DNA of 64,000 bases, taken from the NCBI RefSeq assembly GCF_000018545.1, contig NC_012587.1, positions 2,108,001-2,172,000 of the forward strand, in the 5' to 3' direction. The translations under genes were made by a program, and so were the position numbers. Below the pieces are notes generated by a model. It was not told the origin of the DNA. It ran no database searches and was given only the letters and a program-made list of their open reading frames with translations. The stretch comes from Sinorhizobium fredii NGR234 (GTDB lineage: Bacteria; Pseudomonadota; Alphaproteobacteria; Rhizobiales; Rhizobiaceae). Every line of letters starts with the position of its first letter. Within the stretch, counting starts at the first letter, position 1. Below are positions 1 through 64,000 of this stretch, in pieces.

Positions 1-2
1 CC

Positions 3-386
3 ATCGTCGCGGTTGCCGCGACGGAAAAGGTCGAAGTCCTCGAAAATGGAGACAAGCTCGCTGTCGTCGACCCGTCGGCACTCATCCAGCGCTACGCTTG
101 CAAGGACTGCGGCGTCCACATGTATGGTCCGGTCGAACGCGACCATCCCTTCCAGGGCCTCTCGTTCATCCATCCGGAACGTTTCGAAGAAGATGGATGG
201 GCCGAACCAGGCTTTGCCGCATTCGTCTCCTCGATCATCGAAAGCGGCTTCAGCCCCGAAAAAATGGACGAAGTCCGTTCGCGCCTCAAAGAGTTGGGTC
301 TCGAACCTTACGATTGCCTCTCGCCCGGCCTCATGGATTATATTGCCACGTGGACCGCTAAAAAGAGCGGCGCATTGCCTGCGTAA
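3..386 (+). CDS. gfa: S-(hydroxymethyl)glutathione synthase, 3' part
   Basis: Open from the first bases of the window, so the N-terminal third lies outside; 127 residues remain. It matches the C-terminal part of the glutathione-dependent formaldehyde-activating enzyme, which promotes condensation of formaldehyde with glutathione as the first step of formaldehyde oxidation. Visible family signatures are the second zinc CxxC pair in [12 protein letters not shown] and the conserved tail containing [16 protein letters not shown]. The frame is intact to its TAA stop. The following GFA-family pseudogene is a separate gene, not a continuation. Identification rests on remembered family sequence; the missing N-terminus should carry the other zinc cysteines. 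Confidence 0.88.
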
Positions 387-519
387 GGCTTAGGTTGCAC
401 TGCGACTTGCAGTCAGGCACTCCGATACCGGCTTTCGCCGCAAGGTCGCCTCCGTCCGGCGACCCAATACGGCGAAGGTCGGCATCGTCTTTCACACTAT
501 GACCTTCGAGTTAGACTGA

Positions 520-1008
520 GTGCGGATAGACGGAAGCTGTCATTGCGGGAACACAAGCTACACCGCGGATATCGATCCCGCCGAGGTCTCCGTCTGTCAC
601 TGTACAGACTGCCGGAGCTCACCGGTACGGTTTACGGAGTAACCGTCAGCGTTCCGCTTCGAGCGGGATGAGGAAAAGTGCGCGCGGTTTTCCGCCCGCA
701 TCCCGCTCTAATCATTTAGAATCGATCACGCTTATGATTTTGGGTCGATCAGACCCACATAGCGGGCGAACCCCACCCTTTATGGAAAAAACCGCCGATA
801 ACGGCCGGAAACGGCTGCAATATTTCTGCGGGACATGTGGTTCGCCAATCTACAGCGTTGGCGAGGGCGATGCTGCCAATGTCGTGGGCATACGCGCCGG
901 AACCAACCGGCAATTCCCGAACTCATGCCGAGATCACAGATCTGGTGTTCGTCCGCCCTGTCATGGCTTGACGAGGTGAAGGCTCTCCCCGGCCGGCCAG
1001 GAGATTAA
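520..1008 (+). pseudogene. GFA/CENP-V family protein, disrupted
   Basis: Pieces of one GFA-fold protein can be followed in order across three frames. A GTG at 520 opens VRIDGSCHCGNTSY and a CHCTDC motif, but that frame stops after about 40 codons. The frame then shifts (LTGTVYGVTVSVP), is interrupted by a RIME-type element at 661-757, and resumes with FMEKTADNGRKRLQYFCGTC. A further frameshift leads to ELMPRSQIWCSSALSWLDE and a TAA at 1006-1008. The paired CxC/CxxC zinc sites and the QIW..a..WL tail are family hallmarks. With two frameshifts and an insertion it cannot make a full protein. Confidence 0.82.
661..757 (+). repeat. RIME-like element, family A copy 1 (inside pseudogene)
   Basis: Starts with the arm GAGCGGGATGAGGAAAAG, closes with CGCATCCCGCTC, then continues into a second palindrome centred on GGGTCGATCAGACCC. 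Nearly the same sequence occurs at 6519-6628 and, inverted, at 35273-35373. The second palindrome is shortened here relative to those copies. The two-palindrome layout fits the Rhizobium-specific intergenic mosaic elements; which named subfamily it is I cannot tell. Confidence 0.8.
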
Positions 1009-1132
1009 CGCGAGACCTGGTATCATTGCCGAAGCGGAGGTGAACGACCATCGCCTCGAGGACGGTCCAGCACGAGTATTCCCGTCTGCGCATTTTCAAC
1101 GGGTCGCCGTCTGCTCGAACTTCAGGCAGCGC

Positions 1133-1429
1133 CTATACGAGATCGCCCTGAATAATAAGCAGCTCGCGCTTCGAAGCCTTCAGCGCCAGAAGGCGAGCCT
1201 CTTGATAAGCAGGATCGTCGTAGCACGCCCGTGCGATCTCGTACGACGGGAACTCCACGACGATAACCCGCTGAGCGTCCCGCGACTCGAGAAGGATCGG
1301 CGGCGTGACAAGCTGATTGATGCGGGCAGCGTACTTCTCCGCGATCGGCTTCCAGAGTTCGCCGTAATCCCTCTGGGCTCCTTCATCCGATATCTCCGTT
1401 CCGATAATGAGCCAATAGCCCTTCATCAT
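1133..1429 (-). CDS. DUF1330 family protein
   Basis: A 98-residue protein beginning MMKGYWLIIGTEIS, the usual opening of DUF1330 (a small ferredoxin-like alpha/beta barrel of unknown function). The middle (RDAQRVIVVEFPSYEIARAC) matches the conserved VvIEFPs.e.A..w core. The start at 1429 is chosen because AAGGGAG lies just upstream on the minus strand; the open frame extends further 5' without similarity. It ends 124 bp from the broken GFA gene and has no obvious operon partner. The family is often found beside catabolic genes but has no proven reaction. Confidence 0.75.
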   Translation of the reverse strand: MMKGYWLIIGTEISDEGAQRDYGELWKPIAEKYAARINQLVTPPILLESRDAQRVIVVEFPSYEIARACYDDPAYQEARLLALKASKRELLIIQGDLV

Positions 1430-1578
1430 GAGCACTCCCTTCGCATGCGGCTTGCAACGTGCGTGCCGCCCTTCGGTCGAATCTGGTTTGTCTGAGGGTT
1501 CCCACGGGAACGCATTCGAGTTTGATGTTTTCGGAGCCCGCCTCGGCAATCAGGACGATACCCTCCTCGCAACGGCAA

Positions 1579-2694
1579 TCAAGAATAGGTGGCGACTGGT
1601 TCACCGAGCACGTCAAGACGAGGCGTGATTCCAAGCCCAGGCAGCTTCGGCGCCCTGACAAGCCCATTCACGACCTCGAACGGACCGTCGGCCGTCTTCA
1701 AAGTCACCATGTCGCGGCATTCGAGAACACTGCGCAGGTTGCGTTCCGGGACCGTCTGTCCAAGGTGTACGATCGCCGCGAACGCGATATCCGAACCCGT
1801 CGTTTCCTGAACGCTTACGGTGTAGCCGGCCGCCAGGCAGATGTCGCGATGGCGGCGTCCTCGCGTCAGGCCGCCGTTCTTCGATATCTTGAGGCCGATG
1901 CCTTCGGCGGCGTCATCTGCAACGAGTTGCGATACGGATGCGTCGTCCGTCGCCAGTTCGTCGAAAATGATCGGAACGTTGGTACGGCGTCGCAGGGAAA
2001 CGCACTCGCGGTAGGTCGCACAAGGCGCTTCGAGTACGAAATCAAGACCCGGGGGCAGAAGACGCAACATCCGCAGCGCGCTTTCGACCGTCATGCCACC
2101 GTTCGCGTCGACGATGAAGAATTCGCCCGGCTTCTTGTCGGCAAGGGAAGCGGCAATTCTAGCAGCGTCGGTCTGCGGATCGTCGCCGACTTTCACCGAG
2201 TGGGCCAGGTAGCCCATCGCCCGATGTTCCGCGACACGCTTGCGCATGTCGTCCGGGTCACCAACGTAAATCGACGAAATGACCGGCAGGCCGACGTTGG
2301 TGCGACCGCCGAGGAGGTCGCAGACGGGCATCCCGACGGATTTGCCGAAGACGTCCCAACAGGCGACGTCGAGGGCGGTCTTCGCGTGAAGGTGCCCCAC
2401 GAGCGCGTTGTCCATCGCTTCGTTGACGCGGTCCACGTGACGCGGGTCCAGTCCGATGAGGCTCGGGGCGATTTCCGCGATACCTGCTCGTACGCCCATA
2501 GCGTGAGAGGCGATATAGGTGGAGCCGAACGGCGTGCTTTCGCCCCAGCCTTCGAGACCGTCATTCGTGGCGATACGCACGAACGTGGCATCGAAGCTCC
2601 GATACTCTCGCCCGCCGGAGAGCAGATAGACTCCGCCGGAATAGGGCAAATCGACCTTGAAAACGTCGATACGTTCGATCTTCAGATCAGTCAT
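1579..2694 (-). CDS. Mandelate racemase/muconate lactonizing enzyme family protein, probable betaine/hydroxyproline racemase or dehydratase
   Basis: Full-length enolase-superfamily enzyme (371 aa): capping domain about 1-130, then a (beta/alpha)7beta barrel. Metal ligands are visible as Asp196 (VDANGG), Glu222 (LEAPC) and Asp245 (FDELATDD). The two acid/base lysines are Lys168 (SVKVGDD) and Lys269 (GLKISKNGG). The closing PGLGITPRLDVLGEPVATYS and the early GSTYIASHA stretch resemble hydroxyproline-betaine/proline-betaine epimerases and cis-3-hydroxyproline dehydratases; the exact substrate cannot be read from sequence. It follows the dehydrogenase gene by 8 bp, so they are likely co-transcribed. 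A hydroxyproline-type dehydratase remnant 1.6 kb away fits an amino-acid or betaine catabolic locus. Confidence 0.8.
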   Translation of the reverse strand: MTDLKIERIDVFKVDLPYSGGVYLLSGGREYRSFDATFVRIATNDGLEGWGESTPFGSTYIASHAMGVRAGIAEIAPSLIGLDPRHVDRVNEAMDNALVGHLHAKTALDVACWDVFGKSVGMPVCDLLGGRTNVGLPVISSIYVGDPDDMRKRVAEHRAMGYLAHSVKVGDDPQTDAARIAASLADKKPGEFFIVDANGGMTVESALRMLRLLPPGLDFVLEAPCATYRECVSLRRRTNVPIIFDELATDDASVSQLVADDAAEGIGLKISKNGGLTRGRRHRDICLAAGYTVSVQETTGSDIAFAAIVHLGQTVPERNLRSVLECRDMVTLKTADGPFEVVNGLVRAPKLPGLGITPRLDVLGEPVATYS

Positions 2695-2702
2695 GGTCTC
2701 TC

Positions 2703-3833
2703 TCAGGCTGGGATTTCGAGTACGATCTTGCCGACGATGGATTTCGACAGGAATGCTTTCTGGGCTTCGGCGATCTCCTCGAGCGGGAAGGTTTTCGCGA
2801 CGAGCGGCCGGATTTCGCCACGCTCGATGTAGGAAATGAGATTTTCGAAAACCTCGTCCTCCTGGAACGTGCAGCCGAAAAAGCTCAGGTCCTTCAGGTA
2901 GAGCGAGCGGACATCGAGCTCGACGATCGGCCCGGCTATCGCGCCGGCAACCGCGTATCGCCCGCCTTTCTTGAGCACATCCAAAAGCGGCGCGAACCCG
3001 GGGCCCGCCGCGACGTCGATGGCCACGTCCATCGATTCCTTGCCGACCCTGGAGACGAGGTTCTCGTCTCGCGCGACAACTTCATCCGCCCCGAGGGCAC
3101 GAAGGAGCTCGAGTTTGTCCCGGCCCGCCACCGCTGTAACGTGGGCTCCGCGACGCTTTGCAAGCTGGATCGCGGCCGAACCAACACCACCAGACGCGCC
3201 CGTGATGACGACCCGCTCACCGGAACGGACCTGTGCGCGATGGACCATTCCTTCCGCAGTGGAATACGCACAGGGAACGGAAGCGAGCTCAATATCGGTC
3301 CAGTCGCAGTCCACCTTGTAAGTTTCCCGCGACGGGGCCTTGGCATATTGGGCAAATCCACCGTCGCACTCGGAGCCGAATGTCCAGCATTCGAATGGTC
3401 TGTAGTCCACGTAAGAGCGTAACATGTTGCAGACCAGCACACGTTCACCGATGCGAACCGAGTCGACACCCTGACCAACAGCTACGATCCTGCCCCAACA
3501 ATCGGCACCCTGGATTCGCGGGAACGCGAGCGGCACGCCGGACCAGCTCGCATCGTCATCCTGGACGGAATCGAAACCGGTCGAAGCTCCGTTTTCCGTC
3601 GCTGTCGAAATGCTCTTCGAGTACCAGCCGATGCGCGTGTTGATATCGGTATTGTTGACACCGGCGGCCGCCACACGGATGAGGACTTCGCCTGCCTGCG
3701 GCTTGGGAAGAGGTATATCGTTCCGGAATTCCAGCTTCTCGAAACCTCCATGTCTTGTGAGCAACACGCCCTTCATCGTGGCGGGCAAACGCGGAATGCC
3801 GTGATCCGCAGAGGTCGATGGTGTGTCGTTCAT
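2703..3833 (-). CDS. Medium-chain dehydrogenase/reductase (quinone-oxidoreductase type)
   Basis: A 376-residue MDR protein: N-terminal GroES-like domain (LPKPQAGEVLIRVAAAGVNNTD), then a Rossmann domain with ITGASGGVGSAAIQLA near residues 210-224. The cysteine pattern of the structural zinc lobe is absent and the cofactor loop fits NAD(P)H-dependent zinc-free oxidoreductases. An insertion around residues 70-100 is longer than usual. The start at 3833 has GAGG about 11 nt upstream; Met20 (MKGVLLTRHGG) is an alternative nearer the usual family start. First gene of a likely two-gene operon with the enolase-superfamily enzyme; the substrate is unknown. Confidence 0.8.
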   Translation of the reverse strand: MNDTPSTSADHGIPRLPATMKGVLLTRHGGFEKLEFRNDIPLPKPQAGEVLIRVAAAGVNNTDINTRIGWYSKSISTATENGASTGFDSVQDDDASWSGVPLAFPRIQGADCWGRIVAVGQGVDSVRIGERVLVCNMLRSYVDYRPFECWTFGSECDGGFAQYAKAPSRETYKVDCDWTDIELASVPCAYSTAEGMVHRAQVRSGERVVITGASGGVGSAAIQLAKRRGAHVTAVAGRDKLELLRALGADEVVARDENLVSRVGKESMDVAIDVAAGPGFAPLLDVLKKGGRYAVAGAIAGPIVELDVRSLYLKDLSFFGCTFQEDEVFENLISYIERGEIRPLVAKTFPLEEIAEAQKAFLSKSIVGKIVLEIPA

Positions 3834-4049
3834 GTTCGTGGATACCTCGTCAAATAGATGATGTCATCGACGACCGGCACATCTGTGTTGATCGCGGCCG
3901 GATCATTAGAAAACCCTGTGACAACAGGAGTATCGCACTCCGGACGACTGACAATGGGAGTAAAAATCAGCCATGCTTTGAGTTCAGCTCAAGTCAGGCG
4001 TATAAGCGACGTCTCCGAACGGTCGCCGGGCAATCGGGAGCATAGTTTC

Positions 4050-4330
4050 TTGGTACGTCGCTATTACGATCTGCCTTCTTTGACGGGCCTCGCCGTGTTC
4101 GAAGCGTCGGCGCGGCACCTGAGCTTCACCCTCGCCTCGGCGGAATTGAACGTCACGCCCGGAGCCGTAAGTCGCCAGATCAAAGCTATCGAGGAAGAAA
4201 TCGGTATTCCGCTCTTCGTACGGAAATCCAAGGGGGTAACACTCACCGCCGCCGGAGAAGAGCTCTGCAGCGTCCTGGCCGGAGGTTTCTCGCGGTTTTC
4301 GGAGGTTGTTCGGTCCCTCAAGCGCGAAGA
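4050..4330 (+). pseudogene. LysR-family regulator, N-terminal remnant
   Basis: Encodes the winged helix-turn-helix domain of a GcvA-like LysR regulator: RRYYDLPSLTGLAVFEASA, then LNVTPGAVSRQIKAIEEEIG, ending about residue 95. A TTG at 4050 with GGGAG upstream is the likely original start. The linker and the whole effector-binding domain (about 200 residues) are missing. Near 4320-4340 the sequence runs straight into the C-terminal half of a proline-racemase-family gene in another frame, so the frame soon becomes nonsense. It stands divergent from the dehydrogenase/enolase-family pair, the usual position for a regulator of such genes. Confidence 0.8.
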
Positions 4331-4926
4331 GCTTCGCAGCACAACTCGATGCGATAGTGGACGTTCCTGGGCTCGGGAAGACCACCGTGGACACGGCATA
4401 TGGCGGCGACAGTTTCGTAGTGGTCGACCCCGATCAGCTTGGCCTTGCCCTCATCCCGGAGAACGCACGCACCATAGCCGAAACAGGGATCAGGATCACA
4501 AACGCGGCGAACGAACAATTGGGTTTCCTGCATCCCGAAGACACTGGCTGGAACCATATATCATTCTGTTTGTTCGCCGGACCGCTGTATCGGGAGGACG
4601 AGCGTTTGAAAGCCCGCTCCGTTGTCGCGATCCAGCCTGGCAAACTCGACCGTTCGCCGACAGGCACTGCTCTTTCGGCTCGAATGGCGCTCCTCAACGC
4701 CCGTGGGGTTCTTGCCAAGGGGGATACGCTGACAGCGGTCTCGATTATCGGTTCCGAATTCGTGGGGACTATCGTCGATGAAACGACCGTGGCGGGGCAG
4801 AAGGCGATCGTTCCGTCGATTTCGGGCCGCGCCTGGATAACAGGGACGTCCCAGCTCATGCTCGACCCCGCCGATCCCTGGCCCGGCGGTTACAAACTTT
4901 CCGACACCTGGCCGACGATCAAGTAG
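4331..4926 (+). pseudogene. trans-3-hydroxy-L-proline dehydratase (proline racemase family), C-terminal remnant
   Basis: About 200 residues matching the second half of the proline racemase superfamily: VDVPGLGKTTVDTAYGGDSF and later DRSPTGTALSARMALL. In racemases and epimerases the second motif carries a catalytic cysteine (SPCGTGTSA). Here it is threonine, which is characteristic of trans-3-hydroxy-L-proline dehydratases. The N-terminal half with the first catalytic cysteine is absent, so the product would be inactive. An ATG at 4306 gives a 206-codon frame, but its first codons are LysR DNA read out of frame. Confidence 0.78.
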
Positions 4927-4959
4927 GAGTTGACGTGATTGCCGCGCTGATCAGAACCG

Positions 4960-5877
4960 TTATACGGCGACTGGGGCTTCGATGCGCTCGTGCGACTGGT
5001 ATTCCGAAACTTCGAAATCGTCGATAGTGTACCCATCGATCGACGCGGGCCTGCGCTTGATCTCGAGCTTGGGAAACGGCTTGGGTTTTCGCGACAGCTG
5101 AAGCCGTGCCTGATCGAGATGGTTGAGGTAGAGGTGGGTGTCGCCGCCCAACCAAACCAGCTCGCCGCGGTCCATATCGACCTGCTGGGCGATCATGGCC
5201 AACAACACCGCCTGCTGGCAGATGTTGAAGGGCGCGCCGAGGAAAATATCACAGGACCGCTGGTGGACCATCATCGACAGCTGGGGGCGGCCGTCCTGTC
5301 CATTGGGCCACGATACATGGAATTGGTAGGTCATGTGACATGGATGGAGGGCCATCCGGTCGAGCTCGCCGACATTCCACGCGTGAAAGAGAATGCGCCT
5401 GCTCGTCGGATTAGTTTTCAGCGTGGATATGACAGTCGCAATCTGGTCATGCTCCTGGCCGTCATTATCCACCCACCGACGCCACTGCTTTCCGTAAACT
5501 GGACCGAGGTCGCCCCACTCCGAGGCGAACTCATCGCTGGCAACAATCCTATCCTCAAATTGCTCTTGCGAAATGGTCTCACCAGTGGCCTTGCGATATT
5601 TGGCCAGCGGCCAGTCGGTCCATATGCGCACGTTCTCGCGTAGCAGACTTGATATGTTCGTCTGCCCGGTCAGAAACCACAGCATCTCTTTCACTGACGT
5701 CTTCCAGTAGACCTTCTTCGTCGTGAAGATCGGTATGGTTCCGTCGGAAAGCTTGAATCTCATCTGCTTTCCGAACAGCGACAGGGTGCCCTCGCCCGTT
5801 CGATCCATCCTGCGATCGCCCGTTTCGAGCAGTTCAGACATGAGGTCGAGGTACTGGTATTCGGGATGGCGCGTCAT
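4960..5877 (-). CDS. thyA: Thymidylate synthase
   Basis: Makes dTMP from dUMP using methylene-tetrahydrofolate. The catalytic cysteine is Cys180 in ALHPCHMTYQFHV; the RTGEGT loop (27-32), DLGPVYGKQWR, and the QRSCDIFLGAPFN and GGDTHLYLNH motifs are all present. At 305 residues it is longer than the 264-residue E. coli enzyme, because of an insert in the small domain around residues 95-120, as in the Lactobacillus casei type. Start 5877 is preferred because GGAG stands 8 nt upstream; 12 further in-frame codons lie 5' of it. No dihydrofolate reductase gene lies next to it in this window. Confidence 0.95.
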   Translation of the reverse strand: MTRHPEYQYLDLMSELLETGDRRMDRTGEGTLSLFGKQMRFKLSDGTIPIFTTKKVYWKTSVKEMLWFLTGQTNISSLLRENVRIWTDWPLAKYRKATGETISQEQFEDRIVASDEFASEWGDLGPVYGKQWRRWVDNDGQEHDQIATVISTLKTNPTSRRILFHAWNVGELDRMALHPCHMTYQFHVSWPNGQDGRPQLSMMVHQRSCDIFLGAPFNICQQAVLLAMIAQQVDMDRGELVWLGGDTHLYLNHLDQARLQLSRKPKPFPKLEIKRRPASIDGYTIDDFEVSEYQSHERIEAPVAV

Positions 5878-6093
5878 CGGAATCTCCGCATTCTCTATAA
5901 CCGAAGCCCTCACGCGGCAACGGAAGTCAAGCTACGATTTTGAGCGCAGATTCGCCACTCATTCACTCACAAAAGAAGGAGACTACCGGGAAGATGGCAG
6001 AGCCGGCATCCAACACATGCGGCGCCACACGAAAGCCGCGGAACAGCCGGTCGCCCTGGAACGTTGGGATGAGCGGCGCAATCGGAGATTCGT

Positions 6094-6519
6094 TTGATAG
6101 CCACAGCTCAGTTCGTCTTTGTCTTCGGTACACTGAAGAAAGGCTTTCCCCTGCATCGGCGCGGCTTGGCCCATGCCACCTATCTCGGGCTTTATCGCAC
6201 CGCCACGACCTACCCGCTCCTGGTCGCCGGGCCTTGGTTCGCCCCGATGATGTTCAATGAACCGGGCATTGGGTTGCGTGTCAGCGGGGAGCTCTACCAC
6301 GTCGACGCCGCGACGCTCGAGCGTCTCGATCGCATGGAGTCAATCGGCAAGCCGGGCAATTTTCGTCGGTCCATCCGGATCGTGCCGGCGCGGCACGGCC
6401 CCAGTTGCGAGGCCCTCGCCTATTTCAAGGCGAGGTTTCTGGCCGTTCCCGTCCACACCGGATATCTGCGATCCTACGAAGACCGGCGCTTCGTGCCGCC
6501 GTGGCGCCGCAAACTCTAG
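6094..6519 (+). CDS. Gamma-glutamylcyclotransferase-like (AIG2/GGACT family) protein
   Basis: A 141-residue protein with the family's opening VFVFGTLKKGFP (the GTLkkG substrate loop), then YPLLVAGPWFAPMM and GELYHVDAATLERLDRME, matching the small beta-barrel AIG2/GGACT fold. Family members cleave gamma-glutamyl amides or gamma-glutamylamines to 5-oxoproline. The likely start is a TTG at 6094 with CGGAGA 5 bp upstream; no in-frame ATG fits the family start. The TAG stop touches the first base of a RIME-type element, so that element replaced or abuts the original 3' end. The substrate is undetermined. Confidence 0.78.
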   Translation: MIATAQFVFVFGTLKKGFPLHRRGLAHATYLGLYRTATTYPLLVAGPWFAPMMFNEPGIGLRVSGELYHVDAATLERLDRMESIGKPGNFRRSIRIVPARHGPSCEALAYFKARFLAVPVHTGYLRSYEDRRFVPPWRRKL

Positions 6520-6628
6520 AGCGGGATGAGGAAAAGTGTGTGCGGTTTTCCGCCCGCATCCCGCTCTAACCTATTAGAATCGATCACGTTCATGATTTTA
6601 GGTCGATCCGACCTAAAATCATCGTGGT
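6519..6628 (+). repeat. RIME-like element, family A copy 2 (complete)
   Basis: About 110 bp with two palindromes. The first is AGCGGGATGAGGAAAAG ... CGCATCCCGCT; the second is ATGATTTTAGGTC, a short loop, then GACCTAAAATCAT. It begins at the stop codon of the upstream gene, and its hairpins could end transcription for genes on both sides. Confidence 0.85.
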
Positions 6629-6656
6629 CCGCGCGGCTCATACCTTTGCCGACGGC

Positions 6657-6875
6657 CTATTTTGCGGGACGCCGGTTGCCGGCATGGTCCTGGTATTGCT
6701 CTGTCTTCGTGGCGTTCTGGTCCAAGCCGCGCGCGTCAGAGTGTTGCGTCTTGTCGCGGTTGGACAGCACATCGTTCTCGCCGAGAATCCCTTCTTTCAA
6801 ATTGGTCCGGGCGCCGCTGCCCGAGCCCTTTCCCTTGTCCGGTTTGCCGATGTTCTTGCGACTGGCATTGGCCAT
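6657..6875 (-). CDS. Small hydrophilic protein, unknown
   Basis: About 72 residues, rich in Lys, Gly, Asn and Asp (MANASRKNIGKPDKGKGSGS), with no hydrophobic core and no recognisable domain; probably disordered. An AGGAG sits directly against an ATG at 6881, while a second ATG at 6875 has the normal 6-nt spacing, so 6875 is chosen. It is the last of three consecutive minus-strand genes of the same character. Stress-related hydrophilin-like roles are conceivable, but nothing in the sequence proves one. Confidence 0.6.
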   Translation of the reverse strand: MANASRKNIGKPDKGKGSGSGARTNLKEGILGENDVLSNRDKTQHSDARGLDQNATKTEQYQDHAGNRRPAK

Positions 6876-6932
6876 GGCCATCTCCTTTCGCTATCTCTCT
6901 CGCAAATTTCCGAAGTTCCGAACTCAGGCGAT

Positions 6933-7175
6933 CTATCGGCCAATATCCTTGTGATGCCTGCTTTCCTGATTCTCGCCTCTCAGGATGCTGCGGTCATTCT
7001 GCTCGCGCGCATCCGCATGCGCCGTGTCGAGTTTATCGCCTTTGCGCTCGGCGTCGCGCAGAGCATCGGAGCGTTTGAGCTTGGCTTCGGCATCGAAGTC
7101 CTTGCCGGCATTCGATGTGTTCTCGCGGCCTTGAATTATCCGTTGCTGCTGTTCGTGCGTCTTCCTGCCGACCAT
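6933..7175 (-). CDS. Small hydrophilic protein, unknown
   Basis: Eighty residues, highly charged (MVGRKTHEQQQRIIQG, later KRSDALRDAERKGDKLDTA), predicted helical or disordered and lacking cysteine and any membrane segment. AGGAG lies 8 nt upstream of the ATG. It is the middle member of the three small minus-strand genes, with 19 bp to its upstream neighbour's stop and 57 bp to the next gene, so the three may form one transcript. No family recognised. Confidence 0.6.
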   Translation of the reverse strand: MVGRKTHEQQQRIIQGRENTSNAGKDFDAEAKLKRSDALRDAERKGDKLDTAHADAREQNDRSILRGENQESRHHKDIGR

Positions 7176-7194
7176 GATCGGATCTCCTGATTGC

Positions 7195-7401
7195 TCATTT
7201 GTTCGTTCGGCCGCGGTGGGACGGATCGGCGCCGCCCTGCGGCGTCGGGTCGTTCGCTACGTCGCCTTCGATCGTGTTGTCTCGCTTGAGGTTTTCGTAA
7301 TCCGACGGCCCGCGAATTCCCTTGGACTGACCGATCCCGGGATCCCGCTCGAGGTCCCTGTCGCTCGGTTCTTGCGTTTTTGGATGTTTGGAAGATGTCA
7401 T
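7195..7401 (-). CDS. Small hydrophilic protein, unknown
   Basis: Sixty-eight residues beginning MTSSKHPKTQEPSDRDLERD and ending PSHRGRTNK, dominated by Asp, Arg, Gly and Pro with almost no hydrophobic residues. The start at 7401 follows a strong AAGGAGG 6 nt upstream; longer upstream in-frame sequence lacks a ribosome site. First gene of the three-gene row of tiny hydrophilic proteins. Not recognised by family. Confidence 0.6.
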   Translation of the reverse strand: MTSSKHPKTQEPSDRDLERDPGIGQSKGIRGPSDYENLKRDNTIEGDVANDPTPQGGADPSHRGRTNK

Positions 7402-7639
7402 CTGCGCCTCCTTCCCGTCCTGCCGGACTTGCCGCGCCAGCGGGCGGGCTGGCCCGATCTCTCCCTTCTTAACCGGAGCCGACCGCGAATGTTCCGAGAA
7501 TGTCAGCCCGCGGGCATAGGGCAGCAGCAGCGCCGGTCGGGATATCGACAGGGCGTTTTCGCGGAGTTGAAGGCGCCTGGAGATGCGCCGGCGACGGCGT
7601 CTTATTCGCCGCATTTCCTTCTTCCACCCCTTTTCTTGG

Positions 7640-7985
7640 GCGGCGGAAACACCTATATGACTGATGCCGTCTTCGGGCGGCTATGGCAATAAACGGGCGA
7701 TGCAATAAACCCATTGGACCCGGGGGCGGTACCCGGCGCCTCCACCAAAAACCGGTCGGCAGACCGGCTTTTGATGGGGGCGAAATAGGATCGACAAGGG
7801 CGTAAAGATCGACTTTTTGCTCGGCATTGTACCACCGTTATCGGGCTAAACTTATAGTTGCAAACGACAACTATGCTGAAGCACGTCTCGCTGCCTAACG
7901 GCGGTGCGGCACTTCAAATCAAGTCCTTCCGGGTAGCACCGTAAGGCGGGGTCCGAAGGCACCTGGCAACAGAAGCCTTCACCTT
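7640..7985 (+). ncRNA. ssrA: tmRNA, circularly permuted two-piece type
   Basis: The acceptor piece comes first, ending in CGCCTCCACCA at 7737-7747 after a T-arm-like hairpin. A short spacer with its own hairpin is followed by the coding piece, whose GGGGGCG at 7776-7782 pairs with CGCCTCC of the acceptor end, then GAAATAGGATCGAC, the tRNA-like D-arm signature. The tag frame runs 7860-7898 and encodes ANDNYAEARLAA then TAA, the tag known from Rhizobiaceae. The RNA rescues stalled ribosomes and marks the nascent chain for ClpXP/ClpAP. Outer ends are approximate; the tag and the acceptor pairing are certain. Confidence 0.95.
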
Positions 7986-8188
7986 CTCCCCCGTACTGAA
8001 ATGGTCTATAGATGCCTCGATAATTGACTCGTCCGAATTGCACAGGCAATGAGACGAGACATGGCTAGGGGCGAATGCCGCGACGCCAACGGCCCGAATA
8101 GGGCATTGAATTGCTGTATGAAACGCGATTTCGATCCGAGCCATCATGCGGTAAAGTGAGTTTGAAGAAAGACGGGGATCAGGATCAC

Positions 8189-8701
8189 ATGGGCCAGGAC
8201 CACATCCGCTACGACATTCTGGCGCAGGACGCGCTCCGCGGCGTCATCCGCAAGGTGCTGGCCGAAGTTGCCGCTACCGGCCATTTGCCCGGCGACCACC
8301 ATTTCTTCATCACCTTCCTGACTGGGGCTCCCGGCGTACGCATCTCCCAGCATCTCAAGGCGAAGTATCCGGAACAGATGACGATCGTCGTCCAGCATCA
8401 GTTCTGGGAGCTGAAGGTTTCCGAGACCGGTTTCGAGATTGGCCTCTCCTTCTCCGATACGCCGGAGAAGCTGGTGATCCCCTTTAATGCCGTACGCGGT
8501 TTCTACGATCCGTCGGTGAATTTCGAGCTCGAGTTCGATGTCGCCTCCGGCGAAGAAGACGAGTCGGAATCGGCGGAGATCACCGCTTATCCCGTAAACG
8601 AAGCCGATGACGCTTCGCAGAAGGGCCCTGGGCCGGACGGTGCCCCGAAGGGCGGCGGCGGCTCGGTCGTCTCGCTCGATTCTTTCCGCAAGAAGAACTG
8701 A
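8189..8701 (+). CDS. sspB: ClpXP adaptor, alpha-proteobacterial SspB
   Basis: A 170-residue protein that tethers ssrA-tagged substrates to ClpX. The core MGQDHIRYDILAQDALRGVI through VIPFNAVRGFYDPSVNFEL matches the alphaproteobacterial SspB family. The tail after residue 120 is acidic and Gly-rich and ends VVSLDSFRKKN, consistent with a flexible linker plus ClpX-binding end. Start 8189 is preferred over 26 further in-frame codons because they match nothing and overlap the ssrA downstream region. It lies about 200 bp after ssrA on the same strand and is probably the first gene of a unit with the DUF4169 gene 17 bp downstream. Confidence 0.9.
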   Translation: MGQDHIRYDILAQDALRGVIRKVLAEVAATGHLPGDHHFFITFLTGAPGVRISQHLKAKYPEQMTIVVQHQFWELKVSETGFEIGLSFSDTPEKLVIPFNAVRGFYDPSVNFELEFDVASGEEDESESAEITAYPVNEADDASQKGPGPDGAPKGGGGSVVSLDSFRKKN

Positions 8702-8718
8702 CCCCGGGGAGCGCAGCG

Positions 8719-8946
8719 ATGACCGGCGACGTCGTCAACCTGCGTCAGTTCCGCAAGCGCCAGGCGAGAACCGACCGGGAGAAGCAGGCCGAGCAGAACC
8801 GGATTTCCTACGGCCGGACGAAATCGGAAAAGTCTGTGACATCGGCCTTGAATGAAAAGGCATCGAGGGCGCTCGACCAGGGTCGATTGGAGCCGGCTCG
8901 CCCCGAAGCACCGGGCCGGCGAAAGCCGGACGGGGAAGACGCCTGA
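8719..8946 (+). CDS. DUF4169 family protein
   Basis: A 75-residue basic protein beginning MTGDVVNLRQFRKRQARTDR, the conserved NLRrfRKr opening of DUF4169, followed by NRISYGRTKSEKS. Function unknown; the family is confined mostly to Alphaproteobacteria and commonly sits between sspB-like genes and a ribbon-helix-helix protein, as here. It starts 17 bp after sspB, so co-translation is likely. Confidence 0.8.
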   Translation: MTGDVVNLRQFRKRQARTDREKQAEQNRISYGRTKSEKSVTSALNEKASRALDQGRLEPARPEAPGRRKPDGEDA

Positions 8947-9039
8947 GCCGCCTTTTGGAAAAACGATTCCCTCACAAGGACTTGGAAACCATTCCGGAAT
9001 CGGATTGCCAACGCGTTGAATCGACTTGTGAGGCCAGGG

Positions 9040-9270
9040 ATGATCGCCAAGCATTCGGCGACGCTGCACGGACACCGCACCAGCTTCACGCTTGAGGACG
9101 CCTTCTGGCAGGAGTTAAAGTCGATCGCCAAGAGCCGCGGCATGCCGCTCGCGCGACTGATCGTGGAAATCGACGACGGGCGCGGCTCGGAGGGAAATCT
9201 GTCTTCGGCGATACGGCTTTACGTGCTTGCCTGGATCAAGGCCCAGGCAAGGGCGTCGGACGCCGGTTGA
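9040..9270 (+). CDS. Ribbon-helix-helix DNA-binding protein
   Basis: About 76 residues, MIAKHSATLHGHRTSFTLED, with a short beta strand (RTSFTLEDAFW) and two helices ending RLYVLAWIKAQA, the layout of the RHH family found beside DUF4169. A TTG at 9016 would add eight residues; the ATG at 9040 with GAGGCCAGGG just upstream is preferred. Probably the third gene of the sspB unit. Targets are unknown. Its stop is 2 bp from the end of the converging AsmA gene. Confidence 0.72.
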   Translation: MIAKHSATLHGHRTSFTLEDAFWQELKSIAKSRGMPLARLIVEIDDGRGSEGNLSSAIRLYVLAWIKAQARASDAG

Positions 9271-9272
9271 GC

Positions 9273-12200
9273 CTACCGCACCGTAATATCCGGCAGCATG
9301 TCGAAGTTCAGGCCCTGCCCTGCTGGCGGACCTGCGTTCTGCCCGGCAGGCGGCGGCGCATTCCGCTGAACGCCCTGAACCGGCGCTTCTCGAGGCTGCG
9401 TTGTCTGCGGTGGCAGTTGGCGCAAGCGCTGGCGTTCCTCTTCGGCCATCCGGCGCGCGGCGGCTGCCCGCGCCATCGCCTCGGCCTTCATGCGCGCTGC
9501 TTCGACCGCGGCGGCCTGGCGGCTGCGTTCCTCGATTATCGTTCGCCGCCGTTGGAGTTCGCGCTCGGCCGCGCGTGCCTTGTAAAGCGCGACCTCGCGG
9601 CGCAGGCGCTGCTTTTCAAGCACGTTCGCCTGCAGTGTCTCGACCCGCCGGCGCTCCCGTTCGTAAGCACGAAGCGACAGGAAATTGGCAAGGTCGGTAA
9701 CGTCGACACTGACGCCCGGCGCCGCAAGGAGCCCCGCATAGCCGAAACGCACACGCGGTTCGGCACCGGCCAGGGCCTCTTCGCCGGGCCGGAAGGTCAG
9801 GTCGATCGCGCCGCTCATTCGTCGATCCGGAATGTCGAAGGAGACTTCGCCGGAGAAGGCCGCATTGCCGTCCGACGCCGTGACATTCTGCGCCCGGACG
9901 GTTCCACCGGCGATATTGAAGGGCACCTTGACCGCGCCGACGACGGATTGCCCGCTGAAAAGCACCTCTGCAGCTGCCTTGCGCACGGCGTCCGCCGAAA
10001 TCTCCGTTTTCATTGCATCGGCCGCTGCCATCAATTGCGGCAACGCCGCCGTGTTTATGCCATTCAGCGTCACGCCATTGAATGTCGCCGTTCCCGAACC
10101 GCTTATCGAGCTGGCCATCGCCTTCGGCGTCGCACCGGAGGCCTCCATCGCGACGGAAAGGTCGAAACGCCCGGTCGCCACGGGACCGCTCTGCCGCGCC
10201 CATCCGGCTGCAGCCAGATCTCCGCCCTTCAGGTCGAACCGTGAGCGCAGGAAACCCGAGCCGTTTGCGTTGCCCACCTGCAGCCGCCCCTCGAGCTTGC
10301 CTCCCAACCAGTTCCCTGCCGCCTCTGTCAGGGCGAGCTCATCGCCCTTCCATTCGAGCTTTCCGCTGAAATCGGCAACGTCTCCATAGACACCGGGCCA
10401 GAAGCGCTTCGCCGTGAGCTCGAGGGCGACGTCAAGGCCGCTCCAGGCCGGCTGCGTCACCGGCGCCAGCGACAATCCGCCCACCGAGGCGTCGTGGACC
10501 TGTCCGAGGATCCCTTCGCCCAGCCAGGCGAGATCGATCGCATCGAGCGCCAGTTCGCCGCGAGCCGTGCCCCGAGCCTTTCGGTCGATCGTCAGCGCTC
10601 CGGTGAAGCCGTTCTGGTCGGCACTGCCTTCAATTGCCGAGAACGCGATCTTTTCCGGATCGGCAGCAATGTCGGCGACCAGCTTCACCGGCAGTCCGCT
10701 GCCCATCTGCGGCAACGCAATGCCCTGCTGCAACAGGTAGGGTTCGAAATCCTCCGTCTGCAGCGTCAGCTTGCCCTGCCCCTCGAGATAGTGATCCCGC
10801 GAAAGGTCGACGGTACCCTTGGCGGCGATCTGCGTCTTCTCGGTCGTGAAGGTCAGCGAGCCGTTCGCCTGGGAGCCGTCGGTGTTCTGCAGCTTGACGG
10901 CGAGAATGCCGTTGACGTCGGCATCGAACGGGAGCGGGTCGAGCCCGGCCTGACCGAGAAGAACGGCGGTTTGCGGATTTTCAAGCGTTGCCTCCAGCAG
11001 CATGCCCTTGCCGGCAAGGGCCTGCCCCACATCGGGCGCTTGATAGCTGGCGGCGATCTTGCCGCCGTTGGCGGTGCCGATCACGCCGAAAGTAAAGGGC
11101 GCGTTCCCCTCCTTGCTGCCCGCCGTCAACGTCATGTCGAGGGCTGCGTCGGAATAGTACGGCCCAGCCTTGATCAGCCTTGCCAAGGCCGGATGGGCGA
11201 TCGTGTGCCGTCCGACCAGTTCCAGGAACGACGTCAATTCTTCCGCGGCAAGCTTCATCTTCGCCGAAATCACGGGCTTTTCGAAGCCGCCGCTCATGCG
11301 ACCGGAAAAAGCGAGCTGAGCGCCCGAGAGATCACCGATCGCGACCCGCTCGGCCTGCAGCTGGCCATTCTTAAGCGTCAGGACCGCCTGCACGTCGTGC
11401 GCCTCCTCGCCGAAGGCGGAGAAGGTCCCGGCGGAAAGTTCGGCAGCAATGGCGTGATTGAGCAAGGTCGCGGAGGAAGCATCCCCGGCGACGAGACCAC
11501 CCAGCGCCTGCAGCGCCTCGAGGTCGATACGGTTGCCCTTGAGTTGCAGCGACAACGCCGGCTGCTGATCGGCAAAGGACTGGCGCTCCAGCCTCCCCTT
11601 GAGAGTCGCGGGACCGGCCGCCACTTCGAGCTTTTCGAATTGCTGCAGCGTATCGGTGAGGTTGACGGTCGCGGCAAAGCCTGCCGTCTTCAACTTGCGG
11701 ATGGCCGGATCGACCGAGCCGGCCAGCCAGTTGGCGAGCCCCGAGGGTTGGTTCGAGGCGACGACGATATCGCCGCGAAAGGCGCGCTGTCCCTTGAGGT
11801 TCAGCCGCCCCTTGGCTTCGAGTTGCGTGCGGCCCGGCAAAAGCGCCACCGCGTCGTCGACGATCCAGCCCGCACCGTCAGGCCGGACATCGAGACGGAT
11901 GTCGCGCACGGTGGTGTCGCCGATGACGATCGCCGGAAGTTTCAGGCTCGCTCGGCCAGGCACCTGCGGAATGGGAATATCGGCCGCAATCGCCATCATT
12001 GTTTCCAGCCGCTGCCGCAGGGAAACTGTCGGGTTGCGGCCGGTCTTGCCGCCTCGGCCGGAATTGCCGATGCGACTGACGTCGATCTGCTGCCCGTCGG
12101 CGATTAACAGGAACTTCTGATCCTTGCCGGTGTCGAGCGTCGCCTCGCCGGTGATGATATAGGGATCGTCCGGCGGACCCGCCTCGAAATGATACTCAGG

Positions 12201-13016
12201 TACGCGAATGCTTTCATTGGTCAGTTGGAATTGGCCATTGATGCGCAGCGCGCCGCCCGACCTGACCTCTTCGGCCGGCCGATTTTCCGTCAAGGTGAAC
12301 CGGCCCGCGTAGACCGGCCTGAAATCGACGACCTTTAATTCGCCATCGAGCTCGACGCCGAAGGGTCGCTCGTCCGGAGTGAGCCGCGCCCGAAGGCTGA
12401 GCGCCCCTTCCTCGTCCACCGTGTTGCTCGTGAAGGAGAAGCTGCCCGCCTCACCATCGAGCGCGGCACTGCCATCGACCTTCCAGGGACCCGCGAGCGA
12501 ACGCGCCGAGACATCGGCGGAAAGCTCGCTGACGCGGCGCGTGCGCCCGGTCTGTTCGTCGACGAATTCGATCTCGCCGTCAGCGATCTCGACGTTTTCG
12601 AGCACCACGGTGTTGGCGGGGATTGCCGCGCGCGGCCCGCGCGCCCAATCGAGCGTACCGTCCGGTTGCAGCCGGAGTTTAGCCTTCGGCCGATCGAGGC
12701 GCATGTCGAAGATCAGCGCCTCGCCGCTCAAGAAAGGTGCGAGCTCGGCACTCATCGAGAACTGGGCGACCTGAATCAACGGCTCCCCGCCGGCCTCAGC
12801 CCCGACGCGTACGTCGTTGAGCGTTACCGTCGGGAACGGGATGAGCCGCGCATCGACGCTGCCGTGCACGACCACGGGTTTTCCCATGATCCGGCTTGCC
12901 TCGCGTTCGAAATCGGTGCGGAAATCGGTCCAGTTTATGAACAATGGCGCAATCAACGCCACGAAGAGCGCGATAACCAACAGGCCGCCGATGATTACGA
13001 AGATTCGCGCCAGCAC
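9273..13016 (-). CDS. AsmA family protein, large
   Basis: A 1247-residue envelope protein. Residues about 5-28 form a signal anchor (IFVIIGGLLVIALFVALIAP), followed by the AsmA N-terminal signature (FINWTDFRTDFEREASRIMG, then VVHGSVDARLIPFPTVTLND). A long repetitive beta-strand body follows, as in AsmA/TamB-like bridge proteins thought to move phospholipid across the periplasm. The C-terminal AsmA core (SGSGTATFNGVTLNGIN) is followed, from about residue 1090, by a strongly charged coiled coil and a Pro/Gln-rich tail. The start codon is GTG at 13016 with GGGAA upstream. The exact role is not known from sequence. Confidence 0.85.
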   Translation of the reverse strand: MLARIFVIIGGLLVIALFVALIAPLFINWTDFRTDFEREASRIMGKPVVVHGSVDARLIPFPTVTLNDVRVGAEAGGEPLIQVAQFSMSAELAPFLSGEALIFDMRLDRPKAKLRLQPDGTLDWARGPRAAIPANTVVLENVEIADGEIEFVDEQTGRTRRVSELSADVSARSLAGPWKVDGSAALDGEAGSFSFTSNTVDEEGALSLRARLTPDERPFGVELDGELKVVDFRPVYAGRFTLTENRPAEEVRSGGALRINGQFQLTNESIRVPEYHFEAGPPDDPYIITGEATLDTGKDQKFLLIADGQQIDVSRIGNSGRGGKTGRNPTVSLRQRLETMMAIAADIPIPQVPGRASLKLPAIVIGDTTVRDIRLDVRPDGAGWIVDDAVALLPGRTQLEAKGRLNLKGQRAFRGDIVVASNQPSGLANWLAGSVDPAIRKLKTAGFAATVNLTDTLQQFEKLEVAAGPATLKGRLERQSFADQQPALSLQLKGNRIDLEALQALGGLVAGDASSATLLNHAIAAELSAGTFSAFGEEAHDVQAVLTLKNGQLQAERVAIGDLSGAQLAFSGRMSGGFEKPVISAKMKLAAEELTSFLELVGRHTIAHPALARLIKAGPYYSDAALDMTLTAGSKEGNAPFTFGVIGTANGGKIAASYQAPDVGQALAGKGMLLEATLENPQTAVLLGQAGLDPLPFDADVNGILAVKLQNTDGSQANGSLTFTTEKTQIAAKGTVDLSRDHYLEGQGKLTLQTEDFEPYLLQQGIALPQMGSGLPVKLVADIAADPEKIAFSAIEGSADQNGFTGALTIDRKARGTARGELALDAIDLAWLGEGILGQVHDASVGGLSLAPVTQPAWSGLDVALELTAKRFWPGVYGDVADFSGKLEWKGDELALTEAAGNWLGGKLEGRLQVGNANGSGFLRSRFDLKGGDLAAAGWARQSGPVATGRFDLSVAMEASGATPKAMASSISGSGTATFNGVTLNGINTAALPQLMAAADAMKTEISADAVRKAAAEVLFSGQSVVGAVKVPFNIAGGTVRAQNVTASDGNAAFSGEVSFDIPDRRMSGAIDLTFRPGEEALAGAEPRVRFGYAGLLAAPGVSVDVTDLANFLSLRAYERERRRVETLQANVLEKQRLRREVALYKARAAERELQRRRTIIEERSRQAAAVEAARMKAEAMARAAAARRMAEEERQRLRQLPPQTTQPREAPVQGVQRNAPPPAGQNAGPPAGQGLNFDMLPDITVR

Positions 13017-13079
13017 CGTGTCACATTCCCATCTGTTCCGTACGTGCCCCTCTTGTGGATTTCAGCCCAACCGCCTGCA

Positions 13080-14486
13080 TCAGGTAAAGATCTTGCCCGG
13101 GTTGAAGATGTTGTCCGGATCGAGCGACCGCTTGATCTGCCGCATCAGGTCGAGCGCCCCGCCGAGCTCTGCTTCCAGGAACGGCATCTTGCCCTGTCCG
13201 ATGCCGTGCTCTCCCGTACAAGTACCATCCATCGACAGCGCGCGGCTATTCAGCCGTTCGACGAAGGCCTCGACCCGCGCCACGTCGGCGGGGTCCCTGT
13301 CGTCGAACAGCACGCCGACGTGGAAATTGCCGTCGCCGGCGTGGCCGACGATCGGCGCGATCAGCCCATGTGCGGCGATATCCTCGTGTGTCGCCGCGAC
13401 GCAGTCGGCGAGACGCGAAATCGGCACGCAGACATCGGTCGCCAGGATGGCAGCGCCGGGCTTGAGGCTCTTCTGCGCCCAATAGGCATTGTGCCGCGCC
13501 TTCCAGAGGCGCGCCCGCTCTTCCGGGTTGGTGGTCCAGACAAATCCTGTAGAGCCGAATTCCGACGCTATTTCGGCGAACTGGCGCGATTGCAGCTCGA
13601 CGCCCTCGGCGCTGCCGTGAAACTCGACGAAAAGTGTCGGCGTTTCGGCATAGTTCAGGCCGGAATAGGCATTGCAGGCTTGCATCTGCACGGCGTCGAG
13701 GAGTTCGATGCGAGCAACCGGTATGCCGGACTGGATCGTCACGATAACTGCGTTGCAGGCGTCCGCGATCGTCGGGAACGGGCAGACACCGCCCGATATC
13801 ACCTCCGGAATGCCCTGCAGGCGCAGCGTGATCGAGGTGATGATGCCGAGCGTCCCTTCAGCCCCGACGAAAAGCCGCGTCAGGTCGTAGCCGGCGGAGG
13901 ACTTGCGGGCCCGATGCGCGGTTCTGATCTCCCGCCCGCCGGCAACGACCGCGGTGACCGCAAGCACGTTCTCCTTCATGGTGCCGTAGCGCACCGCATT
14001 GGTGCCCGAGGCGCGCGTCGAGGCCATGCCGCCGATCGAGGCGTTCGCGCCGGGATCGATCGGGAAGAAGAGGCCCGTATCGCGCAGATAGGTGTTCAAT
14101 TCCTCACGCGTCACCCCCGGCTCGACCGTGCAGTCAAGATCTTCCGCATTGACGGCAAGGATGCGGTTCATCCGCATCATGTCGACCGATATGCCGCCCT
14201 GGGGCGCATTCACATGACCTTCGAGGGAAGAGCCGGTGCCGAAAGCGATGAGCGGCACGCGGTGCGCCGAGGCGATCTCGACGATCTCGCGGACTTCGGC
14301 GGCATTCTCGGGAAAGACGACCGCGTCCGGAAGCTGCGCCGGGATGTAGGTTGTCGTATTGGCGTGCTGGGCCCGGATTGCCTCGCCCGTCTGGAACCGA
14401 TCACCGAACCGTCCGCCGAGAAGCGTCTTGGCTGCGGCAATGCCGCTCTCGTTCCTCGAACCCGCCTTGATCGCCTTCAACGCCAC
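13080..14486 (-). CDS. FAD-linked oxidase, D-lactate dehydrogenase (cytochrome) type
   Basis: A VAO/GlcD-family flavoprotein of about 468 residues: FAD-binding PCMH domain (FPENAAEVREIVEIASAH; FGTGSSLEGHVNAPQGG; IDPGANASIGGM) and a C-terminal FAD-oxidase domain ending TCTGEHGIGQGK, the motif near the flavin. It fits oxidation of D-lactate or a similar 2-hydroxyacid to the keto acid with electrons to the respiratory chain. A GTG at 14486 has a good GGAAGGAAA site; an upstream ATG at 14555 would add 23 unconserved residues and has none. It ends 64 bp before the AsmA gene and may share its transcript. Confidence 0.83.
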   Translation of the reverse strand: MALKAIKAGSRNESGIAAAKTLLGGRFGDRFQTGEAIRAQHANTTTYIPAQLPDAVVFPENAAEVREIVEIASAHRVPLIAFGTGSSLEGHVNAPQGGISVDMMRMNRILAVNAEDLDCTVEPGVTREELNTYLRDTGLFFPIDPGANASIGGMASTRASGTNAVRYGTMKENVLAVTAVVAGGREIRTAHRARKSSAGYDLTRLFVGAEGTLGIITSITLRLQGIPEVISGGVCPFPTIADACNAVIVTIQSGIPVARIELLDAVQMQACNAYSGLNYAETPTLFVEFHGSAEGVELQSRQFAEIASEFGSTGFVWTTNPEERARLWKARHNAYWAQKSLKPGAAILATDVCVPISRLADCVAATHEDIAAHGLIAPIVGHAGDGNFHVGVLFDDRDPADVARVEAFVERLNSRALSMDGTCTGEHGIGQGKMPFLEAELGGALDLMRQIKRSLDPDNIFNPGKIFT

Positions 14487-14957
14487 GACATTTTCCTTCC
14501 CATGCGACGTTCGCCCTGAAAACACAGGCCGTCGCAACGTTTTGAACGCCCGCACAATCTATCCTCAATTCGATACCGAATTAAGGAATATGTGGATCGC
14601 CGAATGCGGAAAGCCTTCGGCCGCGTCACCCTGCCTGCGAGCAGCTGTCACGACGGTCACGGACAGTTCGGCGACCGATCTCGTCGTCCCCGACCGCACA
14701 CACGGACCAGCGTCCAGCGCCGCACACGAAGCGCTTTCATTTCAAGGCGCTACTGTGCAAATCGGAATCGGTTTGTCCAGAAGTTACGTCACCCCTTCCG
14801 GTTCACACACATCAAATCGCCGGCGCTGATACCGGCTTGTCACAAGCCGCGGCAATTCTCGCGTGAAGCTGGGAAAGGTGAACGACCCACTAGCCGATAA
14901 TGCAGCTTTTGTTTGCGAGCCCTTCGGGTATCATGTCTGAAAACGGGAGAACGTCTC
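14487..14957. other. Intergenic region, no gene seen
   Basis: About 470 bp between divergent genes (the flavoprotein leftward, the DUF1772 gene rightward). Apart from the inverted repeat at 14577-14592, I see no convincing frame, no RNA fold and no family A or B repeat. Both promoters must lie here but could not be placed. Confidence 0.6.
14577..14592. promoter_or_regulatory. Inverted repeat upstream of the D-lactate dehydrogenase gene
   Basis: AATTCG, four bases, CGAATT: a perfect 6-4-6 inverted repeat about 90 bp upstream of the flavoprotein start. Spacing fits a dimeric regulator, possibly GntR or LysR type. Inference only. Confidence 0.3.
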
Positions 14958-15398
14958 ATGTTCGGCCTGCTCGCTCTACTTACAGCATCCGTTTTCTTTG
15001 GCGCCGCCATCTATATCAATCTGGCAGAACAACCAGCGAGACTGCGTCTCGACCACCGTGCCGCACTGGCAGAATGGGGCCCATCCTATCGCCGCGGCTT
15101 CGAGATGCAGGCTTCTCTCGCAATCGTCTCCGGCCTCCTCGGCGCCGCCGCCTGGTGGCAAAGCGGCAATGCGCTCTGGGGTCTCGGCGCCGCCGTCATC
15201 ATCCTGAACTGGCCCTATACCCTGATGCTGATCATGCCGATCAACGCCCGTCTGGAAAAGACGCCGCCGGACCAGGCAAGCGAGGAGACCCGCGAGCTCA
15301 TCACGCGCTGGGGCAAGCTCCATGCCGGACGCAGCGCCCTCGGCGCCATCGCCGCGGTGATCTACCTCACCGCCGCTGCCGCGGCCATGTCGAGCTGA
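14958..15398 (+). CDS. DUF1772 family membrane protein
   Basis: A 146-residue protein with four hydrophobic segments (about 2-20, 52-70, 74-95 and 127-144) beginning MFGLLALLTASVFFGAAIYI, with the conserved NLAEQPARL after the first helix and NWPYTLMLIMPINARL in the third, as in DUF1772. Function unknown. Start 14958 has GGGAG about 9 nt upstream. It stands alone between the flavoprotein and the ABC operon. Confidence 0.75.
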   Translation: MFGLLALLTASVFFGAAIYINLAEQPARLRLDHRAALAEWGPSYRRGFEMQASLAIVSGLLGAAAWWQSGNALWGLGAAVIILNWPYTLMLIMPINARLEKTPPDQASEETRELITRWGKLHAGRSALGAIAAVIYLTAAAAAMSS

Positions 15399-15491
15399 CA
15401 TCCGCTCTTCGCATCGAGCGAAACTCATCCGTCGCAATGCCCCTCATGAAATGCCGCGAGCAGCGCCGGATGTTCGGCAATGCCAGATATT

Positions 15492-15503
15492 TTTGTATAC
15501 AAA
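15492..15503. promoter_or_regulatory. Perfect 12-bp palindrome, candidate GntR operator
   Basis: TTTGTATACAAA at about 95 bp upstream of the ABC operon's first start. A TTGTATACAA core is typical of operators bound by FCD-type GntR regulators, and a GntR-FCD gene closes this locus at 21108. The pairing is inferred. Confidence 0.5.
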
Positions 15504-15596
15504 CTTTCATAGTTATGTTGACAATAATGTATTTTGGGATTTCCCTTGTTCATCCGCATCGCGACAGCGCGCCGGATGCAAAAGATGGGGAGTGAG

Positions 15597-16796
15597 ATGA
15601 TCAACAGACGCTCGACATTGAAATCGCTGGCGCTCGGCGCCGTTTCATTTCTGGCCATCGCGGCGGGAGGAGCCTTTTCCGCGCAGGCCGAGAACAAGGA
15701 GCTCAAAATCGGCTTCGTCGGCGTGACCAGTGGTCCCGCCGCGGCTTGGGGCACATCGAACGTCCGCTCGATGCAGACGCGCGCCGACTGGTTGAATGAA
15801 GCCGGCGGCGTGAAGATCGGCGAGGATACCTACAACATTACCATCGTCACCTTCGACGACCAGAAAGACCCCAAGCGCGCCATCGCCGGCATGGAGAAGA
15901 TGGCCCAGGAAGGCATCCACTACGTGGTCGGGCCAAATGTCGACGACGGCGCAGCCGCCGTCCGCCCCGTGGCAGAATCCAAGGGGATCATCTATTTCCC
16001 CTATGCATTTCCCAAGGCACTCTATACGCCGCCCGCTTCGAACGCGGTGCTTGGCATGGTCGCCAACTACCAGTCCGGGCCGGCGATCTATAAATACCTG
16101 AAAGAAAACAAGGGTGTGAAGAAGGTCGCTTTCATTGCCGCAAATGAATCCGACCCCCTCAGCCAACGCGACAGCGGTGTTGCTGCCGCCAAGGAACTCG
16201 GGCTCGAAGTGGTTGCCGAGAAGGATACATACCAGAACGATACCCGCGATTTCACACCGGTATTGACGCCGATCGTTCAGTTGAAGCCGGACCTTCTTGT
16301 TCTGTCCGGCGTTGCGCCCGCCAATGCGCCGCTTCTGATCCGTGCGGCGCGCGAACTCGGCTACGAGGGCCTGATCTCGGCAGAGACGGCACAGGACGCG
16401 ACCGTATTGCAGGAGGGCGCCGGCGAACTCGCCAACGGCTTCATATCCGTCGGGGGCGCCTCGACGCCGGAAATCCGCACGCCGGTGATGGAGGAATTCA
16501 TCGACCGCTACACCAAGAAATTCGGCGAGTACAACGACGAGTCCAACACCAAGGTCTATGCCCTCGAATACATTATCGAAACGCTCAAGGCGAACCCAAA
16601 GGCGATCGACAATGTGGATGAGTTCAAGAAGACCATGGACACTTTCTCGGCGCCCAATCCCTACGCCAAGGACAGCACGCTGAAATTTGTCGGCGCGACG
16701 TCGTTCGGCCAAAAGCGGCAGCTCTCCGTGCCGATGGTGGTCACCGAGTTCAAGGACGGCGCCTTCCAGACGCTGTTCGTCGGCGAAGTCGACTGA
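15597..16796 (+). CDS. ABC transporter substrate-binding protein, branched-chain amino acid/urea type
   Basis: A 399-residue periplasmic binding protein. Signal peptide about 1-32 with twin Arg and hydrophobic core (NRRSTLKSLALGAVSFLAIA), cleavage near AQA-E. The Leu/Ile/Val-binding fold follows: LKIGFVGVTSGPAAAWGTSN, QKDPKRAIAGMEKM, and the second lobe with KVAFIAANESDPLS. GGGGAGTGAG precedes the ATG at 15597; longer in-frame sequence upstream has no better site. It heads an operon with two permeases, two ATPases and a hydantoin-racemase-like enzyme, so the ligand may be a hydantoin, ureido acid or amino acid derivative rather than leucine. Confidence 0.87.
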   Translation: MINRRSTLKSLALGAVSFLAIAAGGAFSAQAENKELKIGFVGVTSGPAAAWGTSNVRSMQTRADWLNEAGGVKIGEDTYNITIVTFDDQKDPKRAIAGMEKMAQEGIHYVVGPNVDDGAAAVRPVAESKGIIYFPYAFPKALYTPPASNAVLGMVANYQSGPAIYKYLKENKGVKKVAFIAANESDPLSQRDSGVAAAKELGLEVVAEKDTYQNDTRDFTPVLTPIVQLKPDLLVLSGVAPANAPLLIRAARELGYEGLISAETAQDATVLQEGAGELANGFISVGGASTPEIRTPVMEEFIDRYTKKFGEYNDESNTKVYALEYIIETLKANPKAIDNVDEFKKTMDTFSAPNPYAKDSTLKFVGATSFGQKRQLSVPMVVTEFKDGAFQTLFVGEVD

Positions 16797-16912
16797 CATA
16801 CGCCCACTGAAGTCGCCACGGGGCGCGGACGACGACCAATTGGTTCGGCCGCGCCCGGCACCTCAATCGAGGGCTCGGCACTGACCGGGTCTGCATCGGC
16901 TGGATCCGTCGC

Positions 16913-17779
16913 ATGGAACAGGTGATTGCCAACGGACTATATCTCGGCGCCCAATACGCGCTGATCGCGCTTGGGCTGACGCTGATCTTCGCCCTCATGA
17001 ACGTGCTCAATTTCGCGCACGGTCAGATGTATGTATTGGGCGGCTTCGTGACATACACGATCTATGGCCAGTTGAAGCTGCCTTTCGTCGTGGCGCTGAT
17101 CTGCTCGGGGGTAACCCTCGCCATTTTCGGCGGGCTGATGGAGAAGTTCCTCTTCCGACCGGTCGTCCGTCGCAGCAAGCGTGAGGAAAGCACAATGCTG
17201 CTCGCGGCGGCGACGGCATTTTTTCTCGACGCCGTCATGCTGCTCCTGTTCGGCGAGAAGCAGCGCGGCGTACCGAAGATCATCAGTGGCGTCTTCGTCT
17301 CCGACAGAGTGATCCTGCCCTATGATCGCATCTTGGTCGGCGTGATCGCCATCCTGATGATCGCTGCCTTCATGCTCTTCATGCAGTATAGCAAGCCCGG
17401 CCGCGCCATGCGGGCGCTGGCGCAGGACCGCGTTGCCGCCCAGCTGATGGGCGTCAAGGTCGAGCGCTATTCGATGATCGGCTTCGCGCTCGGGGCAATG
17501 CTCGCCGGCGTCGTCGGCGGATTGCTCGTCAGCATCACCGGAGTCAATTCCGGGATTGGCGGTCCGATCTCCATCAAAGCCTTCCTGATGGTGATGATCG
17601 GCGGCGCCGGCGTCGTCGGCGGCGCCATCGCCGGCGGCTTCATACTCGGCATGATGGAATCGGTCGGCCTTACCGTCCTGCGCGAATATGGCGACATCAC
17701 CTATCTCGTCATTTTCGCCCTGCTGATGATCTTTCTGAGCATCCGCCCCCACGGGCTGATGGGAAAACCGTGGGGCTGA
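16913..17779 (+). CDS. Branched-chain amino acid-type ABC permease, LivH-like
   Basis: A 288-residue membrane permease with about eight transmembrane segments. It begins MEQVIANGLYLGAQYALIAL and contains LTLIFALMNVLNFAHGQMYV, the hallmark LivH motif (NFAHG), and the cytoplasmic coupling loop ALAQDRVAAQLMGVKVERYS that contacts the ATPases. It lies 116 bp after the binding protein and 4 bp before the second permease. Together with the LivM-like protein it forms the membrane channel. Substrate not determined. Confidence 0.88.
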   Translation: MEQVIANGLYLGAQYALIALGLTLIFALMNVLNFAHGQMYVLGGFVTYTIYGQLKLPFVVALICSGVTLAIFGGLMEKFLFRPVVRRSKREESTMLLAAATAFFLDAVMLLLFGEKQRGVPKIISGVFVSDRVILPYDRILVGVIAILMIAAFMLFMQYSKPGRAMRALAQDRVAAQLMGVKVERYSMIGFALGAMLAGVVGGLLVSITGVNSGIGGPISIKAFLMVMIGGAGVVGGAIAGGFILGMMESVGLTVLREYGDITYLVIFALLMIFLSIRPHGLMGKPWG

Positions 17780-17783
17780 TCTC

Positions 17784-18770
17784 ATGCGACATGCGCCAAT
17801 CGCCACCCTCAAGATCGCCTCGGCAGTCGTCTTCCTGCTAGCCCTGCTCGTGGCCGTGCCGCTGCTGATCAACGCCACCGGACGAACCGATCTTTACTAC
17901 ACGCTGACATCTGTCGCGCTGCTCAGCATCATCAGCGCAGGCGTGTGGATCACCTTCTATATCGGCCGCATCAATATTGGCCAAGGCGCCTATGCGCTGA
18001 TGGGAGGCTACGTCTCGGCCATTCTGGTCATGAACTACGGCATGTCCTTCTGGCTGACCTTGCCGTTGGCGGGGCTCTTCTGTGCCGCCGCGAGCGTACT
18101 CATCGGCCTGCCCATCCTGCGGCTGCGCGGCGTCTATTTCGCCATGGTGTCGCTCGTATTGACCGAAGTCGCCCGCCTTCTCGCCCTTGCGCTGCCGATT
18201 ACCAACGGCGCCAGCGGCATCGTCAGCATTCCGCTGCCGTCCCGCCTCAGTCTGTTCGGCCTCACGCTCATTCCGGATTTTGCCACGCTCGCCAATCCGC
18301 GCCTCTCCTTCTATATCGCTTCCGTGCTGCTGATGGCACTTTGCTTCCTCGGTCTCTACCGGCTCGCCCATTCGCGTATCGGCCAACTGTGCCAATCGCT
18401 GCAGCAGAACGAGGAGCTCGCTTCGTCGATCGGCGTCAACATCGCCTATCTCCGCGTCGTCGCCTACGCGCTTTCCTCCTTCCTTGGCGGCGTCGGCGGC
18501 GCGATGTTCGCCTCGATTTCCCAGTCGATCTATCCGTCGAGCTTCACCGTCGCCGATTCCGTGAACTTCATGCTCAACTGCTTCCTCGGCGGACTCGGTT
18601 ACGTACTCGGGCCGATGCTTGGCACCTTTGTCCTTTATTTCGGCTGGGATCTGCTGTTCCAGACGGGTGAATTCCAGTTGCTGATCTTCTCGACGGCGCT
18701 GATCGTGCTGATGCTGGTGCTGCCGAACGGACTCCTGAGCCTCGCCCTGCCGCGAAAGAGGAGCCTCTAG
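17784..18770 (+). CDS. Branched-chain amino acid-type ABC permease, LivM-like
   Basis: A 328-residue permease with roughly nine hydrophobic segments. The family signature ITFYIGRINIGQGAYALMGG (LivM NiGq.a..a.Gay type) is near residues 56-75, and the coupling loop CQSLQQNEELASSIGVNIAY is near 205-224. It starts 4 bp after the LivH-like gene and ends 2 bp before the first ATPase gene, so translation is coupled along the operon. Confidence 0.87.
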   Translation: MRHAPIATLKIASAVVFLLALLVAVPLLINATGRTDLYYTLTSVALLSIISAGVWITFYIGRINIGQGAYALMGGYVSAILVMNYGMSFWLTLPLAGLFCAAASVLIGLPILRLRGVYFAMVSLVLTEVARLLALALPITNGASGIVSIPLPSRLSLFGLTLIPDFATLANPRLSFYIASVLLMALCFLGLYRLAHSRIGQLCQSLQQNEELASSIGVNIAYLRVVAYALSSFLGGVGGAMFASISQSIYPSSFTVADSVNFMLNCFLGGLGYVLGPMLGTFVLYFGWDLLFQTGEFQLLIFSTALIVLMLVLPNGLLSLALPRKRSL

Positions 18771-18772
18771 CG

Positions 18773-19552
18773 ATGCCGGACATCCTGGAAATCCTTGCGC
18801 TCACCAAGCGTTTCGGCGGCCTCGTCGCAGTCAACGACGTCTCCTTCTCCGTCCGCGAACGCGAGATCCTCTCGGTCATCGGGCCGAACGGCGCCGGCAA
18901 GTCCACCTTGTTCAAGTTGATCTCGTCCTTCCTCAGGCCCACCGACGGCGAGGTGCGCTTCAAGGGACAGCGCATATCCGGACTCGCGCCGCACATCACC
19001 GCTCGCAAGGGCGTGGTTCGGACCTTTCAGGAAACCACGATCTTCAAGAGCATGACCGTGCGCGACAACGTCGTGACGGCCCATCATCTGCGCTCTCGCG
19101 CCAGCCTGGCCGGCTTCTACTTCGGCAGTGCCGCCGCGCGCAGCGACCTCGAGGCCTTCGGCACCTCGGCGGACGAGATCCTGACCTTCCTCGGACTGGC
19201 TCCAATGGGCAGCGAGATCGCCAGCACCCTGCCCCACGGTCATCTGCGCGCGCTCGGCATCGCCATCGCGCTCGCCACCGATCCGTCCGTCATTCTCCTC
19301 GACGAGCCCTTTGCCGGAATGAACCATGATGAAACTCGCCGCGCGGTCGAGATCGTGAGGAAGCTCCGCGAACGCGGCGTCACCGTGCTCCTGGTCGAGC
19401 ACGACATGCCGGCCGTCATGAATATTTCCGACCGCATCGTGGTGCTCAACTTCGGCCAGAAGATCGCCGAGGGCACGCCGGCGGAAATCCAGCAGAACCC
19501 CAAGGTCATCGAGGCCTATCTCGGTGCCGAAGACGAATCGATCGGGATGTAG
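18773..19552 (+). CDS. ABC transporter ATP-binding protein, LivG-like
   Basis: A 259-residue ATPase. Walker A is GPNGAGKST (residues 39-47), the Q-loop is in RTFQETTIF, Walker B is VILLDEPFAGMN, and the H-loop His is in LLVEHDMPAV; the MNHDE after Walker B is the LivG form. The ABC signature is unusual, LPHGHLRALGIAIAL, in place of LpyGqqR. Whether this lowers ATPase activity cannot be judged from sequence. It overlaps neither neighbour, lying 2 bp after LivM and 3 bp before LivF. Confidence 0.87.
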   Translation: MPDILEILALTKRFGGLVAVNDVSFSVREREILSVIGPNGAGKSTLFKLISSFLRPTDGEVRFKGQRISGLAPHITARKGVVRTFQETTIFKSMTVRDNVVTAHHLRSRASLAGFYFGSAAARSDLEAFGTSADEILTFLGLAPMGSEIASTLPHGHLRALGIAIALATDPSVILLDEPFAGMNHDETRRAVEIVRKLRERGVTVLLVEHDMPAVMNISDRIVVLNFGQKIAEGTPAEIQQNPKVIEAYLGAEDESIGM

Positions 19553-19555
19553 CCC

Positions 19556-20278
19556 ATGGAGCCGCTGCTCAAATTCGATGACGTCGAGCTCTATTACGAC
19601 CACGTCTATGCGCTGAAAGGCGTCTCCATCGAGGTCCACGAGGGCGAGACCGTCGCGCTGATCGGCGCCAATGGCGCGGGCAAGTCATCCATCCTGCGCG
19701 CCATCACCGGCCTGCAGAAAATTCGCAAGGGCGAGATTCGCTATCACGGCAAGCGCATCGACGGCGTCGCGCCGGACGAGATCGTCCGGCTCGGCATCTC
19801 GATGGTCCCTGAAGCGCGCCGGGTCTTTCCCTTCATGACCGTGCGGGACAACCTGCTGATGGGCGCCTTCACGCGCAGCGACAAGGCCGAGATCCAGCGG
19901 AGCATCGATATGGTGCTGACGCGTTTCCCGCGACTCAAGGAGCGATATTCGCAGCAGGCCGGGACGATGAGCGGCGGCGAGCAGCAGATGCTCGTCATTG
20001 GCCGGGCGCTGATGGCGCGCCCGCGCCTGCTCCTGCTTGACGAGCCGTCGCTCGGCGTCGCTCCAAAACTGGTCCAGGACATCGCCCGCTCGATCGTGGC
20101 GATCAACCGCGACGAAAAGGTCAGCGTTCTCCTTGTCGAGCAGAACTCGCGCATGGCGCTCAGGATTTCGCAGCGCGCCTACGCGCTGACGACCGGCAAG
20201 GTGGCACTCAGCGGCAACTCGGCCGAGCTGCTGAGCGACGAACGGGTCAGGCATCTTTATCTCGGCGGCGAGTTCTAG
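19556..20278 (+). CDS. ABC transporter ATP-binding protein, LivF-like
   Basis: A 240-residue ATPase with Walker A GANGAGKSS (37-45), LivF-type MVPEARRVFPFMTVRDNLLM, signature MSGGEQQMLVIGRALM and Walker B LLLLDEPSLGVAP. It partners the LivG-like ATPase as the second nucleotide-binding subunit. The Q-loop and H-loop (LLVEQN, with Gln in place of His as is normal for LivF) are present. It is 3 bp downstream of LivG and 9 bp upstream of the racemase-like gene. Confidence 0.88.
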   Translation: MEPLLKFDDVELYYDHVYALKGVSIEVHEGETVALIGANGAGKSSILRAITGLQKIRKGEIRYHGKRIDGVAPDEIVRLGISMVPEARRVFPFMTVRDNLLMGAFTRSDKAEIQRSIDMVLTRFPRLKERYSQQAGTMSGGEQQMLVIGRALMARPRLLLLDEPSLGVAPKLVQDIARSIVAINRDEKVSVLLVEQNSRMALRISQRAYALTTGKVALSGNSAELLSDERVRHLYLGGEF

Positions 20279-20287
20279 GCGGGCGAC

Positions 20288-21043
20288 ATGCGCATCCTGG
20301 TCATAAACCCAAATACCACCGCTTCGATGACCGACAAGATCGGCAAGGCGGCGCAGGCTGCGGCCTCGCCGGCGACCGAGATCGTGGCGGTCAATCCGGT
20401 CGATGGTCCTCCGAGCATCGAGGGCTATTTCGACGAGGTCTTTGCCGTGCCTGGCATTATCGCCGAAATGGCAAAGGCGGGCCCGGTCGATGCCTATGTA
20501 ATCGCCTGTTTCGACGACACTGGGCTCGACGCGGCGCGCTGCGCCACGGAAGCGCCGGTCATCGGCATCGGCGAGGCGGCCTTCCACCTCGCGACGCTGG
20601 TTGCCGGCAAGTTCAGCGTCGTCACGACGCTCGCTCGCTCGGTGCCGGCCATCGAACACAACCTGTCGAAATATGGCCTCACTGCGCGCTGTGCCAAAGT
20701 GCGGGCTTCGGATGTCGCCGTTCTGGATCTCGAGTTGCCGGGATCGGATGCACGCCACAGGATTTCCGCCGAAATCGCACGCGCCGTCGTCGAGGACAAG
20801 GCGGAGGCAATCGTGCTTGGTTGCGCTGGGATGGCGGATCTCGCCCAGGCTCTCTCGGTAGAGCATGGGGTTCCGGTACTCGATGGGGTGGCCTGCGCGG
20901 TCCGGTTGGCCGAAACGGTCTCGGCGCTTGGCCTGAGGACCTCGAAGATCGGCGGCTATGCCGAACCGCGCGCGAAACGCTTTTCCGGACATTACGCGCC
21001 GTGGTCTCCACCGATAGGAAAGAAGGCGGCCGGCGCTCCATAG
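20288..21043 (+). CDS. Hydantoin racemase-like (Asp/Glu racemase superfamily) protein
   Basis: A 251-residue enzyme opening MRILVINPNTTASMTDKIG, the classic hydantoin-racemase N-terminus. The two acid/base cysteines are visible in VIACFDDTGLDAAR (about residue 78) and IVLGCAGMADLA (about 181). Cofactor-independent racemases of this group interconvert D- and L-5-substituted hydantoins, or related allantoin-type compounds. Its place as last gene of the ABC operon, 9 bp after LivF, suggests that the imported compound is one it racemises. No hydantoinase or carbamoylase gene is nearby, so the rest of the pathway must be elsewhere. Confidence 0.8.
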   Translation: MRILVINPNTTASMTDKIGKAAQAAASPATEIVAVNPVDGPPSIEGYFDEVFAVPGIIAEMAKAGPVDAYVIACFDDTGLDAARCATEAPVIGIGEAAFHLATLVAGKFSVVTTLARSVPAIEHNLSKYGLTARCAKVRASDVAVLDLELPGSDARHRISAEIARAVVEDKAEAIVLGCAGMADLAQALSVEHGVPVLDGVACAVRLAETVSALGLRTSKIGGYAEPRAKRFSGHYAPWSPPIGKKAAGAP

Positions 21044-21107
21044 GCCGAGCCTGTCCGAGACTGCCCATTTGGTTGGATTGACCGACTGGCATGCCCTGTG
21101 AGAATTC

Positions 21108-21890
21108 ATGAGCTTCGAGTCGGAAGCGCAGAATGCTTTGGTCAGCGCACACCGCTTGAAGGCAAGCTCGCCAGAGACGATGGACATGTTGACAACACTC
21201 AGGCCCGAAAAAGATCGACGGAGACCGGCAGCGCGCTGGTCGCCAATCTATCACGGTCTGAGGGATGCGATCGTTAGCCACCGGCTGACGCCGGGCACGA
21301 AGCTGCCCGAGGATGAACTCGCCGCGATCTACTCGGTAAGCCGCACCGTCATCCGTGCGGCGCTTCAGGCCCTTGCCCATGACTGGCTTGTGCGGCTGGA
21401 GCCAAACCGGGGTGCCTTCGTCGCGCAGCCGTCGCCAAAGGAGGCGCGCGAAGTATTCGAGGCCCGCGCACTGGTCGAGCCCCGCCTCGCTGCGCTCGCC
21501 GCCCAGGTTGCAAAGGCCGAAGACGTAAGTTTGCTACGCGGTCATCTCGAGAGGGAGCACGAGGCACTGGACGCCGGCCGCGACAGTGATGCCATCATGC
21601 TGTCCGCCATGTTCCACGTCGGTATCGCTGAAATCGCCGATCAATCCGTCCTGACCGGCTTCGTGCGCGATCTCGTGTCGCACTCCTCGCTGATCATCGC
21701 CCTCTATTGGAAGCGCCGCGACACGACCTGCGAGAGCCACGCACATCATGCCCTGGTCGACGCCATCGAGGCCGGCAATTCCGACAGGGCCGCGCAACTG
21801 ATGAAGGATCATCTGCACGATCTGCTGTCCGGCCTCGACCTCGACCGCTCCGGCCGGAAACCGGAAAATCTCGCCGACATCCTCCGCTGA
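21108..21890 (+). CDS. GntR family regulator, FCD subfamily
   Basis: A 260-residue regulator: winged helix-turn-helix about residues 48-108 (IYHGLRDAIVSHRLTPGTKL, then IYSVSRTVIRAALQALAHD), then the helical FCD effector domain with the metal-site histidines in FHVGIAEIAD and ESHAHHALVDAI. It follows the transporter operon by 64 bp in the same direction and is the obvious regulator of it; the palindrome at 15492-15503 is the best candidate site. ATG 21108 is used; an ATG at 21180 would remove 24 residues and keep the whole DNA-binding domain. The stop touches a RIME fragment. Confidence 0.85.
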   Translation: MSFESEAQNALVSAHRLKASSPETMDMLTTLRPEKDRRRPAARWSPIYHGLRDAIVSHRLTPGTKLPEDELAAIYSVSRTVIRAALQALAHDWLVRLEPNRGAFVAQPSPKEAREVFEARALVEPRLAALAAQVAKAEDVSLLRGHLEREHEALDAGRDSDAIMLSAMFHVGIAEIADQSVLTGFVRDLVSHSSLIIALYWKRRDTTCESHAHHALVDAIEAGNSDRAAQLMKDHLHDLLSGLDLDRSGRKPENLADILR

Positions 21891-21917
21891 AGCGGATGAG
21901 GAAAAGTGTGTGCGGTT
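21890..21917 (+). repeat. RIME-like element, family A fragment
   Basis: GCGGATGAGGAAAAGTGTGT followed by GCGGTT matches the first arm of family A with one base missing (GCGGGATGAGG elsewhere). The rest of the element is absent. It begins at the last base of the gntR stop codon. Confidence 0.7.
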
Positions 21918-21944
21918 CCTTTCCTGGGTTTCGGCGACCGTCCG

Positions 21945-24900
21945 TCAACCTTCGAACGCGGTGGCCGCATTCATCTCCTCGCTGAGCTTGCGCTCCTCGT
22001 CCGCATGCGGCTTGGTGAAGCGAGCGATGACGAGGTAGGCGACCGGGGTCAGATAGAGCGTCACGATCACTGCAAGCCCGAGGCCGCCGACGAGCACCCA
22101 GCCGAGCGCAATGCGCGCTTCCGCCCCGGCCCCGCTCGCCAGCACCAGGGGCACGGCGCCGACGATCGTGGCGATCATCGTCATCATCACCGGCCTGAGG
22201 CGGATATTGGCGGCGTTCTCGATGGCGCTGCGCACGTCCTGGCCGCGGTCGCGGAGCTGGTTGGCGAACTCGACGATCAGGATGCCGTTCTTTGCCATGA
22301 TGCCGACCAGCATGACGAGGCCGATCTGGCTGTAGATGTTCAACGTATTGCCGGTCATGATCATCGCGAAGACGGCGCAGGCAAGGCCGAGCGGCACCGT
22401 CGACATGATGATGATGCCGCTGACGAAGCTTTCGAACTGCGCCGCCAGCACCAGGAAGATGATGACGATCGCAAATCCGAAGGTGATGAACAGGCCGCTG
22501 GCGTTTTCATCGAGCGTCGCCGCTTCCGCAAGCGGCATGACCCGCGACCCCGGCGGCAGCAGTGGCTCGGCCATCTTTTCCACCATCGTGAGCGCCTCGC
22601 CGAGCGCCAGGTCGGATTTCAGGCCGGCCGACAGCGAGACGGCGCGAAGCTGGGATTCGCGCGCAAGCTGCGGCGCCACGGCCTTTTCCTCGATCGTGGC
22701 GATCGACGACATCGGCACGATCCGGCCGTCGCCGGCCTTGGCGAAGATGTTCTGGAGGTCCGTCGGATCGTTCAGCGGCGTGGTGGAGGATAGCAGCTTG
22801 ACCGGATAGGCCTCGCCTTCGACGAAGATATCGACGACGCTGCTGCCGTCGAGCATTGCCTGCATCGCCCAGGAAAGGGCACTGATGTCGACGCCGAGAT
22901 CGGAGGCGCGCTCTCTATCGATCGTCACGGACAGTTGCGCCTGGTTGGCCTCGTAGTTCAGCCGCACGTTTTCGAAGCGGCCGGTATCCTCCATCGCCCG
23001 CACGAGCTTTGCTGCCGCATCGCCGAGCTTGGTGTAGTCGTTGCCGACCAGCGCCACCTGAAGACCGCTGCCCGCACCGCGAATACCGAGGCTGTTGGCC
23101 TGGATGGTCGAGGCGCGCACCGAAGCCACCTTGCCGGTCACCTTGTTGATGTCGGCGACAATCTGCTGCTGGGTCCGATCACGCTGTTCCCAGGGGGCGA
23201 GAGTCAGCACCATGAAGCCGCTATTGGCCGAGCCGCCCTGGCCGGAAATCGAGAACACGTTGGTAATCTCGCCGGACTTGACCAACGGTTGCAGCCCGTC
23301 TTCGATCCGGCGCATCTGCGCCTGCGTGTATTCGAGCGAAACGCCTTGCGGCGCGTTGATCCTCAGCATCACCTGCGAGCGGTCCTCGTTCGGCGTCAGT
23401 TCCGACTTCAACGTCATGAAGCCCGCCGCTCCGGCGATCGTGAAGAAGGCGGCAACGGTGAAGACGACGAGCGGCGCATTGAGGCAGGCCCGCAGCGTGA
23501 CGCGGTAGAAGCCTGCGGCGCGCTGGCCGAAACGCGCCATCGGGCCGTGCTGTGCATGCGCCTCGCTGGTCAGCATGCGCGAGGCGAGCATCGGGCAGAG
23601 TGTCAGCGAGACGAAGGAGGACAGCAGGATCGAAAAGGCGAGCACGAAACCGAATTCGCGGAACAGCCCGCCGGTCTGCCCGGGCAGGAAGGAGAGCGGC
23701 ACGAAGACGGCCGCCAGCGTCGCCGTGGTCGCCAGAACGGCAAAGAACACTTCGAGCGTGCCATGCACGGCGGCCGCGCGCGGGCCGAGCCCCTCCGCCC
23801 GGCGGCGCACGATGTTCTCCAGCACGACGATCGCGTCGTCGACGACGAGGCCCGTCGCGAGCACGATCGCAAGCAGCGTCAGGATGTTGATCGAAAAACC
23901 GGCGAGATAGATCGCCGCCACCGTTCCGATGAGCGCGATCGGCATGCTGATCGTCGGGATCAGCGTCGCGCGCCAGTCGAGCAGGAAGAGATAGATGACG
24001 AGCGTGACGATGAAGACGGCGACGCCAAGAGCTATCTCGACCTCATGGATCGCACCGTTGATGAACACCGCGTCGTCGCTGGTGATCTTGAGCTCCGTGC
24101 CCTTCGGCAGGATGTCCGCAGAAATCGTATCGACGACTTTGCGCACGCCCTCGGAGATATCGACGGTGTTCGACTGGGCCTGGCGGATGATGCCAAGGCC
24201 GATGCCCTGGCGTCCGTTGGAGCGCAGCGCGGAACTCCCCGTATCCGGACCGAGGGTGACGGTCGCCACGTCGCGCAGGCGGACATTGTTGCCGAGGATC
24301 AGATTCTCGAACTGCTCGGGCGTCTGCAGGTCCGCAGTCGCGCGCACCGAAATATCCTGGCTGGCACTCGTCAGCGACCCGGCCGGCACGTCGTAGGAAG
24401 CATTGGCAAGCGCCTCGCGCAGATTGGCGACGGTGACGCCGCGCCCGGCGAGCTTGGCCTGGTTGAGGTCGATGCGGAAGATCTTCTCCTGGTCGCCATA
24501 GACGGTGACATCGGCGACGCCCTCGACCGCCGCCAAACGGTCGCTGATCTCGTTTTCGACCAGCAGCGTCATGTCTTCCATCGACATGGTGTCGGAGGTC
24601 AGCGCCAGGCGCATGATCGGCTGGCTGTCGGAATCGGCCTTGACGATGCGCGGCTCCTCCGCGTCATCCGGCAGCCGGCCGCTGACCCGGCCGAGTGCGT
24701 CGCGGATGTCGTTCGCCGCTTGGCCGATGTCGGTCGTGTCCGAAAATTCGAGCGTGACGCGGCTGCGGCCGAAGGACGACGAAGAGGAAATACCCTTGAT
24801 CCCTTGGACACGCGACACCGCGCCTTCGATGATGGAGGTCACTTCGCGGTCGATCGTCTCGGGCGAGGCGCCCTCGAACTCCGTGGTCACGGAGATGACC

Positions 24901-25085
24901 GGCTGATCGACCTGCGGCAGTTCGCGGATTTCGATGCCGTTCCAGGCGGCAAGGCCCGCGACCACGATCAACATGTTGACGACGAGCGCGAAGATCGGCC
25001 GGCGAATGAACAGCGCGGTGAAGCCTGTCTTGCCGCCCTGCCCGCCGGGCGTACTGCCATGGTGACCGCCGAACCCGATGTTCAT
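21945..25085 (-). CDS. RND efflux transporter, inner-membrane pump (AcrB/HAE1 family)
   Basis: A 1046-residue proton-driven exporter with the duplicated architecture of the HAE1 family: a transmembrane helix near residues 30-48 (PIFALVVNMLIVVAGLAAWN), the porter domain starting IRELPQVDQPVISVTTEFEG, six more helices including the proton-relay pair in ATGLVVDDAIVVLENIVRR, then a second periplasmic half and helices. The GFVLAFSILLSSFVSLTLCP segment is also typical. It overlaps the adaptor gene by 4 bp. No outer-membrane channel gene is present, so the pump must use one encoded elsewhere. Substrates cannot be inferred. Confidence 0.92.
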   Translation of the reverse strand: MNIGFGGHHGSTPGGQGGKTGFTALFIRRPIFALVVNMLIVVAGLAAWNGIEIRELPQVDQPVISVTTEFEGASPETIDREVTSIIEGAVSRVQGIKGISSSSSFGRSRVTLEFSDTTDIGQAANDIRDALGRVSGRLPDDAEEPRIVKADSDSQPIMRLALTSDTMSMEDMTLLVENEISDRLAAVEGVADVTVYGDQEKIFRIDLNQAKLAGRGVTVANLREALANASYDVPAGSLTSASQDISVRATADLQTPEQFENLILGNNVRLRDVATVTLGPDTGSSALRSNGRQGIGLGIIRQAQSNTVDISEGVRKVVDTISADILPKGTELKITSDDAVFINGAIHEVEIALGVAVFIVTLVIYLFLLDWRATLIPTISMPIALIGTVAAIYLAGFSINILTLLAIVLATGLVVDDAIVVLENIVRRRAEGLGPRAAAVHGTLEVFFAVLATTATLAAVFVPLSFLPGQTGGLFREFGFVLAFSILLSSFVSLTLCPMLASRMLTSEAHAQHGPMARFGQRAAGFYRVTLRACLNAPLVVFTVAAFFTIAGAAGFMTLKSELTPNEDRSQVMLRINAPQGVSLEYTQAQMRRIEDGLQPLVKSGEITNVFSISGQGGSANSGFMVLTLAPWEQRDRTQQQIVADINKVTGKVASVRASTIQANSLGIRGAGSGLQVALVGNDYTKLGDAAAKLVRAMEDTGRFENVRLNYEANQAQLSVTIDRERASDLGVDISALSWAMQAMLDGSSVVDIFVEGEAYPVKLLSSTTPLNDPTDLQNIFAKAGDGRIVPMSSIATIEEKAVAPQLARESQLRAVSLSAGLKSDLALGEALTMVEKMAEPLLPPGSRVMPLAEAATLDENASGLFITFGFAIVIIFLVLAAQFESFVSGIIIMSTVPLGLACAVFAMIMTGNTLNIYSQIGLVMLVGIMAKNGILIVEFANQLRDRGQDVRSAIENAANIRLRPVMMTMIATIVGAVPLVLASGAGAEARIALGWVLVGGLGLAVIVTLYLTPVAYLVIARFTKPHADEERKLSEEMNAATAFEG

Positions 25086-26275
25086 TGCGCGTCCCCCGCC
25101 ACCTTCTGCTCGCGTTCGGGGTTTTCTTCGCCGGCGATGCGGACTGCGCCGCCGTCGCGCAACCGCTGCACACCCTCGGTGACGATGCGGTCGCCTTCGG
25201 CGATCTCAGCCTCGACCAGCACCTTGTCCGGATTGCGCTGGATGATCTTGATCGGCACCCGCTCGCTGTTGTCGCCGTTGATGCGCCAGATATAGGACCC
25301 TTCGGAACTCCACTGGACCGCCAGTGGATCGACGGTCGGGTAGCGATCCCCGTCGAAGGCCATCATGACGGAGAAGGACATGCCGGCACGCAGCATGTCG
25401 TCCGGATTCTCGATTCGCGCCCGCACCCGAAGCGTACGGCTCGCCTGGTCGAGGCGGTTGTCGATGGCATGGATGGCACCATCCAGTTGCCGGCCGGGCT
25501 GCGCCACCGCGTTCGCCGTGACGGGCTGGCCGACGGAAATCTTGCTGGCAAAGCGTTCCGGTACCCAGAAATCGACAAGGATCTGCGACCGGTCGTCGAC
25601 GACCGCGATCGGCGTGGAAGTGGTGACGTAGTCGCCGACATTGACGGTGATGATGCCGACGATGCCTTTCGACGGTGCGACGATGTCGCGCCGCCTGAGA
25701 TCGAGCTCGGCTGTCCTCAGCGCCAGTTCGGCCGTCTGCATGGCGATCTCCGCGTCGCGGACTTCGACCGCCGTCACCGCGCGGGCCGTCCCGAGATTGC
25801 GGTAGCGCTCGACCTTTTCCCGGGCGCTGTCGCGCGTCAGCCGGGCGTGCTCGGCAGCAATCATCTGCTCGTCGCTGTCAAGCCGCGCGATCACCTGGCC
25901 TTCCTCGATGCGATCGCCCGATTTTACCAGAATTTCCGTGAGATTGCCCGTGGAGGCCGGCGTCACGGTGACCGAACGGATAGCCTCGCCGTTGCCGATC
26001 GCGTTCAGTCGGTTGTTGACGATTGCGCTCTCAGCCGGCCTTACGACAACGAGCGCCGCATCCGAGAAGCCGCGACGCCCACCTTCTCCGCGCCCGCCGT
26101 TGCGCTGCCCGCCGGCTCCGTCTCCGCTCTGCGTTCCCGACAGCGCATCGATAAGCGGATGCGAAACGCCGATCGCCCCGAGCGTTTCTCCCGCTCCGGG
26201 GGCAAAGCGCACCCAGGCGGCGCCCCCGACGACGAGAACGACGAGGCTGACCGCCAGTTGCTTCAAAAAGCGCAT
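25082..26275 (-). CDS. RND efflux periplasmic adaptor (membrane fusion protein)
   Basis: A 397-residue adaptor: N-terminal membrane anchor (FLKQLAVSLVVLVVGGAAWV), a Gly/Arg-rich spacer at about residues 48-75, then the lipoyl halves (VTPASTGNLTEILVKSGDRI ... DIVAPSKGIVGIITVNVGDY) flanking an alpha hairpin, and a beta-barrel. It bridges the pump and an outer-membrane channel. First gene of the two-gene operon; no regulator is adjacent. The unusual Gly-rich spacer may be a flexible linker. Confidence 0.9.
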   Translation of the reverse strand: MRFLKQLAVSLVVLVVGGAAWVRFAPGAGETLGAIGVSHPLIDALSGTQSGDGAGGQRNGGRGEGGRRGFSDAALVVVRPAESAIVNNRLNAIGNGEAIRSVTVTPASTGNLTEILVKSGDRIEEGQVIARLDSDEQMIAAEHARLTRDSAREKVERYRNLGTARAVTAVEVRDAEIAMQTAELALRTAELDLRRRDIVAPSKGIVGIITVNVGDYVTTSTPIAVVDDRSQILVDFWVPERFASKISVGQPVTANAVAQPGRQLDGAIHAIDNRLDQASRTLRVRARIENPDDMLRAGMSFSVMMAFDGDRYPTVDPLAVQWSSEGSYIWRINGDNSERVPIKIIQRNPDKVLVEAEIAEGDRIVTEGVQRLRDGGAVRIAGEENPEREQKVAGDAQ

Positions 26276-26524
26276 TCATGTCTCCGAATAAGATACGCGC
26301 TCCAGCGCGGCGCGTACCGGCGGAACGTCCCGAGTTGTCGTGAGTATCGTTATTTGCGTGCCTTCGGGCAATCTCGGAACGCCATCATTACGCATTTGTA
26401 ATGAAAGCAGAATTTGTTGTCCGCATCATGGCGCCCCGGGGTTGGACGATTGCTGTTTACAGCCGCCGGAGCTCGGCTATTCTGCCGTCACTGAAACCGG
26501 ACGTTGAAGAGCGGAGATGAGCAC

Positions 26525-27346
26525 ATGTGCGATGCATGCGTAATCGAATCGGTAAAGCAGCAGATGTTGTCGCGGCGCAGCTTCTTCCGCGCCGCCGCGG
26601 TCGGTACGGCGGGGGTTGCCGCCGCCGGCATGGGGATCGCGCCGGCGGCGCTGGCCGCAGGGCATGCCGGCGTCACCGACCTTACGCACGAACTCCACGA
26701 AGAATTTCCCACCTTCTTCGGCCAGCAGCAATTCTTTCGCGAGCAGAAGTTCAACTTTGCCGAACATACCTTCAACCTGTTCGAACTGCGGGTGAACGAA
26801 CATACGGGCACCCATGTCGACGCGCCGCTGCATTTCTCTGCCGACGGTCTCTCGGTCGCCGAACTGCCGGTTGAAAAGCTCGTCGTGCCGCTCTGCGTTG
26901 TCGACATCCGCGAGAGGGCTTCCGCCGACCCGGATGCGCAGGTGACGCCCGACGACATCAAGGCGTGGATCGCCGCGAACGGCGACATCCCGGAGAACGC
27001 CTGTGTCGCGATGCTCTCCGGCTGGGCGGAACATATCGGCACGGACAAGTTCCGCAATGCCGATAGCGCGGGCAAGCTGCACTTTCCCGGCTTCCATGTC
27101 GAAGCCGCCAAGTATCTGCTGGAGGAAACGAAGACTGCAGGGATTGCCGTCGACACGCTGTCGCTCGACCATGGCATTTCGCCCGACTTCGCCACCCACC
27201 GCGCCTGGCTGCCCGAGGGCCGCTGGGGCCTCGAGGCAGCCGCCAACCTCGACAAGCTGCCGGCCAAGGGCGCAACGCTTGTTCTTGGTGCGCCGAAGCA
27301 CCGCGGCGGCACCGGCGGCCCGGCGCGCGTCTTCGCCCTCGTTTGA
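26525..27346 (+). CDS. Cyclase/kynurenine formamidase-like protein, Tat-exported
   Basis: About 273 residues. A twin-arginine signal is clear (SRRSFFRAAAVGTAGVAAAG, cleavage near ALAAG). The mature part is a cyclase-family metal hydrolase: TDLTHELHEEFPTFF and the metal-site motif HTGTHVDAPLHF (HxGTHxDxPxHF), later SLDHGI. The family includes kynurenine formamidases and other amide or lactone hydrolases. The start is ATG 26525, with GGAG 8 nt upstream; a TTG at 26504 is less likely. It is followed 20 bp later by an AhpD-like gene, probably in one operon. The exact substrate is unknown. Confidence 0.82.
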   Translation: MCDACVIESVKQQMLSRRSFFRAAAVGTAGVAAAGMGIAPAALAAGHAGVTDLTHELHEEFPTFFGQQQFFREQKFNFAEHTFNLFELRVNEHTGTHVDAPLHFSADGLSVAELPVEKLVVPLCVVDIRERASADPDAQVTPDDIKAWIAANGDIPENACVAMLSGWAEHIGTDKFRNADSAGKLHFPGFHVEAAKYLLEETKTAGIAVDTLSLDHGISPDFATHRAWLPEGRWGLEAAANLDKLPAKGATLVLGAPKHRGGTGGPARVFALV

Positions 27347-27366
27347 CACCTCATGCAGGAGGAACC

Positions 27367-27777
27367 ATGAGCACGATCGCGCCGCCGCCCAATCCGGAAT
27401 CGAACCCGCGCGTCAAGGCGGTCTTCGACGACATCCGCGCCACGCGGAAATCGGACTTCATCAACAATATGTGGCTCTGGCTCGCCTTCGATCCGGATCT
27501 CCTGGAGCGCACCTGGGCGGAGGTCAAGGCGGTGATGGCGACGCCCTCGGCGCTCGATCCGCTGGTGAAGGAGATGCTTTACATCGCGGTATCGGTCACC
27601 AATGGCTGCGGCTATTGCATTCATTCGCACACGGCCGCCGCCAAGGCGAAGGGGATGAGCGAGGCGGAACACGCCGATCTGCTCCGTGTGATTTCGCTGG
27701 CCGCCAAGACCAACCAGTTGGCGACCGCGTTGCAGGTTCCGGTCGATCCGGCCTTTGACGCCACGGCCCAGCGATAA
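27367..27777 (+). CDS. AhpD-like/carboxymuconolactone decarboxylase family protein
   Basis: A 136-residue all-helical protein with the catalytic redox pair in NGCGYCIHSH (CxxC followed by His three residues on) typical of AhpD-like peroxidase partners, and the preceding helix LVKEMLYIAVSVT. Such proteins reduce peroxides or act as redox partners. The start at 27367 follows a perfect AGGAGG. It sits 20 bp after the Tat-exported cyclase but lacks any signal peptide, so it acts in the cytoplasm. Confidence 0.82.
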   Translation: MSTIAPPPNPESNPRVKAVFDDIRATRKSDFINNMWLWLAFDPDLLERTWAEVKAVMATPSALDPLVKEMLYIAVSVTNGCGYCIHSHTAAAKAKGMSEAEHADLLRVISLAAKTNQLATALQVPVDPAFDATAQR

Positions 27778-27905
27778 GCGTCACCAGAAGACTGGCGCTG
27801 AAAACGCCAGTCTTTCCACAGGCTTGCCCGGGGCGGACGAGACTCCGGAATAAAAGAAGAACATCCTTTCTGGCCTTTCGGTCCCGAATCACTACATTGG
27901 GCCGC

Positions 27906-30521
27906 ATGAGCAAAGGTTTCGACGACATTCCCTTCTTCGACGAGGAGCCGGCGCCGCGCAAACCCGCGCCTGCCGCCGGCGGCATCGCCGCGCGCGCCAT
28001 GGCCGCCCGCGACAAGACCCAGCGGCCGGATTACCTCTCCGGTCTCAACCCCGAGCAGCGCGAAGCCGTCGAAACGCTGGAGGGGCCGGTCCTGGTGCTC
28101 GCCGGCGCCGGCACCGGCAAGACGCGGGTGCTCACCACCCGCATCGCCCATATCCTTTCGACCGGCCGTGCCTACCCCTCGCAAATCCTCGCGGTGACCT
28201 TCACCAACAAGGCGGCCCGCGAGATGAAGGAGCGCATCGGCGTGCTCGTAGGCCATGCCGTCGAAGGCATGCCCTGGCTCGGCACCTTCCACTCGATCGG
28301 CGTCAAGCTCTTGCGCCGCCACGCCGAACTCGTGGGCTTGAGATCCGATTTCACCATCCTCGATACCGACGACGTGGTGCGCCTGATCAAGCAGCTCATC
28401 CAGGCCGAAGGCCTCGACGACAAGCGCTGGCCGGCCAAGCAGTTCGCCGGCATGATCGACACCTGGAAGAACAAGGGCCTCGACCCGGCGCAGATCCCGG
28501 AGGGCGACGCCCGCGCCTTCGCCAACGGCAAGGGCCGCGAGCTTTATGTCGCCTATCAGAACCGGCTCCTGACGCTCAACGCCTGCGACTTCGGCGACCT
28601 GCTGCTGCATCCGATCCGCATGTTCCGCGCCAATCCGGACGTGCTGAAGGACTATCACGACAAGTTCCGCTACATCCTGGTCGACGAGTACCAGGATACC
28701 AACACGGCGCAATATATGTGGCTGCGGCTGCTGGCGCAGCGGCCGCAAGGTGCCCGGGAAAAACACCCCTCCCCACCCCCTCCCCACAAGGGGGAGGGGC
28801 AGGAGCGGGTGGCCGCGTCCCGCTCCCCATCGAACCTAGTCGAGGAACGCCTGTCGGCGCCGCAGGCTAGCCCCTCCCCCTTGTGGGGAGGGGTTGGGGA
28901 GGGGAAATCCCGGGAAGAAAAGCCCCGCGTCAACATCTGCTGCGTCGGTGACGACGACCAGTCGATCTACGGCTGGCGCGGCGCCGAAGTCGACAATATC
29001 CTCCGCTTCGAAAAGGATTTCCCCGGCGCCAAGGTCATCAAGCTCGAGCGCAATTACCGCTCGACCGAACACATCCTCGGCGCCGCCGCCCACCTGATCG
29101 CCCACAACGAGGGCCGGCTCGGCAAGACGCTCTTCACCGACCGTAGCCACCCGGACGACGAGAAGGTGCATGTGCATGCGGCCTGGGACTCCGAAGAGGA
29201 GGCCCGCGCCGTCGGCGAGGAGATCGAGCAGCTCCAGCGCAGGAAGCACAATCTCAACGACATTGCGATCCTGGTGCGCGCCTCCTTCCAGATGCGCGAG
29301 TTCGAAGACCGCTTCGTCACGCTCGGCCTCAATTATCGCGTCATCGGCGGCCCCCGCTTCTACGAGCGGCTCGAGATCCGCGATGCCATGGCCTATTTCC
29401 GCCTTGTCTGCCAGCCGGCCGACGATCTCGCCTTCGAGCGCATCGTCAACACACCGAAGCGCGGCCTGGGCGACACCACCGTCCGCAACCTTCACGACTA
29501 CGCCCGCGCCCGCGACATACCGATGCTGGCCGCCGCAACCGAAATCATCGAAACCGACGAACTGAAGCCGAAGGCGCGCAAGGCGCTCTTCGACGTCGTC
29601 ACCGATTTCCGCCGCTGGCAGACATTGCTCGAAACGACGCCTCATACGGAACTCGCCGAACAGATCCTCGACGAGAGCGGCTATACGGCAATGTGGCAGG
29701 CCGACAAGTCCGCCGAAGCGCCGGGACGCCTCGAAAACCTCAAGGAACTCATCCGCTCGATGGAGGCCTTCGAGTCGATGCGCGGCTTCCTCGAGCATGT
29801 CGCGCTGGTCATGGATGCCGAGCAGAACGAGAACATGGATGCCGTGTCGATCATGACGCTGCACTCCGCCAAGGGCCTGGAGTTCGACACCATCTTCCTG
29901 CCGGGCTGGGAGGAAGGGCTATTTCCGCATCAGCGGGCGCTGGACGAGGGCGGCCGCGCCGGTCTCGAGGAGGAGCGCCGTCTCGCCTATGTCGGCATCA
30001 CCCGCGCCAAGCGTCGCTGCCATATCTGGTTCGTCTCGAACCGCCGCATCCATGGTCTCTGGCAGACGACCATGCCCTCACGTTTCCTCGACGAACTGCC
30101 GATCGACCATGTCGAGGTCGCCGAGCAGGACGTCTCCTATGGCGGCTACAATCGCGGCGGCTACGGCCAGTCGCGCTTCGACAAGGCCGACCCCTTCGAA
30201 AACACCTACCAGACGCCCGGCTGGAAGCGCGCCCAGCAGCACCGCACGGAAGCCACCCGCGACAATTGGGGCACCCGCTCAGGCCACGCCGTCGAGCGGA
30301 TCGGCTACGGCGAATCCGGCCCCCGCACCCGCACCATCGAGGGCGAACTCGTCGCCAAGTCGACGACCGCCGAACCCTCGCGCTTCAATGTCGGCGACCG
30401 CGTCTTCCACCTCAAATTCGGCAACGGCAACATTGCCGCGATCGAAGGCAACAAGCTGACGATCGATTTCGACCGCGCCGGTCAGAAGCGCGTGCTGGAC
30501 GGGTTTGTGGAAAGGGTGTGA
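27906..30521 (+). CDS. uvrD: DNA helicase II with an in-frame palindromic insert
   Basis: Superfamily 1 3'-5' helicase for nucleotide-excision and mismatch repair. Motifs in order: LNPEQREAV (Q motif), GAGTGKT (residues 67-73), AVTFTNKAAREMKERI (Ia), VDEYQDTN (motif II, about 258), GDDDQSIYGWRGA (motif III, about 348), LERNYRST (IV), SIMTLHSAKGLEFD (V) and YVGITRAKRR (VI). At 871 residues it is longer than typical UvrD/PcrA (about 720). Roughly 45 residues are an N-terminal extension and 54 come from the palindromic element at 28753-28914, which splits motifs II and III yet keeps the frame. Both flanks read as normal helicase. Confidence 0.95.
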   Translation: MSKGFDDIPFFDEEPAPRKPAPAAGGIAARAMAARDKTQRPDYLSGLNPEQREAVETLEGPVLVLAGAGTGKTRVLTTRIAHILSTGRAYPSQILAVTFTNKAAREMKERIGVLVGHAVEGMPWLGTFHSIGVKLLRRHAELVGLRSDFTILDTDDVVRLIKQLIQAEGLDDKRWPAKQFAGMIDTWKNKGLDPAQIPEGDARAFANGKGRELYVAYQNRLLTLNACDFGDLLLHPIRMFRANPDVLKDYHDKFRYILVDEYQDTNTAQYMWLRLLAQRPQGAREKHPSPPPPHKGEGQERVAASRSPSNLVEERLSAPQASPSPLWGGVGEGKSREEKPRVNICCVGDDDQSIYGWRGAEVDNILRFEKDFPGAKVIKLERNYRSTEHILGAAAHLIAHNEGRLGKTLFTDRSHPDDEKVHVHAAWDSEEEARAVGEEIEQLQRRKHNLNDIAILVRASFQMREFEDRFVTLGLNYRVIGGPRFYERLEIRDAMAYFRLVCQPADDLAFERIVNTPKRGLGDTTVRNLHDYARARDIPMLAAATEIIETDELKPKARKALFDVVTDFRRWQTLLETTPHTELAEQILDESGYTAMWQADKSAEAPGRLENLKELIRSMEAFESMRGFLEHVALVMDAEQNENMDAVSIMTLHSAKGLEFDTIFLPGWEEGLFPHQRALDEGGRAGLEEERRLAYVGITRAKRRCHIWFVSNRRIHGLWQTTMPSRFLDELPIDHVEVAEQDVSYGGYNRGGYGQSRFDKADPFENTYQTPGWKRAQQHRTEATRDNWGTRSGHAVERIGYGESGPRTRTIEGELVAKSTTAEPSRFNVGDRVFHLKFGNGNIAAIEGNKLTIDFDRAGQKRVLDGFVERV
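28753..28914. repeat. Palindromic repeat inserted in frame within uvrD
   Basis: A 162-bp element (54 codons). Its left arm (28753-28800) and right arm (28870-28914) are inverted copies of each other over about 45 bp, with one 35-bp stretch differing at a single base. Each arm also folds on itself (CCCCTCCCC, ACA, AGGGGGAGGGG). No stop codon occurs in the uvrD frame; it reads as PSPPPPHKGEG ... SPSPLWGGVGEG. A small hairpin lies in the 69-bp centre. Confidence 0.9.
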
Positions 30522-30531
30522 AGGGGCGCCC

Positions 30532-30993
30532 TCAAATCACCATCCGATACATCACGAAGCCGGATTTTTCTGCCACCTTGTCGTAGAGCCGCATCGCCTT
30601 GAGGTTCGTCTCGTGGGTCAGCCAGTAAACGCGTGACGTGCCCGCCCTTCTTGCTGCTTCGAAGACACCGTTGATCAGCGCCTCGCCGACTCCTTTGCCG
30701 CGCGCTGCCTCGTTGATGAACAGGTCCTGGAGATAGCAATTCGGCTGGATCGCGGTGGTGGTGCGGTGAAAGATGAAATGCGTGAGCCCGACCAGCCGCC
30801 CCTTGTTCTCCGCAACCAGGGCATGCATCGGTTCATAGGCATCGAAGAATCGCGACCAGGTCATATGGGTAATGTCCTGAGCGAGCGCGCTTTCGCCCGC
30901 GCGTCCGTAAAAGGCGTTATAGCCTTCCCAGAGCAGCAGCCATTGTTCGTAGTCGCTCCGGACGACCGGGCGGATGGAAAGGTTTTCACTCAT
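30532..30993 (-). CDS. GNAT family N-acetyltransferase
   Basis: A 153-residue acetyltransferase. The acetyl-CoA loop is RGKGVGEAL after the beta-4 strand CYLQDLFIN, and the final SRVYWLTHETNLKAMRLYDK matches the family's C-terminal N..A..lY.k motif. The substrate is unknown. MSENLSIRPVV at 30993 fits the family start and has GGTGGG upstream; 30 more in-frame codons have no similarity. It converges on uvrD with 10 bp between stops. Confidence 0.83.
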   Translation of the reverse strand: MSENLSIRPVVRSDYEQWLLLWEGYNAFYGRAGESALAQDITHMTWSRFFDAYEPMHALVAENKGRLVGLTHFIFHRTTTAIQPNCYLQDLFINEAARGKGVGEALINGVFEAARRAGTSRVYWLTHETNLKAMRLYDKVAEKSGFVMYRMVI

Positions 30994-31079
30994 TGTCGAA
31001 CCCACCGGAAAGGTCGTTACGGGGGCGCCAGCATAACCCTTGATATCGGCAAGGTCTATCTGGCAGCAGCGTCCCGTCA

Positions 31080-31790
31080 TCACTCGCTTTGATCTGGACC
31101 GGTCGAGCCGGTTCGCACCTCTTTTCCTGCTCCTTCGCCTTTCGCGCGTCTCATCAGGGCGATCACCTCGGCATCGGTGGTCTGTTCGAAATCGACGTAA
31201 TGGATGCTGACGGCATGGAAAGGATGAGGCGTCGCGAGGCAGACAAGGCGGTCGATCTGATGGCGGAGGCCGGCGATCGCGCTCGGCGGAGCCACCGGCA
31301 CGGCGACGATAAGCGCCGCGGCGCCCGCCTTGCGGAGCGCCTGAACCGCGGCCCGGACCGTGCCGCCGGTGGCAATTCCGTCGTCGACGATGACGACATT
31401 GCGCTTTTCCGCTGAAATGCGCGGCCGATCGCCGAGGTAAAGCGTGCGGCGACGCTCCAGTTCGAGACGCTGACGCGCCGTCTCTGCCTCAAGGTACGCC
31501 TTGGACGGCTTGACCAGGCGCATCGCCTCGGCATTGAGAACCAACTGCGGCTCGTCGCCGTCGACGAGCGCTCCAAGACCGAACTCGGCATGTCCGGGAG
31601 CACCGATCTTCCTGACGATAAGGAGCTCGAGCGGAGCATCGAGAATTGCCGCCACCTCGAAGGCGACCGGCACGCCACCGCGCGGCAGCGCCATCACCAG
31701 CGGATCGGCAATGCCTTCGCGCGCTATCGCCGCGGCAAGCCGCCGGCCCGCATCGACCCGGTCTGCAAAGCAAAGGCTCTCATGGGACAT
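31080..31790 (-). CDS. Phosphoribosyltransferase family protein
   Basis: A 236-residue protein with the PRPP-binding loop NVVIVDDGIATGGTVRA (about 131-147), preceded by PRGGVPVAFEVA and the flexible-loop region LIVRKIGAPGHAEFG, as in the group of predicted phosphoribosyltransferases of unknown substrate (often with erythromycin-esterase or dienelactone-hydrolase domains in other bacteria). No partner domain is present here. It lies 86 bp upstream of the GNAT gene on the same strand. Confidence 0.82.
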   Translation of the reverse strand: MSHESLCFADRVDAGRRLAAAIAREGIADPLVMALPRGGVPVAFEVAAILDAPLELLIVRKIGAPGHAEFGLGALVDGDEPQLVLNAEAMRLVKPSKAYLEAETARQRLELERRRTLYLGDRPRISAEKRNVVIVDDGIATGGTVRAAVQALRKAGAAALIVAVPVAPPSAIAGLRHQIDRLVCLATPHPFHAVSIHYVDFEQTTDAEVIALMRRAKGEGAGKEVRTGSTGPDQSE

Positions 31791-32073
31791 GGCGCACGCT
31801 CCGGATCATCGTCTGACAGGTTGAACCGATGCACATCATGAGGGGCGACCGGCCATTCAGGCTGCATGGATCGATCGAGAACCTGGTCCAACCGGGATAT
31901 ATGGCCGCCATCGAAAATTTACGTCGCAACCAATGCGAGAAAGAAAGTCAAACCGCTCAAATTGCAGCGAATTTGGCCGGCCTTCGTTAACACGGCGACG
32001 CTACGAATTTGATCACGCATACCGCTGGCTCGAAAGCCATCCGCTTCATTTTAGCACGACAGGCCGTTTCGAA

Positions 32074-33309
32074 ATGAGCATTTTCCCTGCCATATCGGTC
32101 ATTGCGCAGCTGGCACTCCTGTCCGCCCTTCTACGCCTGCGAAGCTCCGAGACAGCCGCCCGAGACTTCTCGATCGCCTGCGCACTATCGGCGATTGCAA
32201 CGCTTCTCCTGATGGCGTCGACGTCGTTCAGCATGCCGATTGTCGCGATGCCCGGTTATGCGGCGATGATTGCTGCGTTTTTCGGCTTTCTTATTGGCCT
32301 TCGCCGGCTGTTGGCCTCATCGGTCCCAATCGGCGTCTGTGCCGCGCTCGCACTTGCGGCAGCGGCGGCCGGCCTTCTTATCGACCCGGGCGGACAGGGC
32401 AGCCTCGCCGGAAGGTTGATCGTGATCGCAGGCTGCGGCGCGGCTCTGCTCGCCGTCATCGGCCTGCCGATCCTCGAGAGGCGGGCGAATGACAAGCGGG
32501 CGATCCGCACCGGCGCAATCGGCTTGCTGACGGTCGCCTTTACGGGGCTCGTTCACGCCCTGGGGTTCGCGCCCCAAACCTCCCTTGGCCTCTCCGCCTC
32601 CCCCGCATCGCTCATCTTCGACTTCTCGCTCGTCTTCCTGCAGCTATTCTTCCTTCCCGCTCTCTTCGTCGCAGTTATCCTTACGATCGAGAATCGCGTT
32701 ATCGCCAACCTGAGAACGTTGCTCGCACGCGACCCCTTGACGGGGGCGCTGTCGCGCAGAGCGCTCATCGAAGACGGCGAACGGACCATCGCCGACTGCC
32801 TTGCCCATCATCGTCCGGCTGCCTTCCTCCAGCTTGACCTCGATTATTTCAAGCAGATCAACGACCATTACGGCCACGCCTGCGGCGACATGGCGCTCGC
32901 CCATTTCGTCGCGACGGTTTCCGCGTTTCTCGATGGGCGCGGTATCTTCGGACGGATTGGCGGGGAGGAATTCGGGATCGTGCTGCCGGACCATACCGAA
33001 GAGCAGGCAGCCGCCGTCGCCGAAGCGATCTGCCGCGCCGTTCGCGACACGCCGGTCGGTCGGGCGCATCAGCGCATCCGCTTGACGGTCAGCATTGGCA
33101 TCGCCGCGGCAGCGCCCGGCGACACGATCATGGACGTGATGATCCGCGCGGATCTGGCACTCTACGATTCCAAGGCCGATGGCCGTGATCGCTGCTCGAT
33201 CGCCAGGCAGCGCCATATCGATGCCAGCGCCCGCGCGCTTGCGGCCGCCGCGGCGCAACTGCGACAAGCCGACGCCTCCCACCAGGATCAGTTGCGCCAC
33301 ACCGCCTGA
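32074..33309 (+). CDS. Membrane diguanylate cyclase (GGDEF domain)
   Basis: A 411-residue protein with about six N-terminal hydrophobic segments (1-220) and a C-terminal GGDEF domain: RDPLTGALSRRALIEDGE, DLDYFKQINDHYGHACGD, the active-site loop RIGGEEFGIVLPDH and LTVSIGIAAAAPGD. GGEEF is catalytically competent. The inhibitory RxxD site normally five residues before it is not present (LDGRG at that point), so product feedback through the I-site is not expected. Start ATG 32074; the longer frame upstream lacks conservation. The signal sensed by the membrane part is unknown. Confidence 0.88.
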   Translation: MSIFPAISVIAQLALLSALLRLRSSETAARDFSIACALSAIATLLLMASTSFSMPIVAMPGYAAMIAAFFGFLIGLRRLLASSVPIGVCAALALAAAAAGLLIDPGGQGSLAGRLIVIAGCGAALLAVIGLPILERRANDKRAIRTGAIGLLTVAFTGLVHALGFAPQTSLGLSASPASLIFDFSLVFLQLFFLPALFVAVILTIENRVIANLRTLLARDPLTGALSRRALIEDGERTIADCLAHHRPAAFLQLDLDYFKQINDHYGHACGDMALAHFVATVSAFLDGRGIFGRIGGEEFGIVLPDHTEEQAAAVAEAICRAVRDTPVGRAHQRIRLTVSIGIAAAAPGDTIMDVMIRADLALYDSKADGRDRCSIARQRHIDASARALAAAAAQLRQADASHQDQLRHTA

Positions 33310-33380
33310 GGGGCCGAAGCAACAGGGACCCTTGGCGTCTTGCATTGCCGACGCCACCACCTATGTGAACGGTGCTGCCG

Positions 33381-33484
33381 ACTGCATGTCTCCTTGAAGC
33401 GACCTCGATTTAAGGACAAAGACATGCAGCAAATCAAAGTGCTACAGCAACCTTTGCGCGTCTGACAAGACGCGCGGCGCTGTA
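33381..33484 (+). repeat. Repeat family B, copy 1
   Basis: Begins ACTGCATGTCTCCTTGAAGC and contains GACATGCAGC as the closing arm, then CAAAGTGCTACAGC and a second palindrome around GCGCGTCTGACAAGACGCGC ending GCGCTGTA. The same layout recurs at 38176, 49128 and (inverted) 51858. It fills the gap between the GGDEF gene and creA and ends 13 bp before the creA start. Confidence 0.85.
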
Positions 33485-33497
33485 ATGGAGGATACCC

Positions 33498-33998
33498 ATG
33501 TCCCGCCGCACCCGCTCCTTGCTTCTCGCCACCTTGCTGGCCCTGACCGCCGCGGCCACCTCGCCGGCTCGCGCCGAGACGGTCGGCAAAGTCGGCGTCG
33601 ACTGGCTCGGCAATGACATCAAGATCGATGCCGTGCGCGATCCGAAGGTGAACGGCGTCACCTGCCACGTCACCTATTTCGACCGCAGCGTCATCGATCG
33701 CCTGAAGAACGGCAACTGGTTCGAGGACCCGTCGAACAATTCGATCGCCTGCCGCCAGACCGGGCCGATTACCATCGGCGATATCGATCTGTCGAACGAG
33801 GGAGAGGAAGTCTTCCGCTCCGGCCTGTCGCTGATCTGGAAGGATCTGCTCGTGACCCGCATCTACGACAAGGCGAACGACACTTTGATCTATCTTGCGC
33901 ATTCGCGCCAATTGACCGACGGTTCTGCCAAGATGTCGATCACGACCGTTCCGCTTTTCGGCCAAACGGTCACTTGGGAGAAGGGCCATCCCCAGTAA
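33498..33998 (+). CDS. creA: CreA family secreted protein
   Basis: A 166-residue protein with a signal peptide of about 26 residues (MSRRTRSLLLATLLALTAAA, cleavage ARA-E). The mature part is highly typical of CreA: VGKVGVDWLGNDIKIDAVRD, GVTCHVTYFDRSVIDRL, GNWFEDPSNNSIACRQTGPI. The function of CreA is not established. AATGGAGG precedes the ATG. It is followed by a perfect 32-bp palindrome. Confidence 0.9.
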   Translation: MSRRTRSLLLATLLALTAAATSPARAETVGKVGVDWLGNDIKIDAVRDPKVNGVTCHVTYFDRSVIDRLKNGNWFEDPSNNSIACRQTGPITIGDIDLSNEGEEVFRSGLSLIWKDLLVTRIYDKANDTLIYLAHSRQLTDGSAKMSITTVPLFGQTVTWEKGHPQ

Positions 33999-34011
33999 AG
34001 CCCTGACAAGG

Positions 34012-34043
34012 CATTGCCGCCGCAATCGATTGCGGCGGCAATG
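34012..34043 (+). terminator. Perfect 32-bp palindrome after creA
   Basis: Each half is 16 bases (first half CATTGCCGCCGCAATC) and the two meet without a spacer, 13 bp after the creA stop. It has no U-run, so it may be a weak terminator or a mRNA-protecting hairpin. Confidence 0.55.
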
Positions 34044-34096
34044 TATGCCCTTCAAAGCGAAACTTCACCCGGTCAGGAGACCAATGCGCTCCAGCG

Positions 34097-34399
34097 TCAG
34101 GGTGTCGGGGGAATGATGCCGCGATAGTATTGGCCCTCGCCTCCCTCGTATCTTTCCCTATAGGTAGCACCTCCCGAAGGGTAAACACGCTGGCCGTCAA
34201 TGCTACCCGTGGGCATGACGTCGACGTTCGACGGGGCAGCCGCGCGAGGCATCAGTGTGCGCGTCGTGTTCTGCGTTCCCGGAGGATTATGCGGGTCTAT
34301 GCCTTGGTAATAACTGTCCGCAAAGGCCGGTGCAGCAACACCAGCTAGCGCGGACGAGAGGACGAATGCGGCGAATGACGTTTTTAGGGAAACTCTCAT
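34097..34399 (-). CDS. Small secreted protein, paralogue 1
   Basis: A 100-residue protein with a signal peptide of about 27 residues (MRVSLKTSFAAFVLSSALAG, cleavage AFA-D). The mature part opens SYYQGIDPHNPPGTQN and ends GQYYRGIIPPTP. It is low in hydrophobic residues, has no cysteine and no known domain. AGGAGCTAACGTC stands before the ATG. It is the downstream member of a tandem duplicated pair with the gene at 34652-35044. Function unknown; probably periplasmic or extracellular. Confidence 0.7.
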   Translation of the reverse strand: MRVSLKTSFAAFVLSSALAGVAAPAFADSYYQGIDPHNPPGTQNTTRTLMPRAAAPSNVDVMPTGSIDGQRVYPSGGATYRERYEGGEGQYYRGIIPPTP

Positions 34400-34651
34400 G
34401 ACGTTAGCTCCTATCTCCGTTCAGCATCCTCGCCTCCCGACGGATGCAAAGTGGCAGCATACGGCCTCCTAACGAATGCTGCAGTTCCCAGCATAACACC
34501 TTTCGGAGCCATGGCTTCCCCGGCACAGTCAATGTTTCGTCACGTTTGCTCCTGCAACCGTGAAGCAGATTAAGCAACTTTAACTTGACGCCGCGGGCAG
34601 CCAACCTGTGCTGCGGAGTGGCCAGCGCGCTTTGTCCCGGCCTTCAGTCCC

Positions 34652-35044
34652 TCAGGGCACCGGGGCCGGCGGGATGATGCCCTGATAATAGTCGCCCTGG
34701 CCGCCACCCTGATACTCGTTCTCGTAGCGCTCGCGGACCTGGGAGGGCGATCCGCCATAGGTGCGCATCGGCACAGCCGGCACGGGCGCGACATAGATGC
34801 TACCGGTCGGGGCTGGGTCCACGTAAATGCTGCCGGTTGGCGCCGGATCGACATAGACGGTGCGGTCGGCATAGGACGGGCTCTGGACCATCGGGACCCA
34901 CATCGATCCTCTGTTCTGGGTCCCCGGCGGATGATGCGGGTCGATGCCCTGGTAAAAGCCGTTCGCGAAGGACGGTACGGCGGCTCCGGCAAGAGCGGAT
35001 GAGAGGACAAATGCGGCGAATGATGCTTTCAGGGAAACTCGCAT
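34652..35044 (-). CDS. Small secreted protein, paralogue 2
   Basis: A 130-residue protein sharing its signal peptide (MRVSLKASFAAFVLSSALAG) and the QGIDPHHPPGTQN and GDYYQGIIPPAP ends with the downstream paralogue. Between them it carries an exact tandem repeat, YVDPAPTGSI twice. AGGAGC lies upstream of the ATG at 35044; nine codons further 5' are unconserved. The two upstream regions share AGCATCC ... GAATGCTGC hairpin-like sequence, so promoter or leader was duplicated too. Unknown function. Confidence 0.7.
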   Translation of the reverse strand: MRVSLKASFAAFVLSSALAGAAVPSFANGFYQGIDPHHPPGTQNRGSMWVPMVQSPSYADRTVYVDPAPTGSIYVDPAPTGSIYVAPVPAVPMRTYGGSPSQVRERYENEYQGGGQGDYYQGIIPPAPVP

Positions 35045-35272
35045 GGCGTTGCTCCTGTGTCCGTACAGCATCCTTCAGCGAATGCTGCGACTATCAGAAA
35101 AGACTCCTCACCAATGCTGCACTCCCATAACTCGGTTCCCGTGCAGGGTGTTCCTTGCGCGCGGTCGACAACCATCGTGTCTGCGCATTCCGCTGTGGTC
35201 GGGATCGCACAGCGAACGCGGATCCGCTGCTGCCTTAAATCGTAGCCGATCTAGGGATAAAGCATGCATTGG

Positions 35273-35373
35273 ATCACGATGATTTTAGGTCGGATCGACC
35301 TAAAATCATCGTGATCGATTCTGATGCGGGATGCAGGCGGAAAACCGCACACACTTTTCCTCATCCCGCTCTA
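35273..35373 (-). repeat. RIME-like element, family A copy (inverted)
   Basis: Read on the minus strand it begins AGCGGGATGAGGAAAAGTGT and ends with the ATGATTTTAGGTC/GACCTAAAATCAT palindrome, as in the copy at 6519-6628. It fills the space between the secreted-protein gene and cheW; the rest of 35045-35433 holds no gene. Confidence 0.85.
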
Positions 35374-35378
35374 AACGC

Positions 35379-35405
35379 AAGAGGGCCCGATCGCGCGGGC
35401 CCTTC
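35379..35405 (-). terminator. Terminator of the mcp-cheW unit
   Basis: On the minus strand GAAGGGCCCG, a six-base loop and CGGGCCCTC are followed by a T-rich tail (TTGCGTTT), 29 bp after the cheW stop. Confidence 0.7.
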
Positions 35406-35433
35406 AAGCATCGAAGATGACTACCGTTTAAGG

Positions 35434-35898
35434 CTATGCGGCCTGAGCGAGTTCGTCGGCGATGACGGTATCGAGGTTGAGGAAGCAGACCATCGACTTC
35501 TCGAGCGCGACGATGCCGCGGCAGAAGGCACGCTGGGCTTCCGGAATGATCTCCGGCGCCGGCTGCAGGTCTTCGCTGCGGATCGTCATCATGTCGGAAA
35601 CCTGCTCGACCAGCAGGCCGACAAGTTTGCCGGCGATGTCGGTGACGATGATCGCCGAACGCTCCGACGGCTCGGTCATCTTCATGCCGAGCCGGCATGC
35701 CATGTCGATGACGGGGATCACCGCGCCGCGCAGGTTGATGAGACCGAGGACATAGGGGGGCGTATGCGGCATCGGCGTCACCGGTGCCCAGCCGCGAATT
35801 TCGCGGATCGCCATGATGTCGATGCAGAATTCCTGGTCTCCGAGATGGAAGGAGACGATTTCGAGATAGGCGCCGGACTGCTTGATTGCGTTGCTCAT
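35434..35898 (-). CDS. cheW: Chemotaxis coupling protein
   Basis: A 154-residue CheW: YLEIVSFHLGDQEFCIDIMA, the conserved IREIRGWAPVTPMPHTPPYV, LGLINLRGAVIPVIDMACRL and a second beta-barrel half ending VCFLNLDTVIADE. It links receptors to CheA. It starts 2 bp after the stop of the chemoreceptor gene, so the two are one operon and presumably act together. No cheA, cheY, cheR or cheB lies in this window, so the main chemotaxis cluster is elsewhere. Confidence 0.94.
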   Translation of the reverse strand: MSNAIKQSGAYLEIVSFHLGDQEFCIDIMAIREIRGWAPVTPMPHTPPYVLGLINLRGAVIPVIDMACRLGMKMTEPSERSAIIVTDIAGKLVGLLVEQVSDMMTIRSEDLQPAPEIIPEAQRAFCRGIVALEKSMVCFLNLDTVIADELAQAA

Positions 35899-35900
35899 GA

Positions 35901-37976
35901 TCAGAATTCTTCCCAGTTGTCACCGGAGGCCGTGACGGAGGGCACGGCGGCCGATGTGTTGCCGAAAGCGCCCGCCAGCTTGCCCATGAGAGCTTTGGCG
36001 GGAGATGGAGCCGGACGGGCGGATGCCTCTGCAGCCGCCGGCTGACGAAGCGCTAAGGGCTTTGCAGCCATCATTTTGCTTGCGCCGGCCGGCGTGTTGG
36101 ACCTTGCCGCGCTTGTCGTGCTCGACGGCTTCGCGGCCGGAGCGGCGGCCCGCATCGCCGTCTCGCTGATCTGCCCATTGCGGAATTGGCTGAGCAGTTC
36201 GCTGAGCTTCTCGGCATCCTGAGCGAGCGTGTGGCTCGCCGCATTGGTCTCTTCGACCATGGCGGCGTTCTGCTGCGTCATCTGGTCGAGCTGGCTGACC
36301 GCGGTATTGATCTCGTTGAGCCCGGTCGACTGCTCGCGCGCCGCCTGTACGATGGAGCTCATGTGTTCGTTGATGCGCACCACGTTTGCGCCGATGCGAC
36401 CAAGCGCATCGCCGGTCGCCTGGACCAGCTTGACGCCGGTTTCGACCTCGTTGCCCGAGCGTGATACCAAAGCCTTGATGTCCTTGGCAGCACCGGCGGC
36501 CCGTTGCGCGAGTTCGCGGACCTCCTGGGCGACGACGGCAAAGCCCTTGCCGGCCTCGCCGGCCCGCGCTGCCTCGACGCCGGCGTTGAGCGCCAGAAGA
36601 TTGGTCTGGAAGGCAATCTCGTCGATGACGTTGATGATCTTGCCGATCTCGTTCGATGCTCCCTCGATCCGCGCCATGGCAGAGATCGCCTCGCCAACGA
36701 TGCGGCCCGATTCCTCGGCGTTGACGCGCGTCTCGCCGACCATCAGGCTCGCCTCTTCGGCACGATTGGTCGCCGTTTTGACGGTAACGGTGATCTCCTC
36801 CAGCGCCGCCGATGTCTGCTCGAGCGATGCCGCCTGCCTTTCCGTCCGCCGTGCCAGGTCGTCGGCGGCGCTGCGCATCTGTCGGCCGTTGGAGTCGATC
36901 GAGACGACGTTCTCCTTCACATTGCTCAGAACGTGGCTCAGCCGTTCGACCGTGTTGTTGAAGTCGCGGCGCAGCGTGTCGAGCCCCTCCTCGAAGGGCT
37001 CGCGAATGGCGACCGCCAGATTGCCTTCGGCAAGCTGGTTGAGCGCCCGGCCGAGGGCATCCACCGCGGCCTTGATGCGGCCAACCGCCTGCTCGCGCTC
37101 GGCAGCCTGGCGCTCGCGCTCATGCTCCACCTCGTCTCGGCTTGCAGCGGCATTCTGTTCGAGCGAACGCTTCTCCTCTGCCGCGGCCCGGAACAGGTCC
37201 ACCGACCGGGCCATCTCGCCGATTTCGTCGCCGCGCTCGAGGGCGGCGACGGCCGATGTGAGATCGCCCGAATGGATGCGCTGCATGCTGTCGCGCAGCC
37301 CGAGGATGCCGCGGCGAAGCGCGTTGCCGTGGAACCAGATCAGCGCCAGCATGCCGACCATGACCAGGACTCCGAGAACCGCTTGCAATAGGAGTGCGCT
37401 GCTTGACGCCGCGCGCGCCTCCTCGGTGCGTTCCGTAGCGAGATTCGCCGCAGCTTCCGTGATTTCAGTCAGGACGGCGCTCATGCGCTCGCCGCCGCCG
37501 TCGATCGCGTCGTCCAGGCGCGCGAAATCCCCGGCCGGAGCACCGGACTCCACCAGTCCCTTCAAATCCACTTCGATCGCCTTGCGAAGTTCGGCGAGGT
37601 CAGATCCGAAGCTTACAAGACGCTCGGACTTGCCAAGCAGCTGAGCCAAGGCTTGGAGATCGGGGGTCTTCGCGTCGAGCAGTTCGAGCGACGCCTTTAT
37701 CTGTGCCGCCCGTTCCGGCTGAATCTTGCGCTCCTCGCGGTCGATGATCGAATCCATCGCGATCAGCACCAGTTCTATGCTGGCAAATCGCATTTCCTCG
37801 GCCGTTTTCATGCCGTTTTCTGCGACGACCGCCTTTTCGAGAGAAACCTCCAAACGGCTGTTCTGGTAAAATCCGACCCCGAGCAGGGAGCCAAAACCAA
37901 GAAAGGCCGCCGCCGCCAGCGTCGCCAGCCGCTGGCTGACCGAGAGGGTGCGGGCTTCAGGAGAAGAGATGGTCAT
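35901..37976 (-). CDS. Methyl-accepting chemotaxis protein
   Basis: A 691-residue receptor. A first membrane helix at about 18-36 ([20 protein letters not shown]), a helical periplasmic sensor of about 165 residues, a second helix at about 202-219 (LQAVLGVLVMVGMLALIWFH), a HAMP region, and a second HAMP-like stretch before the signalling hairpin EIAFQTNLLALNAGVEAARA. The C-terminus is Pro/Ala-rich and ends NWEEF, like the CheR-docking NWETF pentapeptide. First gene of the pair with cheW. The ligand is not recognisable. Confidence 0.93.
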   Translation of the reverse strand: MTISSPEARTLSVSQRLATLAAAAFLGFGSLLGVGFYQNSRLEVSLEKAVVAENGMKTAEEMRFASIELVLIAMDSIIDREERKIQPERAAQIKASLELLDAKTPDLQALAQLLGKSERLVSFGSDLAELRKAIEVDLKGLVESGAPAGDFARLDDAIDGGGERMSAVLTEITEAAANLATERTEEARAASSSALLLQAVLGVLVMVGMLALIWFHGNALRRGILGLRDSMQRIHSGDLTSAVAALERGDEIGEMARSVDLFRAAAEEKRSLEQNAAASRDEVEHERERQAAEREQAVGRIKAAVDALGRALNQLAEGNLAVAIREPFEEGLDTLRRDFNNTVERLSHVLSNVKENVVSIDSNGRQMRSAADDLARRTERQAASLEQTSAALEEITVTVKTATNRAEEASLMVGETRVNAEESGRIVGEAISAMARIEGASNEIGKIINVIDEIAFQTNLLALNAGVEAARAGEAGKGFAVVAQEVRELAQRAAGAAKDIKALVSRSGNEVETGVKLVQATGDALGRIGANVVRINEHMSSIVQAAREQSTGLNEINTAVSQLDQMTQQNAAMVEETNAASHTLAQDAEKLSELLSQFRNGQISETAMRAAAPAAKPSSTTSAARSNTPAGASKMMAAKPLALRQPAAAEASARPAPSPAKALMGKLAGAFGNTSAAVPSVTASGDNWEEF

Positions 37977-38175
37977 CGGCTGGCAGTCCGTTGCAAATGG
38001 ACCTGCCCGACGCGAGCGTGGTCCTCCGTTGCGATCGATGCGGATAGCCGGGCTCGATCAACCGGATGACCTCATGTCATATCGAAGTGGTGCACTTCTC
38101 CGCGTCTGCCGACAGTGTCAAAGAGACCTTAAACATTCGCTAATACACGCGACCGCACTGCCGCGAAGTGTTGCC

Positions 38176-38255
38176 TACTGCATGTCTCCTTAAATCGACC
38201 CCGATTGAAGGATAAAGACATGCAGCAATTCAAAGTGCTACAGCGAACTTTCTCT
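38176..38255 (+). repeat. Repeat family B, copy 2 (3' truncated)
   Basis: Matches copy 1 from TACTGCATGTCTCCTTAAAT through GACATGCAGCAATTCAAAGTG and CTACAGCGAAC, then departs; the second palindrome is missing. It lies between the mcp start and the small membrane-protein gene; the remainder of 37977-38284 contains no gene that I can see. Confidence 0.8.
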
Positions 38256-38284
38256 TTGCCGTTTCGGGATGCTATGATCGTTGC

Positions 38285-38443
38285 ATGCGCACGGACACGA
38301 AAAACTCGCTCTCCCCTCTCCTCCTTGCCCTCGTCGCGGGCGCGCTCGCGATTGTCTTCCTGCTCGCCTTCCAGGGCTGGATCGCCCACGGGGCCGATAT
38401 CTTCCTGTCGCTCGCCGAAGCGGGCATTTCCTGGTGCTTCTGA
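38285..38443 (+). CDS. Small membrane protein, 52 residues
   Basis: ATG at 38285 to TGA at 38443. It begins MRTDTKNSLSPLLLALVAGA, has one strong hydrophobic helix (about residues 10-30, continuing AIVFLLAFQGW), and ends SLAEAGISWCF. No good Shine-Dalgarno site is visible, so support is the clean helix and codon use. It lies 143 bp upstream of the SenC gene, whose family works in copper delivery to cytochrome oxidase; a link is only suggestive. It follows the truncated family B repeat. Confidence 0.45.
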   Translation: MRTDTKNSLSPLLLALVAGALAIVFLLAFQGWIAHGADIFLSLAEAGISWCF

Positions 38444-38585
38444 AAGTCTGGACGTAAGCCCTCCACTACCGGTGGGAGCCATGGCCTGAGAATGCCTGCG
38501 GCCAATTGTGCCTTTGCGCCGTTGGTGGCGAAGCGCTATCTAGGGTGAACGACGGCCGGCAATCGGTCGCAACAGACCGGTGGCA

Positions 38586-39188
38586 ATGATGAAGTCAGTA
38601 CGCATCGCCCTTTGGGCAGCCATTCTTGTCATGGTGGCCCTGTTGGGGTGGCTCACCTACGACATGACCCAGTCGAAGCAGCAGGCGTCTGCCGGCCCCT
38701 TCGGCGTGCCGTTCACGCTGGTTGCCCAGGGTGGTCAGCCGATTACCGAGAAGGCGTTCGCGGGCAAGCCGACCGCTCTCTTCTTCGGCTTCACCCATTG
38801 CCCGGAAGTCTGCCCAACGACGCTGTTCGAACTCAATGGCTGGCTGGATAAGGTCGACCCCGAGGGCAAGAGGCTGCAGGCCTATTTCGTCACGGTCGAT
38901 CCCGAGCGCGATACGCCGGAAATCCTCGGTCAGTACGTCTCCAACGTGTCGAAACGCATCACCGGCATTTCCGGTCCGCCGGACAAGGTCCTCGAGATGA
39001 TCAAAGGCTACCGGGTCTACTACAAGAAGATCCCGGTCGACGAAGCGAAGCCCGACGGCGACTACACCATGGACCACACCGCCTCGGTCTTCCTGCTCGA
39101 CGCCGACGGAAAGTTCAGCGGCACGATCTCCTATGGCGAAAACCCCGAAACCGCCGTCAAGAAGCTTGAAAATCTCGTAAGGGGCTGA
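38586..39188 (+). CDS. senC: SCO1/SenC family copper-delivery protein
   Basis: About 200 residues, membrane-anchored near the N-terminus (ALWAAILVMVALLGWLTYDM), with the thioredoxin-like fold. The copper site is CPEVCPTT in FFGFTHCPEVCPTTLFEL, plus the distal His in YTMDHTASVFLLD. Such proteins help assemble the CuA centre of cytochrome oxidase. GTG 38580, ATG 38586 and ATG 38589 are possible starts in the same frame; the second is chosen. It ends before a strong terminator. Confidence 0.9.
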   Translation: MMKSVRIALWAAILVMVALLGWLTYDMTQSKQQASAGPFGVPFTLVAQGGQPITEKAFAGKPTALFFGFTHCPEVCPTTLFELNGWLDKVDPEGKRLQAYFVTVDPERDTPEILGQYVSNVSKRITGISGPPDKVLEMIKGYRVYYKKIPVDEAKPDGDYTMDHTASVFLLDADGKFSGTISYGENPETAVKKLENLVRG

Positions 39189-39207
39189 TTGCTGCTCTTT
39201 TCTGTCC

Positions 39208-39236
39208 AAAGCGCCGGCCAAGCCGGCGCTTTGCGT
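39208..39236 (+). terminator. Rho-independent terminator after senC
   Basis: AAGCGCCGGC, loop CAA, GCCGGCGCTT, then TGCGTTT: a ten-base-pair GC stem with a T-rich tail, 20 bp after the senC stop. Confidence 0.85.
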
Positions 39237-39320
39237 TTGCGTGCTATTCATGTTAGCGGCGAAGCCCCGCGTCTGATCCGACGCGCAAAGCCGGTCTGGC
39301 CGCCGAAGGGAACAACGACA

Positions 39321-40196
39321 TTGAGCGAGATACGTCTTTTCGTCACCACCACCGAGAAGCAGGCGGCAGCCATCCTCGACGTCATGAGCGTGAACTTCGA
39401 AGAAGAGGGTTACGCCGTTGCGACGATGGAAATCGACGAGAAGCGGGACGTCTGGGAAGCCTCCGTCTATATGATGGCGGACGAAGAGGAGAGCGTAAAA
39501 TCCCGCCTCGCCGATGCGCTCGCCGCCGATTTCTCCCATCTTCCGATCGAGCGCGAGGTTCTGCCGGAGATCGACTGGATCGCCAAGTCGTTGGAGGGCC
39601 TCGCCCCGGTGCGCGCCGGCCGCTTCGTCGTCCACGGCTCGCATGATCGCGACAAGGTGAAGACCGGCGAGATCGCCATCGAAATCGATGCCGGGCAGGC
39701 GTTTGGAACCGGCCATCACGGCACCACCGCCGGCTGCCTGGAAATGCTTGCCTGCGTGGCGCGCTCGCGGCGCGTCCGCAACGTCCTCGACCTCGGCACC
39801 GGGAGCGGCGTTCTGGCGATCGCCGCCTGGAAGCTCCTGCATGTTCCCGGGCTTGCGACGGACATCGATCCGGTGGCGACGCGCGTCGCCAGCGACAATG
39901 CGCGGCGCAACGGCGTCGTCGACGGCCTGACCTTCGCGACCGCGCCCGGTTTTCATTCGACCGCCTTCGGCACGCATGGTCCCTTCGATCTCGTCATTGC
40001 CAATATCCTGGCGCGGCCGCTGATGAAGATGGCACCGGAGCTCGTCGCCCATATCGCTCCCGGCGGCTCGGTCATCCTGTCCGGCATTCTCGCCGAACAG
40101 CGCTGGAAGGTGCTCGCCGCCTATAACGGCCAGCGGCTCAAGCATGTGCAGACGATCTGGAAGAACGGCTGGGTGACGATCCACCTGACGAAATAG
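39321..40196 (+). CDS. prmA: Ribosomal protein L11 methyltransferase
   Basis: A 291-residue SAM-dependent enzyme that trimethylates L11. The SAM site is VLDLGTGSGVLAIAAWKL. The PrmA-specific IDAGQAFGTGHHGTTAGCLE motif precedes it, and ANILARPLMKMAPEL carries the NxxxPL catalytic motif. The start codon is TTG at 39321, with AAGGGAA 10 nt upstream; no in-frame ATG fits. It is separate from senC, as a terminator lies between them. The gene is followed by a candidate sRNA on the opposite strand. Confidence 0.93.
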   Translation: MSEIRLFVTTTEKQAAAILDVMSVNFEEEGYAVATMEIDEKRDVWEASVYMMADEEESVKSRLADALAADFSHLPIEREVLPEIDWIAKSLEGLAPVRAGRFVVHGSHDRDKVKTGEIAIEIDAGQAFGTGHHGTTAGCLEMLACVARSRRVRNVLDLGTGSGVLAIAAWKLLHVPGLATDIDPVATRVASDNARRNGVVDGLTFATAPGFHSTAFGTHGPFDLVIANILARPLMKMAPELVAHIAPGGSVILSGILAEQRWKVLAAYNGQRLKHVQTIWKNGWVTIHLTK

Positions 40197-40261
40197 GCTC
40201 CGTCCGCCGACCGTCGTCCGAGCGCTGCTTGTTCGATGCGACTTCGGTCACCGCCTGGCAG

Positions 40262-40502
40262 TCCAAAACGAAAAGGCCGCCCGATCCATCATGGCGGGCG
40301 GCCTTCTCGAAACAAAGGCGATGCCGGAGCATCGCCTGCTGGCCGGCTTGTGACCGACCATGCCCGCGAGCTTGAGGAGGAGGAGCGCTCGAGCGGGCTC
40401 TACCGTTCCGAAATTGGCCACCTTGAGGGAGGAGGAGAACAGATGACCAGTTATCTCGGAACTGCAGTCTTTTGAACTGCCGGACCTTTGTCCGTGTTCG
40501 TT
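40262..40502 (-). ncRNA. Candidate trans-acting sRNA with two CU-rich loops
   Basis: Read on the minus strand from about 40502 to 40262. A possible -10 (TATAAC) lies at 40514-40509. Hairpin 1: CCGAGAT and TGGTCATC pair with GGTGGCCA and ATTTCGG, leaving a loop containing CTCCTCCTCCCTC. Hairpin 2: GCCCGC..GAGC pairs with GCTCGCGGGC around CTCCTCCTCCTC. A third hairpin is GGCGATG/CATCGCC. The end is AAGGCCGCCCG ... CGGGCGGCCTT followed by TTCGTTTT, a strong terminator. The two loops are anti-Shine-Dalgarno sequences, as in several Rhizobiales sRNA families. The 5' end and family are not certain. The rest of 40197-40713 holds no gene. Confidence 0.6.
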
Positions 40503-40713
40503 GGCGCCGTTATACCCCATTATTTCAATAGAGAAAGATACATCGCCGCATGGGAGCCATGCATGCGGCGCATATGTATGATTAATGGCCTGTCCGCCCG
40601 GCCGTCGGGTCGCGCTCAGGGCAGGATGTCGCCTCTTTCCCCCGGAGCGGCCTTTCCGCTAACATGGCACCACCTTCCCTGCGGTTCTCCGCCAAGCCCT
40701 ATTGGAATCGATC

Positions 40714-42549
40714 ATGTTTCAGTCCTTCGAAGTCACCTCCACGCCTCAATTCGGCAAGGAGCGGGCCACTGCCTTGCGTGGCGCTTTCGCGCCGCTCGGC
40801 ATCGACGGCTTCCTCGTGCCGCGGGCCGACGAGTTTCAGGGCGAATATGTACCGGCCTCATCGGAGCGGCTTTCGTGGCTGACCGGCTTTACCGGCTCGG
40901 CCGGCGTGGCGCTCGTCACGCAGCGTGAAGCGATCGTCTTCGTCGATGGCCGCTACGTGACCCAATTGAAGGAGCAGGTGGATGGCAGCGTCGTTACCGG
41001 CGGGGACCTCATCGGCGAGCCACCGCATCTTTGGCTGGAGGCACATGCGCCGAAGGGTTTCCGTCTCGGCGTCGATCCCTGGCTGCACACCGCAGCCGAG
41101 GTCCGCCGTCTCGAGAAAGCCCTCGCGACAATCGGCGGCACGCTCGTTTTTCTCGATGAGAACCCACTCGACCGGCTGTGGACCGACAGGCCTGCCGCTC
41201 CCCTCGGCCGCGTGACGATCCAGCCGCTCGAGCACGCGGGCCAATTGGCCAAGGAGAAGATCGCCGCGATCGCCGCGACAGTCGAGAAGGCCAAGGCGGC
41301 CGCCGTGGTGCTGACCGACCCCTCCTCGGTCGCCTGGACCTTCAACATCCGCGGTGGCGACGTGCCGCACACGCCGCATCCGCTGGCGCGGGCCGTCATT
41401 CATGCGAACGGCCGTGCCGAGCTCTTCCTCGACAAGCGCAAGACCGGCATCGAACAGGAAGCCTATCTGACCCAGCTTGCCGACATCGCGCCGCCCGGAG
41501 ATTTCGACGAGCGGCTCGCATACCTCGCCTCGACCGGCGCCGCGATCATGATCGATCCGGATCTCGCCCCCTTCGCCATCGGCGAACTGATCCGCTCGAA
41601 GGGCGGCTCCGTCATCGAGGCGATCGACCCCGCGCGCCTGCCCCGCGCCCGCAAGAACCCTGCAGAGATCGCCGGGTCAGAACGCGCGCACTTGCAGGAC
41701 GGCACGGCGATGGTCGAATTCCTCGCCTGGCTCGACAAGAGCGAGCCCGGCAGCGTGACCGAGATCGGCGCGGCGCAGAAACTGGAGGCGGTACGCGCCA
41801 CGGCCGGCGAGCGCATGCAGAACCCGTTGAAGGACATTTCCTTCGACACCATCGCCGGCGCCGGCTCACACGCCGCGATCATGCATTACCGAGTGACGAC
41901 GGACACCGACCGACCGATCGAAGCGGGGACCATGTTCCTGATCGATTCGGGCGCGCAATACATCAACGGCACGACCGACATCACCCGCACCGTCGCAATC
42001 GGCAACGTGCCGGAGGAACAGAAGCGCTTCTTTACCCTGGTGCTGAAGGGCATGATCGCGATCAGCACGGCCCGCTTCCCCAAGGGGTCACGCGGCGTCG
42101 ATCTCGACCCGCTCGCCCGCATCGCGCTCTGGAAGGCCGGTGCCGACTATGCGCATGGTACCGGCCATGGCGTCGGCTCCTACCTCTCGGTGCATGAAGG
42201 GCCGCAGCGGATCGCCCGGCTTGCCACCCAGGAACTCATGCCCGGCATGATCCTTTCCAACGAGCCCGGCTATTATCGCCCCGGCGCCTTCGGCATTCGT
42301 ATCGAAAACCTCGTCGTCGTCCGGGACGCTTCGGACATCGAGGGCGGCGATCAGCCGATGCTTGGCTTCGACACGCTGACCTTCTGCCCGATCGATCGAC
42401 GCCTGGTCCAGCCGGCCCTGCTGACCGACGAGGAACTGGCTTGGCTGAACGCCTACCACGTCGAGACGCGGAACAAGCTGATGCCACTGCTTGCCGACGA
42501 CGAAACGCGCAACTGGCTGAAGGCCGCAACGGAAGCGGTTTCACGCTGA
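40714..42549 (+). CDS. Xaa-Pro aminopeptidase (aminopeptidase P)
   Basis: A 611-residue M24B peptidase with three domains: two creatinase-like N-terminal domains (1-310) and the pita-bread catalytic domain. Metal ligands are visible in LIDSGAQYINGTTDITRTVA (two Asp), HGTGHGVGSYLSVHEGP (His), LSNEPGYY (Glu) and GIRIENLVVV (Glu). It removes the N-terminal residue before proline. Length matches eukaryote-like bacterial aminopeptidase P1. ATG 40714 is used; an in-frame ATG at 40702 is possible but has no better site. Confidence 0.92.
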   Translation: MFQSFEVTSTPQFGKERATALRGAFAPLGIDGFLVPRADEFQGEYVPASSERLSWLTGFTGSAGVALVTQREAIVFVDGRYVTQLKEQVDGSVVTGGDLIGEPPHLWLEAHAPKGFRLGVDPWLHTAAEVRRLEKALATIGGTLVFLDENPLDRLWTDRPAAPLGRVTIQPLEHAGQLAKEKIAAIAATVEKAKAAAVVLTDPSSVAWTFNIRGGDVPHTPHPLARAVIHANGRAELFLDKRKTGIEQEAYLTQLADIAPPGDFDERLAYLASTGAAIMIDPDLAPFAIGELIRSKGGSVIEAIDPARLPRARKNPAEIAGSERAHLQDGTAMVEFLAWLDKSEPGSVTEIGAAQKLEAVRATAGERMQNPLKDISFDTIAGAGSHAAIMHYRVTTDTDRPIEAGTMFLIDSGAQYINGTTDITRTVAIGNVPEEQKRFFTLVLKGMIAISTARFPKGSRGVDLDPLARIALWKAGADYAHGTGHGVGSYLSVHEGPQRIARLATQELMPGMILSNEPGYYRPGAFGIRIENLVVVRDASDIEGGDQPMLGFDTLTFCPIDRRLVQPALLTDEELAWLNAYHVETRNKLMPLLADDETRNWLKAATEAVSR

Positions 42550-42570
42550 GTCAGGCGGGATTGTGGATAG

Positions 42571-42648
42571 GGAGGCCCGGCGGCGTGGGCTGGGGCTACA
42601 GGGGGGGCAGCCGGGCCTCCGTTGGGAGGTTTCGATGTCTCAACCAAC
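42571..42648 (+). ncRNA. Structured element after aminopeptidase P
   Basis: A perfect 11-bp stem (GGAGGCCCGGC at 42571-42581 and GCCGGGCCTCC at 42610-42620) with a G-rich 28-base loop, followed by a second stem (GTTGGGAG with CTC..CCAAC). It could be the gene's terminator or a small RNA on either strand; no T-run follows. Confidence 0.35.
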
Positions 42649-42748
42649 CACGCCGTTATAGGCACCCCGGCGCTCTCGTGTAACCCGAGAATTTTACTGG
42701 ATTGCACGCAAAACCACCGAAATCGTTGTTGGCAACCGGATGAAAAGC

Positions 42749-42777
42749 TGAAAAGCCGGGACGAACCCGGCTTCTTC
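42749..42777 (-). terminator. Terminator of the small periplasmic protein gene
   Basis: On the minus strand GAAGCCGGG, TTCG, CCCGGCTTTT followed by CAGCTTTT, just past the stop at 42780. The stem could also work for plus-strand transcripts (CTTCTTCCTT tail). Confidence 0.75.
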
Positions 42778-42779
42778 CT

Positions 42780-43019
42780 TCAGATTCCGAGCATTTTCTT
42801 CGCCTCGCCGAGTGCCGCCTCCGAACCGGCGTGATCGCCGGACTGGTGCAACTGTTCGCCTTGCGCCCGCAATTCCTTGACCTTGGCCATGTCGGCCTCG
42901 GAAAGGGACGCGTTCGGCATGGCCGCGTCGATAGCGGCCATCATCGTGGGGCACTGATTGGCAAACGCAGTCATCGGCGCAAGCGCCAGCATAAGGGCAA
43001 TCGAGATCCTGGAAATCAT
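42780..43019 (-). CDS. Small periplasmic protein, unknown
   Basis: A 79-residue protein with a signal peptide of about 20 residues (MISRISIALMLALAPMTAFA, cleavage AFA-N) and a helical mature part containing NQCPTMMAAIDAAMPNASLS and KVKELRAQGEQLHQSGDHAG. A single cysteine remains in the mature protein. GGAGGAGCG stands 4-10 nt before the ATG at 43019. It has its own terminator and reads as a standalone gene. No family recognised beyond similar short proteins in Rhizobiales. Confidence 0.7.
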   Translation of the reverse strand: MISRISIALMLALAPMTAFANQCPTMMAAIDAAMPNASLSEADMAKVKELRAQGEQLHQSGDHAGSEAALGEAKKMLGI

Positions 43020-43120
43020 TGTCGCTCCTCCAGAGCCGGAGGGCACATGCCTCTCCGGCATTGAAGGAATGATAGTCCAGGACCGTTTCTACGCCAAGCT
43101 GAACGGAAAGCGCCGCGCAC

Positions 43121-43429
43121 CTACAGGATCAGGTGTCGGATCACCATCACCACGATCCAGCCGACGAGCAGCATCCGGAGCGACGAGAGGCGGAGCCCGA
43201 CCGCAAAGGCGACAAGCATCGACGCAGCCACGTCGAAGCCGCCATAGACGAAGGCGGGCGCTACCAGCGTCGTCAGCACCGCGGCCGGAACGGCGTTCAG
43301 CGCCGCCTCGATTCGCGGCGGAATGTGTTTCAACTGCGTGATCAGCACGTAGCCGCCGACCCGGGTGGCGAAGGTGGCGACCGCGGCGGCGATGATCAGA
43401 TAGATCAGCGTGAGGTGCTGGGCGTCCAA
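43121..43429 (-). CDS. azlD: Branched-chain amino acid exporter small subunit, AzlD family
   Basis: A 102-residue membrane protein with four hydrophobic helices: ATRVGGYVLI near the start (conserved TR..g), PPRIEAALNAVPAAVLTTLV, then two more. AzlD pairs with AzlC to export branched-chain amino acids or their analogues. It begins 3 bp after the azlC stop, in one operon. Confidence 0.88.
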   Translation of the reverse strand: MDAQHLTLIYLIIAAAVATFATRVGGYVLITQLKHIPPRIEAALNAVPAAVLTTLVAPAFVYGGFDVAASMLVAFAVGLRLSSLRMLLVGWIVVMVIRHLIL

Positions 43430-43432
43430 GGT

Positions 43433-44149
43433 TCAGGCCCCCTTTTCGATGGCAGGCATGTCACCTGGTTCCCGTTCCTGCGGCAGGCAGGCGGCAAGCA
43501 GGACGCCGGCGAGCGCGCCGATGCTGACATGCCAGGGCGAACCGACGAAGTGCATTGCCGCCACCGAGGCAACCGCGCTGGCGGCCACAACCGGCAGGAA
43601 GCGGTCACGCTTGCGAAAGCCGAGCACCAGGCCGAGGAAATAGATCGGCAAGAGCACATCGAGGCCGATCGCCTTCGGATCGCCGATCAGCTGCCCGAAG
43701 ACTGCGCCGGTCGCCGTGTTGACGAGCCAGGGGAAATAGATGACCAGGCCGAAGCCGAGATACCAGGAAAAGCTGACCGGAAGCCCGCGCTCGGCCCGCC
43801 TTTCGCTCTCCGCATATTGCGGATCGATCAGCAGGAAGAAGGCGAAGAACTTCTGGACCAGCGTGAAGTGACGGATGTGTTTGGCGATCGAGGCCGAATA
43901 GAGCACGTGGCGGAAGTTGACGGCGAAAACCGAGAGCACCACCAGCCAGGGCTGGACATTGTTGCCGAACAGCTCGATGCCGACCATCTGGCTTGCACCG
44001 GCATAGACCGCGGCGCTCATGAACACCGCATCGGCGATGCTAAAGCCGTTGTCGACGGCCAGCGCCCCGAACAAAGCGCCGAACGGCGACGCCGCCACCA
44101 TGATCGGGAAGCCACCGCGCATGCCCTGGCGGAACTCGTCTCTGTTCAT
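43433..44149 (-). CDS. azlC: Branched-chain amino acid exporter large subunit, AzlC family
   Basis: A 238-residue membrane protein with about six to eight helices and the AzlC signatures FPIMVAASPFGALFGALAVD, SAAVYAGASQMVGIELFGNN and NFRHVLYSASIAKH. It forms the exporter with AzlD, whose gene follows by 3 bp. An Lrp-type regulator is often adjacent in other bacteria; none is here. Confidence 0.9.
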   Translation of the reverse strand: MNRDEFRQGMRGGFPIMVAASPFGALFGALAVDNGFSIADAVFMSAAVYAGASQMVGIELFGNNVQPWLVVLSVFAVNFRHVLYSASIAKHIRHFTLVQKFFAFFLLIDPQYAESERRAERGLPVSFSWYLGFGLVIYFPWLVNTATGAVFGQLIGDPKAIGLDVLLPIYFLGLVLGFRKRDRFLPVVAASAVASVAAMHFVGSPWHVSIGALAGVLLAACLPQEREPGDMPAIEKGA

Positions 44150-44321
44150 GGGTTTCCTCCCGTCGGCACTCGACGCGCGACCGACGCATCCGAAAGCGCT
44201 TGTGCGGGACAGATAGGCCCTACCGGAGGCAGGAACAATTCAATTGCACTGATGCACAGATTGAATTTTCTGATGGCTGAACGAGAGGCCGCGGCTAGAC
44301 ATCGGCCGCCGCGGCGGCACC

Positions 44322-45143
44322 TTAGCGCTTTACCTGGAACGTATGCTCGATCCCGGGGAAAGTGCGGGCCTTGACCTCGTTGGCGTAATCTTCCACCGCC
44401 TTCGAGATCGCCGGGGCGAGCTCGGCGAAGTGCTTGACGAAGCGCGGCTTGAAATCGTTGAAAATGCCGAGCATGTCGTCGGAGACGAGGATCTGGCCGT
44501 CGCAGGCGGGCGATGCGCCGATACCGATGGTCGGGCAACGCAGCGTTGCGGTGATCTCGCGGGCGACCGGCTCGACCGTGCCTTCGACGACGATTGCAAA
44601 GGCGCCGGCGTCGTCGATCGCCTTGGCGTCGCGGCGGATCTTCGCCACTTCCTTCTCGTTGCGCCCGACGGACCGATAGCCGCCGGTGGTGTTGACCAGT
44701 TGCGGCATCAGGCCGACATGGCCTAGCACCGGAATGCCGCGGCTGACGAGGAAATCAACCGTCTCGGCCATTTCTGCCCCGCCCTCGAGCTTGACCGCGC
44801 TGCAGCCGGTTTCCTTCAGAATGCGCGCCGCACTGCGGAAGGCCTGTTCCTTCGATTCCTGATAGGAGCCGAAGGGAAGGTCGATGACGATGCAGGAGCG
44901 CTCGGAGCCGCGCATCACCGCCTGGCCATGGGCGATCATCATGTCGAGCGTGACGCCGACCGTCGTGTCGAGGCCGTAGAGCACCATGCCGAGCGAATCG
45001 CCGACGAGTAGGAAATCCACATGCGGGTCGAGCAGCCGCGCGATCGGCGTCGTATAGGCCGTGAGGCTGACGATCGGCCGCTCGCCCTTCAGGGCTTCGA
45101 TACTGGCGGGGCTCAGCCGCCGCTTCGTGGTCTGGACGCTCAT
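44322..45143 (-). CDS. panB: 3-methyl-2-oxobutanoate hydroxymethyltransferase
   Basis: A 273-residue TIM-barrel enzyme that adds a formaldehyde unit from methylene-tetrahydrofolate to ketoisovalerate, giving ketopantoate for pantothenate and CoA. Metal and substrate signatures: [43 protein letters not shown] and the catalytic Glu region [14 protein letters not shown]. It starts 2 bp after panC, one operon. The last strand ends [12 protein letters not shown] then a short tail. Confidence 0.95.
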
Positions 45144-45145
45144 TC

Positions 45146-46021
45146 TCAGGCAACCTTTGCAAAACGGGCGGATTTCGGAGCGATGACGCGATTGTCGAGC
45201 AGCTTCGTGGTGCCGAAGCGGACGAAGAGCAGGAGCAGCACCGGCTTCTCGCCGATCTCGCTGACCGGCTCGAGCGTCAGCGGGTCACGCAAGGCCACCA
45301 CCTCGGGTCGCGCCAAGGGCTCGTTCGACAGGAACTCGGTGACGCCTTTTTCGACAGCCGCCGCGTCGGTGACGCCGCTTCCGATCAACCGCTCGGCCTC
45401 GTCCAGCCCCTTCGGCACGATCGCCGCCGCGCGGCGCTCGTCCGCCGTCAGATAGACATTGCGCGACGAACAGGCGAGCCCGTCGGCTTCCCGAACAGTC
45501 GGCACGCCGACAACGGTGACCGGCTGGGCGAGGTCCTCCACCATGCGGCGGATGATCTGCAGTTGCTGGAAATCCTTCTCGCCGAAATAGGCGCGATCCG
45601 GCTGGACGATGTTGAAGAGCTTGGTGACGACGGTCGCAACACCGGCGAAATGCCCGGGCCGAACCGAGCCCTCGAGCTCGGAGCCGAGCTTCGGCAGGTC
45701 GACGACGGCCTCCATCGGTTGCGGATACATGTCCGCAACGCCCGGCGCGAAAAGAAAATCGACGCCGCCTTCGGTCAGCATCTTTTCGTCGCGAGCAAGA
45801 TCGCGAGGATATTTGGCGAGGTCCTCGTTGGGGCCGAACTGCAGCGGATTGACGAAGATACTGGCGACGACCACGTCATTCTCGCCGCGCGCGCGGCGCA
45901 CCAGTTCCATGTGGCCGACATGAAGATAGCCCATCGTGGGCACCAGGCCGATCGTTCTGCCGGCGCGCCGGTGCTCGGCAAGAGCTGCGCGCAACTCGGC
46001 GATGCTGGCTATGGTCTTCAT
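45146..46021 (-). CDS. panC: Pantoate-beta-alanine ligase
   Basis: A 291-residue ligase that joins pantoate and beta-alanine using ATP. Motifs: [20 protein letters not shown] (the HxGH nucleotide site), [59 protein letters not shown] and [12 protein letters not shown] 46021 has GGAG 1-4 nt upstream plus GGAGGG further out; 30 codons upstream in frame are not conserved. First gene of panCB. Confidence 0.95.
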
Positions 46022-46305
46022 CTCCGGACCCTCCAATCCGCCGGGGCGGCAAGTCGCACCCCGCTCGCTGATATGGCGTGTTGCCAGTTCCGCGAAAAGG
46101 CAATTGCACAAATTTTGGCTGCAAAGCTCTATCTTGTGCGGCGCAAAAACACAAATGGAAATGGGGCGAGGAGGATCGCCGGGCCTCGGCTGATCGGGCC
46201 CTTGAAAGCCGCAAACGTGGCTCCAGATAATTTCTCTCCCACCTGTCGGCAGAGGCCACCTGCCTTCGTCCTTGGCTCATCAATGATCTACACGAGGAGC
46301 ACCCT

Positions 46306-46710
46306 ATGCGCATGATTTTCGTCAACCTGCCCGTCAAGGACCTGAAAGCTTCCCGAGCCTTCTTCTCCTCCCTCGGCTTCACCTTCAACGAACAGTTTTC
46401 CGACGACACCGCCGCCTGCATGGTCATTGACGACAATATCTTTGCCATGCTGCTGACCGAGCCGAAATTCCGCAGCTTTATCATCGGCGAGATCAGCGAT
46501 ACGGCGAGGTCCACGGAAGTCATCACCGCCCTTTCTGCGGGAAGCCGCGCCGAATGCGACGAAATGTTCGACAAGGCGATCGCCGCCGGCGGCAAGCCGT
46601 GGAAGCCGGCCATCGACTACGGCTCGATGTACGGCGTGAGCTTCCAGGATCCCGACGGCCATGTCTGGGAGTTGATGTGGATGGACATGTCGGCGCAACA
46701 AGAGGGTTGA
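46306..46710 (+). CDS. VOC family (glyoxalase/bleomycin-resistance-like) protein
   Basis: A 134-residue protein of two beta-alpha-beta-beta-beta repeats: MRMIFVNLPVKDLKASRAFF, then FQDPDGHVWELMWMDM at the end, where the metal-ligand Glu is placed. The subgroup resembles predicted lactoylglutathione lyases of unknown substrate. The first metal site is not the classic His, so activity is uncertain. Standalone gene; the palindrome at 46782 follows 72 bp after its stop. Confidence 0.82.
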   Translation: MRMIFVNLPVKDLKASRAFFSSLGFTFNEQFSDDTAACMVIDDNIFAMLLTEPKFRSFIIGEISDTARSTEVITALSAGSRAECDEMFDKAIAAGGKPWKPAIDYGSMYGVSFQDPDGHVWELMWMDMSAQQEG

Positions 46711-46781
46711 TTGACCGACGCCCCCGGGACTTGCTCTCCCACGTTGCTGCTGTTGTCTGCCGCTTAGGTTTCCCTTATCCG

Positions 46782-46822
46782 GTCGTCCTCGGGCTTGACC
46801 CAGGGTCAAGCCCGAGGATGAC
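46782..46822. repeat. Dispersed palindrome (GTCATCCTCGGGCTTGACCC type)
   Basis: Two 20-base arms meeting around one base, with a single mismatch (GTCGTCC against GTCATCC). It lies between the convergent VOC gene and ligA and could stop transcription from both sides. Sequences of this kind are widely scattered in alphaproteobacterial genomes. Confidence 0.7.
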
Positions 46823-46944
46823 GGAGAATGAGTGCTCGCCGCATCTCTGTTTGGACGAGCCGTTGCAACAGCGGCCGCCTCCGCCCTTAACCCGGGTTGG
46901 TGCGATGGCTGAGACCTTGGAAAACCTCAAGCGTCTTCCTGTCG

Positions 46945-50936
<3,992 letters not shown>

Positions 50937-50972
50937 CCGGTGTCATATCTTCGGTTGGAAGCGCCGAGGCTG

Positions 50973-51839
50973 TCAGGCGCCGATGAGTTTCTTGCCCGCG
51001 CGCGCGATCCAGGACGTGCCGCTTTCGCGCGGCTCGAGACCGCCCGACTGCAGCAGCTTGTAGGAATCGGCGTACCACTGGCTGTCCGGATAGTTATGCC
51101 CGAGAACCGCTGCCGCCGTCTGTGCCTCCGCCGTCACGCCCATGGAGAAATAGGCCTCGACCAGACGCGCCAGCGCTTCCTCGACCTGGTTGGTGTTCGG
51201 ATACTGCTCGACGACGACGCGGAAACGAGAAATGGCGGCAAGATATTCCTTGCGCTCGAGGTAATAGCGCCCGACCTGCATCTCCTTGCCGGCGAGTTGG
51301 TCGCGCGCGAAGCGGATCTTCGACTGCGCGTCGTCGACATATTCGGAGTCGGGATATTTATCGACGACCACCTGCATCGCCTCGATCGCCCTCTGGGCCG
51401 GCTTCTGGTCCTGCGTCACCGACGGGATCTGCTTCGTATAAGCGAGGCCCTGGATATATTGCGCATAGGCCGCGTCTTCCGACTGCGGATAGAGGTTCAG
51501 ATAACGATTTGTGGAGTTGATGGCGTCCTGGTACTGGCCGTTGCGATAGGCGACGAAGGCGTTCATCACCAGTGCCTTGCGGGCATATTCGGAGAACGGA
51601 TGCTGCCGGTCGATCGCGTCGAACTTGCGTCCGGCTTCCGTCGTCTTGCCGGCATTCAGGTTGGCGAGGCCCTGGTTATAAAGCACTTCCGGCGGATCGG
51701 TTTCCGCGGTGAGCTTGGTGATATCGATATCCGGGTCGTTCTGGCAGGCGGTGATCAGGCTGCTGCCGGCGATGGCCGCAAGAACGACGGCGACGACGCG
51801 CGCTGATTTTCTCATATCAACAGAAACTGCAAGAACCAT
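50973..51839 (-). CDS. bamD: Outer-membrane assembly lipoprotein BamD
   Basis: A lipoprotein of about 288 residues, part of the BAM complex that folds outer-membrane beta-barrels. The signal peptide ends in the lipobox LITAC (Cys acylated, following [10 protein letters not shown]). The mature part is five TPR-like repeats ([80 protein letters not shown]). Starts at GTG 51857, ATG 51839 and ATG 51815 are all in frame; 51839 has a GGGAA site and is used. Its name in older rhizobial annotation is comL. Confidence 0.93.
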
Positions 51840-51857
51840 CGGATATTCCCGTTTCAC

Positions 51858-51959
51858 CTACAGCGCCGCGCGTCTTACAAGATGCGCAATGGTCGCCGTA
51901 GCACTTTGAATTGCTGCATGTCACCTTAGATCGAGGTCGATTTAAGGTGACATGCAGTA
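51858..51959 (-). repeat. Repeat family B, copy 4 (inverted)
   Basis: Minus-strand reading opens TACTGCATGTCACCTTAAAT and closes GGCGCTGTAG, matching copies 1-3. It sits just upstream of bamD and is in opposite orientation to copy 3. The rest of 51840-52162 holds only the lpxC terminator and no gene. Confidence 0.85.
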
Positions 51960-52111
51960 CCGCCAGACTTGCGCGTTTTAGAGCAAGTTGCCTCAAGATC
52001 GCAATGTCATGATCGGCAATTCATGCAAATTTGTGACGTTCTGGCGGCTTTCCGCGGGTTGTGCACCCTTTTCCACCCGCAATTCGCCGCGTCTTACTCC
52101 ACCCCGCCATG

Positions 52112-52136
52112 AAAAACGCCGGCCTTTCGGCCGGCG
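52112..52136 (-). terminator. Terminator of lpxC
   Basis: Minus strand: CGCCGGCC, GAAA, GGCCGGCG followed by TTTTTC, 26 bp after the lpxC stop. Confidence 0.85.
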
Positions 52137-52162
52137 ACTGGAGAGAAGTGAGCTGTCTTTGC

Positions 52163-53116
52163 TTATGCCGACCAGGGCGCAAAGCCCGGAGCGGCGACCG
52201 CGACCAGTTCGCGCGAGCGCGTGCGCTGGCGCTGGGATGCGGTTTCGACCACCTCATAGGCGGTCGGGTCGCTCAACAGCGCCTTGAGGGCATTGGCGTT
52301 CATCTTGTGGCCGCCGCGATAGGAGCGATAGCAGCCGAGGAACGGTGCGCCTGCGAGCGAAAGGTCACCCACGGCGTCGAGCGTCTTGTGACGGACGAAC
52401 TCGTCCGCATAACGAAGACCTTCGATATTGACGACCGTGTCGTCGTCCGAGATCACCACGGAGTTTTCGAGCGAGGAGCCAAGCGCAAAGCCCGCCGCCC
52501 ACAGCCGCTCGACGTCGCGCATGAAGCCGAAGGTCCGCGCCCGCGACAGTTCCCGTTTGAAGACGGCCGGCGTCATGTCGCCCTTCCAGGCCTGACGGCC
52601 GATCAGCGGGCAATCGAAATCGATCTCGACTTCGAAGCGCATGCCGTCATAGGGCGTGAATTCAGACCAGGAAGCGCCCGATTCGATCCGAACCGGCTTG
52701 AGAATGCGGATGTAGCGGCGCTTCACGGCCAGCGCCTGAATCCCCGCCTGCTCGATGGCGTCGATGAAAGGCTCGGAACTGCCATCCATGATGGGCATTT
52801 CCGCGCCATGCACTTCGATCAACAGATTGTCGAGGCCAAGCGCATAGATCGCCGCCATGACGTGCTCGATGGTGGCGATCGATGTTGCCGGCGAGAGTCC
52901 GAGGACGGTGCAAAGATCGGTGTTGCCGACCTGGGACGAAACGGCCCTGAACTCGCTCACCCGTCCGCCGGCGAGAACCCGCTGAAAGACGATGCCGGCA
53001 TCCGCCTCGGCTGGATGGAAGGTAATCTCTACCTCGGCGCCGGAATGGACGCCAATTCCTTTGAGGGTTATCGGGCTTGCAATCGTCGTCTGAAACCCGA
53101 GCAATTCGATTCCCAT
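52163..53116 (-). CDS. lpxC: UDP-3-O-acyl-N-acetylglucosamine deacetylase
   Basis: A 317-residue zinc deacetylase that commits to lipid A synthesis. The zinc and catalytic residues are in TIEHVMAAIYAL (His), and HKTLDAVGDLSLAGAPFLGC (His, Asp), with the final His in YRGGHKMN. The N-terminal domain starts LLGFQTTIASPITLKGIGVH. ATG 53116 (MGIELLGFQ) fits the family start better than the TTG at 53134. It has its own terminator and is separated from ftsZ by about 300 bp. Confidence 0.95.
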   Translation of the reverse strand: MGIELLGFQTTIASPITLKGIGVHSGAEVEITFHPAEADAGIVFQRVLAGGRVSEFRAVSSQVGNTDLCTVLGLSPATSIATIEHVMAAIYALGLDNLLIEVHGAEMPIMDGSSEPFIDAIEQAGIQALAVKRRYIRILKPVRIESGASWSEFTPYDGMRFEVEIDFDCPLIGRQAWKGDMTPAVFKRELSRARTFGFMRDVERLWAAGFALGSSLENSVVISDDDTVVNIEGLRYADEFVRHKTLDAVGDLSLAGAPFLGCYRSYRGGHKMNANALKALLSDPTAYEVVETASQRQRTRSRELVAVAAPGFAPWSA

Positions 53117-53437
53117 TCTCTTCGTCACTTTCAATCAAATACGGCCGAAGCCAAACTCTTGCGGGGACACGGCGATTGTCAACACAGACCTGCCAGTCGT
53201 GACCGCCGGCTGTCGGCCGAAGCCACGTTCGAACTGACAGCGATGAATCGCATGCGTCCCCTATCCGATGCTGAAAATAAGAGTTCGGAGGCACCATTCC
53301 AAATCACTGTTCGTTTCGCTTTGTTACGCAATTCATATGCGCACAATCGAAATAGCAACCCATTGAAATAAAACAGCAATATGAAAATGCCCGGGCTATC
53401 GCCCGGGCACCGGCAAGGTAAAGGAACGGCTTGCGAA
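53117..53437. other. Intergenic region between lpxC and ftsZ
   Basis: About 320 bp with lpxC and ftsZ both on the minus strand. It holds the ftsZ terminator at 53388-53409 and, nearer lpxC, an AT-rich stretch (53330-53380) where the lpxC promoter must lie. I see no gene, repeat or RNA fold. Confidence 0.6.
53388..53409 (-). terminator. Terminator of ftsZ
   Basis: Minus strand: TGCCCGGGCGATAGCCCGGGCA then TTTTCATATT; an eight-base-pair GC stem with a T-rich tail, 29 bp after the ftsZ stop. Confidence 0.85.
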
Positions 53438-55198
53438 TCAGTTCGACTGACGGCGCAGGAACGCCGGAATTTCGAGCTGATCGTCCTCCTGCGAGCGCAT
53501 TTGCGGTGCGGCACGGCCCTGATCATCGAGCTGACCGCGACGCGGCGCGTAGAGGCTCGCCTCGGGCGAAAGCGGACGGCGCTGCTGGGAAGCGGCACTC
53601 GGCGCTGCCGAGGTCATGTCGGACGAGACGCTCTGGCTTTCCCGTTCGCGCAACCCAAGCGAGCTCGTGATGCGGTTGAGGAGACCCATCGGACCGCGCT
53701 CTTCCTGGAGCGCCGCCGAAGGCTGTGCGCGGTGGTCGATCTCGGCCTTCACGACGGGCGGAAAGTCCTCGACCTTCGGCATGCGCACCGGCTCGGCGTG
53801 CTGGCGAATGACCTGAGCAGGCTCCTGGCGAACCGGCTGCGGTTGGATCTGCGGCTGAACCTGAGCTTCCACCGGCCGCGGCATCGGCTGCGCCGGACGC
53901 GCTACGGCAACGGTTTCCACCGGAGCGGCGCCGGCAAAGAGCTTGCTCTGCGGGCGAAAGGCCTCTTCCTGCACCTGCGGCGCCGGCTGAATGACCTGGG
54001 CGCGGGTGGCGATATCGAGCTCGCGTTCCATTTCGGCTTCGCGGATAGCAAGGGCGATCTGATCGACCTGCTGGACCGGTTGCGGTGCGGCCTGCTGCAC
54101 CGGCTGCGGCTGGGGTGCCGGCTGCTGGATAGCGACAGGCTGTGGCTGGGCCGGAATGGCAGCGGACGGACGGACGATCGGCTTCGGCGCTACCGGACGA
54201 AAGTCGGCGGAGCGGCCGGATACCTCCGCGGCTCCACGGTCGATACCGGTTGCAACCACCGAAACCCGGATCAGGCCCTCGAGGTCTTCGTCGAAGGTCG
54301 CGCCAAGAATGATGTTGGCGTCCGGATCCACTTCCTCGCGGATGCGCGTTGCCGCCTCGTCCACCTCGAAGAGGGTGAGGTCGCGGCCGCCGGTGATCGA
54401 GATGAGCAGGCCTTGCGCGCCCTTCATCGAGGTTTCGTCGAGCAGCGGGTTGGCGATCGCCGCTTCAGCAGCCGCCATGGCACGGCCTTCACCGGACGCT
54501 TCACCGGTACCCATCATGGCGCGGCCCATCTCGCGCATCACCGAGCGGACGTCGGCGAAGTCGAGGTTGATGAGGCCTTCCTTGACCATGAGGTCGGTGA
54601 TGCAGGCGACGCCCGAATAGAGAACCTGGTCGGCCATGGCGAAGGCGTCCGCAAAGGTCGTCTTGTCGTTGGCGATCCGGAAGAGGTTCTGGTTCGGGAT
54701 GACGATCAGCGTATCGACCGACTTCTGCAGGTCGGCAATGCCCTGGTCGGCGATGCGCATGCGGCGCCCGCCTTCGAATTGGAAGGGCTTGGTGACGACG
54801 CCGACGGTCAGGATGCCCTTGTTACGGGCGGCCTGGGCGACGATGGGCGCAGCACCGGTGCCGGTGCCGCCGCCCATGCCGGCGGTGACGAAGCACATGT
54901 GCGTACCCTGCAGATGATCGATGATCTCATCGATGCATTCTTCGGCGGCCGCACGGCCGACTTCCGGCTGCGAGCCGGCGCCGAGGCCTTCGGTGACGGC
55001 AACACCCATCTGGATGATCCGTTCGGCCTTGGTCATAGTGAGCGCCTGCGCGTCCGTGTTGGCGACGACGAAATCGACGCCTTGCAGGCCCGCAGTGATC
55101 ATGTTGTTGACGGCGTTGCCGCCGCCGCCGCCGACGCCAAAGACCGTGATACGCGGCTTCAGCTCGGTAATGTCCGGCTTTTGCAAGTTGATGGCCAT
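53438..55198 (-). CDS. ftsZ: Cell division protein FtsZ
   Basis: A 586-residue tubulin-like GTPase that forms the division ring. Its GTP-binding loop is GGGTGTG at 109-115; the core ends about residue 320, then a long disordered Gln/Pro-rich linker (about 320-500). The C-terminal peptide [12 protein letters not shown] binds FtsA. At this length it corresponds to the FtsZ1 type of Sinorhizobium rather than the short FtsZ2. It follows ftsA by 98 bp, with a strong GGAACGGTAC region upstream of ATG, and has its own terminator. Confidence 0.97.
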
Positions 55199-55296
55199 AG
55201 TACCGTTCCTTCTCTTTTTCTGGCCGCCTTGCCGAGCCGGCCAAATCCTTCAAACTCGAATACCCGTCTGCCCCGCGCCCAACGCGCCGGCGAAAC

Positions 55297-56628
55297 TCAG
55301 AAACTCTCTTTCAACCACTGGCCCATCCGGGCGATTCGGCTGTTGCCGCCGCCGAGAGCCGAGAACATGCCACCCTGGCTGGCATGGGTCTCGAGATCGG
55401 CGACCTGCGGATAGATCATCAGACCGACGGCCGTCGAGAATGCCGGACCCTTGGCGGCGGCCGGGAGGCCGGCAACGCCGAGCGGACGGCCGATGCGGAC
55501 ATTGCGCGCCAGGATCCGCCGCGCCGCTTCCGGCAGACCGGTCAACTGGCTGGCGCCGCCCGTCAGGACGATCCGCTTGCCGACGATCGGGCTGAAACCG
55601 GAGCGCTGGATACGGTCGCGGATGAGCTCCAGCGTTTCCTCGATTCGGGCCCGCACGATGCGCGAGACAAGCGCGCGCGGCACATGGGTCGGCTGGTCGC
55701 GGTCGTCCTCGCCGATCGGCGGAACGGAGACGATGTCGCGCTCGTCGGCGCTGTTCGGCAGCGCCGAGCCATGCACGACCTTCAGCCGCTCTGCATCCTC
55801 GATCCGGGTCGACAGTCCGCGCGCCAGGTCGGTCGTCACGTGATGGCCGCCGAGGCTGACGGCATCCGCATGGACAAGCTTGCCTTCGGCGAAGACCGAG
55901 ATGGTCGTCGTGCCGCCGCCCATGTCGATGGCCGCGCAGCCGAGCTCGACCTCGTCGTCGACGAGTGCGGCGAGACCGCTGGCATAGGGCGTGGCGACAA
56001 TGCCTTCGACCGAGAGATGGGCGCGATTGACGCAAAGCTCGAGGTTCTTCAGCGCCGCCCGTTCGACGGTCAGCACATGCATGTCGACCCCGAGCACGTC
56101 GCCGAACATCGCCAGCGGGTCGCGGATGCCGCGCTCTCCGTCGAGCGAGAAGCCGGTCGGCAGCGAATGGAGGATGGCGCGATCGGTCCTGAGCGACTGC
56201 TGGCCGGCGGCGGCGAGCACCTTCTTGAGGTCGTTCGCGTCGACTTCCTGGCCGCCGAGGTCGATCGTCGCGGTATAGACGTCGCTCTGCAGGCGGCCGG
56301 CCGAAACGTTGACGATGAGGCTGTCGATCGTCAGCCCTGCCATCCGCTCGGCTGCGTCGACGGCGAGCCTTACGACGCTTTCGGCGGCGTCCAGGTCGGC
56401 GATGACGCCGTTCTTCACACCGCGCGACTTCTGGTGGCCGATGCCGATGATCTCGATATTGTGGGTGCGGCCGGGCAGGATCTGGCTCTCGGCGCGCGGC
56501 GTCAGCCGGCCGATCATGCAGACGACCTTGGTCGAGCCGATGTCGAGCACCGAAACGACGTGCGACCGCTTCGAGGAAAGCGGCTTCAGACGCGGCAGGC
56601 CGAAACTGGCGGAACCGAACAGACTCAT
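55297..56628 (-). CDS. ftsA: Cell division protein FtsA
   Basis: A 443-residue actin-like protein that attaches FtsZ to the membrane. Visible are the phosphate-1 segment VLDIGSTKVVCMIGRL, the 1C domain, AIDMGGGTTTISVFAEGKLV (phosphate 2), RIVLTGGASQLTGLPEAARR and the C-terminal amphipathic helix GQWLKESF. Its start overlaps the ftsQ stop by 4 bp, so the two are translationally coupled. It lies 98 bp upstream of ftsZ. Confidence 0.97.
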   Translation of the reverse strand: MSLFGSASFGLPRLKPLSSKRSHVVSVLDIGSTKVVCMIGRLTPRAESQILPGRTHNIEIIGIGHQKSRGVKNGVIADLDAAESVVRLAVDAAERMAGLTIDSLIVNVSAGRLQSDVYTATIDLGGQEVDANDLKKVLAAAGQQSLRTDRAILHSLPTGFSLDGERGIRDPLAMFGDVLGVDMHVLTVERAALKNLELCVNRAHLSVEGIVATPYASGLAALVDDEVELGCAAIDMGGGTTTISVFAEGKLVHADAVSLGGHHVTTDLARGLSTRIEDAERLKVVHGSALPNSADERDIVSVPPIGEDDRDQPTHVPRALVSRIVRARIEETLELIRDRIQRSGFSPIVGKRIVLTGGASQLTGLPEAARRILARNVRIGRPLGVAGLPAAAKGPAFSTAVGLMIYPQVADLETHASQGGMFSALGGGNSRIARMGQWLKESF

Positions 56629-57575
56629 ATCCGCTTCTCCTGCGCCTTCAGCATCTTCTCCCTCGCCTTCAGCGCCACTTCCCGGCGCGCAACCGCTTCT
56701 GGTGTGAGCTGTACGGTGGTGCGGTCCTCAAGCCTCAGATCGACGGCAGCGATATCGCGCTCGAGAAGCTGATGACCCTCTTCCATCCCGGCGAGAACCT
56801 GCATCGCCCGGGCGATGTCCTTCTCCGGAAGTTTGACGACGACGCCGTTGTCGAGGCGCAGATCCCAGCGCCGGCCCGAGACACGGACGAAGGCCTTGAC
56901 GCGCGAGCGGAACTCCGGCCAGCGGGAAAACTCGTCGTAAAAGGCAGCCGCAGCGGTCTCGGCATCGCGGCCGACGAAGAGCGGCAACGCCGCGAACTTG
57001 TTGTCACGCAACGGGGCAATCACGCTGCCGCTGCGCTCGATAAGCGACAGGTCAGACCCGTGCTGCCAGATGCCGAAGGCCTGGCGCTCTTTCAGATTCA
57101 CTTCGATGGTCGCCGGGTAGACCTTGCGCACCGTCACGCTCTCCACCCACGGCAATTCACCGATCAGACGGCGCGCCTCAGCGATATCGAGCGCCACGAG
57201 CGAGGTCGTCCCGTCGAGACCGAGTTGCTGGAGAATGTCGATCTCGGAGGTCTGCTCGTTGCCGGAGACCCGGACGTCTTCGATGGCAAAGCCGGCAGCC
57301 GTCGTCGAAGCCTGCGCGAAGTTCTGCGTGTGACCTCCGAGCGACATGCCATAGACACCGGTCGCCAGAAGGAAAGCGGCGGCGGCGAGCGTGCCGGTAT
57401 GGGCGGGAAAGCGGACGCGGCCGGCACCGAGGCTGACCAGAAAGCGGACGCCCTTGCGCAGCGGCCGCGGCAAGACGAATGCCTCGTCACCCTCGGCGGC
57501 GACGCCGAGCGCAGGACGAACCCTTCTGCCCCTTCTGCCCCTCAACGCAAGCACGATGCGTCCTCCACCATCCAT
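56625..57575 (-). CDS. ftsQ: Cell division protein FtsQ
   Basis: A 316-residue bitopic divisome protein: basic cytoplasmic region (1-55), one transmembrane helix at about 60-76 ([20 protein letters not shown]), a POTRA domain ([20 protein letters not shown] to [19 protein letters not shown]), then a beta domain. It bridges FtsZ-side and periplasmic division proteins through FtsL and FtsB. The ATG overlaps the end of ddlB by 34 bp. Confidence 0.93.
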
Positions 57576-58462
57576 CTTAGAAACTCACCAAACTGAAGGC
57601 CCGCATGCTGCGCCATTTCGGGCACCAGGGAGGTCGGGGTCATGCCGGGCTGCGTATTGATCTCCAGCCAGATCAACTCGCCCTCGCCACGATCATCGAA
57701 ACGGAAGTCGGATCGACTGACGCCGCGGCAACCGATCGCCTGATGCGCCTTCACCGCCAATGATTGTATTTTTTGGTAAATATTTGGTGAAATCTGCGCC
57801 GGAATGACGTGCGCCGAACCACCTTTTACGTATTTGGAATCATAGTCGTAGAAGGCATGCCCCTGCGGGATGATCTCGGTGACGCCGAGCGCCACGTCAC
57901 CCATGACGCCACAGGTGAGTTCGCGGCCGGCAATGTAGCGCTCGACCATGACGCGGTCGCCGTAGCGCCATTCGCTGGAGGTAATGACCTGCGGCGGATG
58001 CGACTGGTCTTCCTTGACGATGACGACGCCGAAGCTCGATCCCTCGCGGACCGGCTTCACGACATAAGGCGGCTTCATCGGATGGGCATTGCCGAACTCG
58101 CGGCGATCCATGATCAACGCGTCGGCAACCGGGATGCCAGCCGCCTTGGCAACGTGCTTGGCCTGCGCCTTGTCCATCGCAAGCGCCGAGGCGAGCACGC
58201 CGGAATGGGTGTAGGGAATCTCCAAATATTCCAGAATGCCCTGGATCGTCCCGTCCTCGCCGAACGGCCCGTGCAGGGCGTTGAAGACAATATCCGGACG
58301 CAAATCGGCGAGCACGGCAGCCACATCCCGGCCGACATCGACCCGGCTGACGCGATAGCCCTCGGCCTCCAAGGCATCCGCGCAAGCTGCCCCGGAAGAC
58401 AGGCTCACCGGCCGCTCCGAGGAAAATCCGCCCATCAGGACAGCAACATGCTTGCCGCTCAT
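57542..58462 (-). CDS. ddlB: D-alanine-D-alanine ligase
   Basis: A 306-residue ATP-grasp ligase making D-Ala-D-Ala for peptidoglycan. Motifs: [20 protein letters not shown] (N-terminal), [36 protein letters not shown] and [20 protein letters not shown] (metal and substrate site). It has its own promoter region upstream, with a CtrA-like box at 58572-58597, since murB ends in a terminator. First gene of the ddlB-ftsQ-ftsA-(ftsZ) unit. Confidence 0.95.
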
Positions 58463-58571
58463 TCAGACCCCCAAACAGTACGCCACTATCGCAAAGCTTG
58501 CTTGCGTCTGGCTGTTTCCGACAGCCCGAGTCGCGAGATCTCCGCGTAGGGCCACTACAACGACAATATGG

Positions 58572-58597
58572 TTAACGAACCGTTTACTTTGGTTAAC
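58572..58597 (-). promoter_or_regulatory. CtrA-like box upstream of ddlB-ftsQA
   Basis: On the minus strand TAAA, seven bases, TTAAC, one mismatch from the CtrA consensus TTAA-N7-TTAAC, with another TTAAC six bases outside it. It stands about 110-135 bp before the ddlB start. Inference from motif only. Confidence 0.45.
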
Positions 58598-58734
58598 TCT
58601 TGTTGCGGTGCCTGCAGTCGCCGTCAGCGAGAATCGACCAATACACAGGGCTTCCATGCTGAATCGGCACTTTTAAAGGCGGGCACGAGAGATTTCCCGC
58701 ATGTCCCGCGAGCCTTTCGGCGGAGGCTGAGAAG

Positions 58735-58775
58735 CAGCAAAAAGCCGCGGCGGTTTCCCGTCGCGGCCCTTGTTC
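58735..58775 (-). terminator. Terminator after murB
   Basis: Minus strand: GGCCGCGACGG, GAAA, CCGCCGCGGC followed by TTTTTGC, about 20 bp after the murB stop. It ends the murD-ftsW-murG-murC-murB unit. Confidence 0.8.
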
Positions 58776-58792
58776 ATTCGATCCTTCTCGCC

Positions 58793-59767
58793 TCAGCCGT
58801 CAGCGCGGCCGAGGAATTCCTTGATCTCGTAGCCAGGCATAAACTTGCCGATCCGCTTGATCTCCCATTCCAGCTTGATGCCGGAATGCTCGAGCACCTG
58901 GGCGCGGACCGTTTCGCCGAGATATTCGAGCTCATAGCCGCTCGCCTGGCCGGTATTGATCATGAAGTTGCAGTGCAGTGGCGACATCTGGGCGCCGCCG
59001 ATCATCATTCCGCGGCCACCAGCTTCGTCGATCAGCTTCCAGGCCGAATTGCCTTCCGGATTCTTGAACGTGGAACCGCCGGTCTTCTCGCGGATCGGCT
59101 GCACCGTCTCGCGATGCTGGCGCACCGCATCCATATCGTGGCGGATCTTCGCCTTGTCTTCCGGAAAGCCCTCGAAGATCGCATGCGTGAAGATCAGATC
59201 CTTGGCGGCGGCGGTGTGCCGGTAGGAATAGCCCATGTCGGCGTTGCTCAGCACATGCCTGTTACCCCTGCGGTCGACGGCGTGGACCTCGACGACACGC
59301 TCGCGGGTCTCGCCGCCATTGGCGCCGGCATTCATTCTCAGTGCGCCGCCGATCGAGCCCGGGATGCCGTAATAGAAGTAGAAGCCGCCGATGCCATGGT
59401 CGAGCGCCATCGCCGCGATGTTCTTGTCCGGGCAGATCGCCCCTGCCTTGATGCGGTTCTCGCCGACGATCTCCAGATCACCGAAACCCTTGGCGGAGAG
59501 ACGAATGACGACCCCCGGTATACCCCCGTCGCGCACCAGCAGGTTCGAGCCGACGCCGATCACCATGACAGGCACTTCTTCCGGTACCAGCTTCAGGAAG
59601 GCGACGAGATCGTCCGTGTCGTGCGGCTGGAACATGAGTTCGGCGAGCCCACCGGCGCGAAACCAGGTCACCCGGTCCATCGGGGCATCGGGCGTGATGC
59701 GGCCGCGGATTGCACTGACGCCGTTTCCGAGCGCGTCCAGGAGTTTCTGACCGTTAACCTGCTTCAT
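58793..59767 (-). CDS. murB: UDP-N-acetylenolpyruvoylglucosamine reductase
   Basis: A 324-residue FAD enzyme completing UDP-MurNAc. FAD motif [40 protein letters not shown]; the substrate loop [20 protein letters not shown] (type II MurB with Tyr before the second cluster), and [21 protein letters not shown] with the catalytic Ser. It lies 3 bp after murC in the mur operon. Confidence 0.95.
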
Positions 59768-59770
59768 GCT

Positions 59771-61180
59771 TCAACTTCCTGAAATTTCCGCGAGTTCCTT
59801 GGGAAGCGCCGCGGCCCAATAGGTGATGCTGCCAGCCCCCAAGAGAACCACAAAGTCACCCGGCTGCGCAATCTTCGAGACGACCGGCGCGAGTGCTTCC
59901 GGGCCGGTGAGGAATTGGGCATCGCGATGGCCGGCGGCCTTGATGCTGTTGACGAGCGCCTGTGAATTGACGCCGTCGATCGCATCCTCGCCTGCCGCAT
60001 AGACCGGCGCGATCAGGATCGTGTCCGCGTCGTTGAAGCAGGCGGAGAAATCCTCGAACAGGCTCGACAGGCGCGAATAGCGGTGCGGCTGGTGAACCGC
60101 GACGATGCGCCCCTGGCAAGCCTCGCGCGCCGCCCTGAGGACAGCCTTGATCTCGACCGGATGATGGCCGTAATCGTCGAAAATGCTCGCCCCGTTCCAT
60201 TCTCCGGTAAGCGTGAAGCGCCGCTTGACGCCGCCGAAGGAGGCAAGCCCTTTGGCAATCGCCTCCGGCTCCATGCCGAGGCGCTGGGCGACGGCGACGG
60301 CCGCGGTGGCGTTCGAGACATTGTGGCGGCCGGGCATCGGCAGGCGCAGGCCGTTGAGCTGGATCACCTGGCCGGTGCGGCGGCGGCGGATCTCGACATC
60401 GAAGACAGAGGTTGCGCCGTCCATTCGGACATTATGATAGCGCACGTCGGCCTGCGGGTTCTCACCATAGGTTATCACTTTGCGGTCCTCGATCTTGCCG
60501 ACCATGGACTGAACTTCGGGGTGATCCAGGCAGAGGACGCCAAATCCGTAGAAAGGCACGTTCTCGACGAACTGCCGGAAGGCCGCACGCACGGCGTCGA
60601 AATTGCCGTAGTGGTCGAGATGCTCCGGGTCGATATTGGTGACGACGGCGATATCGGCCGGGAGCTTCAGGAAGGTGCCGTCGGATTCGTCCGCCTCGAC
60701 GACCATCCACTCGCCGGCGCCCATGCGCGCATTCGTGCCGTAGGCATTGATGATGCCGCCATTGATCACGGTCGGATCGAGGCCGCCCGCGTCGAGCAGC
60801 GCGGCCACCATCGAGGTGGTCGTCGTCTTGCCGTGCGTGCCGCCGATGGCAATGGCATTGCGGAAGCGCATCAGCTCGGCCAGCATCTCGGCGCGGCGCA
60901 CCACCGGAAGGAACTTCTCGCGCGCCGCAATCAGCTCGGGATTGTCCTTCTTGATCGCCGTCGAGACGACCACGACTTCGGCGTCGCCGAGGTTTTCGGC
61001 CTTGTGGCCGACCGAGATCTTGATGCCCTTTTCGCGCAGGCGCTGCACATTGGCGCTGTCCGACTGGTCCGAGCCCTGCACCCGATGGCCGAGATTGTGG
61101 AGCACCTCGGCGATGCCGCTCATGCCGATGCCGCCGATCCCAATGAAATGTACGAGCCCGATGGTCTTCGGCATTTTCAT
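59771..61180 (-). CDS. murC: UDP-N-acetylmuramate-L-alanine ligase
   Basis: A 469-residue Mur ligase. It has the N-terminal Rossmann motif [20 protein letters not shown], the ATP loop [26 protein letters not shown], and the C-terminal domain with [29 protein letters not shown]. It ligates L-Ala to UDP-MurNAc. It overlaps murG by 4 bp and precedes murB. Confidence 0.96.
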
Positions 61181-62298
61181 GAGCGTGCTTCCTTGAATTT
61201 GGCGACTGTCGAGCCGCTGGCAATAGCCTCTACCAGGGAGGCAAGCAAGCGCGCGGCATCCGGTTTGCCGGTTTCGCGGGCGTTCGCCGCCATCTGCGCC
61301 AGCGCGTCGGGGGTGTTCATGGCATCGGAAAGAATGCCGGCGAGCCGTTCGGCGTTGAGCTCCGCCTGCGCGATGACCCGCGCCCCGCCCTTGGCGGCAA
61401 GCGCCGCGGCATTCGCTGCCTGATCGTGATCGAGCGCGTAAGGATAGGGAACGAGGATGGCCGGACGGCCGATGACGGAGACTTCCGAAACGGTCGAAGC
61501 GCCGGAGCGGCAGATGACCAGATGCGCCGAGGCGATGCGCGCAGCCATGTCGGTGAAGAAGGGCGATACCTCGGCCGGGATCCCAAGCTTGTCGTAGGCG
61601 GCGGTGACGCCCTCCCGGTCTTCCGGCCGCGCCTGCTGAGTCACCTTGAGCCGCTGGCGCTGCGCGTCATCGAGACGGCAGATTGCCTGCGGCACCGCCT
61701 TCGAGAAGAATTGCGCGCCCTGGCTGCCGCCGAAGACGACCAGATGAAAAGGCCCGCCGTGCGGCGCCGCGTAGGGCACTCGGGCCGCCTCCGACACTGC
61801 GGGTCGGACCGGGTTTCCAGTCGTCACGGTCTTTGCCGCGAAGGCGCCGGTCCCCTCGGGCAGGAAGCCGCCGGCAATCGCCTGTACCCGCGAAGCCAGC
61901 ATCTTGTTGGCGCGTCCCATGACGGCATTCTGCTCGTGGATGAGCGACGGAACCCCCATTCCGGTCGCAGCAAGCAGCGGCGGCACGGTCGGATAGCCGC
62001 CGAAGCCAACGACTGCCCTCGGCTTGTAGCGGGCAATCAGCCGCCGTGCGGCGCGCAAACCCGTCCAGAGCTTCCAGACCGATTGCGCCAGCTTGATCGG
62101 ATTCTTCGAGCCGATCGTGGCGGAAGGCACGACATGCACCTCTTCGGCCGGGAATTTTCCGGCGTAGCGCTCGGCACGGCTATCGGTCACGAGATGCACG
62201 GCATAGCCGGACGCCTTCAGCTCATGCGCAAGCGCCTCCGCGGGAAAGAGGTGCCCGCCGGTCCCGCCGGCGGCAAGAAAAATGATGCCCTTGTCCAT
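61177..62298 (-). CDS. murG: UDP-N-acetylglucosamine-lipid I transferase
   Basis: A 373-residue GT28 glycosyltransferase making lipid [22 protein letters not shown] at the N-terminus (G-loop 1), [19 protein letters not shown] and [18 protein letters not shown], then the C-terminal [20 protein letters not shown] for UDP-GlcNAc. It starts 3 bp after ftsW and overlaps murC by 4 bp. Confidence 0.96.
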
Positions 62299-62301
62299 GT
62301 C

Positions 62302-63456
62302 TTACTCCGCCGGCACGCCGACGCCGGATCGAAAGAGGCTGCGCTCCACCGCGCGTTTCTCCGGCCGATGCCGGGTGAGCGCCAGAACGAAGCCGGCGGT
62401 CACGCAGATCGCCACCATCGACGAGCCACCATAGGAAATCAGCGGCAGCGTCATGCCCTTGGCGGGGAGCAGTTCGAGATTCACGCCGATATTGATCATC
62501 GACTGGATGCCGATCTGCAGGACCAGTCCGGCGACGGCAAAGCGGTTAAAATCGTTGCGTTCGCGGAAAGCATGGTTGAGGCCGCGCATCACCAGGAAAG
62601 CGAAGATCAGCACGATGACCATGCAGAACACGATGCCGAACTCCTCCGCCGCCACCGAGAAGACGAAGTCGGTGTGGCTGTCCGGAATGATGCGCTTGAC
62701 GATCCCCTCGCCCGGGCCGCGGCCGAACCAGTCGCCGCGGATGATGGCGTCGCGCGCCGTATCCACCTGGAACGTGTCGCCCTCGCCGGTCATGAACCGG
62801 TCGATACGACCGGCAACGTGCGGCAGCATCGTATAGGCGACGAAGAAGCCACCCGCGGCCGCCCCGGCCAGCACGACGATCCACAGCCAGGGCATGCCGG
62901 CCATGAAGAACATGCCGCCCCAGACTGCGGCCGTGAGGATCGTCTGGCCAAGGTCAGGCTGGGCAACGAGCAGCGCACCGACGATGCCGAAGAGCAGGAT
63001 CGACAGCAGGTTGCCGGGAATTTCCGGCTGCTTGGCGTGCTCGGCAAAGAGCCAGGCGCAGACGACGACGAAGGCGGGCTTCATGAATTCGGACGGCTGG
63101 ATCGAGATGCCGGCGATCGAAATCCACCGAAGCGAGCCCTTGACCTCCTCGCCGACGAAGAGGACGAGCACCATCATGCCGAGCGATGCACCGAGCAGGA
63201 TGATCGCCGCGCGCCTGACCTGTCGCGGCGACAGGAAGGATATGCCCACCATCACCACCAGCGAGGGCAAGAGGAAGACCGCGTGACGCTTGACGAAGTG
63301 GAAGCTGTCGAGCCCGAGCCGCTCGGCGACCGGAGGACTGGCCGCGAAGGAAAGCATGAAGCCGACGCCCATCAGGAGGATGAAGGTCGCCAGGAAGAAC
63401 CTGTCTATCGTCCAGAACCAGTCGGCCACGGGGCCACGTTCGGCTCGGCTTACCAT
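62302..63456 (-). CDS. ftsW: Septal peptidoglycan glycosyltransferase FtsW
   Basis: A 384-residue SEDS protein with about ten transmembrane helices: WTIDRFFLATFILLMGVGFM at the start, SIAGISIQPSEFMKPAFVVV (the SEDS signature region with catalytic Asp loop near DTFQVDTARD and GDWFGRGPGEGI) and PLISYGGSSMVAICVTAGFV. It polymerises lipid II at the septum with FtsI. It lies 3 bp before murG and 85 bp after murD. Confidence 0.95.
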   Translation of the reverse strand: MVSRAERGPVADWFWTIDRFFLATFILLMGVGFMLSFAASPPVAERLGLDSFHFVKRHAVFLLPSLVVMVGISFLSPRQVRRAAIILLGASLGMMVLVLFVGEEVKGSLRWISIAGISIQPSEFMKPAFVVVCAWLFAEHAKQPEIPGNLLSILLFGIVGALLVAQPDLGQTILTAAVWGGMFFMAGMPWLWIVVLAGAAAGGFFVAYTMLPHVAGRIDRFMTGEGDTFQVDTARDAIIRGDWFGRGPGEGIVKRIIPDSHTDFVFSVAAEEFGIVFCMVIVLIFAFLVMRGLNHAFRERNDFNRFAVAGLVLQIGIQSMINIGVNLELLPAKGMTLPLISYGGSSMVAICVTAGFVLALTRHRPEKRAVERSLFRSGVGVPAE

Positions 63457-63541
63457 CTGTCTGTCCCCTTTTCCGGCGCACTATACGCCAACTTCCGAAG
63501 TCCCGGCTCCGCCGCGTCGATCGCGTCCGGTAAATCGCGCC

Positions 63542-64000
63542 TCAGATGAGCATGGTCACGCCTTCGAGCGCCGCCACATGGCCGACGAAGGCATCGCCCC
63601 GCACCTCGAAATTCTTGTACTGGTCGAAGCTTGCGCAAGCCGGGGAAAGCATTACGGCGGTCGGGCCTTCATGATCCCGTGCCGCATCCGCCGCCGCATG
63701 CGCGACAGCTCTATCCAGGGTACCGGAAATCTCGTAGGGCACCGCCTCGCCGAGCGTCGCCGCGAAAACGGGCGCCGCCTCGCCGATCAGGTAGGCCTTG
63801 ACGATCCTCGGAAAGTACGGCGTCAGCGAGCTGATGCCGCCCTCTTTCGGCAGGCCGCCGGCAATCCAGTAGATCCGCTCGTAACTTGAAAGCGCAGGCG
63901 CCGCCGCATCGGCATTGGTCGCCTTGCTGTCATTGACGAAGACGATGTCGTCCCTTTTCGCGATTGGCTGCATCCGGTGCTTCAGTCCCGGAAAGGTTTT
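63542..64000 (-). CDS. murD: UDP-N-acetylmuramoylalanine-D-glutamate ligase, C-terminal part
   Basis: About 152 residues of the C-terminal domain; the gene starts beyond the right end of the window. The MurD signature [20 protein letters not shown] is present, then [11 protein letters not shown] and [20 protein letters not shown], matching residues that position ATP and the D-Glu. It precedes ftsW on the minus strand in the usual order of rhizobial mur/fts genes. Confidence 0.93.

Follow-up and report, generated by a model that had tools for sequence, protein, structure and literature searches.

How did the repair helicase UvrD of Sinorhizobium fredii NGR234 come to hold a palindromic DNA element within its reading frame, and what does this say about the way in which such elements enter conserved proteins? 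The locus lies in a stretch of 64,000 nucleotides (G000:C3:2108001-2172000, here called the window) of a genome of 6.89 Mb in three contigs. An earlier note, made from this stretch alone, had described a 162-bp inverted repeat of exactly 54 codons, placed in frame between helicase motifs II and III, and had likened it to the palindromic elements of Rickettsia. Judged from the alignments of related genomes reported here, the same UvrD loop holds unrelated in-frame sequences in different Hyphomicrobiales, several of which are dispersed palindromic repeats.

The uvrD open reading frame is listed at 27897-30521, and the analysis starts from the ATG at 27906 (Table 1). The closest PDB sequences are PcrA (1pjr, E 4e-153) and E. 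coli DNA helicase II (3lfu and 2is1). The two arms of the palindrome, 35 nt each, are 97% complementary and stand 69 nt apart. Exact arms in the 500-bp region reach 24 nt, whereas 200 mononucleotide shuffles gave none above 14. Of the six frames across 28753-28914, stops interrupt four; the two open ones are the uvrD frame and an antisense frame that reads PSPTPPHKGEG...PSPLWGGGGEG. The in-frame palindrome, its place between the two motifs and the similar peptide on the opposite strand, all described by the earlier note, are thus confirmed. The GC content by codon position is gene-like both before the insert (0.65/0.46/0.84) and after it (0.66/0.42/0.86). The length of 162 bp stands as an in-frame stretch, but not as the extent of the element: the conserved part spans 28766-28904, and the CCCGGG ends that complete the 162 bp are flank sequence, the right one being missing in L032. 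The figure of exactly 54 codons is no evidence in itself, since it depends on the choice of ends; the net gain relative to an uninserted Ensifer allele is 57 residues.

Table 1. Features of the uvrD locus, in window coordinates
Feature	Position	Strand	Basis
uvrD/pcrA, 871 aa, SF1A helicase	27906..30521	+	ORF and match to PDB sequences
DEYQDTN, motif II	28683..28703	+	sequence read
Variable loop, residues 279-342, 64 aa	28740..28931	+	loop parsing, PcrA alignment, structure model
Left arm of the family A palindrome; hairpin-capable on its own	28766..28800	+	inverted-repeat search, alignment of copies
Rapidly evolving spacer, similar among the uvrD copies of other species	28801..28869	+	sequence comparison
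Right arm of the family A palindrome	28870..28904	+	inverted-repeat search, alignment of copies
GDDDQSI, motif III region	28947..28967	+	sequence read

By sequence alignment to the solved structures, the insert comes after the helix downstream of motif II and ahead of the motif III strand, i.e., between residues 244 and 245 of PcrA and between 237 and 243 of E. coli UvrD. An AlphaFold model built with 46 sequences renders residues 282-338 as coil with pLDDT below 50, flanked by a helix at 267-277 and a strand at 343-349; the model is only moderate (mean pLDDT 69.5, pTM 0.52), as other segments are also of low confidence. The insert is a predicted translated loop, its insertion being read from the comparison of alleles. 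An artefact or sequencing error was ruled out by the presence of related inserts in other genomes and protein databases. A known RNA family was ruled out as well, ten loci having given three matches, all below the gathering score; the only RNA family in the window at gathering score is an alphaproteobacterial tmRNA at 7627-7983.

The comparison of uvrD across rhizobia that the earlier note had proposed gave a filled loop in all 33 sampled genomes of the genus, including that of the window, with three unrelated kinds of insert (family A in 11, B with B' in 20 and C in 2), and a short loop in many other loci. Further kinds occur in Mesorhizobium-like genera and in relatives of Bradyrhizobium. 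The unrelated palindromes in the same loop of relatives were missed by the earlier note because they are not visible from one window. A survey of other genera comprised 27 genomes, of which 17 were fetched and 16 parsed, and the loop was short in 16 of 16. Among 151 genomes sampled across the family, a long stretch was present in each of the 60 fetched outside the genus in which the alignment starts at query 298-307 (60 of 61 such genomes, G144 being left out; 59 were scored by script and L126 by eye), and the best-scoring 30 loci with unbroken alignment were all short; among the other unbroken loci, some, such as G077 and G178, have spans that could conceal an insert of 35-39 residues. The 80 loci with organism names yielded 77 parsed ones, 33 filled and 44 short. 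Filled loops come from Ensifer sp. BR816, Mesorhizobium, Aminobacter, Tianweitania, Aurantimonas and Rhizobium alarense, and also from Bradyrhizobium, Nitrobacter, Rhodopseudomonas and Rhodoplanes; short ones come from other Rhizobium, Agrobacterium, Neorhizobium, Bartonella (two parsed, one unparsed), Phyllobacterium, Roseivivax and Ruegeria.

The survey was extended to 132 genomes of other families of the class. At the first E-value threshold 116 of them matched, G000 itself and 16 others being missed; at a looser threshold five of the 16 aligned unbroken over the site, two gave downstream pieces only and nine gave nothing, and the match of G000 itself broke at the loop site. The alignment is unbroken over the site in 121 genomes, with a translated span exceeding the query by at most 12 residues. 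Loop length is bimodal, 3-24 aa versus 28-101 aa, in a set of 216 parsed loci that includes one without a loop call and counts some genomes twice. Among the 120 protein matches listed (7999 scored), the insert is present in 36 and absent in 84.

The fillings were told apart by motif with 13 hand-set labels, including A, B, C, M1, M2, P and three Bradyrhizobium types, and 19 of the 125 filled loci remained unlabelled (duplicate genomes counted). Clustering of 118 unique long stretches as DNA gave 22 clusters, the largest of which, with 64 members, is partly due to GC-rich stems in common. The inserts fold more strongly as DNA than same-length stretches of downstream uvrD (median z -2.4 for 116 unique inserts, down to -12, versus -1.3; p 6e-9). 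Many of them, above all the B-like ones, are weakly palindromic, and z lies near or above 0 in the B-like L043, L056, L057 and L059. Dispersal was tested for the four families A, B, C and VIPGR and found for A, C and VIPGR only: C has 46, 29, 44 and 49 matches in four genomes of the genus, and the VIPGR type has 78, 72, 73 and 64 in four genomes of Bradyrhizobium relatives. As for B, no high-copy repeat was found in eight genomes with two B queries, which gave nine matches in seven genomes; G000 had no match, in a search where three other genomes matched. Each of the nine matches sits in frame within a gene, which is UvrD in five cases, UvrB in two and a hydantoinase/oxoprolinase in two. In the UvrB cases (L276 of G029 and L277 of G010), B is close to the N-terminus, and the protein has the UvrB interaction domain (UvrB_inter), so that one kind of element occurs in two nucleotide-excision repair genes. 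In L279 (G189) and L281 (G094), B lies within the hydantoinase/oxoprolinase domain, and the residues DNP flank the element on both sides in L279, which is a possible target duplication.

Family A is a repeat of the genome at large. The same element does recur outside uvrD, with 104 BLAST matches in its own genome, obtained by scoring 40 of 61 initial candidates, that were grouped by eye into at least 35 places. Thirty aligned copies show an element of mostly 140-190 bp with common arms and a semi-conserved core. A GC-periodicity test, which would miss short genes, placed one of the 35 A places in frame inside a gene, namely uvrD, and none of the 20 best-scoring C places of the same genome. Across 20 genomes of the genus, the matches at E 1e-8 (matches rather than places, from the best 25 candidates at most per genome) ranged from 0 in G002-G005 and G018 to at least 54 in G000 and G012. 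One A copy (L017, G000:C2:289649-289813) lies between FAD-dependent oxidoreductase and ThiS domains with no intervening stop, possibly as a read-through extension or a fusion. Comparison at one locus, thiO/thiS, with ill-placed slices gave no clean empty site for a target-site duplication. Four loci (L189-L192) encode Y1 transposases (PF01797), which we take to be IS200-like, in 148-aa frames with an identical 280-nt stretch in common. These were the only PF01797 matches found, there was no A or C hairpin within their 3.35 kb, and neither a mobiliser, in a search based on PF01797, nor a target-site duplication was identified. The window also contains a C-family-like hairpin at 983, seen with a loose pattern, and a different type of palindrome at 35272-35316, in which two perfectly matched 21-bp arms enclose a 3-nt loop; it lies past the 3' end of an ORF with a CheW domain (35434-35898, minus strand).

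Along the tree, the insert repeatedly comes and goes and changes its kind. For a UvrD phylogeny made by a quick method with the loop excluded (156 rows, 152 different; 48 of 149 inner branches open), parsimony requires at least 11 changes of presence, at least 26 of family plus absence and at least 21 of family among filled rows, unlabelled rows being excluded from the last two counts. A DNA tree of 32 rows of the genus and three outgroups, with the fragment L060 left out, requires at least eight changes among A, B and C and rejects a single A clade (p-AU 4.5e-88). The A spacers of the genus nevertheless look related by descent: a length of 68 nt recurs in five of the seven, and the median local scores are 25 between uvrD spacers, 17 between uvrD and genomic ones (maximum 30) and 18 between genomic ones (maximum 94). 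These two observations together suggest exchange or differential loss of A and B. No long exchanged tract around the loop was seen in the flanking windows. In the first 30 nt downstream, four of six A rows are nearer to other A rows than to their B neighbour and two are not; the upstream comparison with other A rows is incomplete, three of them having no upstream sequence.

Proteins under one species name differ in the same way. Those of S. fredii carry A (P0001) or B (HH103, P0002), that of S. meliloti C (P0011) and that of S. medicae B' (P0018), and those of Ensifer adhaerens are empty (P0030, P0031) or filled (P0019). Outside the loop gap, the filled Ensifer protein P0024 is identical to the empty P0031 at 805 of 821 aligned residues. 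The insert is thus not ancestral to all rhizobial UvrD, a possibility that the earlier note had raised against itself, as close alleles lack it. Family A is also found in Rhizobium giardinii and Pararhizobium sp. O133, with spacers that by eye are unlike those of the genus.

The pattern of conservation differs between the families. Fourfold degenerate sites were compared in seven of the 11 A genomes, the other four, one near-identical and three with internal deletions, being omitted. These pairwise and hence non-independent comparisons gave 6 differences in 162 for the left arm, 11 in 156 for the right arm and 41 in 134 for the spacer, against 715 in 2948 and 1482 in 5498 for the rest of uvrD. 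It is thus as DNA that the A arms look conserved. For B, in 16 of the 20 rows, codon positions one to three differ by 0.077, 0.046 and 0.084, versus about 0.02, 0.01 and 0.19-0.26 in the flanks. On these codon and fourfold-site counts, neither pattern is that of a peptide under selection.

We hypothesize, with a probability of about 0.67, that the inserts are passenger palindromes. The repeats would be copied or transposed more or less randomly; out-of-frame or harmful copies in genes would be lost, and in-frame copies would persist in UvrD because its loop accepts nearly any unstructured peptide. The content of a filled loop would then turn over by insertion beside or inside the old insert, by deletion and by strain-to-strain exchange. 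The A arms would stay nearly identical through homogenisation with other copies or through retention as a DNA hairpin, and the inserted peptide would not be selected for its sequence. Several observations speak against such a reading: none of the 33 genomes of the genus is empty, which pure neutrality does not obviously predict, and few genes were found to be hit in the genomes examined although many proteins have loose loops. The 19 unlabelled fillings, the B-like inserts that do not fold as palindromes and the low copy number of B weigh in the same direction.

The same full occupancy is what would be expected if the loop were adaptive, a disordered and diversifying insert that tunes UvrD through its partners, its activity or the rate of mutation and recombination, with the repeats as raw material. 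We consider this unlikely, and we give the same low weight to its more elaborate form, a UvrD 'landing loop' in Hyphomicrobiales in which selection keeps a disordered insert, active palindromes supply it, short tracts are exchanged between species and the outcome modulates mutation and recombination. The differences in family between sister species and among proteins of one named species would suit an adaptive loop, as would the in-frame B elements in UvrB of two genomes and the argument, in passages of PMC3733652, that repair genes are hit beyond chance. It fits poorly with the lack of codon-level constraint in B, with the fast change of the A spacer and with the nearly identical Ensifer proteins that do without the insert. 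A single ancestral insert, diverged past recognition, is very improbable. B-like peptides do occur at the site in Sinorhizobium, Ensifer, Mesorhizobium and R. alarense, and for part of B common descent may still hold; for A, C and VIPGR it is contradicted by the repeated changes of presence on the UvrD tree, by C and VIPGR being current multi-copy repeats of the genomes that carry them and by the unlike A spacers of R. giardinii and Pararhizobium.

A further possibility, to which we give somewhat less credit than to an adaptive loop, is that the site or a resident palindrome draws insertions or template switching at the DNA level, regardless of what the protein tolerates. Composite loops are consistent with it, two B-type units being present in L049 and L050 and an M1 or M2 type together with B in six loci. 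So is a hairpin at the junction, where in B loops ending in QI the last codons of the insert form a near-inverted copy of the ICCV codons of uvrD. Junction arms of at least 8 bp occur in 29 of 38 QI-ending loci, versus one of 88 other filled and none of 69 short ones (loci with less than 12 nt of loop DNA omitted), and both sides of the junction changed in 25 cells, which none of 500 shuffles reached. However, two of five covariation measures lie within the shuffles (two-sided-change pairs 256/500, pair types 485/500), and the partner slid by -3 scores as high (0.166 versus 0.159, with 22 two-sided cells) because both sides repeat in threes; moreover, no target sequence in common was demonstrated. 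Template switching could be the source of the junction structure.

The site amounts to a natural replicate experiment, in which one loop of a core repair helicase has received many unrelated fillings, with empty and filled alleles in nearly identical proteins. It makes testable whether repair proteins are preferred targets, as suspected in passages of PMC3733652. It likewise makes testable whether a palindrome in frame is a passenger that the protein tolerates or a source of new protein material.

Several known repeats resemble family A. RIME and other Sinorhizobium repeats are short, palindromic and mostly intergenic, and the likeness of RIME to family A is one of description only. REPINs, associated with RAYT genes, consist of two hairpins in inverted orientation, and so does family A; the four PF01797 loci found, without A or C hairpins nearby, set it apart from that system. 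The terminal inverted repeats, with their 35-nt arms of 97% complementarity, recall MITEs. Rickettsia palindromic elements are dispersed palindromes that are read in frame as part of conserved proteins, and the likeness drawn by the earlier note holds at the level of behaviour, family A being a dispersed palindrome in frame in a key repair enzyme. As a multi-copy palindrome (at least 35 places, 30 aligned) with an in-frame copy in a conserved gene that has a coding signature on both sides, it agrees with the Rickettsia elements; it departs from them in reaching one gene from 35 places instead of many genes per genome, and in that one site is common to unrelated families. Features of the Rickettsia elements are also summarised in passages of PMC3733652.

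That the element is undescribed in uvrD does not hold in kind. Passages of PMC3733652 report REPs inside genes, many of them repair genes with 'UvrD/REP helicase' named, and doubt that this is due to chance; recB of two Xanthomonas species is hit at about the same site, and in other genes of that class REPs lie at different sites. Rhizobial UvrD may be among the figure or supplement examples of that paper. The GTAG/CGTC REPs, as far as those passages describe them, are alike in being palindromes in repair genes including UvrD/Rep helicase, and by eye the inserts L232 and L237 have CGTCATT, and L244 TGTCATT, at the start of the stem. Unlike them, family A has stems without adjoining GTAG or CGTC (30 copies, by eye), and the UvrD site is used repeatedly, in rhizobia as well as in relatives of Bradyrhizobium. 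In the literature searched, no description was found of many families repeatedly occupying a single site in UvrD. The insert is thus real, known in kind and unusual in pattern: intragenic palindromes were already known, and the new point is one UvrD site common to unrelated families.
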